Origin: Candidatus Aquabacterium excrementipullorum
GTDB taxonomy: Bacteria; Pseudomonadota; Gammaproteobacteria; Burkholderiales; Burkholderiaceae_C
Length of the DNA: 33,705 bases
Reading direction: 5' to 3'
Assembly: GCA_019112875.1 (NCBI GenBank)
Contig: DXIO01000056.1
Coordinates: 1-33,705, forward strand
The position numbers and the translations under genes are program-made. Of this stretch, positions 1 through 33,705 are shown piece after piece (positions within the stretch are counted from its first letter, which is position 1; the number at the start of each line of letters is the position of its first letter). A model generated the notes under the pieces. That model saw only the letters and a program-made list of their open reading frames with translations. It made no database searches and was not told where the DNA came from.

Positions 1-643
1 CGCCGGCAAGAGCACCGTGTTCCAGCTGCTGCTGCGCTACTACGATCCACAGGGCGGGCAGTTGCTGCTCAACGGCACGCCCATCGACGCGCTGAGCCTG
101 GACGAGCTGCGCCAGCGCGTCGGCATCGTCCCGCAGGACAGCACGATCTTCTCGTCCACCGCGATGGAAAACATCCGCTACGGCCGCCCCGGAGCCACGG
201 ATGAAGAAGTGACCGCCGCCGCCCGCGCCGCCCACGCCCACGAGTTCCTGCTGCGCCTGCCCGAGGGCTACCACACCTTCCTGGGCGAACGCGGCGTGCG
301 CCTGTCGGGCGGTCAGCGCCAACGCATCAGCATCGCCCGTGCCATCCTGAAAAACGCCCCGCTGCTGCTGCTGGACGAAGCCACCAGCGCGCTCGACACC
401 GAAAGCGAACGCGCCGTGCAGGCCGCCCTGCAGGAGGCCATGAAGGACCGCACCACTCTGGTCATCGCCCACCGCCTGAGCACCGTGGTGAACGCCGACC
501 GCATCGCCGTGATGGACCAGGGCCGCCTCGTGGACATTGGCACCCACGCGGAACTCATGGCACGATGCGGCCTCTACCAGCGGCTGGCCTCGGCGCAGTT
601 CGGGGCCGAGCCGCCCACGCCACGCATCGTCAGCATCGGCTGA
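1..643 (+). CDS. ABC exporter, C-terminal ATP-binding part (partial at 5' end)
   Basis: This is the nucleotide-binding domain of an export-type ABC transporter of the MsbA/ATM1 class. It would hydrolyse ATP on the cytoplasmic face to drive export of a lipid, drug or peptide. The window opens inside the Walker A motif (AGKST from base 2), so the membrane domain and the start codon lie upstream. Visible motifs in order are the Q-loop (GIVPQDS), the ABC signature LSGGQRQR, Walker [13 protein letters not shown] and the H-loop AHRLST. The reading frame is open from base 2 and stops with TGA at 641-643. The substrate cannot be told from this half. The next gene starts 104 bases downstream, so the two need not be one operon. 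Confidence 0.93.
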
Positions 644-747
644 CAGGGGGATCAGGTGCAGCCGACAGCGGCGCGCCGCCCCTGCCGGACACACTGATAG
701 CCATCGCCTCGCCCGAGGCACGACCGACGTTCCTGGAGAAACACAAC

Positions 748-1431
748 ATGACGCAGACCAACAACCTGCCCCGCAGCGCCCGCCGCAACGCCTTCATGGC
801 CAGCACCCTGCTCGGTGCCGCCCTGATCACCGGTTGCGCCAACATGGACGACACTCAAAAGCGCACCGCCGGTGGTGCCGCCGCTGGCGCCGTGATCGGC
901 GGCGTGCTGAGCAAGGCCACCGGCAACAGCGGCACCATCGGTGCCGTGGTCGGTGGCGCCGCCGGGGCCGTGATCGGCAACGTGTGGTCCAAGCGCCTCG
1001 AATCGCAAAAGCAGGCCATGGAACAGGCCACGCAAGGCACGGGCGTGGAAGTCACCCGCACGGCCGACAACCAGCTCAAGCTGAACATCCCCAACGACAT
1101 CTCGTTCGCCACCAACAGCGCCGCGCTCAAGCCCGAACTGCGCTCGGTGCTGGAAACCTTCGCCACCAGCCTGCGCAACAACCCTACCCTGGTCGTCAAG
1201 GCCGTGGGCCACACCGACAGCACCGGCAGCGATGCCGTCAACAACCCGCTGTCGGTCTCTCGCGCCAGCAGCGTGCGTGATTTCCTGACCGACCGTGGCG
1301 TGGCCTCCAACCGCATCGAGGCCGATGGCCGTGGCTCGCGTGAGCCCATCGCCAGCAACAACGACGAAGCCGGCCGCGCCAAGAACCGCCGCGTCGAGAT
1401 CTTCGTGCGCGACACCGCCGCCGCGTCCTGA
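748..1431 (+). CDS. OmpA-family lipoprotein with glycine zipper (YiaD-like)
   Basis: A 227-residue outer-membrane lipoprotein expected to tether the envelope to peptidoglycan. Residues 1-30 form a lipoprotein signal with twin arginines early, a hydrophobic core and the lipobox ITGC (Cys30). Residues 41-80 are a Gly/Ala-rich glycine-zipper stretch. Residues about 115-222 are an OmpA C-terminal domain, with HTDSTG around Asp157, the LSVSRA segment with Arg172, and NRRVEI near the end; in this family the Asp and Arg bind diaminopimelate. The ATG at 748 was chosen because it gives an intact lipoprotein signal and has GGAG about nine bases upstream; the longer frame starting at 565 overlaps the ABC gene. 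A strong terminator follows at 1480. Family assignment is firm; the exact ortholog is not. Confidence 0.9.
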
Positions 1432-1479
1432 TTTCCCTTGTTTCACCGCCCGGCCTCGGCGCCGGGTAGGATGCACCGA

Positions 1480-1511
1480 CAGCCCGGATAATCCGGGCTG
1501 TTGTCTTTTTG
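1480..1511 (+). terminator. Rho-independent terminator after the OmpA-family gene
   Basis: A perfect 10-base inverted repeat (CAGCCCGGAT at 1480-1489 and ATCCGGGCTG at 1491-1500) is followed by TTGTCTTTTT. The tight centre will open to a small loop. It lies 48 bases past the OmpA-family stop and 36 bases before thyA, so it separates the two transcription units. Confidence 0.85.
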
Positions 1512-1546
1512 TCCGTCCGATTTCACCTTTCCCCGCGAGGTACCCG

Positions 1547-2377
1547 GTGAGCCGCCCTGTTCGAAGCCAGTACGAAGATTTCATGCGCCACGTCTACACC
1601 ACGGGCGTGCTCAAGACCGACCGCACCGGCACCGGCACGCGCAGCGTGTTCGGCCACCAGATGCGCTTCGATTTGTCCGAAGGCTTCCCGCTGGTCACGA
1701 CCAAGAAGGTGCACCTGAAATCCATCATCGTGGAGCTGCTGTGGTTCCTGCGTGGTGACGACAACGTCAAGTACCTCAAGGACCACAACGTCACCATCTG
1801 GGACGAGTGGGCCCGTGAGGATGGCTCGCTCGGCCCCGTGTACGGCGTGCAATGGCGCAACTGGCCCAAGCCTGACGGCGGCCATGTCGACCAGATCAGC
1901 CAGGTCGTGCAGCAACTCAAGAGCAGCCCCGATTCACGCCGCATCATCGTCAGCGCCTGGAACGTGGGCTTGATCGAGCAGATGGCCCTGCCGCCTTGCC
2001 ACGCCTTCTTCCAGTTCTACGTGGCCCCGCCCACCGAGGCCGGCGGCAAGGGCAAGCTCAGCTGCCAGCTCTACCAGCGCAGCGCCGACATCTTCCTGGG
2101 CGTGCCCTTCAACATCGCCAGCTACGCCCTGCTCACCCACATGCTGGCCCAGCAATGCGACCTGGACGTGGGCGACTTCGTCTGGACGGGCGGCGACTGC
2201 CACATCTACAGCAACCACACCGAGCAGGTCGAGCTGCAACTGAGCCGCACGCCCCACCCCTACCCGGTGCTGAACATCAAGCGCAAGCCCGACTCGATCT
2301 TCGACTACGCCTACGAGGATTTCGAAGTGCTGGAGTACGAACACCACCCCGCCATCAAGGCGCCGGTGGCCGTGTGA
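1547..2377 (+). CDS. thyA: Thymidylate synthase
   Basis: ThyA converts dUMP and 5,10-methylenetetrahydrofolate into dTMP and dihydrofolate in the cytoplasm. The 276-residue protein shows the family hallmarks: DRTGTG near residue 25, the catalytic Cys151 in [12 protein letters not shown], the nucleotide-binding [13 protein letters not shown] segment, the [12 protein letters not shown] region and the conserved C-terminal IKAPVAV. A short insertion ([10 protein letters not shown], 161-170) follows the catalytic cysteine. I chose the GTG at 1547 because GCGAGG sits six bases upstream and the N-terminus then reads as a standard ThyA; an ATG at 1583 would remove 12 residues, and the frame open from 1295 overlaps the upstream gene. 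folA begins 21 bases after the stop, a common pairing because ThyA produces the substrate of FolA. Confidence 0.97.
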
Positions 2378-2398
2378 CCGTATGACCGGAGCGCGCCC

Positions 2399-2893
2399 AT
2401 GATCCTCACCGTCATCGCCGCCGTGGCCCGCAACGGCGCCATCGGCAAAGACAACGCCCTGCTGTGGCGCCTGCCCGAAGACCTGCAGTTCTTCAAGCGC
2501 ACCACCATCGGCAGCCCGATCATCATGGGCCGCAAGACGTTTGACTCCATCGGCAAGCCGTTGCCCGGCCGGCGCAACATCGTCATCACGCGTGATACCG
2601 GCTGGCTGGCCGCGGGCGTGGAAGTGGCCCATTCGCTGGACGCGGCCTTGCACCTCGTGGCCGACGTGCCCCGCGCCTTCATCATCGGTGGCGGACAGGT
2701 CTACGCCGAAGCGCTGCCCCGGGCCGATGAACTGGTGCTGACCGAAGTGGACCGTGACTTCGAGGGTGATGCGTTCTTCCCCGCCTGGGACAAGGCCGCG
2801 TTCGACGAAGTCAGCCGCGAGACGCACCACTCGCCCGCGCCCAACGATTTCGACTACGCCTTCGTGACCTACCAACGGCGCGCGGCCATCTGA
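2399..2893 (+). CDS. folA: Dihydrofolate reductase
   Basis: FolA reduces the dihydrofolate left by ThyA back to tetrahydrofolate using NADPH. The protein has 164 residues, typical for chromosomal DHFR. Visible features are the N-terminal [17 protein letters not shown] loop, the active-site acid Asp28 in LPEDLQFFK, the NADPH-binding GRKTFDSIG segment (about 44-52) and the second dinucleotide element [13 protein letters not shown]. The ATG follows the thyA stop by 21 bases, so co-transcription is likely. Nothing suggests a trimethoprim-resistant variant, but that cannot be settled by eye. Confidence 0.96.
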
Positions 2894-2911
2894 GCCACAC
2901 CAGGGCACCGC

Positions 2912-3409
2912 ATGGCCGGGCTGTTTCGCAACATCATTGCCTTCATCCTCGGCCTGCTGGTCTACGGCCGTCGCTCGCCCGGCGACACCACCACCGCCCG
3001 CTTCCTGATCACGCCCTTCGACGTGGGCATGCGGATCCTCAAAAGCGACAAGTACCTGCAACTGGTCGAGCCCGCGCAGATGGACTTCCTGCTCCAGGTC
3101 GGCCGGCTTTTCGAGCCGCTGCGCAGCGGCACCCGCTTCGTCAACCTGGGGCAGACCGTGCGCTTCCTCAAGCCCATCCCGGTCTTCAGCATCGTGCGCA
3201 TCGACACCCGCATCGCCTATGCGGATGACAAGTGCGCCTTCTTTGCCTCCACACTGCATGTGAAAGGCGAGCGCGCCGCCGAAGTGCTGGTGAAGATGAA
3301 GTACAAGAAGCGGGGCGTGACGGTGGATCCGCGCTCGTTGCTGCACGTTCACTTCGACACCGTGCCTGTGAGTGTGCAAAAGTGGAACGAAGCGCTGGCT
3401 GCGCTCTGA
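2912..3409 (+). CDS. Thioesterase-like (4HBT-type) protein
   Basis: A 165-residue protein with an N-terminal hydrophobic stretch (residues about 5-18) followed by what looks like a hotdog-fold thioesterase of the THEM6 / 4-hydroxybenzoyl-CoA thioesterase-like group. Segments supporting this are TPFDVGMRILKSDKYLQLVE, where the DVG-containing stretch corresponds to the family's catalytic Asp region, and the later strands with HVKGERAAEVLVKMKYK. It starts 18 bases after folA with AGGG upstream, so it probably rides on the thyA-folA transcript, without an obvious link to folate. The substrate is unknown. A convergent LysR gene ends 27 bases further on. Confidence 0.72.
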   Translation: MAGLFRNIIAFILGLLVYGRRSPGDTTTARFLITPFDVGMRILKSDKYLQLVEPAQMDFLLQVGRLFEPLRSGTRFVNLGQTVRFLKPIPVFSIVRIDTRIAYADDKCAFFASTLHVKGERAAEVLVKMKYKKRGVTVDPRSLLHVHFDTVPVSVQKWNEALAAL

Positions 3410-3436
3410 GTCACGCCACAAGCGCTGTGTGCGCCG

Positions 3437-4354
3437 TCAAACGAACCGATCCAGCCCCTGCACCAGCCGCTTCGCCAGACGCGGCTGCTTGAACTGCTCC
3501 AGCCACCAGGCCAGCGCCCTGCCCGTCTGGTCGCCCCGCCAGGCCACGTAGAGCGTGTTGGGCTCCCGCGGGTCGGCCATGCGTTTCTCGATCAGCGCCC
3601 CGCTGGCCAGCAAGCCCGCCACACGCTGCCTGGGCAGCCAGCCCACACCCAGCCCGTCGCGCTGCGCCAGGATCTTGGCGCGCATGCTCGGCACCGCCAG
3701 CACGGGCTGCCCGCCCAGCAGGCCATAGCCCCGCGCATCGGGCCGGCGCGATGAGTCGGCCACCACCACGCTGCGGTGCTGCACCACGGTCTCGCGCTCC
3801 AGCGGCTCGGCCGCCTTGGCCAGCGGGTGGCGCGGCGACACGGCGAACACCCAGTCCATCACGCCCAACTCGGCCCAGCGCAATTTCGGGATCGCAGGCG
3901 GCTCATTGGTCGCGCCCACCACCAGGTCGGCTCGTCCGTCGCGCAAGGCCTCCCAGGTACCGCCCAGCACCTCGTGCGTGATGCGCAGGCTCACGCCCGA
4001 TTCGAGCTTGTCGAACGACTGGATCACGGGCACCAGGGTGTCGAACTCCAGCACCTCGTCGGTGACGATCCACAGCCGGTCTTCCCAGCCGCCGGCCACC
4101 TGCTTGACCCGCCGGGTCAGCCGCGACACGTCCTGCATCAGGCGCGCGGCCTCTTGCGTCAGCAACTGCCCGGCCGGCGTGAGCTGCAGGCGGTAGCGCC
4201 GCCGGTCGAACAGCAGCGCATCGAACTTGGCCTCCAGCTGCCGCGCCGCGTGGGACACGGTCGATGGCGCCTTGCCCAGGCGCGCAGCCGCCCGCGACAG
4301 GCTGCCGCTCTCGTTGATGGCCTCCAGCAGCGCCAGATCCTCTTCCGACAACAT
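3437..4354 (-). CDS. LysR-type transcriptional regulator (divergent to SDR)
   Basis: A 305-residue LysR-family regulator. Residues 1-60 form the winged helix-turn-helix (LLEAINESGSLSRAAARLGK, then STVSHAARQLEAKFDALLFDR), followed by a linker helix and a periplasmic-binding-protein-like effector domain. The gene is transcribed away from a short-chain dehydrogenase and a hydrolase, the usual layout for a regulator and its targets, so these two genes are its inferred regulon. The 105-base divergent region contains a palindrome lying directly over this gene's own Shine-Dalgarno sequence (see 4355-4371), which suggests autoregulation. The ATG at 4354 is preceded by AAAGGA. The effector is unknown. 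Confidence 0.92.
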   Translation of the reverse strand: MLSEEDLALLEAINESGSLSRAAARLGKAPSTVSHAARQLEAKFDALLFDRRRYRLQLTPAGQLLTQEAARLMQDVSRLTRRVKQVAGGWEDRLWIVTDEVLEFDTLVPVIQSFDKLESGVSLRITHEVLGGTWEALRDGRADLVVGATNEPPAIPKLRWAELGVMDWVFAVSPRHPLAKAAEPLERETVVQHRSVVVADSSRRPDARGYGLLGGQPVLAVPSMRAKILAQRDGLGVGWLPRQRVAGLLASGALIEKRMADPREPNTLYVAWRGDQTGRALAWWLEQFKQPRLAKRLVQGLDRFV

Positions 4355-4371
4355 GTTCGATCCTTTCGAAC
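4355..4371 (-). promoter_or_regulatory. Inverted repeat over the LysR start: T-N11-A operator and/or SD-presenting hairpin
   Basis: GTTCGA (4355-4360) and TCGAAC (4366-4371) are a perfect 6-base inverted repeat around five bases, and contain a T-N11-A core (4357 to 4369) of the kind LysR proteins bind. On the minus strand the five central bases are AAGGA, the Shine-Dalgarno of the LysR gene, and the repeat ends immediately at its ATG. As RNA it would place the ribosome-binding site in the loop of a hairpin. Confidence 0.5.
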
Positions 4372-4459
4372 GAGTTCATCGGCGCCATGGTACGGCAAAT
4401 GGACTTGGCCCCGCCAATATTCATTCCACGGCAAGTCGCCGGATTCGAAGGAGATCACC

Positions 4460-5209
4460 ATGAACCGCTTCCAAACCAAGTCCATCCTCGTCACCGGCGG
4501 CAGCAGCGGCATCGGCCTGGCCGCAGCCCAGGCCTTCGCTCAGGAAGGTGCCCGCGTCGTCATCACCGGCCGCGACCAGGCCGCGCTGGACGACGCCGCC
4601 CGCCAGATCGGCCCCGGCACCATCGCCCTGCGCCATGACGCCGCCGACGTGGCCGGCGCCAAGGCCCTGGCCGCCACGCTGGTGCAGCAAGGCGTCACGC
4701 TCGATGCCGTCTTCATCAACGCCGGCGCCGCCCGTTTCGCCGCCTTCGCCGATGTCGACGAAGCCTTGTGGGACAGCACCTTCGGCACCAACGTCAAGGG
4801 CGCCTACTTCCAGATCCAGGCGCTGCTGCCGGTGCTCAACCGCGGCGCCTCCATCGTGCTCAACGGCTCGATCAACGCCCACATCGGCATGCCCAACTCG
4901 TCGGTGTACGCCGCCAGCAAGGCCGCGCTGATCTCGCTGGCCAAGACGCTCTCGGCCGAACTGCTGCCCCGGGGCGTGCGCGTGAACGTGCTCAGCCCCG
5001 GGCCGGTGAGCACGCCGCTGTACGGCAAGCTGGGCCTGGACGCCACCGCGCTGGAAGCCACCGCCGCGCAGATCCAGAGCCAGATCCCGCTGGGGCGCTT
5101 CGGCACGCCGGCAGAGATCGCCGCCACGGTGCTGCACCTGTCATCGCCCGAATCGGCCTTCATCGTCGGCACGGAAATCATCGCCGACGGCGGCATGAGC
5201 CAGCTCTGA
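4460..5209 (+). CDS. Short-chain dehydrogenase/reductase (classical SDR)
   Basis: A 249-residue NAD(P)-dependent oxidoreductase of the classical SDR family. The Rossmann motif TGGSSGIG is at 12-19, NAG at 87-89, and the catalytic tetrad is Asn111, Ser137, Tyr150 and Lys154. The C-terminus ends with the common IADGGMSQL. An Arg follows the second beta strand (TGRDQ, Arg38), which in this family usually favours NADP(H); that is an inference. AAGGAG lies seven bases before the ATG. The gene is divergent from a LysR regulator and followed after 59 bases by an exported alpha/beta hydrolase, so an inducible two-gene operon is likely. The substrate is unknown. Confidence 0.93.
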   Translation: MNRFQTKSILVTGGSSGIGLAAAQAFAQEGARVVITGRDQAALDDAARQIGPGTIALRHDAADVAGAKALAATLVQQGVTLDAVFINAGAARFAAFADVDEALWDSTFGTNVKGAYFQIQALLPVLNRGASIVLNGSINAHIGMPNSSVYAASKAALISLAKTLSAELLPRGVRVNVLSPGPVSTPLYGKLGLDATALEATAAQIQSQIPLGRFGTPAEIAATVLHLSSPESAFIVGTEIIADGGMSQL

Positions 5210-5268
5210 GCCGCCCGGCACCCTCGCCCACCACGTCCTTCACGTCCATCGCCTTTCAGGAGTCCACC

Positions 5269-6237
5269 ATGAACCCCTTCATCACGCGCCTGGCCCGTCC
5301 CCTGGCCGCCGCCATGCTCGCCAGCGTCACCAGCATCGCCCCGTTGCAAGCCAACGCGGCAGGATTCGCCACCAGTACCACCAACGCCACCACCATCCAG
5401 GAGCACACGGCCACCGCCAACGGCGTCAGGCTGCACTATCTGCAGGCCGGCACCGGAACCGACACCCCCATCGTCCTGCTGCACGGCTACGCCGAGACCA
5501 GCCGCATGTGGCGCCCGCTGATCACGCAACTGAGCGACCAGCACGCGGTCATCGCGCCCGATCTGCGCGGCGCTGGCGGTTCGGCCAAGCCCGCCTCCGG
5601 CTACGACAAGAAGACCCTGGCGCAGGACATCCACGCCCTGGTGCGCTCCCTGGGCCACAAGAAGGTGAAGATCGTCGGCCACGACATCGGCCTGATGGTG
5701 GCGTACGCCTACGCCGCCCAGTATCCGGACGAGGTCGAGAGCATCGTGCTGATGGACGCCTTCCTGCCCGGCGTGGGCGACTGGACCACTGTCTGGCTGT
5801 TGCGCGATCTGTGGCACTTCCATTTCCATGGCGAGGTGCCGCTCAAGCTGGTCGATGGCCGCGAGCGCATCTACTTCGAGCACTTCTGGAACGATTTCGC
5901 CGCCGATCCGAAGCACTCGGTGCCCGAGGCCGATCGCCAGTTCTACGCCGCGGCCTATGCGCAGCCCAGCGGCATGCGCGCCGGCTTCGAGTACTTCAAG
6001 GCCTTCGAGCAGGACGCCCGTGATTTCGCGGGCTTCGCCCAGACCAAGCTCACCATGCCCATGCTGGTGCTCGCCGGTGAAAAAGCCTCGGGTGACTTCC
6101 TGATCCAGCAAGGCCGCCTGGTCGCCACGCAGGTCGATGGCCGTGTCATCAAGGGCTCGGGCCACTGGTTGATGGAAGAAGCGCCGGGGCAAACCATCCC
6201 TGCGTTGGTCGAGTTCCTCAACCGCCCCGCGCGTTGA
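5269..6237 (+). CDS. Exported alpha/beta hydrolase with Asp nucleophile (epoxide hydrolase/dehalogenase-like)
   Basis: A 322-residue alpha/beta-hydrolase. Residues 1-31 read as a Sec signal peptide (basic start, hydrophobic core, probable cleavage after ANA near 30), so the enzyme should be periplasmic. The oxyanion segment HGYAET is at 72-77. The nucleophile elbow is GHDIG with Asp139 instead of the Ser of esterases, a feature of epoxide hydrolases and haloalkane/fluoroacetate dehalogenases. The catalytic His is His299 in GSGHWLMEEAPG. The cap domain lies between about 165 and 255 and is rich in aromatic residues. CAGGAG precedes the ATG. It follows an SDR gene and probably shares its LysR control. 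Epoxide hydrolase is the better guess because the arginine-rich dehalogenase motif after the nucleophile is absent. Confidence 0.85.
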   Translation: MNPFITRLARPLAAAMLASVTSIAPLQANAAGFATSTTNATTIQEHTATANGVRLHYLQAGTGTDTPIVLLHGYAETSRMWRPLITQLSDQHAVIAPDLRGAGGSAKPASGYDKKTLAQDIHALVRSLGHKKVKIVGHDIGLMVAYAYAAQYPDEVESIVLMDAFLPGVGDWTTVWLLRDLWHFHFHGEVPLKLVDGRERIYFEHFWNDFAADPKHSVPEADRQFYAAAYAQPSGMRAGFEYFKAFEQDARDFAGFAQTKLTMPMLVLAGEKASGDFLIQQGRLVATQVDGRVIKGSGHWLMEEAPGQTIPALVEFLNRPAR

Positions 6238-6266
6238 GACCACGGCAGGCCACATCAGGCGCATAC

Positions 6267-6301
6267 CCGCCCGCTCAGGCCTGCAAGGCCTTGGCGGGCG
6301 G
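6267..6301 (+). other. Large stem-loop after the hydrolase gene
   Basis: CCGCCCGC (6267-6274) pairs with GCGGGCGG (6294-6301), and inside it GGCCT (6278-6282) pairs with AGGCC (6286-6290). The stem is very G+C-rich but no T-run follows on either strand, so it may be a 3'-end stabilising structure or an imperfect terminator between the hydrolase and xth. Confidence 0.45.
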
Positions 6302-6372
6302 TGGTGCTTGAAAGCACGCGCGCCATGCGTAGGCACAATACGCGTCCAAGCTCCCAACGCCCTGCTGCCCTC

Positions 6373-7158
6373 ATGAAATTCGCCACCTGGAACGTGAACT
6401 CCCTCGCCGTGCGCCTGCCCCAGCTGCTCGACTGGCTGGCCGCCAACCCGGTGGACGTGATCGTGCTGCAGGAAACCAAGCTCACGGACGACAAGTTCCC
6501 GCATGCCGAGCTGCTGCAGGCTGGCTACCACGCGCACTGGTTCGGCCAGCGCACCTACAACGGCGTGGCCGTGCTCAGCCGTGTGGAAACCACCGACGTG
6601 GTGCGCAACATCCCCGGCTTCGAGGACGAGCAGGCCCGTGTGATCGCCGCCACCGTGCCTCACCCGAAGCTGGGCCACGTGCGCGTGATCAACGGCTACT
6701 TCCCCAACGGCCAGGCACCTGACAGCGACAAGTTCGCCTACAAGATGCGCTGGCTCGACGCCCTGCGCGAATGGGTGCGCCAGGAGCTGGTGGCCCACCC
6801 CAACCTCGTGCTGATGGGCGACTACAACATCGCCCCCACCGATGCCGATGTGCACGACCCGGTGGCCTGGGCCGGCCAGATCCACTGCACCCCCGAAGAG
6901 CGCGCGCACTTCCAGAATCTGCTCGGCCTGGGCCTCACCGACAGCTTCCGCATGTTCGAACAGGCTCCCCGCCTGTGGAGTTGGTGGGATTACCGCAACC
7001 TGGCTTTCCGCAAGAACCAGGGCCTGCGGATCGACCACATCCTGGTCAGCGACGCGCTCAAGCCACACGTGAGCGGCAGCATCATCGACAAGCTGCCGCG
7101 CAAGAACGAACGGCCCAGCGACCACGCGCCCGTCGTGACCTCGCTCACGCTGGATTGA
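6373..7158 (+). CDS. xth: Exodeoxyribonuclease III (AP endonuclease)
   Basis: A 261-residue Mg-dependent exonuclease III of the EEP superfamily. It cleaves DNA 5' of abasic sites and trims 3' blocking groups during base-excision repair. Key residues visible are Asn7 in WNVNS, the metal ligand Glu34 in QETKL, Asp150 and Asn152 in GDYNIAP, RIDHILVS, and the Asp250-His251 pair in SDHAPVV. The length matches the family. The ATG at 6373 begins the canonical MKFATWNVNS; the longer frame starting at 6301 only adds residues across the upstream stem-loop. It lies in the same window as the repair glycosylases MutM and MutY but in a separate unit. Confidence 0.95.
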   Translation: MKFATWNVNSLAVRLPQLLDWLAANPVDVIVLQETKLTDDKFPHAELLQAGYHAHWFGQRTYNGVAVLSRVETTDVVRNIPGFEDEQARVIAATVPHPKLGHVRVINGYFPNGQAPDSDKFAYKMRWLDALREWVRQELVAHPNLVLMGDYNIAPTDADVHDPVAWAGQIHCTPEERAHFQNLLGLGLTDSFRMFEQAPRLWSWWDYRNLAFRKNQGLRIDHILVSDALKPHVSGSIIDKLPRKNERPSDHAPVVTSLTLD

Positions 7159-7188
7159 ATCAGCGGTTCAGCTTGAAAGCCCCAGCGC

Positions 7189-7218
7189 TTGACGGCAGAA
7201 CCGGCCCGCAGTTAGCAT
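7189..7218 (+). promoter_or_regulatory. Candidate sigma-70 promoter for the Trp leader
   Basis: TTGACG (7189-7194) matches five of six bases of a -35 box, and TAGCAT (7213-7218) matches four of six of a -10 box after an 18-base spacer. Transcription would start near 7225, right at the second leader-peptide ATG (7226). Confidence 0.5.
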
Positions 7219-7225
7219 GACTTCC

Positions 7226-7315
7226 ATGAACACCGCGTTCCAAGCACTCAACACCGCACAGACCGCCCAAGGCCTGTGGTGGCGCCGCCATGTCCCGGCG
7301 GCCTTGCGTGCCTGA
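7226..7315 (+). CDS. Leader peptide with tandem Trp codons (attenuator leader)
   Basis: A 29-codon open frame ends with TGA at 7313-7315 and carries two adjacent TGG codons at 7277-7282 (residues 18-19, in GLWWRR). The peptide has no other sign of function; tandem Trp codons in a short leader just before a terminator are the hallmark of ribosome-mediated Trp attenuation. I preferred the ATG at 7226 because the likely -10 element ends at 7218, which would make the transcript leaderless; an in-frame ATG at 7217 would add three residues. No good Shine-Dalgarno precedes either. Confidence 0.75.
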   Translation: MNTAFQALNTAQTAQGLWWRRHVPAALRA

Positions 7316-7367
7316 AGAACCACAGCGTTCGTTCACCACACCAGCCGCCCATCCAGGCGGCTTTTTC
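7284..7367 (+). promoter_or_regulatory. Tryptophan-type transcription attenuator
   Basis: Four complementary segments are visible. Segment 1 is GCCGCC at 7284-7289, directly after the Trp codons. Segment 2 is GGCGGC at 7297-7302. Segment 3 is GCCGCC at 7344-7349. Segment 4 is GGCGGC at 7356-7361. The 1:2 pairing gives a pause hairpin, 2:3 an antiterminator, and 3:4 (extended to AGCCGCC/GGCGGCT, 7343-7362) a terminator followed by TTTTT at 7362-7366. A ribosome stalled on the Trp codons would cover segment 1 and free segment 2. One that reaches the stop at 7313 would cover segment 2 and allow the terminator. The controlled gene begins at 7436. Confidence 0.82.
7343..7367 (+). terminator. Attenuator terminator hairpin (3:4)
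   Basis: A seven-base stem AGCCGCC/GGCGGCT with a six-base loop is followed by five T's. It ends 69 bases before the ATG of the chorismate-mutase-family gene and has no other gene end to serve except xth, whose stop is 184 bases upstream. Confidence 0.82.
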
Positions 7368-7435
7368 ATGCGTGTGCTCCTGCGATGGGCGGCTTCCAAG
7401 AGAAGTCCCAGCGATCCATCCCTCAGGAGCCCGAC

Positions 7436-7759
7436 ATGACCTTCACCCCCACCGCCCCCATCGTCGCCCAATGCGAGAGCCTGGACGAGGTGCGCATCCG
7501 CATCGACCAGGCCGACCGCCAGCTCGTGGCCCTGCTGGCCGAGCGTGCGCAGTACGTGCAGCAGGCCGCCCGCTTCAAGCGCAATGCACAAGAGGTGCAG
7601 GCACCTCAGCGCGTGCAGCAAGTGCTGGATCGCGCCCTGGCGCAGGCGCGCGACGTGGGCGCACCCACCGCCGTGGTCGAGGCCACCTACCGGGCCATGA
7701 TCGCCGCCTTCATCGAAGACGAAAGCCAGCACTTCGAACAACTGGCCGCTCACGCCTGA
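7436..7759 (+). CDS. Chorismate mutase-family protein (AroQ/PchB-like) under Trp attenuator
   Basis: A 107-residue all-helical protein of the AroQ chorismate-mutase superfamily, which includes PchB, the isochorismate pyruvate lyase that makes salicylate. Aligning by eye with E. coli P-protein and Pseudomonas PchB, the ligand-binding residues correspond to Arg20, Arg37, Lys48 and Arg59. The position of the catalytic Gln (E. coli Gln88, PchB Gln90) is Glu96 here. The segment YVQQAARFKRN through APQRV looks more like PchB than AroQ. The ATG at 7436 has AGGAG seven bases upstream; an earlier in-frame ATG at 7385 has no such site. It is a single-gene unit behind a Trp-codon attenuator, so expression should rise when charged tRNA-Trp is short. 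Which reaction it catalyses is not decided. Confidence 0.8.
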   Translation: MTFTPTAPIVAQCESLDEVRIRIDQADRQLVALLAERAQYVQQAARFKRNAQEVQAPQRVQQVLDRALAQARDVGAPTAVVEATYRAMIAAFIEDESQHFEQLAAHA

Positions 7760-7789
7760 GTCCTGCGGCGTTCGCGTCAGGCATGCGTT

Positions 7790-8695
7790 TCAGCGCACGT
7801 TCCAGGCCGTCTGACCCAGTTGCTCGTCCATGAAGTCGAGAAAGCACGCGATGCGCGGCGACACCTGCGCGCTGCGGTAGTACACCGCATGGATGGGCTG
7901 CAGCACCTGCACCGTGTGGCGTGGCAACACCTGGACCAGATCACCCCGATGCCGGTCTTCCTGCGTCATGAAGTCGGACAGGCACACGATGCCCTCGCCA
8001 CGCAAGGCCAGCCAACGCAGCGTCTCGCCGCTGGAGGCCTTCATCGTCGGCGTGATGTGCAGGCGATCGCCATGTTCGCCGCTCAAGGGCCAGTGGTTCA
8101 GCGATTCGCGCTGAGAAAAGCCCAGCAGCACATGCTTGCGCAGATCGGCCACGTTGCGTGGCCGGCCATGCGCCTTCAGGTAGGCCGGGCTGGCCAGCAC
8201 CTTCAGCGCGCTGCCGCCCAGCGACTTGGCGCGCAAGGTCGAGTCACGCAAAGGCCCGATGCGCACGGCCACGTCGGTGTCCTCTTCCAGCAGATCGATC
8301 ACCAGGTCGTCGGTGTTGAGCTCCAGGTCGATCTGTGGATAGCGCCGGCGGAACTCGGCTACCAGCGGCGCCATCACGTGCAGGATGAAGGGCGCGGCCG
8401 CGTTCACGCGCAGGCGCCCGGCCGGCTGCAGGCGGCGTGACAGCAACTGGTCCTCGGCCTCGTCCACCGCCGCCAGGATGCCGCGCGCATGCGCCAGAAA
8501 GGCGTGGCCTTCGTCAGTCAGCGTCAGGCGGCGCGTGGTGCGCGTCAGCAAGGTGGTGTCGAGCTTGTCTTCCAGGCGGCGCAATGCCCGGCTGATGCCC
8601 GACACCGTCTGGCGCAGTTGCTCGGCCGCTGCGGTGATGGAGCCCGTGTCCACCACCGTGCGGAACACCAGCAGTTCTTCCAGGGTGGTCTTCAC
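7790..8695 (-). CDS. LysR-type transcriptional regulator (divergent to MFS-dkgB)
   Basis: A 301-residue LysR regulator. The N-terminal winged helix-turn-helix shows [29 protein letters not shown] in outline (about 17-45), and the remainder is an effector-binding domain with the [11 protein letters not shown] and [10 protein letters not shown] segments typical of the CrgA/YafC-like branch. The start is a GTG at 8695 with AGAGG seven bases upstream; a nearby ATG is out of frame. It faces away from an MFS transporter and dkgB across a 110-base region with a perfect palindromic T-N11-A site (8711-8733), so these genes are its probable targets. E. coli also places a LysR gene (yafC) near dkgB. The effector is unknown. 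Confidence 0.92.
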
Positions 8696-8710
8696 GCGGC
8701 AGCCTCTTCG

Positions 8711-8733
8711 ATTGTTGATTCCATGTCAACAAT
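8711..8733. promoter_or_regulatory. Perfect palindromic LysR-type operator
   Basis: ATTGTTGA (8711-8718) and TCAACAAT (8726-8733) form a perfect 8-base inverted repeat around seven bases. It contains the LysR T-N11-A core (8716 to 8728, TTGA-N7-TCAA). It lies 15 bases upstream of the LysR start and 72 bases upstream of the MFS start, well placed to control both. Confidence 0.72.
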
Positions 8734-8805
8734 ATTTTGCCCATACAGGGCTTTCTCGGCAAACGGCATCAGCCCACACTCCGTCCATCCTCACAGGAGT
8801 GCCTC

Positions 8806-10032
8806 ATGCCCATTGCCTTGCTCGCGCTGACGCTCAGCGCATTCGCCATCGGAACGACGGAGTTCGTGATCGTCGGCCTCATTCCCACCGTGGCTGCCGA
8901 TCTCGGCATCACCCTGCCCTCGGCCGGCCTGCTGGTCAGCCTCTACGCCCTGGGCGTGGCCGTGGGCGCGCCTGTCCTCACAGCCCTCACCGGCAAAGTG
9001 CCCCGCAAGGCGCTGCTGCTCGGCCTGATGGCTTTGTTCACTGCTGGCAACCTGCTGGCCTGGCATGCGCCGGACCACACCTCGCTGATCATGGCGCGCA
9101 TCCTCACGGGCCTGGCGCACGGCGTGTTCTTCTCGATCGGATCGACCATCGCCACCAGCCTGGTGCCCAAGGACAAGGCCGCCAGCGCCATCGCCATCAT
9201 GTTCACGGGCCTCACGGTGGCCCTGGTCACCGGCGTGCCGCTGGGCACCTTCATCGGGCAGCACTTCGGCTGGCGCGCCACCTTCCTGGCAGTCGCGGGC
9301 CTGGGCGCGATCGCCTTCGTCGGCAGCCTGCTCTTCATCCCGCGCAACATCGCGCGCCAGGCGCCGGCCTCGCTGGCCCAGCAGGCCCGTGTGCTGGCAG
9401 AGCCGCGCCTGCTGCTGGTCTACGCCAAGACGGCCATCGGCTACGGCGGCTCCTTCATCCCCTTTACCTTCCTCGCGCCCATCCTGCAGCAGGAGGCGGG
9501 TTTCGAAGCCAGCGCCGTCGCCTGGGTCATGCTGGTCTACGGTGTGTCCGTGGCCGCCGGCAACCTGTGGGGTGGCCGACTGGCCGACCGCCAGGGTCCC
9601 ATCGCCGCGCTCAAGCTGATCTTCGCGCTGCTGGCCCTGGTGCTGCTGGTGTTCACCTTCACCGCGCACAGCCCCTGGCTGGCCGTGGCCACGGTGCTGG
9701 CCTGGGGCGCGGTCGCCTTCGGCAACGTGCCCGCCTTGCAGGTCTACGTGGTGCGCCAGGCCGAGCGCTACACGCCCGATGCGGTCGACGTGGCCTCGGG
9801 CCTGAACATCGCGGCCTTCAACCTGGGTATTGCCGGCGCGGCCTGGGCCGGCGGCCTGATCGTGACATCCTTCGGCCTGATGCACACGCCCTGGATCGGC
9901 GCCCTGGTGGTGCTGGTCGCCCTGGGCCTGACCTACCTCAGCGGCATGCTGGACCGAAAGACCCAAGGGAACTCCCGCGCCAGCGCCGTCATCCACCAGG
10001 AACTCTCCACCCACGAAAGACCTTGCGCATGA
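8806..10032 (+). CDS. MFS exporter, DHA1 family (YdhP/AraJ-like)
   Basis: A 408-residue major facilitator with about twelve hydrophobic segments, expected in the inner membrane as a proton-driven efflux pump. The first helix carries the [15 protein letters not shown] motif of the drug:H+ antiporter-1 group, and the loop after helix 2 has the basic GKVPRKA segment (motif A region). The closest resemblance I recognise is E. coli YdhP/AraJ. AGGAG lies six bases before the ATG at 8806. The stop overlaps the dkgB start in ATGA (10029-10032), so the two proteins are translationally coupled and probably act on related small molecules. The substrate is unknown; efflux of sugars or of a toxic carbonyl compound would fit the partner but is inference. 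Confidence 0.88.
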
Positions 10033-10838
10033 ACAAGCAGATTCCCGCCTTCGGCCTTGGCACCTTCCGCCTCAAGGGCCAGACCGTCATCGATTCGGTC
10101 AGCACCGCGCTCGAACTGGGCTACCGCGCCATCGACACTGCGCAGATCTACGGCAACGAGGCCGAGGTCGGCCAGGCCGTCGAAGAGAGCCACATTTCGC
10201 GTGACGACCTCTTCATCACCACCAAGGTCTGGACCGACAATTTCAGCCGCGACAAGCTGCTGCCCAGCCTGCAGCAGAGCCTGGAAAAGCTGCGCACCGA
10301 GCACGTCGACCTGACGCTGATCCACTGGCCCTCGCCCGGCAATGCCGTGCCGCTGGCCGAAACCCTGGCCGCGCTGGCCGATGCGCAAGCGCGCGGCTTG
10401 ACCAAGCTGATCGGCATCTCCAACTTCACGGTCGACCTGATGAAGCAGTCGGTCGAGATCCTGGGTAAGGGCAACATCGCCACCAACCAGATCGAGCTGT
10501 CGCCGCACCTGCAGAACCGCAAGGTAGTGGACTACGCGCACAGCCAGGGCATCCACATCACGTCCTACATGACGCTGGGCTACGGCAAGGTGCTGGAGGA
10601 TCCGGTGATCCAGGAGATCGCGGCCAATCACCAGGCCACGCCGGCGCAAGTCGCCCTGGCCTGGGCGGTGCAACTGGGTTATGCGGTCATCCCGTCATCG
10701 ACCAAGCGAGCAAACCTGGAAAGCAACCTGAAGGCGCTGGATCTGAAGCTGAGCGACGATGACTTGGTCCGCATCGCCAAGCTGGAGCGCAATGGCCGGT
10801 TGGTGGATCCCGCCGGGCTGGCGCCCAAGTGGGATTGA
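10029..10838 (+). CDS. dkgB: Aldo/keto reductase, 2,5-didehydrogluconate reductase B
   Basis: A 269-residue NADPH-dependent aldo/keto reductase that reduces 2,5-diketo-gluconate and other carbonyls such as methylglyoxal. The family tetrad is Asp36 and Tyr41 ([11 protein letters not shown]), Lys66 (TTKVW) and His99 (LIHWPSP). Long stretches match E. coli DkgB, including [15 protein letters not shown] and [17 protein letters not shown], and the C-terminal GLAPKWD. It is the second gene of an MFS-dkgB pair with a 4-base overlap and ends nine bases from the convergent mutY stop. Control is probably through the LysR gene at 7790-8695. Confidence 0.93.
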
Positions 10839-10847
10839 CCTTGTCGA

Positions 10848-11963
10848 TCAGCCAGCCGGCAGCAGCTTCTTCAGCGGCGTCGGCAACCCCACGGAAGCCA
10901 GTTCGCTGACGTGCACCCAGCGGCCGATGCCGTGCTCATCGGCACCCACCGCCACGCCCGCCAGGTGCCGCAAATCCGTGGCCGCTGGCAGGTGGTTCAG
11001 CACGGAGCGGCGTGGATGCAGGTGCCAGTCCATGTGCGTCAGCACGTGCTTGATGGCAGGTTGGATCTCAGGCGACTGCGCACCGAGCGCGCGAACCGCC
11101 TCATCAAGCAGGGCCTCCGTGTCGAACAAGGGCAGCGTCCACAAGCCGGCCCACACGCCGGTAGCCGGGCGCTGCACCAGCCACACCTGCTCTTCGTGCT
11201 CCAGCCACAGCCACCAGCTCTCGCGGCTCGAGCGCTTGAGCTTGCGCGTCTTGACCGGGAACGCCTCGGGCTGGCCTTCGCGCCTTGCGATGCAGATGTC
11301 CGACCACGGACAGGTCAGGCAGGCGGGCTTGCGCTGCGTGCACAAGGTGGCGCCCAGGTCCATCACGCCCTGCGTGTAGGCCGGCATGTCGCTGGCCTTC
11401 TCGGGCAAGACGGCATCGGCGGCCAGCCACAAGGCACGCTCGTTGGCCGCCACGGACAGATCCTCGTCCCAGCCCAGCACGCGGGTCAGCACGCGCTTCA
11501 CATTGCCGTCCAGGATGGCGGTGCGCTCGTTGAAGCAGAAGCCCGCGATGGCCGCCGCCGTCGAGCGGCCGATGCCCGGCAGCGTCATCAGCACTTCAGC
11601 CGTTTGCGGGAACTGGCCCCCGTGATCATTCGCCACCGCCTGCGCACAACGGTGCAGGTTGCGGGCACGGCTGTAGTAGCCCAGCCCGGCCCACAGCGTG
11701 AGCACCTCGTCCAGCGACGCCGCGGCCAGTGCCGTCACATCCGGGAAGGCCTTCAGGAACCGATCGTAGTAGCCCAGCACCGTGCTGACCTGCGTCTGCT
11801 GCAGCATGATCTCCGACAGCCACACGCGGTAAGGATCGCGCGTGTTTTGCCAGGGCAGATGGTGGCGTCCCTGCTGACGTTGCCAGGCCACCAGGCGATC
11901 GGCCAGCATGGGCGACGCCGAACGGGCTGCCTGCAGCAGCCTTTGCTGAGCAGGAGACGTCAT
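10848..11963 (-). CDS. mutY: Adenine DNA glycosylase
   Basis: MutY removes adenine mispaired with 8-oxoguanine, preventing G:C to T:A mutations. The 371-residue protein shows catalytic Glu51 (SEIMLQQTQV), the helix-hairpin-helix LPGIGRSTAAAI (about 128-139), catalytic Asp152 (LDGNVKRVL) and the 4Fe-4S cluster ligands Cys208, Cys215, Cys218 and Cys224 in the C-x6-C-x2-C-x5-C pattern. A NUDIX-like C-terminal domain for 8-oxoG recognition follows (about 240-370). Its ATG overlaps the stop of the dynamin-like GTPase gene by four bases, so the two are translationally coupled. mutM, which acts on the same lesion, lies upstream in the same direction. Confidence 0.96.
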   Translation of the reverse strand: MTSPAQQRLLQAARSASPMLADRLVAWQRQQGRHHLPWQNTRDPYRVWLSEIMLQQTQVSTVLGYYDRFLKAFPDVTALAAASLDEVLTLWAGLGYYSRARNLHRCAQAVANDHGGQFPQTAEVLMTLPGIGRSTAAAIAGFCFNERTAILDGNVKRVLTRVLGWDEDLSVAANERALWLAADAVLPEKASDMPAYTQGVMDLGATLCTQRKPACLTCPWSDICIARREGQPEAFPVKTRKLKRSSRESWWLWLEHEEQVWLVQRPATGVWAGLWTLPLFDTEALLDEAVRALGAQSPEIQPAIKHVLTHMDWHLHPRRSVLNHLPAATDLRHLAGVAVGADEHGIGRWVHVSELASVGLPTPLKKLLPAG

Positions 11964-14056
11964 GCGGATTCGGAAGAGGCTTGACCGGCGGGCAAGGCGC
12001 GGAAGGTCATCAGGTGGCGCGCGGTGTCGTCCAGCGGGATGTCGATGGCACCGTCATGAGCAGCAGCAGGCTCCTCATCCAGCGGCGCAGCCATGGTCGA
12101 GGCCTCGAAGCTCGACACCTCGCCATCCGGATCCATGGGGTCGCTACCGGCCTGGGCCACCAGTTCATCGACGAGCACGCCCAGGCGCGTCTGCAGCTGC
12201 AGCACGCGCTCGTCCTGAGCCTGCACTTCCTGCAGGCGAACATCCAGCTCGTTCGACGCTGTCTGGATGCGGTCCAGCGATTCATAGCGACGCTTGAAGT
12301 TGCGACGGCGCTCACGCAGTTGGCTGTCCACCTGCGCCGACGCCGTCTTGTTCCACAGCTCGATGTCGTTGCTCACCGTCTCGAAGACCACGCGCAGGCG
12401 CGAGATGAGCATGCGGCGGAACTGCTCCTGGAAGCCCGGCTGCGCCAAGCGAAAGGCCTGGCTCAGGCCGAGGTACTGCACGTAGTTGCGCTCGATCAGG
12501 TCCAGGTCTTCGCGGTAGCGGCGCACGTCCACGGGCTGCTCGGCCGACAGGCCGAAGCCGAACTCCGCATTGAGCTTGCCGAAGGAGGCCACCAGCATCG
12601 CGTGGATCTCGTCGCTGCGCTGCTGCGCCTGCTCGATCAGGCCGCGCAAACGCGCGCACAACTCGATGAAGGCCTTCTTGGCACCCAGCGGCAACCACGA
12701 GCCGCCCAGCACCTGCTGCAGCACGTCCACCTCCTGGCGCAGCCGCTCGGCCGACAAGTCGTACAGCGCTTCTTTCAGCATGCGCGCGTGCACGCTGCGC
12801 ATGGCCGCCAGGCGGGCCGTGCACTGCTCGAACTCGGTGGCCTCGGCCTGCACGCGCTGCAGCATCAGCTGCACCTTGCCGCCGCTCTTGCCACGCAGGC
12901 CGCGCAATTCGAGCATCTGCTCGGCGTGATGGCGGCGCAGTTCGCCGAAGCGGCGTGTCAGCTGCTGCTGCAGACCGCGCGCACCGTCCACGGCACCTTG
13001 CGCCAGCGTCTCGCGCCGCTTGGGCAGCAGCCCTTCGGACAGCGCCAGTTCGAAATCTTCCAGACGGCTGGCCGCCAGGCCGGCTTCGTCATGCCCCAGG
13101 CGCGCGGCCAGGGCCTGGCGCGCCGAGATCGGGAACACGTGCTCGGCCGGGATCTCCAGCGTCTGCGCCACGCTTTCGCACTGGCGCACGATGGTGGCCT
13201 GCACCTGCTCGGGCGTGCTCAGCGGATCCGCCAGCGTGTCGATCTTGTTGAGCGCCACGTAACGGGCCAGCGCCGGGCCGCACAGGTGGTCGCGCCAGAT
13301 GCTGAGGTCAGAGCGGGTCACGCCCGTGTCCGCCCCCAGGATGAACACCGTGGCATGCGCCTGTGGCAGCAGGCCCAGCGTCAGTTCAGGTTCGGTGCCG
13401 ATGGCGTTCAGGCCTGGCGTGTCCAGCACCACCAGCCCGCGCTTGAGCAGCGGGTGTGGCAGGTTGATGCGGGCATGGCGCCATACCGGGATCTCCACCT
13501 GGCCGTCGGCCGACAGCGGCGGGTTGTCGTCAGGACGCTCCTCATCCCAGAAGCCCAACTCACGGGCCTGCTCCTGGCTGACAAGTCGGGTGCGCATCAC
13601 CTCGCCCAGCGCCTGGGCCATGCCATCCGGGTTGGTCAGGTCCAGCGCGATGTGGTTCCAGGCCGCGGGCGTGCGGCGGTATTCCACCAGCGAAGTAGGC
13701 TCCAGCCGCGTCTCGATCGGCAACAGCGACAGGCCGATCGGATCCTCCGCGTCGTAACCCAGCTCCACCGGGCACATCGTGGTGCGCCCGGCCGATGCCG
13801 GCATCATGCGGCGCCCCTTGTCCGAGAAGAAAATCGCGTTGATCAGTTCGGACTTGCCGCGTGAAAACTCGGCCACGAAGGCCACCATGAGCTTCTCGCC
13901 CGACAGGCGGTAGCGCATGGCGTCGAACCACTCGGACATGCCCTCGTCGAGCAGGTCGTGCTCACGCACGAACTTCGCCAGGTTCGCCAGGCGAGCGTCG
14001 GTGGCGACGCGCCAATGGCCCAGGGCGTCGAGATGGCTGGCAAAAGTCGGCTTCAT
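11960..14056 (-). CDS. Dynamin-like large GTPase
   Basis: A 698-residue protein with a dynamin-type GTPase domain. G1 is AEFSRGKSE (62-70), the G2 threonines are in GRTTMCP (90-96), G3 is DTPG (212-215) and G4 is NKID (270-273). The rest (about 350-640) is predicted helical with many heptad-like Arg/Glu/Gln/Leu stretches, as expected for a dynamin stalk, and the tail is acidic and low in complexity. No transmembrane segment is obvious. In bacteria such proteins remodel or protect membranes, but the role of this one is unknown. The gene follows mutM by about 106 bases and overlaps mutY by four. A -10-like TAGGAT lies only nine bases before the ATG. Known family: dynamin superfamily; function: not inferred. 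Confidence 0.85.
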   Translation of the reverse strand: MKPTFASHLDALGHWRVATDARLANLAKFVREHDLLDEGMSEWFDAMRYRLSGEKLMVAFVAEFSRGKSELINAIFFSDKGRRMMPASAGRTTMCPVELGYDAEDPIGLSLLPIETRLEPTSLVEYRRTPAAWNHIALDLTNPDGMAQALGEVMRTRLVSQEQARELGFWDEERPDDNPPLSADGQVEIPVWRHARINLPHPLLKRGLVVLDTPGLNAIGTEPELTLGLLPQAHATVFILGADTGVTRSDLSIWRDHLCGPALARYVALNKIDTLADPLSTPEQVQATIVRQCESVAQTLEIPAEHVFPISARQALAARLGHDEAGLAASRLEDFELALSEGLLPKRRETLAQGAVDGARGLQQQLTRRFGELRRHHAEQMLELRGLRGKSGGKVQLMLQRVQAEATEFEQCTARLAAMRSVHARMLKEALYDLSAERLRQEVDVLQQVLGGSWLPLGAKKAFIELCARLRGLIEQAQQRSDEIHAMLVASFGKLNAEFGFGLSAEQPVDVRRYREDLDLIERNYVQYLGLSQAFRLAQPGFQEQFRRMLISRLRVVFETVSNDIELWNKTASAQVDSQLRERRRNFKRRYESLDRIQTASNELDVRLQEVQAQDERVLQLQTRLGVLVDELVAQAGSDPMDPDGEVSSFEASTMAAPLDEEPAAAHDGAIDIPLDDTARHLMTFRALPAGQASSESA

Positions 14057-14065
14057 CGTAGGGGC

Positions 14066-14071
14066 ATCCTA
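14066..14071 (-). promoter_or_regulatory. Candidate -10 element, dynamin-like gene
   Basis: The minus strand reads TAGGAT nine bases before the ATG, implying an mRNA leader of only a few bases. A weak -35 candidate TTGCCT lies 19 bases further upstream. The support is modest. Confidence 0.35.
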
Positions 14072-14162
14072 GCGCATCCCATCGGCGCGCAGGCAAGCAA
14101 AAACCAGGGCTTCGCATGCGTCGGCAGCCACAAAAGTCGCATTTTCAAGGCAACAGGATGTA

Positions 14163-14981
14163 CTAAGGCCGCTGGCAGCGCACACAGAAATAGGTGGACC
14201 GCTGCCCCTGCACCAGGCGGCGCACCGGCGTGAGGCACACCGTGCATGGCTGGCCGGCACGGTCGTACACCCGTGTCGAGAGCTGGAAATGCCCGGCGTT
14301 GCCATGGGTGTCACGGAAATCCTTCAGCGACGAGCCACCCGCCTCCACGGCTTCTCCCAGCACCTCGCGCACCGCGGCCACCAGCTTCTCGCAACGGGCC
14401 AGGCCGACACGCTGGGCCGGCGTCGCCGGATGGATGCCAGCCCGGAACAGCGCCTCGCTCGCATAGATGTTGCCCACGCCCACCACGATGTCGCCCGCCA
14501 GCAACGCCTGCTTGATCGAGACGCGGCGCCCGGCCACACCGTCGCGCAGGTGCTGCGCCGTCCACTCCAGCGAAAACGGCTCCACCCCCAGCCCCTGCAG
14601 CAGGCGCCCAACCAGCCCCTGATCCGGCCCCTCGCCCCACACGATCGCCCCGAAACGGCGAGGATCATGAAGGCGCAGGCAACCCCGGTTCGTCCACAGG
14701 TCGAAGTGGTCGTGCGCACCCGCCGGCCCCGGGTCATCCGAGAACGACAGCGAACCCGACATGCCCAGGTGCATCAGCAGCCCACCACCCGGCACCAGCG
14801 GCATCCACAAATATTTACCTCGCCGCACCACCGTGCCCACCGTCTTGCCCACCAGGGCGGATTCGGCGTGTCCCAGAGGCCAGCGCAAGGGCTTGCCCAT
14901 GCGCACCTCGCGCACCGAAGCACCCTCGATGCGATCGGCAAAGCTGCGGCGGGTGACTTCGACTTCTGGCAGTTCTGGCAT
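14163..14981 (-). CDS. mutM: Formamidopyrimidine-DNA glycosylase (Fpg)
   Basis: MutM excises 8-oxoguanine and formamidopyrimidines opposite cytosine and nicks the abasic site. The 272-residue protein begins MPELPEVE: after Met removal Pro2 is the Schiff-base nucleophile, with Glu3 as acid. Lys56 (RRGKYL) and Met73 (HLGMSG) are further conserved positions, and the C-terminus has the zinc finger C-x2-C-x16-C-x2-C. The start at 14981 was chosen because the N-terminal Pro is essential; a longer frame to 15035 would bury it. The gene is divergent from the TPR-lolB-ispE group and upstream of the dynamin-like gene and mutY. Confidence 0.96.
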
Positions 14982-15105
14982 AGCGGAATGAACATGGGGA
15001 ACCGTCGCCTGAAAACAAGGCTCCAACGACCCCAAACGGCATCATCGCGCAATAACAGGGGCCGATGATTTGCCACCACGAAGCTTCCTGGCCCGCCCGC
15101 GTGCC

Positions 15106-15111
15106 TAGAAT
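15106..15111 (+). promoter_or_regulatory. Candidate -10 element, TPR-lolB-ispE operon
   Basis: TAGAAT (five of six consensus bases) lies 22 bases before the TPR gene start, leaving a leader of about 16 bases that includes the GGAG ribosome-binding site. No convincing -35 box is seen at the right distance. Confidence 0.4.
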
Positions 15112-15133
15112 GCACTTCAACGATGGAGTGTTC

Positions 15134-16990
15134 ATGCACCTGCGCCTTTCCGCTGCCCCCCAAACCGCGCCCTTTCGCCTCTCATCCGTGCGTTGCGCGG
15201 TGGCCTTGGCCCTGGCCTCCACACTGATCGCGCTCGCGTCCACCGCACACGCGCAGGCCAAGCCGAGCAAGCCTCCCTCCGATGCGCCCCCCACGCTGGA
15301 CGCCAAGGCCGACAGCAAGCCGCCGGAGCGCGGCCCGCTCGTGCGCAACTCCGACATGGATGGCAACCTCTTCTACCAGTTGCTCATCGGCGAGATCCAG
15401 GCACGGGACGGCGATTTCGGCACCTCCTACCAGTTGTACTTCGATGCCGCCAAGCGACTCAAGAGCAGCCAGCTCTACCAACGCGCCGTCGATGTCGCCC
15501 TGCAGGCCCGCGCCGGCGAACAGGCCCTGGTGGCCGCACAAGCCTGGCGCCAGGCCTTGCCGCAAGACCGTGAAGCCTCCGAGTACACCGCTCAGATCCT
15601 GATGGCCCTGGGGCGCACCAACGATCTGGCCGTCCCCATCGAAAGCCTGATCCGACTGACGCCCGCACCTCAGCAGCCCCAGGTGATCGCATCGCTGCCT
15701 CGCTCGCTCAGCCGCATCCCGGACCGCAAGGCCGCCGCCCGTGTGGTGGACGAAGCCACAGCCCCCTGGCGCGAGCCCCTGCCAGGCATGGCCGAGGCCT
15801 GGGCAGCCAGCAGCGAAGGCTGGCTGGCCGCCGGCGACAACGTGAAAGCCGAGGCAGCCCTGGACAAGGCGCGCGCTGCCAATCCACGCCTGCTGACGGT
15901 GGGCTTGCTGGCCCTGGACCTGATGGGCAAGAAGCCCGAGCTCGAGTCCATTGTGACCACCCAGCTCAAGGAACAGCCCACACCCGTGCTGCGTCTGGCC
16001 TACGCCCGCAAGCTGGCCACCTCCCAACGCCTGAAGGAAGCCGGGGAACAGCTCGACGCCATCGTGGCCGAACAACCCGAGAACACCGGGGCCTGGATCA
16101 CCCTGGCGGCGGTGCGCCTGGAGCTCAAGCAACTCGACCTGGCGGAAAAAGCGACCAGCCGCTTCCTCGACCTGCAGCGTGAACAGGTGCAGGCCGCGCC
16201 CACCGATGCCACGCACAGTGCCGTGGAACCCGAGGCCGGCTACCTGATGATGGCCCAGATCTCGGAAAACCGAGGACGCATCGGCCAGGCCGACGACTGG
16301 CTCAGAAAGGCAGACCCGGATGCCTCCAAGCTGCGCATCCAGGCCGCACGCGCCCGCCTGATGGCCGTCAACGGCAAGGTCGAGCAAGGCCGAGCCCTCA
16401 TCCGAGCCCTGCCCGAAACCGAGCCGCGTGACGCGATCACCAAAGTGGCCGCCGAAGCGCAGTTGCTGCGCGACCTGGGCAAGGACGCCGAGGCCTACCA
16501 GTTGCTGTCCGACGCCAACAAGCGCTTCCCCGATGACCCGGACTTCCTGTACGACCAGGCCATGCTGGGCGAAAAGCTCAAGCGCTACGACGAATCCGAA
16601 AAGCTCCTTCGCCGCGTCATCGAGATCAAGCCGGACCACTCGCATGCCTACAACGCCCTGGGCTACAGCTTCGTGGACCGCGGCATCCGCCTCGACGAGG
16701 CGCGCACCTTGATCACCAAGGCGCTGGAACTGCGCCCGGGCGATCCCTACATCACCGACAGCCTGGGCTGGCTGGAGTTCCGCGCCGGTCGCCCTGAAGA
16801 AGCCGTGAAGTGGCTGCGCCAGGCCTACGTGGCCAAGTCCGACACCGAGATCGCCGCCCACCTCGGCGAGGTGCTGTGGACATTGGGCCAGCGCGACGAG
16901 GCCCTGCGCATCTGGCGCGAGGGCATCGCCCAGGACCCCCGCAACGACACGCTGCGCGAAACCGTCAAGCGCCTGCAGGCCCCGCTGTGA
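15134..16990 (+). CDS. Exported tetratricopeptide-repeat protein
   Basis: A 618-residue protein with a signal peptide (residues 1-41, ending STAHAQA) and TPR-type helical repeats over most of its length. The clearest repeats are near the C-terminus, for example HAYNALGYSFVDRG, PYITDSLGWLEFRAGRPEEA and AHLGEVLWTLGQRDEA. It is probably periplasmic and should act as a protein-interaction scaffold. The ATG at 15134 has GGAG eight bases upstream; an ATG at 15110 lies inside the likely -10 region. The stop overlaps the lolB GTG in GTGA, and ispE follows. This gene next to lolB is a regular feature of Burkholderiales genomes, which suggests a role in outer-membrane lipoprotein or envelope work; that is inference. 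Confidence 0.85.
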   Translation: MHLRLSAAPQTAPFRLSSVRCAVALALASTLIALASTAHAQAKPSKPPSDAPPTLDAKADSKPPERGPLVRNSDMDGNLFYQLLIGEIQARDGDFGTSYQLYFDAAKRLKSSQLYQRAVDVALQARAGEQALVAAQAWRQALPQDREASEYTAQILMALGRTNDLAVPIESLIRLTPAPQQPQVIASLPRSLSRIPDRKAAARVVDEATAPWREPLPGMAEAWAASSEGWLAAGDNVKAEAALDKARAANPRLLTVGLLALDLMGKKPELESIVTTQLKEQPTPVLRLAYARKLATSQRLKEAGEQLDAIVAEQPENTGAWITLAAVRLELKQLDLAEKATSRFLDLQREQVQAAPTDATHSAVEPEAGYLMMAQISENRGRIGQADDWLRKADPDASKLRIQAARARLMAVNGKVEQGRALIRALPETEPRDAITKVAAEAQLLRDLGKDAEAYQLLSDANKRFPDDPDFLYDQAMLGEKLKRYDESEKLLRRVIEIKPDHSHAYNALGYSFVDRGIRLDEARTLITKALELRPGDPYITDSLGWLEFRAGRPEEAVKWLRQAYVAKSDTEIAAHLGEVLWTLGQRDEALRIWREGIAQDPRNDTLRETVKRLQAPL

Positions 16991-17583
16991 TCCTGCTGCG
17001 CGGACGCATCGTCAGCGCACTGGCCATCGCTGCGGCGCTGGGAGGTTGCGCCCATCCTGTCGCACCGAAAACGGGCGCTGCCACCCCGCAGGTGCCTCAG
17101 CCATCCGTCCCGCAAGCCCTCTACAACGGCCCCTGGGACGGCCGCATGAGCCTGAAGCTGGCGGCCTTCGGCAAGGAAGCCGCCAAGGGGGTGCAACTCA
17201 CCTTCAGCCTCGACGGCACGTCACAGCGGGGCACGCTGGATCTGTCCACCCCCCTCGGCACACGCATGGCCTCCGTGCAGTGGCATGAACGCATGGCCGT
17301 GCTGCGCACCTCCGATGGCGAGCGCCCTTTCGACTCGCTGGACGAGCTCACCCGCCACGTGCTGGGCGAGGCCCTGCCCATCCCCGCGCTGATGGCCTGG
17401 CTGCAAGGGGGCCCCTCGCCTGATCAGCCCTGGCAAGGCCAGCCCGAAGGCAACCGCCAGCAGTTCACCCAGGCGGGATGGCAGGTCGACCTGCGCGAGC
17501 GCGGCAGCGGCTACATCGACGCGCAACGCCCGGCCAGTGACAGCCAGCGCGGGGTTACGCTCAAAGTGCGCATCGACCGCTGA
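16987..17583 (+). CDS. lolB: Outer-membrane lipoprotein receptor LolB
   Basis: LolB receives lipoproteins from the periplasmic carrier LolA and inserts them in the outer membrane; it is itself a lipoprotein. The 198-residue product begins with a short lipoprotein signal ending in LGGC (Cys at about residue 20). The mature part has the family's half-barrel pattern: WDGRMSLK, RGTLDLSTPLGTRMA, then DLRERGSGYID near the end. I chose the GTG at 16987, which overlaps the TPR stop in GTGA, because it gives a proper signal; the frame extended to 16810 overlaps the TPR gene. Translational coupling to the TPR protein is likely. Sequence conservation in LolB is low, so the context next to ispE supports the call. 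Confidence 0.88.
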   Translation: MILLRGRIVSALAIAAALGGCAHPVAPKTGAATPQVPQPSVPQALYNGPWDGRMSLKLAAFGKEAAKGVQLTFSLDGTSQRGTLDLSTPLGTRMASVQWHERMAVLRTSDGERPFDSLDELTRHVLGEALPIPALMAWLQGGPSPDQPWQGQPEGNRQQFTQAGWQVDLRERGSGYIDAQRPASDSQRGVTLKVRIDR

Positions 17584-17627
17584 GGCGCACCCCGCGCCAT
17601 CGCACCACACGCCCAAGGATTCCCGAC

Positions 17628-18494
17628 ATGCCCGCCCTGAGCGACCTGCGCGCCCCGGCCAAGCTCAACCTGTTCCTGCATGTCACCGGCCGACGCCCGG
17701 ATGGCTATCACCTGCTGCAGTCCGTCTTCGTGCTGATCGACTGGGCCGACACCCTGCACATCGAGACCCGCACCGATGGGCAGTTGCACCGCCACGACCT
17801 GGGCCCCGCCCTGCCTGCAGACGACCTGTGCATCAAGGCCGCGCGATTGCTGAAGCAGGAAAGCGGCAGCAGGCTCGGCGCCGACATCCACATCGACAAG
17901 CAGGTGCCCTGGGGCGCCGGCATGGGCGGCGGCAGCTCGGATGCGGCCACCGTGCTGCTGGCCCTGAACCAGCTGTGGCACCTGCACTGGCCCACCGGGC
18001 AACTCGAGGCCCTGGCCTTGCGCCTGGGGGCCGACGTGCCCTTCTTCATCCGCGGCCAGCACGCCTGGGTCGAAGGCATCGGCGAGCAGATCACGCCCAT
18101 CGCATTGCCCGCCGACACGCTCGCCACGCCCATCGCCGTGCTCAAGCCCCCGGTGGCCGTGCCCACAGTGGCGATTTTCAACAACACCAGCCTGAAGCGC
18201 GACACGCCCCATGCTATAGTCGCAGACTTTCTTGCAGCGCCCAGGCGCTTCGGACAAAACGATCTGCAGGCGCCGGCAACGGCCTACAGCGATCAGGTTG
18301 TTCAGGCGCTTGAGATCATGCAAGACCGCTTCGGCAACAGCCGGATGACGGGATCGGGCAGCGCGGTGTTTTCCTGGGTCGAACCGGGGCACGCAGCAGC
18401 CACATCAACGGTCTTGTCGTTCAGCCCCGCTGATGTCGGTCTGGCAGATCCCGCATGGGCCGGTCGACTTTGTCGCCTGCTGCCAGGTCAGTGA
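17628..18494 (+). CDS. ispE: 4-diphosphocytidyl-2-C-methyl-D-erythritol kinase
   Basis: IspE phosphorylates CDP-methylerythritol in the non-mevalonate isoprenoid pathway. The 288-residue GHMP kinase shows Lys12 (APAKLNLFLHV), the ATP-binding glycine-rich loop PWGAGMGGGSSDAA (94-107), the catalytic Asp136 (GADVPFF) and the C-terminal GHMP motif MTGSGSAVF. It starts 44 bases after lolB and ends just before an A+T-rich promoter region for tRNA-Gln and prs. The lolB-ispE-tRNA-prs order is the usual one in proteobacteria. Confidence 0.96.
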   Translation: MPALSDLRAPAKLNLFLHVTGRRPDGYHLLQSVFVLIDWADTLHIETRTDGQLHRHDLGPALPADDLCIKAARLLKQESGSRLGADIHIDKQVPWGAGMGGGSSDAATVLLALNQLWHLHWPTGQLEALALRLGADVPFFIRGQHAWVEGIGEQITPIALPADTLATPIAVLKPPVAVPTVAIFNNTSLKRDTPHAIVADFLAAPRRFGQNDLQAPATAYSDQVVQALEIMQDRFGNSRMTGSGSAVFSWVEPGHAAATSTVLSFSPADVGLADPAWAGRLCRLLPGQ

Positions 18495-18518
18495 AAATTT
18501 TCGCGACAAAATTTTCGC
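18494..18518 (+). repeat. Tandem AAAATTTTCGC repeat upstream of the tRNA-Gln promoter
   Basis: AAAATTTTCGC occurs at 18494-18504 and again at 18508-18518, a 14-base period. In this G+C-rich genome the A/T blocks stand out; the second lies about 48-55 bases before the predicted transcription start, where an UP element would act. The first copy begins in the last base of the ispE stop codon. Confidence 0.6.
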
Positions 18519-18550
18519 AACACCTGCAGCAAACGATAAAAAAACCGGCA

Positions 18551-18556
18551 TATAAT
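18551..18556 (+). promoter_or_regulatory. Consensus -10 element for tRNA-Gln (and prs)
   Basis: A perfect TATAAT lies 72 bases before the tRNA. The -35 region is poor (CAGCAA-type), so A/T tracts upstream may compensate. The leader it would produce contains a hairpin CGAAAC-ACCA-GTTTCG (18580-18595) before the mature tRNA. Confidence 0.65.
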
Positions 18557-18627
18557 GTGAGGCTCACGCAGAGATCCGGCGAAACACCAGTTTCGGCTCC
18601 GGTCTGGCAACAGATCGAAGCCTGTGT

Positions 18628-18704
18628 AGGGGAGTCGCCAAGTTGGTTAAGGCATCGGATTTTGATTCCGACATGCGAAGGTTCGAATCCTTCTTCCCCT
18701 GCCA
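18628..18704 (+). tRNA. tRNA-Gln (anticodon TTG)
   Basis: The sequence folds as a full cloverleaf. The acceptor stem AGGGGAG pairs with TTCCCCT (one G:T pair), the anticodon stem TCGGA/TCCGA encloses a loop with anticodon TTG at 18662-18664, and the T arm is GAAGG-TTCGAAT-CCTTC. The 3' CCA is encoded (18702-18704). It would read CAA and, by wobble, CAG. It lies between ispE and prs, as in many proteobacteria, and probably starts the transcript that continues into prs. Confidence 0.95.
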
Positions 18705-18761
18705 CACTGCACACCGGATCGTTGCTGACAAGTTGTTCCCCTGATTCAAGAAACACGCTGT

Positions 18762-18810
18762 GCCGCCCTTTGATCGTCTCGATCATCCCCCGGGCGGCAT
18801 TGGTTTTTTC
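18762..18810 (+). terminator. Intrinsic terminator / possible attenuator between tRNA-Gln and prs
   Basis: GCCGCCC (18762-18768) pairs with GGGCGGC (18792-18798), and within it TGATCG (18771-18776) pairs with CGATCA (18780-18785). ATTGG and six T's follow (18804-18809). The T-run ends 13 bases before the prs ATG, and no clear promoter is seen between it and the tRNA, so prs would depend on read-through or on regulated antitermination. Confidence 0.7.
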
Positions 18811-18822
18811 TGAGTTCGCACC

Positions 18823-19785
18823 ATGCTCTCTGACACCGTCGTGTTCACCGGCAATGCCAACCCGGCATTGGCCCAGGAAATCGTCTCCCACCTCGGTCTG
18901 GAGCTCGGCAAAGCCGCTGTCGGCCGTTTCTCGGATGGTGAAACCACCGTCGAGATCCAGCAGAACGTGCGCGGTCGCGAGGTCTTCGTGGTGCAGTCCA
19001 CCTGCGCCCCGACCAACGACAACCTGATGGAACTGCTGGTCATGGTCGATGCGCTCAAGCGCGCTTCCGCCCAGCGCATCACGGCCGTCATCCCCTATTT
19101 CGGTTACGCCCGCCAGGACCGCCGCCCCCGCTCCACCCGTGTTCCCATCTCGGCCCGCATCGTGGCCGATCTGCTGGAAACCGTCGGCGTCGAGCGCGTG
19201 CTGACCATGGACCTGCACGCCGATCAGATCCAGGGCTTCTTCAGCATTCCGGTGGACAACATCTACGCATCGCCGGTGCTGCTGTCCGACCTGCAATCCA
19301 AGCGCTACGAAGACCTGGTCGTCGTGTCGCCCGACGTCGGCGGCGTGGTGCGCGCCCGTGCGCTGGCCAAGCAACTGGGCTGCGACCTGGCCATCATCGA
19401 CAAGCGCCGCCCCAAGGCCAATGTGTCCGAAGTCATGCACGTGATCGGCGAGATCGACGGCCGCAACTGCGTGATCATGGACGACATGATCGACACCGCC
19501 GGCACGCTGGTCAAGGCCGCCGAGGTGCTCAAGGAGCGCGGCGCCAAGAGCGTCTACGCCTACTGCACGCACGCCGTGTTCTCGGGCCCCGCCATCGAAC
19601 GCATCAAGGCATCGCACCTCGACGAGGTCGTGATCACCAACACCATCCCGCTGAACGATTCGGCCCAGGGCACGACCAAGATCCGTCAGTTGTCCACGGC
19701 CTTCCTGTTCGCCGAGACCATCCGCCGCATCACCGACGGCGATTCGGTCACTTCGCTTTTCTCGGAACAGAACAACAACTTCTGA
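18823..19785 (+). CDS. prs: Ribose-phosphate pyrophosphokinase (PRPP synthetase)
   Basis: Prs makes PRPP from ribose-5-phosphate and ATP, feeding purine, pyrimidine, His, Trp and NAD synthesis. The 320-residue class I enzyme shows the N-terminal FSDGE segment (36-40), the ATP-binding YFGYARQDR (92-100), the [11 protein letters not shown] segment (130-140), the catalytic flexible-loop residues DKRRPKAN (193-200) and the PRPP loop DDMIDTAGT (220-228). The Shine-Dalgarno is weak (only GAG), and the start follows a strong hairpin with a T-run by 13 bases. rplY comes next after a terminator. Confidence 0.97.
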
Positions 19786-19796
19786 TCCGTTTCGTC

Positions 19797-19824
19797 GGCC
19801 CGGTCGTCACACACCGGGCCTTTT
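19797..19824 (+). terminator. Rho-independent terminator after prs
   Basis: GGCCCGGT (19797-19804) and ACCGGGCC (19813-19820) form a perfect 8-base stem with an eight-base loop, followed by TTTT. It starts 12 bases past the prs stop. Confidence 0.82.
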
Positions 19825-19866
19825 CACAGGCGCCTGGTCGCGGGCGCCTCACTTTTGGAGTCATCC

Positions 19867-20493
19867 ATGAAATTCACAGCTTTCGAGCGTAGCCTGCAGG
19901 GGACCGGAGCGAGCCGCCGCCTGCGCATTTCCGGCAAGGTGCCCGGTATCGTTTACGGCGCTGGCCAACAGCCCCAGAACATCGAAGTCGACCACAACGC
20001 GCTGTACCACGCCATGCGCAAGGAAACCTTCCATTCGTCCATCCTCGAGATGGACCTGAACGGCAAGGTCGAGAAGGTTCTGCTGCGCGACTACCAGACA
20101 CACCCCTTCAAGAAGCAAGTGCTGCACGTGGACTTCCAGCGCATCGACGCCACCACCCGCATCCACAAGAAGGTGCCCCTGCACTTCGTGAACGAAGCCG
20201 AGTCGCCCGCCGTCAAGCTGGACAAGTGCCTGATCAACCACGCAGTCACCGAACTCGAGATCGAATGCCTGGCCGAGAAGCTGCCTGAGTTCCTGACGAT
20301 CGACCTGGGTCACGTGGTCAAGGGCCAGTCCGTGCATGTGGACGACCTGAAGCTGGACGCTGGCGTGAAGGTGCTGACGCACGGTCGCAAGAACCCGATC
20401 ATCGCCTCGGTGGTCGAGCCCGTGACCGAAGAGATCATCGCCGCCCCCGTGGCCGCCGCCGAACCCGCCAAGGGCAAGAAGGGCAAGAAGTAA
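19867..20493 (+). CDS. rplY: 50S ribosomal protein L25 / general stress protein Ctc
   Basis: A 208-residue L25/Ctc-type protein that binds 5S rRNA. The N-terminal L25 domain (about 5-95, with GIVYGAGQ and [20 protein letters not shown]) is followed by the TL5/Ctc C-terminal beta domain (about 100-190) and a lysine-rich tail GKKGKK. The two-domain form is the rule outside the enterics. The ATG at 19867 is preceded by TTTGGAG; a TTG at 19855 lies within that ribosome-binding site and is unlikely. Terminators on both sides make it a single-gene unit by sequence, although no clear promoter was picked out in the 80-base gap after prs. Confidence 0.96.
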
Positions 20494-20521
20494 TTCTTCG
20501 CTCGCGCTTCGGCACACAGCA

Positions 20522-20546
20522 AGCCCCGCCCTGGCGGGGCTTTTTC
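20522..20546 (+). terminator. Rho-independent terminator after rplY
   Basis: AGCCCCGCC (20522-20530) and GGCGGGGCT (20533-20541) form a perfect 9-base repeat that ends in TTTTT (20541-20545). This is one of the strongest terminators in the window. Confidence 0.9.
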
Positions 20547-20592
20547 TTGCCCGCGCGTGAGACACTGCCGCCTGATTCCACACCCCGACACC

Positions 20593-21252
20593 ATGATTCG
20601 ACTCTTTGTGGGGCTCGGCAACCCGGGCCCCGAATACGACGACACCCGCCACAACGCCGGCTTCTGGTACATCGAACAGTTGGCGCGCCGGCTGAACGTG
20701 CACCTGTCCATGGACCGGGCCTACCACGGCTTCGTGGCACGCGCCAACACCCCGCAGGGCCCCGTGTGGCTGCTGCAGCCACAGACCTACATGAACCTGT
20801 CGGGCAAGTCGGTGTCGGCGCTGGCGCGTTTCTTCAAGATCGCACCGAACGAGATCCTGGTCGCGCACGACGAACTCGACATGCTGCCCGGGCAGGTCAA
20901 GCTCAAGCAAGGCGGGGGACATGCGGGCCACAACGGCCTGCGCGACACGCACGCTCAACTGGGCTCGCCCGATTACTGGCGCTTGCGCCTGGGCATCGGC
21001 CATCCCGGCGTCAAGACCGAAGTGGCCGCCTACGTGCTGCGCAAACCACCGATGAGCGAGCGCGAGCTGATCGAGCAATGCATCGACAAGGCCTTGCAGG
21101 CCACGGATGCCTTGCTGAGTGGTGACATGGCCAAGGCCACGGCCGCCATTCACGCGGGCGCGCAACGCCCCAAGCCACCGAAGCCACCCCGCCTTGCCGG
21201 GGGCACCGAGCCCTCGCCGGCGCAAAAATCAAGCACCCCCAAAGAGGGATAG
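20593..21252 (+). CDS. pth: Peptidyl-tRNA hydrolase
   Basis: Pth frees tRNA from peptidyl-tRNA that drops off the ribosome. The 219-residue protein keeps the active-site residues at their E. coli numbers: Asn10 (GLGNPGPEY), His20 (TRHNAGFW), Asn68 (TYMNLSG) and Asp93 (AHDELD). The C-terminus is about 25 residues longer than the E. coli enzyme and is Pro/Lys-rich (PKPPKPPRL), probably disordered. The ATG at 20593 gives the canonical N-terminus; the frame open from 20557 adds residues next to the upstream terminator. The prs-rplY-pth order is typical. Confidence 0.96.
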
Positions 21253-21305
21253 GCAGTCTGAGGGAACGTCGCCACACTGGCCGAAAACACCAGGGGACGT
21301 TCCAG

Positions 21306-22694
<1,389 letters not shown>

Positions 22695-23432
22695 TCAGAC
22701 GCCACCTTGCGGCGAAGGCAAGAGGCTGTCCACACGCTCGATCAGGTGATAGTGCACCGCGCCAGCCTTGCCGTGACGGTGCAGGCGGAGCCCCGGCGGC
22801 AACGTCAGCGACGCGGTGGCCGCACCGCCGGCTGAACCGGGGCTGAGGCAGGGCATGGGCGACTCCAGGTAGATCCAGCCGCCCGGAGGCACACAGTTCA
22901 CCGCCGCGCGCACGGCCTCGTCGAAAAGACCCGCGTCGAAGGGCGGGTCCAGCAGGACCAGATCGAAGGCGGCCGGCTGCCGGGCACTGTGCTGGCGCAT
23001 CCAGGTGATGGCGTCCGCGGTGTGCACGGTCACGCCCTGGGCGCCGAGCTTCTGCACATTGGCCTGGATGTGCCGGGCCAGGGCGGGCTCCCGCTCGAGC
23101 ATCACCACGTGCTCGGCACCGCGTGAAGCAGCCTCCAACCCCAGCGCGCCGCTGCCCGCGAAAGCATCGAGCACACGCCAGCCACTCATGTCCTGCCCCA
23201 GCCAGTTGAACAGGGTTTCGCGTACACGGCTGGACGTCGGGCGTAGACCGGGCCACGTAGGCACGCTCAGCGGGCTGCGCTTGAAGCGCCCCCCGATCAG
23301 CCGGACTTCCTGCGGCGCCTGGCGGGCCACGCGCTCGGCATGGCGTCTCCCTGGCTGATCCAGGGAGATGGCATTGTCGGCACGGGGACGGCGCGTGGTC
23401 ATGGGCAGCAAGGTCGAATCCTGCATGACCAT
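22695..23432 (-). CDS. rsmD: 16S rRNA (guanine966-N2)-methyltransferase
   Basis: RsmD methylates G966 of 16S rRNA using S-adenosylmethionine. The 245-residue product has RLIGGRFKRSPL and the RPTSSRVRETLFNWL segment of the family, the SAM motif VLDAFAGSGALGLEA, and the catalytic LDPPF. The N-terminus is about 40 residues longer than usual; inner ATGs at 23426 and 23402 are possible starts and none has a clear Shine-Dalgarno. It is divergent from ftsY, the common proteobacterial layout, and shares a symmetrical promoter region with it. Confidence 0.93.
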   Translation of the reverse strand: MVMQDSTLLPMTTRRPRADNAISLDQPGRRHAERVARQAPQEVRLIGGRFKRSPLSVPTWPGLRPTSSRVRETLFNWLGQDMSGWRVLDAFAGSGALGLEAASRGAEHVVMLEREPALARHIQANVQKLGAQGVTVHTADAITWMRQHSARQPAAFDLVLLDPPFDAGLFDEAVRAAVNCVPPGGWIYLESPMPCLSPGSAGGAATASLTLPPGLRLHRHGKAGAVHYHLIERVDSLLPSPQGGV

Positions 23433-23468
23433 CAGACATGAGCGCTGATCGAATCACACAAGCCGCGA

Positions 23469-23512
23469 GATTGTAGGTGTCCGCAAGGGCGACAGGCGCC
23501 CCGCCTACAATC
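23469..23512. promoter_or_regulatory. Inverted repeat carrying back-to-back -10 elements of rsmD and ftsY
   Basis: GATTGTAGG (23469-23477) and CCTACAATC (23504-23512) are a perfect 9-base inverted repeat 26 bases apart. Each arm contains TACAAT, read rightwards (23506-23511) toward ftsY and leftwards (23475-23470) toward rsmD. The ftsY start codon is only seven bases beyond its -10 hexamer. Confidence 0.6.
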
Positions 23513-23517
23513 GAGGC

Positions 23518-24693
23518 ATGTTCAGTTTCATCAAGAAAAAGCTGGGTTGGGGCAACAACGAGGCCCCGGCGGACAGTCCTGAGGCGCCCCCAGCGGCCAC
23601 ACCTCTGCCCGCGACACTACCCAGCAACGCGCCGGCCCCGTCAAAGCCCGTGGCTGCCTCGCCGCAGCCCCCCGCCGCCGCACAGCCAGCGCCGGCCTCG
23701 GAGGCCAGCCACGCCGTGGCCCCGGCCAGCGCGCCGACATCGAGCGACATCGCCGTGGTCCAGCCCCAGGCCAGGCCCGAGCGGCGCTCCTGGATGGACC
23801 GCCTGCGCACCGGCCTGCGCAAGACCGGCTCGTCCATCGCGCAGGTATTCACGGGCACGCGGATCGACGATGACCTGTACGAAGAGCTGGAGGCCGCCCT
23901 GCTGATGGCCGACGCCGGCGTGGCAGCCACGCAGCACTTGCTCGACGACCTCAAGCGCCGCGTCAAGGACAGCAAGGCCGCCACGCCCGAGGCCGTCAAG
24001 GGATTGCTGATCGACGCCATCACCGATCTGCTGGCCCCGCTCGAAAAGTCGCTGGTGGTGGGGCAGCACACGCCCACCGTGATCATGGTGGCCGGCGTCA
24101 ACGGCGCTGGCAAGACCACCTCCATCGGCAAACTCACGCGCTACCTGTCGGACCACGGTCAGCAGGTGCTGCTGGCGGCGGCGGACACCTTCCGGGCCGC
24201 GGCCCGTGAGCAGCTGGCCGTCTGGGCCGACCGCACGCGCGTGCAGATCGTCAGCCAGGAAGGCGGCGATCCGGCAGCGGTCACGTTCGACGCCGTGCAA
24301 GCGGGCCGTTCACGCGGTTGCGACGTGGTGATTGCCGACACGGCTGGCCGGCTGGCCACGCAGCTGCACCTGATGGAAGAACTCAAGAAGATCCACCGCG
24401 TCATCGGCAAGGCGATGGGCGGCGCACCGCACGAGGTGCTGCTGGTGGTGGATGGCAACACGGGCCAGAACGCCCTCGCCCAGGTCAAGACTTTCGACGA
24501 AACCCTGGGCCTGACGGGCCTGGTGGTGACGAAGCTCGATGGCACGGCCAAGGGCGGCGTGCTCGCGGCGATCGCCTTGTGGTCGCGTCAGCGCGGCACG
24601 CCGGTGCCGGTGTATTTCATCGGGGTGGGCGAAAGCCTCGAAGACCTGCAGACCTTCAGCGCACGGGAATTCGCGCGCGCGCTGCTGGAGTAA
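23518..24693 (+). CDS. ftsY: Signal recognition particle receptor FtsY
   Basis: FtsY is the membrane-associated SRP GTPase that docks ribosome-SRP complexes at SecYEG. The 391-residue protein has a Pro/Ala-rich acidic-poor A domain (about 12-85) after a basic amphipathic start MFSFIKKKLGW, then the N domain (about 92-180) and G domain. Visible motifs are GVNGAGKTT (193-201), DTAGRLA (274-280) and TKLDGTAKGG (338-347). The probable -10 TACAAT ends six bases before the ATG, so the mRNA may be leaderless. Its SRP partner ffh is encoded 0.8 kb beyond, on the opposite strand. Confidence 0.97.
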   Translation: MFSFIKKKLGWGNNEAPADSPEAPPAATPLPATLPSNAPAPSKPVAASPQPPAAAQPAPASEASHAVAPASAPTSSDIAVVQPQARPERRSWMDRLRTGLRKTGSSIAQVFTGTRIDDDLYEELEAALLMADAGVAATQHLLDDLKRRVKDSKAATPEAVKGLLIDAITDLLAPLEKSLVVGQHTPTVIMVAGVNGAGKTTSIGKLTRYLSDHGQQVLLAAADTFRAAAREQLAVWADRTRVQIVSQEGGDPAAVTFDAVQAGRSRGCDVVIADTAGRLATQLHLMEELKKIHRVIGKAMGGAPHEVLLVVDGNTGQNALAQVKTFDETLGLTGLVVTKLDGTAKGGVLAAIALWSRQRGTPVPVYFIGVGESLEDLQTFSAREFARALLE

Positions 24694-24703
24694 CGAGGCC
24701 CGA

Positions 24704-25462
24704 TCAGCGGGGCCCCAGCGGCGCCGCGCCGGAATGTTCCGATTCGAACCAGGTGGACACTGGCCGGGGGCCTTCGGTGTCCGCGCCCAGATCGACATCC
24801 ACATCCACGCCCTCCTGGACGGCCAGGCCTTCCATCGAGGCGCCGGAACCTGGTGGCGGCACCTTGGCGCGCACGGCCGTGTCCACCAGCGTGGCGCCCG
24901 ACTTGGTCATGAAGACCATGGGACCGCCCAGCACGGTTTCCCGTGCCACGGCCGGGCCGGGCAAGGCGCCTTCCAGCCACACGTGCACCGGAATGCCGGC
25001 GGCTTCGAGCACCCGGTCCATGCGGGCCTGGCGGCGCTGGGCACGTTCCTTGTCGCGGCCGATGGGGTTGCGCACCTCCACCACCGCGATCACTTGTGAC
25101 GTGGCATCGCACACGACGATGTCGGCGCACAGCCCGCCCACCCGTCGCATCCATTCAGCGTAGGAGTTGCGCGTGGGCACCTTGATGAAACGGGCCAGCG
25201 GCACCTGGGCCAGGATCATGTGCTCGGGCAAGGCCCGGCGCAGCGTCTGGTAGGCCTCGCGTTCGGGGCCGGCCAGCAGTCGCGTGGCGCTGGGCTCCCA
25301 GGACGCGACCGTGTCGAGCTCTTCGGCCTGCGCCTGGCGGCTGCCGCCGCGCTGCCCCCCTGACAGGCCAGCGCCTTGCCGGCGGCGCCAGAGCAGCACC
25401 CCGCCCCCGGCCAGCAGGAGCAGCAACAGCACCATCAAAAGGGGAACGAGGGAATCACTCAC
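24704..25462 (-). CDS. Membrane-anchored DUF2726 protein
   Basis: A protein of about 252 residues with one N-terminal membrane segment (about 4-23, LLMVLLLLLLAGGGVLLW) and a basic stop-transfer RRRQ, then a cytoplasmic DUF2726 domain (about 60-175). That domain shows ADIVV with Asp114 and VVEVRN with Glu129 and Arg131, reminiscent of the D-x(n)-ExK core of restriction-endonuclease-like folds, with Arg in place of Lys. The C-terminal third is Gly/Pro/Asp-rich. The start is uncertain: GTG at 25462 or TTG at 25468, neither with a clear Shine-Dalgarno. It ends 10 bases from the convergent ftsY stop and follows ffh. Function unknown; nuclease activity is only a structural guess. Confidence 0.7.
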   Translation of the reverse strand: MSDSLVPLLMVLLLLLLAGGGVLLWRRRQGAGLSGGQRGGSRQAQAEELDTVASWEPSATRLLAGPEREAYQTLRRALPEHMILAQVPLARFIKVPTRNSYAEWMRRVGGLCADIVVCDATSQVIAVVEVRNPIGRDKERAQRRQARMDRVLEAAGIPVHVWLEGALPGPAVARETVLGGPMVFMTKSGATLVDTAVRAKVPPPGSGASMEGLAVQEGVDVDVDLGADTEGPRPVSTWFESEHSGAAPLGPR

Positions 25463-25521
25463 GGTCAACGAAGGTCAGGAAACCAAAAAGGCAGCCTAAC
25501 AGCACGCCGCCGCGGTGGCAA

Positions 25522-26883
25522 TCAACGCATCCCCGGTAGGCCTTTCATGCCGCCCATGCGCTTCATCATCTTCATCAGGCCGCCGCCCTTCATCTTCTTC
25601 ATCATGGTCTGCATCTGGTCGAACTGGTTGAGCAGGCGGTTCACCTCCTGAACCTGCACACCGGCGCCAGCGGCGATGCGGCGCTTGCGGCTGGCCTTGA
25701 TCAGTTCGGGCTTGCGGCGCTCCAGGGTGGTCATCGAATTGATGATGCCTTCCATGCGGCGCACATCGCGCTCGGCCTTGTCCATGTCGGCCTGGCCGGC
25801 CTTGGCGGCCAGCTCGGTGGGCAGCTTGTCCATCAGCGACGAGAGCCCGCCCATCTTCTTCATCTGCGAGATCTGCGCGAGGAAGTCGTTCAGATCGAAG
25901 GCGGCACCGGACTTGACCTTCTCGGCCAGCTTCTGCGCGGCCTCCAGGTCGACTCCCTTCTGGACTTCTTCGACAAGGGCAACGATGTCGCCCATGCCCA
26001 ACACGCGGCCAGCATGGCGCTCGGCGTCGAACACTTCCAGGCCGTCGATCTTCTCGGACACGCCGGCGAACTTGATCGGCGCACCGGCCACCTGCCGCAC
26101 GGACAGGGCCGCACCACCGCGAGAATCACCATCGGTCTTGGTCAGCACAACCCCCGTCAGCGGCAGGGCCTCCTTGAAGGCCCGCGCGGTGTTGACGGCA
26201 TCCTGGCCCTGCATGGCGTCGACCACGAACAGCGTCTCGACCGGATTGATCGCGGCATGCAGGTCCTTGATCTCGGCCATCAGCGCTTCGTCGATGGCCA
26301 GGCGACCGGCCGTGTCCACCAGCAGCACGTCGAAATAGTGGCGACGTGCGTGGTCCAGCGCAGCCAGGGCGATGTCGCGCGGCTTCTGGTCGGGCGTCGA
26401 CGGGAACCACTCGGCGCCAGCCTGCCTGGTCACCGTCTTGAGCTGCTCGATGGCGGCAGGGCGGTAGACATCGGCGGAGACCGTCAGCACCTTCTTCTTG
26501 CGCTTTTCGATCAGGTGCTTGGCCAGCTTGGCGGTGGTGGTCGTCTTGCCCGAGCCCTGAAGGCCGGACATCAGGATCACGGCTGGCGGCTGGGTGGCGA
26601 GGTTCAGGTCCGCCACGCCCTCGCCCATGGTGGCGGCGAGCTCCTTGTGAACGATGCTGACGAGCACCTGGCCCGGAGTCAGCGAGGCCACGACCTCCTG
26701 GCCCAGGGCCTTGTCCTTCACGCGGGCAATGAAGTCGCGCACCACCGGCAGGGCCACGTCGGCCTCCAGCAGCGCCATGCGCACTTCGCGCAGCATGTCC
26801 TGCACGTTGGATTCGCTGATGCGGGACTGGCCGCGCATGGTCTTGACCAGGCGGCTCAGGCGATCGGTAAGGGTGGATGCCAT
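25522..26883 (-). CDS. ffh: Signal recognition particle protein Ffh
   Basis: Ffh binds signal sequences and 4.5S RNA and hands nascent membrane proteins to FtsY. The 453-residue protein has the N domain (1-90), the GTPase motifs GLQGSGKTTT (107-116), DTAGRLA (about 188) and TKTDGDSRGG (about 246), and a Met-rich M domain (about 325-453) ending in MKKMKGGGLMKMMKRMGG. The ATG at 26883 (MASTLTDRLS) is the standard N-terminus; the frame open to 26931 runs across the divergent promoter region. It is divergent from the CcsA-like gene, as commonly seen. Confidence 0.97.
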   Translation of the reverse strand: MASTLTDRLSRLVKTMRGQSRISESNVQDMLREVRMALLEADVALPVVRDFIARVKDKALGQEVVASLTPGQVLVSIVHKELAATMGEGVADLNLATQPPAVILMSGLQGSGKTTTTAKLAKHLIEKRKKKVLTVSADVYRPAAIEQLKTVTRQAGAEWFPSTPDQKPRDIALAALDHARRHYFDVLLVDTAGRLAIDEALMAEIKDLHAAINPVETLFVVDAMQGQDAVNTARAFKEALPLTGVVLTKTDGDSRGGAALSVRQVAGAPIKFAGVSEKIDGLEVFDAERHAGRVLGMGDIVALVEEVQKGVDLEAAQKLAEKVKSGAAFDLNDFLAQISQMKKMGGLSSLMDKLPTELAAKAGQADMDKAERDVRRMEGIINSMTTLERRKPELIKASRKRRIAAGAGVQVQEVNRLLNQFDQMQTMMKKMKGGGLMKMMKRMGGMKGLPGMR

Positions 26884-26937
26884 GGCGTCTCGTGAAACTT
26901 GGGGTCGGGCGCCACGAACATCGCGGGCCAACGACCG

Positions 26938-26943
26938 TACACT
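26938..26943 (+). promoter_or_regulatory. Candidate -10 element, CcsA-like gene
   Basis: TACACT lies six bases before the ATG at 26950, giving essentially no 5' untranslated region. The intervening CTGAGG could instead act as a very close Shine-Dalgarno if transcription begins further upstream. Confidence 0.35.
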
Positions 26944-26949
26944 CTGAGG

Positions 26950-27795
26950 ATGATTTTATCGCCCACCCTGCTGCCCCTGGTGGCCACCGCACTGGCGGCA
27001 GGCGCTTACGGTCTGGCCGCCTTGTGGCCCGCGCGTCCGGCGCCGGAAACCCAGCCTGCGGAAACCCACCGTCCAGACCAGGCCTGGTGGCTGCTGGCCT
27101 TCGGCTGGGCAGCACATGCCGTGGCCATCATTTCCGAGGCGTTCGACTGGAGCGCACCCGTGCCGGTGGCCCGTTTCGGCTTCGCGCCGGCGCTGTCGGT
27201 CACCTTCTGGCTGGTGCTGGCCATCTATGCCTGGGAACGCCTGCAACTGGATTCACCCGTGATCCGGCGCAGCCTGGCCGGGCTGGCGGCCACGGCCGTG
27301 GTGCTGGCCTGCCTCTACCCGGGCCAGGATCATCCCGCCATCGAACATGGCCTGGCGCCGTTGCACTGGGTGCTGGGCATCGCGTCCTATGGGCTGTTCG
27401 GCGCGGCCCTGCTGCATGCCGTGATGTGGCGCCTGGCCGAGCGCCGCCTGCGCGACAAGACGCTGGGCACCGTGCGCAAATCTCCGGGCATCCCGCTGCT
27501 CAAACTCGAATCGCTCACGCTGCGCTTCGTGCTGGCCGGGTTCATCGTGCTGACGATGACCCTGGTGCTGGGTACCCTGTTCGCCAATCCCTGGCGCTGG
27601 GACCACAAGACCTTGTTTTCCATCATGTCGTGGGTGGTCTTCGCCGTGCTGCTGACTGGCCGGCACTGGCTGGGCTGGCGTGGCAAGACCGCCATCAGCT
27701 GGCTCTATGCGGGCTCCGCCCTCCTGCTGCTGGCCTATGTGGGGTCGCGCTTCGTGATGGAGGTGGTCTTGCACCGCCCCTCGCTGAGCACCTGA
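26950..27795 (+). CDS. CcsA/YpjD-type cytochrome c assembly-like membrane protein
   Basis: A 281-residue integral membrane protein with about eight hydrophobic helices, resembling the CcsA/CcmC/YpjD (CorE) family. Supporting features are HWVLGIASYGLFGAALLHAV, a His-containing helix as in haem-handling members, and the later GTLFANPWRWDHKTLFSIMSW region, which resembles the WWD-type motif in reduced form. The ATG at 26950 follows CTGAGG and a -10-like TACACT; the longer frame from 26899 overlaps the ffh side. The YpjD group next to ffh is widely conserved, but its exact role, in cytochrome maturation or ion transport, is unsettled. Confidence 0.85.
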   Translation: MILSPTLLPLVATALAAGAYGLAALWPARPAPETQPAETHRPDQAWWLLAFGWAAHAVAIISEAFDWSAPVPVARFGFAPALSVTFWLVLAIYAWERLQLDSPVIRRSLAGLAATAVVLACLYPGQDHPAIEHGLAPLHWVLGIASYGLFGAALLHAVMWRLAERRLRDKTLGTVRKSPGIPLLKLESLTLRFVLAGFIVLTMTLVLGTLFANPWRWDHKTLFSIMSWVVFAVLLTGRHWLGWRGKTAISWLYAGSALLLLAYVGSRFVMEVVLHRPSLST

Positions 27796-27832
27796 ACATG
27801 GCCGTGCTTTCGGCCCTCGTTGTGTTGTCGAG

Positions 27833-28108
27833 ATGACCAAGTTCCTGCTGCTCTTGCTGTTGATCGTTGCGGTGCTGTGGGGGCCGCTGTCCAGGCTTCG
27901 CGGCCCGACGCGGCGCGCGCCAGCACCCGGCAAGCCGGCACAAGACACCGCCACCAAGGCTTCACGCCCCCAGGACATGGTGCCCTGCGCCCACTGCGGG
28001 GTTCACCTGCCACGCGGTGAGGCCCTGCCGGCCCCCGAACATGGCCCTGGCCTGCTTTTCTGCGGGGCTGAGCATCGCCGCCTGGGACCACGCGCGACCG
28101 CGTCCTGA
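27833..28108 (+). CDS. Small PP0621-like membrane/zinc-ribbon-like protein
   Basis: A 91-residue protein with a single N-terminal hydrophobic helix (about 4-16) and a C-terminal Cys motif: CAHCG at about 52-56 followed by FCGAEH about 20 residues later, suggesting metal binding by three Cys and nearby His. It matches what is annotated as PP0621-family protein in Burkholderiales and pseudomonads, usually beside pilS. It lies 37 bases after the CcsA-like gene and 17 bases before pilS, so co-transcription is likely. Function unknown. Confidence 0.78.
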   Translation: MTKFLLLLLLIVAVLWGPLSRLRGPTRRAPAPGKPAQDTATKASRPQDMVPCAHCGVHLPRGEALPAPEHGPGLLFCGAEHRRLGPRATAS

Positions 28109-28125
28109 ATGAGCATCCCTCATCC

Positions 28126-29988
28126 ATGAGCAGCCGCCCCGCCCCGCTACCGGCCGACATGGCCACCACACAGTCCGCCGACGGCGCCGCCTCCTGGTTC
28201 AGCGAACTGGGCGACAGTGTGGCCCCGCCTGCCCCGCCACAGGAAGAAGCGGCTCGGTGGTGGAAGGGCCCCACGGATGGCGCCGCCGATACCGGGCGTT
28301 CGACCCGACTCGAAGGCTCTCCCTACGCCCGGATGTACCGCGCCTTCCTGGCCGCCCGCGCGGCACTCGGTGTGCTGCTCATCGTCGGCCTGGTGACCTC
28401 GGCCCTGCTCAACCGGAGCATCAACCCACAGATCCTGACCGTGGCCATCGGCTATGCGGCGCTGTCGGTGCTGTGGTGGTGGTGGCCCTCGCAACGCATC
28501 CAGCGGCTCGATCCCGATTTGCACCTGTCCAAACGCCAGGCCCTGGCCACGGTGGGCGTGGACCTGGGCAGCTTCGCCATCCTCAGCTTCCTGGACCGCG
28601 GTTTCAACATCAACACGGCCGCGCTGATGGCCCTGCCCGTGCTGATGACCGGCGTGTTCATGCCGCGCTTCATGGCGCTGGCCGCCGCCGCCGCCGCCAC
28701 CCTGATCCTGCTGGCCGGAGCGGTCGTCGAGGGGGTGCTCAGAGACAACCTCACCACCTCGCTCACCCCCGCGGGGCTGACGGGGTTCGGGCTGTTTGCC
28801 GTGGCGCTTCTGGTGAGCGAGCTGTCCTCCCGGCTGGCGCGTGAACAGCGCAGTGCGCGCGGCAGCATGGAGCTGGCGCGCCAGCAGGCCCAGCTGAACC
28901 GGCTGGTGATCGAGGAGATGCCCGAAGGTGTGCTGGCCGTGGACCGCCAGGGCCGCGTGCGCACCGCCAACCCTTCGGCACGCCGGCTGCTCTCCGCCCA
29001 TGGCCTGACGCCTTCTGCGCCTTTCCAGCTGCGTGGGGTGCCCGCCTGGGAAGCCCTGGTGAAGGCCATCGAACAGGCGTTTGCCCAGCCACGCCGCCTT
29101 GACGACAGCCGCGAACTGCAACTCACCTTCGACGACCACACCCGGCGCGCGCTGCGCATGCGGCTCAAGTTCACCCGTGGTCGCGATGCCAGCAACCAGG
29201 ATGATGTCTGTGTCGTGTTCCTCGAAGACATGCGTGTCATCCAGGCCCGTGTCAGGCAGGACAAGCTGGCGGCCATGGGCCGCATGTCCGCCGGCATCGC
29301 GCACGAGATCCGCAACCCGCTGGCCGCCATCGCGCAGGCCAACGCCCTGCTGGCCGAAGACGCCACCAGCGCGCCACAGCAACGCCTCACCGGCATGGTG
29401 GCCGACAATGTCGAGCGCCTCAAGCGCATCGTCGACGACATCCTCGCCGTGGCCCCCGGTGCCCGCGCCCAGGCACCCGCCATCGACCTGGAGCGCCTGG
29501 TGCGCGCCGTGGTCGACGAATGGCTCAAGCTGCACCCGGTGGCCGCCAATGCCTCGCTGCTCAAGCTCGACACCAGCGGCCTGCCCCCGCGCGATGTGAG
29601 CGCCCCGGCGCGCGTGCTGTTCGAGCCGGAGCACTTTCGACGCGTGCTGGTCAACCTGCTCGACAACGCCTTGCGCCATGGCAGCAGCCAACCCGGCGCC
29701 ATCCGGGTCGATGCCCAGTTGCTGATGCTGCAGGACCAGACGCCGCAGGCCCTGGTCTCCGTCTTCAGCGACGGGCTGGTGATCGAAGGCCAGATCGAGC
29801 GCTCGCTGTTCGAGCCCTTCTTCTCCACCCGCAGCCGCGGCACCGGCCTGGGCCTGTACATTTGCCGTGAACTGTGCGAGCGGCACGGCGCCTCCATCGA
29901 CTTCCGCGCCCACCCGCCCACGCAGCGCCACCGCAACGAGTTCTACATCCTCATGCCCCTGGCAGAGTTCGCCCACGCCGCCCCATGA
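28126..29988 (+). CDS. pilS: Type IV pilus sensor histidine kinase PilS
   Basis: PilS senses pilin levels in the inner membrane and phosphorylates PilR to control pilA. The 620-residue protein has a long Pro/Ala-rich N-terminal tail (1-65), about six membrane helices (73-235), a PAS-like region (about 255-370), the H-box GIAHEIRNPLA with His393, the N-box VNLLDNALRHG (Asn510, Asn514) and the G2 box RGTGLGLY (571-578). The region where a DxGxG G1 box is expected reads VFSDGLVIEG, a weak match. The stop overlaps the pilR ATG in ATGA, so the pair is translationally coupled. Confidence 0.94.
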   Translation: MSSRPAPLPADMATTQSADGAASWFSELGDSVAPPAPPQEEAARWWKGPTDGAADTGRSTRLEGSPYARMYRAFLAARAALGVLLIVGLVTSALLNRSINPQILTVAIGYAALSVLWWWWPSQRIQRLDPDLHLSKRQALATVGVDLGSFAILSFLDRGFNINTAALMALPVLMTGVFMPRFMALAAAAAATLILLAGAVVEGVLRDNLTTSLTPAGLTGFGLFAVALLVSELSSRLAREQRSARGSMELARQQAQLNRLVIEEMPEGVLAVDRQGRVRTANPSARRLLSAHGLTPSAPFQLRGVPAWEALVKAIEQAFAQPRRLDDSRELQLTFDDHTRRALRMRLKFTRGRDASNQDDVCVVFLEDMRVIQARVRQDKLAAMGRMSAGIAHEIRNPLAAIAQANALLAEDATSAPQQRLTGMVADNVERLKRIVDDILAVAPGARAQAPAIDLERLVRAVVDEWLKLHPVAANASLLKLDTSGLPPRDVSAPARVLFEPEHFRRVLVNLLDNALRHGSSQPGAIRVDAQLLMLQDQTPQALVSVFSDGLVIEGQIERSLFEPFFSTRSRGTGLGLYICRELCERHGASIDFRAHPPTQRHRNEFYILMPLAEFAHAAP

Positions 29989-31631
29989 GTTCCAACGCCG
30001 CCCCCAGCCGCCTCCTGGTCGTGGACGACGAGCCCGACCTGCGCACCCTGTACGAACTCACGCTGCTGCGCGACGGCTACCACGTCGAGACTGCCGCCAG
30101 TGTGGACGATGCCCGCCTGACGCTGCAGGAACATGCTTTCGACGCCATCATCACCGACATGCGCCTGCCTGACGGCACCGGCCTGGACGTGCTGCGCCAC
30201 ATCGAATCCCTGGGCCGCCGCGAGAAGGCCATCGTCATCACCGCCTACGGCTCGGCGGAGAACGCCGTCGAAGCCCTCAAGGCCGGCGCATTCGACTACC
30301 TGACCAAGCCGGTCGACCTCAAGCAGTTCCGCGCCGTGGTGGCCGCTGCGCTCGCCTCCAAGGACACCGTGGCCCCCGCGCTGCGCGAACTGGGCCTGGC
30401 CAAGCGGCTTGCGCCATCACCCGGCGCTGCCGAGCCCCCGCGCGCCGAGGCCGCGCCGGTCACCCCCACCGCGCCAGCCAGCGCCCCGCTGCCGGTGGCC
30501 AGCGCCGCGTTGGCCCGGCTCACCGGCCGATCGCGCGCCATCGACCACGTTCGCCAACTGATCGAAAAGGTTTCCCGCAGCATGGCCCCCGTGCTGCTCT
30601 GGGGCGAATCGGGCACCGGCAAGGAACTGGTCGCGCGCGCCATCCACGATGTCAGCACCCGGCATGGCCAACCCTTCGTGGCCGTCAACTGCGGAGCGAT
30701 CCCGGAGCAACTGCTGGAGGCCGAATTCTTCGGTTACCGCAAAGGCGCCTTCACCGGCGCCCAGGAAGATCGCGAGGGCTTCTTCCAGGCCGCACGCGGA
30801 GGCTCGCTCTTCCTCGACGAGATCGGCGACCTGCCGTTGCCCATGCAATCCAAGCTGCTGCGGGCCATTCAAGAGCGGGCCGTGCGCCCCGTCGGCGCGA
30901 TCGGCGAGATCCCCGTGGATGTGCGCATCATCAGTGCCACCCACAAGGATCTGGCCCGGGAGGTTCAGGCTGGACGCTTCCGCCAGGATTTGTTCTACCG
31001 ACTCAACGTGATCCAGATCCCCCTGCCCGCCCTGCGCGACCGCATGGAGGATCTCCCACTGATCTGCGAACAGGTGCTGCGCCGGCTCGCCGCCGAAAGC
31101 AGCCATGGCCCGGCACCGCAACTTCGCCCGTCAGCCGAGGAGGCGCTCCGGCACTACGGGTTTCCGGGCAACGTGCGCGAACTCGAGAACATCCTGCACC
31201 GCGCCGTGGCCCTCAGCACCCACCACGCCATCGAAGCGGAGGATCTGGGCCTGCCAGGCGGGAGCTCGCCGGCCGCGCACGATGCCCCGATCGCCACGCC
31301 CATGGCAGAGCCTGCCTTCGTTCCGCCTGCGTCCGCGCCGTCAACGCCCCAGGTCGTCTCCCGCGGATACGAAGACCCGGTGCAGGCCTTGGCCACCGCA
31401 CCCTTGCCCACCGACCTGGCCGCCCACCTCGACCAGATCGAGCGGGACATCCTGGTGAAGGCCCTGGAGAAGCACCGACTCAACCGCACTGCCGCCGGCG
31501 CCAGCCTCGGCCTGTCGCTGCGTCAGATGCGCTACCGCATGGCGCGCCTGGGCGTGCATGTCACCACGCAGGGTGTCGAACTGGGAGAGCGCTTCGACCC
31601 CGGTGACACCGAGCACGATCCGCTGACATGA
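29985..31631 (+). CDS. pilR: Sigma-54 response regulator PilR
   Basis: PilR activates RpoN-dependent transcription of pilin genes. The 548-residue protein has a receiver domain with Asp14/Asp15, phosphorylation site Asp58 and Lys108, a Pro/Ala linker (about 135-175), an AAA+ domain with Walker A GESGTGKE (207-214), the sigma-54-contact loop GAFTGA (254-259) and the FLDEIGDLP Walker B, and a Fis-type helix-turn-helix at about 493-525 (NRTAAGASLGLSLRQMRYR). A Pro/Ala-rich stretch of about 70 residues separates the last two domains. The ATG at 29985 overlaps the pilS stop, and the pilR stop overlaps the ampD start, both in ATGA. Confidence 0.96.
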   Translation: MSSNAAPSRLLVVDDEPDLRTLYELTLLRDGYHVETAASVDDARLTLQEHAFDAIITDMRLPDGTGLDVLRHIESLGRREKAIVITAYGSAENAVEALKAGAFDYLTKPVDLKQFRAVVAAALASKDTVAPALRELGLAKRLAPSPGAAEPPRAEAAPVTPTAPASAPLPVASAALARLTGRSRAIDHVRQLIEKVSRSMAPVLLWGESGTGKELVARAIHDVSTRHGQPFVAVNCGAIPEQLLEAEFFGYRKGAFTGAQEDREGFFQAARGGSLFLDEIGDLPLPMQSKLLRAIQERAVRPVGAIGEIPVDVRIISATHKDLAREVQAGRFRQDLFYRLNVIQIPLPALRDRMEDLPLICEQVLRRLAAESSHGPAPQLRPSAEEALRHYGFPGNVRELENILHRAVALSTHHAIEAEDLGLPGGSSPAAHDAPIATPMAEPAFVPPASAPSTPQVVSRGYEDPVQALATAPLPTDLAAHLDQIERDILVKALEKHRLNRTAAGASLGLSLRQMRYRMARLGVHVTTQGVELGERFDPGDTEHDPLT

Positions 31632-32224
31632 ACACGCCGCAGGCCACGCCCTGGCGCGACGGCTGGTTCCTGCCCGCCCGCCATGTACCCTCGCCCAATC
31701 ACGGCCCTCGCCCTTCGGGCACCGCCATCGATCTGGCCGTCGTGCACTCCGTCAGCCTGCCGCCTGGCCAGTACGGCGGCCCGGAAATCGAACAACTCTT
31801 CACCAACCAGCTGGACTGGCAGGCCCATCCCTACTTCCAGCAGATCGAGGGCCTGGAAGTCTCTGCCCATTTCCTGATCCGACGCGATGGCGAGGTGGTC
31901 CAGTTCGTCTCCGTGCACGACCGCGCCTGGCATGCCGGCCGCTCGTCATGGCAGGGGCGGGACAACTGCAACGATTATTCGATCGGCATCGAACTCGAAG
32001 GTCTGGAACACCATGCCTTCGAGCCGGCCCAGTACGCGGCACTGTCGGATTTGCTGAGCGCGCTGGCGCACCAATGGCCAGCACTGACCCATGTCGCAGG
32101 CCATGAGCATGTGGCCCCGGGGCGCAAGGAAGACCCCGGTTCCGCCTTCGACTGGACCGGCCTGCAACAACGACTTGCATGGCCCGACACGGCCTTTCCG
32201 GACGGGGTCTTGCGCACCGCGTAA
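31628..32224 (+). CDS. ampD: 1,6-anhydro-N-acetylmuramyl-L-alanine amidase AmpD
   Basis: AmpD is a cytoplasmic zinc amidase that cuts the stem peptide from anhydro-muropeptides during cell-wall recycling and so keeps AmpC-type beta-lactamase regulators quiet. The 198-residue protein shows the zinc ligands His40 (VVHS), His159 (AGHEHVAPGRKEDPG) and Asp169 from the same segment, and Glu122 in GIELEG. The length fits the family. Its ATG overlaps the pilR stop by four bases, so it is expressed with the pilus regulators. nrdA starts 221 bases later with its own promoter. Confidence 0.95.
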   Translation: MNTPQATPWRDGWFLPARHVPSPNHGPRPSGTAIDLAVVHSVSLPPGQYGGPEIEQLFTNQLDWQAHPYFQQIEGLEVSAHFLIRRDGEVVQFVSVHDRAWHAGRSSWQGRDNCNDYSIGIELEGLEHHAFEPAQYAALSDLLSALAHQWPALTHVAGHEHVAPGRKEDPGSAFDWTGLQQRLAWPDTAFPDGVLRTA

Positions 32225-32306
32225 CAGGTGCGCAACATGAGTGATTTCCCGCTTGTGATCCCGCAAACGCGGGGTCGGGCAAAAAAGGCGTTATAGTCCC
32301 CTCCGG

Positions 32307-32322
32307 ACACTACAGGTAGTGC
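32307..32322 (+). promoter_or_regulatory. NrdR box 1
   Basis: ACACTACAGGTAGTGC is a near-palindrome fitting the NrdR consensus ACACWATATATWGTGT at the outer ACACTA and TAGTG arms. Its centre is 32 bases, about three helical turns, from box 2, the standard spacing for NrdR. Confidence 0.82.
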
Positions 32323-32352
32323 TTGAACAGAGCACCGAACCCCATATATAGT
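32323..32352 (+). promoter_or_regulatory. nrdA promoter between the NrdR boxes
   Basis: TTGAAC (32323-32328) serves as -35 and TATATA (32345-32350) or TATAGT (32347-32352) as -10, with 16 or 18 bases between. The -10 lies inside NrdR box 2 and the -35 abuts box 1, so bound NrdR would block RNA polymerase. Confidence 0.7.
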
Positions 32353-32354
32353 GT
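32339..32354 (+). promoter_or_regulatory. NrdR box 2
   Basis: ACCCCATATATAGTGT matches the NrdR consensus at most positions, especially the central ATATAT and the GTGT arm, and covers the -10 element of the nrdA promoter. Confidence 0.82.
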
Positions 32355-32392
32355 CTGCAGACACCGCGCCTTCAGGCGCTCCGTTGTGCCTC

Positions 32393-32426
32393 GCAGCCCC
32401 CGTCGCCACCCATCCACCGGGGCTGC
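32393..32426 (+). other. Stem-loop in the nrdA leader
   Basis: GCAGCCCC (32393-32400) pairs with GGGGCTGC (32419-32426), followed by TTTCTC, within the roughly 85-base nrdA leader and 19 bases before the start codon. An additional small repeat GCGCCT-TC-AGGCGC lies just upstream. The short T-run makes it a weak terminator at best; it may influence ribosome access or RNA stability. Confidence 0.5.
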
Positions 32427-32445
32427 TTTCTCGAAGGGATTCCCA

Positions 32446-33705
32446 ATGCAAACGTCCACGCCCAGCGCCACGTCCACACCCTCATCCGTTCTGATCGGCA
32501 GCACCGCCGACACCGGGGCCGCCCCCCGACAGTCGGCCTACTCTGCCTACCAGATCATCCGACGCAATGGCGCGGTCGTGTCCTTCGAGCCCAACAAGAT
32601 CGCCGTCGCGCTGATGAAGGCCTTCCTGGCCGTGCACGGCACGCAGGGCGCCGCCTCCGCCTCCGTGCGCGAAACGGTGGACCAGCTGACCGAAGCCGTG
32701 GTGCGCGGCCTGATGCGCTCGCGCCCCGCTGGCGGCACTTTCCACATTGAAGACGTGCAGGACCAGGTCGAACTGGGCCTGATGCGCGGCGGTCACCACG
32801 AGATCGCCCGCGCCTACGTGCTGTACCGTGAGCGCCGCTCGCAAGAGCGCGCCAAGCACATCGAAGCCCAGCAAGAGCAGGCCCTGCCCACGCTGACCGT
32901 GATCGACCGCGGCCAGCGCGTGCCCCTGGACCTGGCAGGCCTGAAAGCCCTGATCGACTCCTCGTGCGAAGGCCTGGGCGAAGACGTCAAGGCCGCGCCG
33001 ATCCTGGCCGAAACGCAGCGCAACCTGTACGACGGCGTCTCGATCGACGAGGTCTACAAGGCCGCCATCCTGGCTTCGCGCACCCGCATCGAGCACGACC
33101 CGGCCTACACCCGCGCCACAGCCCGCCTGCTGATGCACACCATCCGCCGCGAGATCCTCGGCGAAGAAGTGACGCACGCCGCCATGGCCACGCGCTACGC
33201 CGATTACTTCCCCACCTTCATCAAGCGCGGCATCGAAGCCGAACTGCTCGACGAAAAGCTGGGCCAGTATGATCTGGCGCGCCTGGGCGCCGCGCTCAAG
33301 CACGAGCGCGACCTGAACTTCGACTACCTCGGCCTGCAGACCCTGTACGACCGCTACTTCCTGCACGTCGACGGCGAGCGCATCGAACTGCCCCAAGCCT
33401 TCTTCATGCGCGTGGCCATGGGCCTGGCCCTCAACGAAATCGACCGCGAAACCCGCGCCATCGAGTTCTACGAAGTGCTGTCGTCCTTCGACTTCATGTC
33501 GTCGACCCCCACGCTGTTCAACTCGGGCACGCGCCGCTCGCAGCTGTCCAGCTGCTACCTGACCACCGTCCCTGACGACCTCGACGGCATCTACGAAGCC
33601 ATCAAGGAAAATGCCCTGCTGAGCAAGTTCGCCGGCGGCCTGGGCAACGACTGGACGCCCGTGCGCGCCCTCGGCTCCCACATCAAGGGCACCAACGGCA
33701 AGTCG
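32446..33705 (+). CDS. nrdA: Ribonucleoside-diphosphate reductase alpha subunit, class Ia (partial at 3' end)
   Basis: NrdA is the catalytic and regulatory subunit that reduces ribonucleoside diphosphates to deoxyribonucleotides. The first 420 codons are present and the frame is open to the window end. After a Ser/Thr-rich start of about 30 residues there is an ATP-cone domain (about 33-125, with NGAVVSFEPNKIAVAL), the allosteric site for ATP/dATP activity control. The RNR N-terminal domain follows, then the start of the barrel, with the redox-active cysteine in LSSC (Cys370; E. coli Cys225) and PTLFNSGTRR before it. GAAGGGA lies about seven bases before the ATG. Expression is expected to be repressed by NrdR through the two boxes upstream. 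nrdB is not in view. Confidence 0.95.
   Translation, partial: MQTSTPSATSTPSSVLIGSTADTGAAPRQSAYSAYQIIRRNGAVVSFEPNKIAVALMKAFLAVHGTQGAASASVRETVDQLTEAVVRGLMRSRPAGGTFHIEDVQDQVELGLMRGGHHEIARAYVLYRERRSQERAKHIEAQQEQALPTLTVIDRGQRVPLDLAGLKALIDSSCEGLGEDVKAAPILAETQRNLYDGVSIDEVYKAAILASRTRIEHDPAYTRATARLLMHTIRREILGEEVTHAAMATRYADYFPTFIKRGIEAELLDEKLGQYDLARLGAALKHERDLNFDYLGLQTLYDRYFLHVDGERIELPQAFFMRVAMGLALNEIDRETRAIEFYEVLSSFDFMSSTPTLFNSGTRRSQLSSCYLTTVPDDLDGIYEAIKENALLSKFAGGLGNDWTPVRALGSHIKGTNGKS

Follow-up and report, generated by a model that had tools for sequence, protein, structure and literature searches.

An AroQ/PchB-like gene in the window (by which we mean the whole 33,705-nucleotide stretch analysed here) is very probably controlled by a tryptophan-responsive, ribosome-mediated attenuator and, to judge from its sequence context, forms part of a Trp regulon in Candidatus Aquabacterium excrementipullorum. 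The predicted attenuator is of the classic kind, with an unusual target in an unusual setting. That target gives the most valuable result: it belongs to a trp-linked group of AroQ proteins without a residue that most mutases use. A protein group that Pfam names 'chorismate mutase' is in this case tied to tryptophan synthesis by position, by fusion and by regulation. This raises a testable question, namely whether an AroQ protein is involved in the anthranilate synthase reaction.

The predicted attenuator and its promoter

The features from which the regulatory reading is built are as follows.

7189 to 7218, forward strand: likely promoter, with TTGACG (7189-7194), an 18-base spacer and TAGCAT (7213-7218); read from the sequence, with a predicted start site
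7226 to 7315, forward strand: leader peptide ORF, MNTAFQALNTAQTAQGLWWRRHVPAALRA followed by its stop codon; probably leaderless, the predicted start site being at or next to the ATG
7277 to 7282, forward strand: tandem Trp codons TGG TGG, read from the sequence; kept in 10/10 intact leaders of the window type
7284 to 7289, forward strand: segment 1, GCCGCC; partner of segment 2
7297 to 7302, forward strand: segment 2, GGCGGC; partner of segment 1 or segment 3
7313 to 7315, forward strand: leader stop codon TGA, 11 bases past segment 2
7343 to 7366, forward strand: intrinsic terminator, AGCCGCC-CATCCA-GGCGGCT plus a T-run (7362-7366); -13.6 kcal/mol by folding, with compensatory stem changes in relatives
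7344 to 7349, forward strand: segment 3, GCCGCC; partner of segment 2 or segment 4
7356 to 7361, forward strand: segment 4, GGCGGC, read from the sequence
7436 to 7759, forward strand: AroQ/PchB-like gene of 107 amino acids, with AGGAG just upstream; assigned by profile and residue comparison

In the proposed mechanism, scarcity of Trp-tRNA would stall the ribosome on the TGG TGG pair, where it would cover segment 1; with segment 1 covered, the 2:3 hairpin would form and the AroQ-like gene would be read. When Trp is sufficient, the ribosome would reach the stop codon and cover segment 2, the 3:4 hairpin would form, and transcription would end. RNA folding gave -12.4 kcal/mol for the 1:2 hairpin, -13.6 kcal/mol for the 3:4 terminator and -20.3 kcal/mol for the 2:3 hairpin, the last computed by masking segment 1 and leaving segment 4 untranscribed. 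Under that simulated stalling of the leader 2:3 forms fully, all six segment-2 bases being paired to segment 3. Equilibrium folding by itself leaves 2:3 versus 3:4 undecided, and the switch depends on folding order. All three hairpins that the initial annotation had proposed ahead of the T-run (pause, antiterminator and terminator, corresponding to 1:2, 2:3 and 3:4) do fold, and its coordinates for the attenuator proved correct to the base, including the spacing of the segments and the position of the stop. A search of Rfam with the window leader returned no match at E <= 1.

The TAGCAT box lies 7 bases 5' of the leader ATG, and a TANNNT box is found 6 to 9 bases 5' of the leader ATG in all ten loci of the window type described below (exactly 7 in eight of them). 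Because this -10-like box keeps a near-fixed distance, transcription is expected to start at the leader ATG, and the leader in the window is probably the beginning of a leaderless mRNA. A second in-frame ATG at 7217 overlaps the -10 box, and 7226 is therefore preferred as the leader start. The same box spacing precedes the ATG of the trpG leaders of the genus (n = 18; 16 at 7 bases and two at 6). Among family trpE leaders at 96 loci, in a tally where one locus may be counted more than once, the distances were 6 bases in 26 cases, 7 in 25, 8 in 28, 9 in 12 and 10 in 8. The initial annotation had named transcripts starting after 7367 as evidence that would speak against an attenuator; the likely promoter sits 5' of the leader instead.

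Conservation of the attenuator in Aquabacterium

A protein search of 199 genomes, the window's own included, identified 34 with a related protein at E <= 1e-8, of which 13 belong to Aquabacterium. Ten of these 13 members are of the window type, the others being L031 (in genome G022), L032 (in G021) and the member in G041. When 42 Aquabacterium genomes were searched with a profile, 14 matched at E <= 1e-10: those with the ten and the three members just named, and G036, which has a fragment. The distribution of the gene in the genus is patchy, with matches in 14 of the 42 genomes and an intact gene of the window type in only ten.

A short TGGTGG leader precedes the gene at every one of the ten intact window-type loci. 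The leader frame, the Trp codons and the alternating pairings, to whose presence in related loci the initial annotation had tied its reading, are kept throughout, and the positions of the segments relative to the Trp codons are similar. Folding energies across these loci ranged from -7.5 to -12.4 kcal/mol for 1:2, from -12.2 to -14.8 kcal/mol for the terminator (with a T-run in 10/10) and from -13.2 to -26.4 kcal/mol for 2:3, the last pairing involving 6/6 segment-2 bases in nine loci and 5/6 in L015. An exact 6-mer test on segment 2 failed at L013 and L015, where the pairing is G.U or imperfect; folding at these two loci still gives 2:3, with 6/6 and 5/6 bases, respectively.

Compensatory changes, which had been predicted for relatives, were found in the terminator. 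With each sequence paired by its own stem, since the automatic alignment is one base off register there, one terminator pair reads A-U at four loci but U-A at the other six; a second is G-C in nine loci and A-U in one. The remaining stem positions are nearly invariant or differ by G.U. Because most stem positions hardly vary, support from covariation is limited to the two terminator pairs.

On an Aquabacterium soli contig (L003), the protein is 84% identical to that of the window and the leader is nearly identical. The immediate upstream neighbour at L005, L006 and L007 is an exonuclease-III-like gene, and L008 and L011 have another neighbourhood, with glycosyltransferase-like and polysaccharide genes (all named by eye), so that attenuator-bearing loci occur in at least two distinct gene neighbourhoods. 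In G036 (L060, minus strand, about 1840-1430) the leader and terminator look intact and the gene behind them has decayed to a short frame with an early end, in which the catalytic Arg and Lys positions are altered.

Specificity of the leader and RNA searches

We scanned the window and 159 loci (1,478,544 bases over both strands) for leaders with paired Trp codons and a terminator behind them. Every one of the 21 hits fell at the AroQ-like gene; they represent 11 distinct loci, several of them more than once. Extended to 228 sequences (1,950,500 bases over both strands), the scan returned 31 hits, of which 30 were at the AroQ-like gene and the sole remaining one was the Trp leader of trpG in G027 (L201). 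The scanned sequences are enriched for aromatic and trp loci and in this are unlike a random genome.

We also built a covariance model, R1, from seven leaders. Across the 42 genus genomes it matched 16 places, nine of them at the AroQ-like gene (seven strong matches, together with weak but true ones in G036, E 5.1e-5, and G029, E 9.9e-4). Across 299 family genomes it matched five places, including a single strong one, at the AroQ-like gene. The model missed the window leader and G025. A plain terminator in G017 matched with E 1.7e-5, outscoring the true loci of G036 and G029, and R1 alone therefore does not tell terminators and the less strong true loci apart, a distinction that the leader ORF does allow. 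We considered whether the attenuator RNA might serve other genes as well, and rejected this: the 11 further R1 loci are mostly plain terminators and in some cases chance matches (such as L173-L175), and none of the 11 was positive in the leader and terminator scan, L168 being the G036 locus and set apart.

Trp leaders of trpE and trpG

In the genome from which the window comes, trpE (C128:5439-6911) lies about 3.9 kb from trpG (C128:10780), with intervening genes that look unrelated. The trpE leader reads ..DRGAWPWRG.. (5182-5289 of L045, the locus on C128), and that of trpG, which is followed by trpD and trpC, reads ..NIRLFFGWWR (L045:10584-10637). Since trpE, trpGDC and the AroQ-like gene each have a separate Trp leader, we place the AroQ-like gene in a Trp regulon. 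The trp genes of this genome are in pieces, each piece has its Trp leader, and an unexpected AroQ-like gene is among them.

Both leader types extend beyond this genome. DRGAWPW stands before trpE in 29 of the 30 best TrpE loci from 383 genomes with TrpE, and because the AroQ gene is beside trpE in 0/30 of those loci, this leader is a trpE feature of the family. In these trpE leaders (L061-L090, L091-L157), residues beyond the Trp codons are conserved, which is unusual in an attenuator. A leader ending in WWR precedes trpG at 18 of the 30 genus loci read (L199-L227 included), from a genus in which 41/42 genomes have a trpG match. It was found in 9/11 genomes with the AroQ-like gene or its remnant, and none was seen before trpG in G025 and G020. 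At three of the 30 loci (L204, L212 and L215), trpE lies within 81 bases 5' of trpG. An Rfam search with five loci carrying trpE or trpG leaders gave no match.

Relatives in trp operons

A survey of 399 family genomes found 98 with a match at E <= 1e-14, in 99 places. Neighbourhoods were read for the 84 places at E <= 1.7e-30 and, from the 15 weaker ones, for L028 and L034, both of them lone genes. Of the 84 strong relatives, 69 lie directly behind trpE, and the other 15 consist of two Aquabacterium genes with the attenuator and 13 lone genes. The attenuator scan was negative at all 13 lone genes. When 20 lone loci were scanned more loosely, W-rich short frames appeared upstream of L029, L134 and L135, with a terminator behind none of the three.

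The order trpE - AroQ gene - trpG is the operon order in most close relatives, and a W-x-W or WW leader stands before trpE in 54 of 57 trpE-adjacent loci, a further 12 loci being too short upstream. Fusions point in the same direction: the AroQ domain forms the C-terminus of TrpE in one genome (L019) and the N-terminus of TrpG in three genomes of one genus (L122, L132 and L139). The initial annotation had described the gene as lone and not a trp enzyme. It is indeed lone in the window; its close relatives are mostly trp-operon genes behind trpE, with fusions to TrpE and TrpG besides. In 13 of 18 further TrpE loci, trpG follows trpE closely and the AroQ gene is absent between them.

Two observations on lone genes stand apart from this pattern. 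L159 (in G502), one of the 13 lone genes, has a stop inside its AroQ-like match; downstream of it, at 3884-5284 or beyond, comes a member of the TrpE/isochorismate synthase superfamily (named by eye). L017, L134, L144, L150, L156 and L158 form a distinct lone AroQ-like group, close to which lies a gene for a Rieske-type aromatic ring hydroxylase, presumably resembling salicylate/anthranilate hydroxylases.

We looked in TrpE itself for traces of a partnership. Loss of the lyase function of TrpE where the AroQ gene is present was rejected as an explanation: at the position of Salmonella TrpE His398, the TrpE of the window's genome has Ala, but so do the TrpE of two solved structures, 7bvd and 5cwa. 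Position 409, counted in the genome's own TrpE ORF frame (GAPK-x-HAM), is His in 62/62 recovered TrpE of the 69 with the gene beside trpE, and Arg in 28/30 other TrpE. Among 18 further TrpE from loci where trpE and trpG do not flank the gene, His is also found in 9 (no frame was recovered from a 19th); His409 therefore marks a clade of the family and was rejected as a signature of partnership.

Protein family and active site

The window protein matches Pfam CM_2 with 69.8 bits, above the cut-off of 27. Its best NCBIfam model is isochorismate lyase NF005475, where 78.3 bits fall short of the cut-off of 126; for the chorismate mutase family protein model TIGR01803, the score was 51.9 bits against a cut-off of 73.35. 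The nearest solved structures by sequence are those of PchB. In the protein tree, a single supported branch unites the 11 trp-operon members; those of the attenuator type lie outside it and do not form one group, and the PchB-like genus proteins L031 and L032 are on a separate branch with PchB. A mobile origin was considered and rejected, blastn of plasmids and phages having given no match.

Active-site positions are given in the PchB numbering of PMC12329711. Arg15, Arg32, Lys43 and Arg54 are conserved in 99/99 loci, and the window protein has Val at position 55. At the equivalent of Glu52, which contacts the 4-OH in EcCM, the 79 trp-linked members (69 trpE-adjacent and 10 with the attenuator) have Ile in 67 cases, Val in 11, Ala in one and Glu in none; the mutase domain of the genome's own PheA, our control, has Glu there, and PchB has Val. 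A further 20 lone relatives have Gln (12), Val (5), Phe (2) or Arg (1) and again no Glu, so that loss of this residue reaches beyond the trp-linked group. Position 51 is the mutase-like Asp in 69/69 trpE-adjacent members, and in the attenuator type it is the PchB-like Ala (nine) or Ser (one).

The suspicion, voiced in the initial annotation, that the protein is no simple chorismate mutase gains support from the absence of the 4-OH-contacting Glu in 79/79 members. According to the accessible part of PMC12329711, about 80% of AroQ sequences have the Glu that touches the 4-OH of chorismate in EcCM, Val at this site does not alone create a lyase, and the secreted mutase of M. tuberculosis is efficient with Val there, another Glu substituting. 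Given these precedents, the missing Glu is a pointer and not a proof. Prephenate dehydratase was found in 42/42 gene-bearing genomes checked (10 Aquabacterium and 32 others), and since its ORFs have at least 362 codons, room enough for a mutase domain, a second mutase is not obviously needed. In the window's own genome, the mutase and dehydratase matches are neighbours on the same strand, and each is in a frame of 414 codons. Gene-bearing genomes probably have a housekeeping mutase as well.

Possible functions of the AroQ-like protein

We think that the product of the AroQ-like gene is tied to anthranilate synthase and serves the anthranilate side. The TrpE intermediate, 2-amino-2-deoxyisochorismate (ADIC), is akin to isochorismate but for an amino group at C2, and it lacks a 4-OH; a PchB-like pocket that is Trp-induced and linked to TrpE would have it within reach as a substrate. 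The most plausible such role, in our view, is that of a PchB-like lyase turning ADIC into anthranilate, though we hold it to be more doubtful than not. In its full form, which we offer tentatively, the proposal is that of a free-standing AroQ-fold ADIC lyase, yielding anthranilate and pyruvate, that is usually made with TrpE, at times as a fusion with TrpE or TrpG, and that in Aquabacterium stands alone, kept in the Trp regulon by a leaderless attenuator. If anthranilate were made from ADIC in this way, the Trp wiring would be sensible. To our knowledge, no separate ADIC lyase has been described. Against the proposal, TrpE performs this step itself and relatives manage without the AroQ gene; nothing in TrpE indicates that its lyase function is gone, so there is no missing step to fill.

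A live alternative, albeit one that we still doubt, is a genuine chorismate mutase that is co-induced with anthranilate synthase under Trp starvation, so that Phe and Tyr synthesis can still draw on the common chorismate pool. It would account for the Pfam CM_2 match, for the Arg/Lys binding residues that are intact at all 99 loci and for the 69/84 strong relatives directly behind trpE. Predicted precedents for Trp control exist in TrpR over aroF-tyrA in Shewanella (available text of PMC5343134) and in the attenuated Desulfovibrio supraoperon with aroQ-pheA beside the trp operon (available text of PMC1173090), and the secreted M. tuberculosis mutase, as described in the accessible part of PMC12329711, works efficiently with Val in place of this Glu, another Glu substituting for it. 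A mutase has to be squared, however, with a 4-OH-contacting Glu that is missing in 79/79 members, with prephenate dehydratase ORFs long enough for a mutase domain in 42/42 genomes, and with wiring that would pull chorismate from Trp. The initial annotation had found this wiring backwards. The objection stands in so far as a mutase would drain chorismate; with most strong relatives behind trpE, the arrangement is less odd than it had appeared.

The fusions to TrpE and TrpG and the adjacency to trpE would equally suit a non-catalytic partner of anthranilate synthase, acting as an allosteric or channelling subunit, and a complex between an AroQ protein and DAHP synthase is known (PMC4281200, in the part available). 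We regard such a partner as unlikely, the strict conservation of the ligand-binding Arg and Lys residues suggesting a working pocket, perhaps one used for sensing only.

Very unlikely, in our estimation, is a PchB-like isochorismate pyruvate lyase that makes salicylate. PchB does provide the closest solved structures, isochorismate lyase is the best NCBIfam model and Val occupies position 55; however, the 78.3 bits are far from the cut-off of 126, and L031 and L032, two PchB-like proteins from the same genus, sit with PchB on a branch of their own. A TIGR00564 (TrpE-family) search of the window's genome, moreover, found only TrpE and a PabB-PabC-like fusion, the latter named by eye.

That an ordinary terminator upstream of the gene happens to follow a chance ORF can be dismissed as highly improbable, for although terminators are common and make up most weak RNA-model matches elsewhere, the Trp codons, segments and spacing are kept in 10/10 loci with divergent flanks and the one scan hit beyond the AroQ-like gene is itself a Trp leader, of trpG.

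Comparison with known systems

In the open literature, as covered by titles and the beginnings of abstracts, we found neither a Trp attenuator before a lone chorismate-mutase-like gene nor a trpE-CM-trpG operon, which is weak evidence of absence, subscription papers lying mostly outside this coverage. The attenuator of the E. coli trp operon (trpL) has tandem Trp codons, four segments, antiterminator and terminator hairpins and a T-run, and the window has its counterparts in Trp codons, four segments, alternative hairpins and a T-run. Unlike trpL, the predicted attenuator in the window governs a single AroQ-like gene and not trp enzymes, and it has no Rfam match.

The general principle of Trp attenuation is covered in PMC7298713, and the accessible part of that paper reports that the RNA of Sinorhizobium meliloti trpL (peTrpL/rnTrpL) starts with the trpL ATG and may be a leaderless mRNA. 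The arrangement predicted in the window is likewise leaderless. In S. meliloti the attenuator stands before trpE(G) only, whereas the genome studied here has separate Trp leaders for trpE, trpGDC and the AroQ-like gene. A further parallel is the Desulfovibrio vulgaris cluster aroA'-aroB'-aroQ.pheA-aroF-tyrA, which lies beside the trp operon and has a putative attenuator, the amino acid sensed not being stated in the available text (PMC1173090). Going by that text, D. vulgaris has a mutase-bearing gene in a putatively attenuated cluster next to trp genes, in parallel with the window; in D. vulgaris aroQ lies within PheA in a large supraoperon, whereas the window has a lone PchB-like AroQ gene.

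At the level of the protein, the window product resembles PchB in belonging to the AroQ family, in keeping the Arg and Lys residues, and in having Val at position 55, Ala at 51 and an aromatic residue at 87. It differs from PchB in scoring below the family cut-off, in its Trp leader and trp linkage, and in having Glu versus Gln at position 91. With the AroQ chorismate mutases (EcCM and the PheA domain) it shares the sequence family and the Arg/Lys binding residues; in contrast to them, the trp-linked members have Ile, Val or Ala at the Glu52 equivalent in 79/79 cases. The M. tuberculosis complex of chorismate mutase and DAHP synthase, as presented in the accessible part of PMC4281200, likewise joins an AroQ protein to a shikimate-pathway enzyme, whereas the partner suggested here, from the fusions, would be anthranilate synthase.
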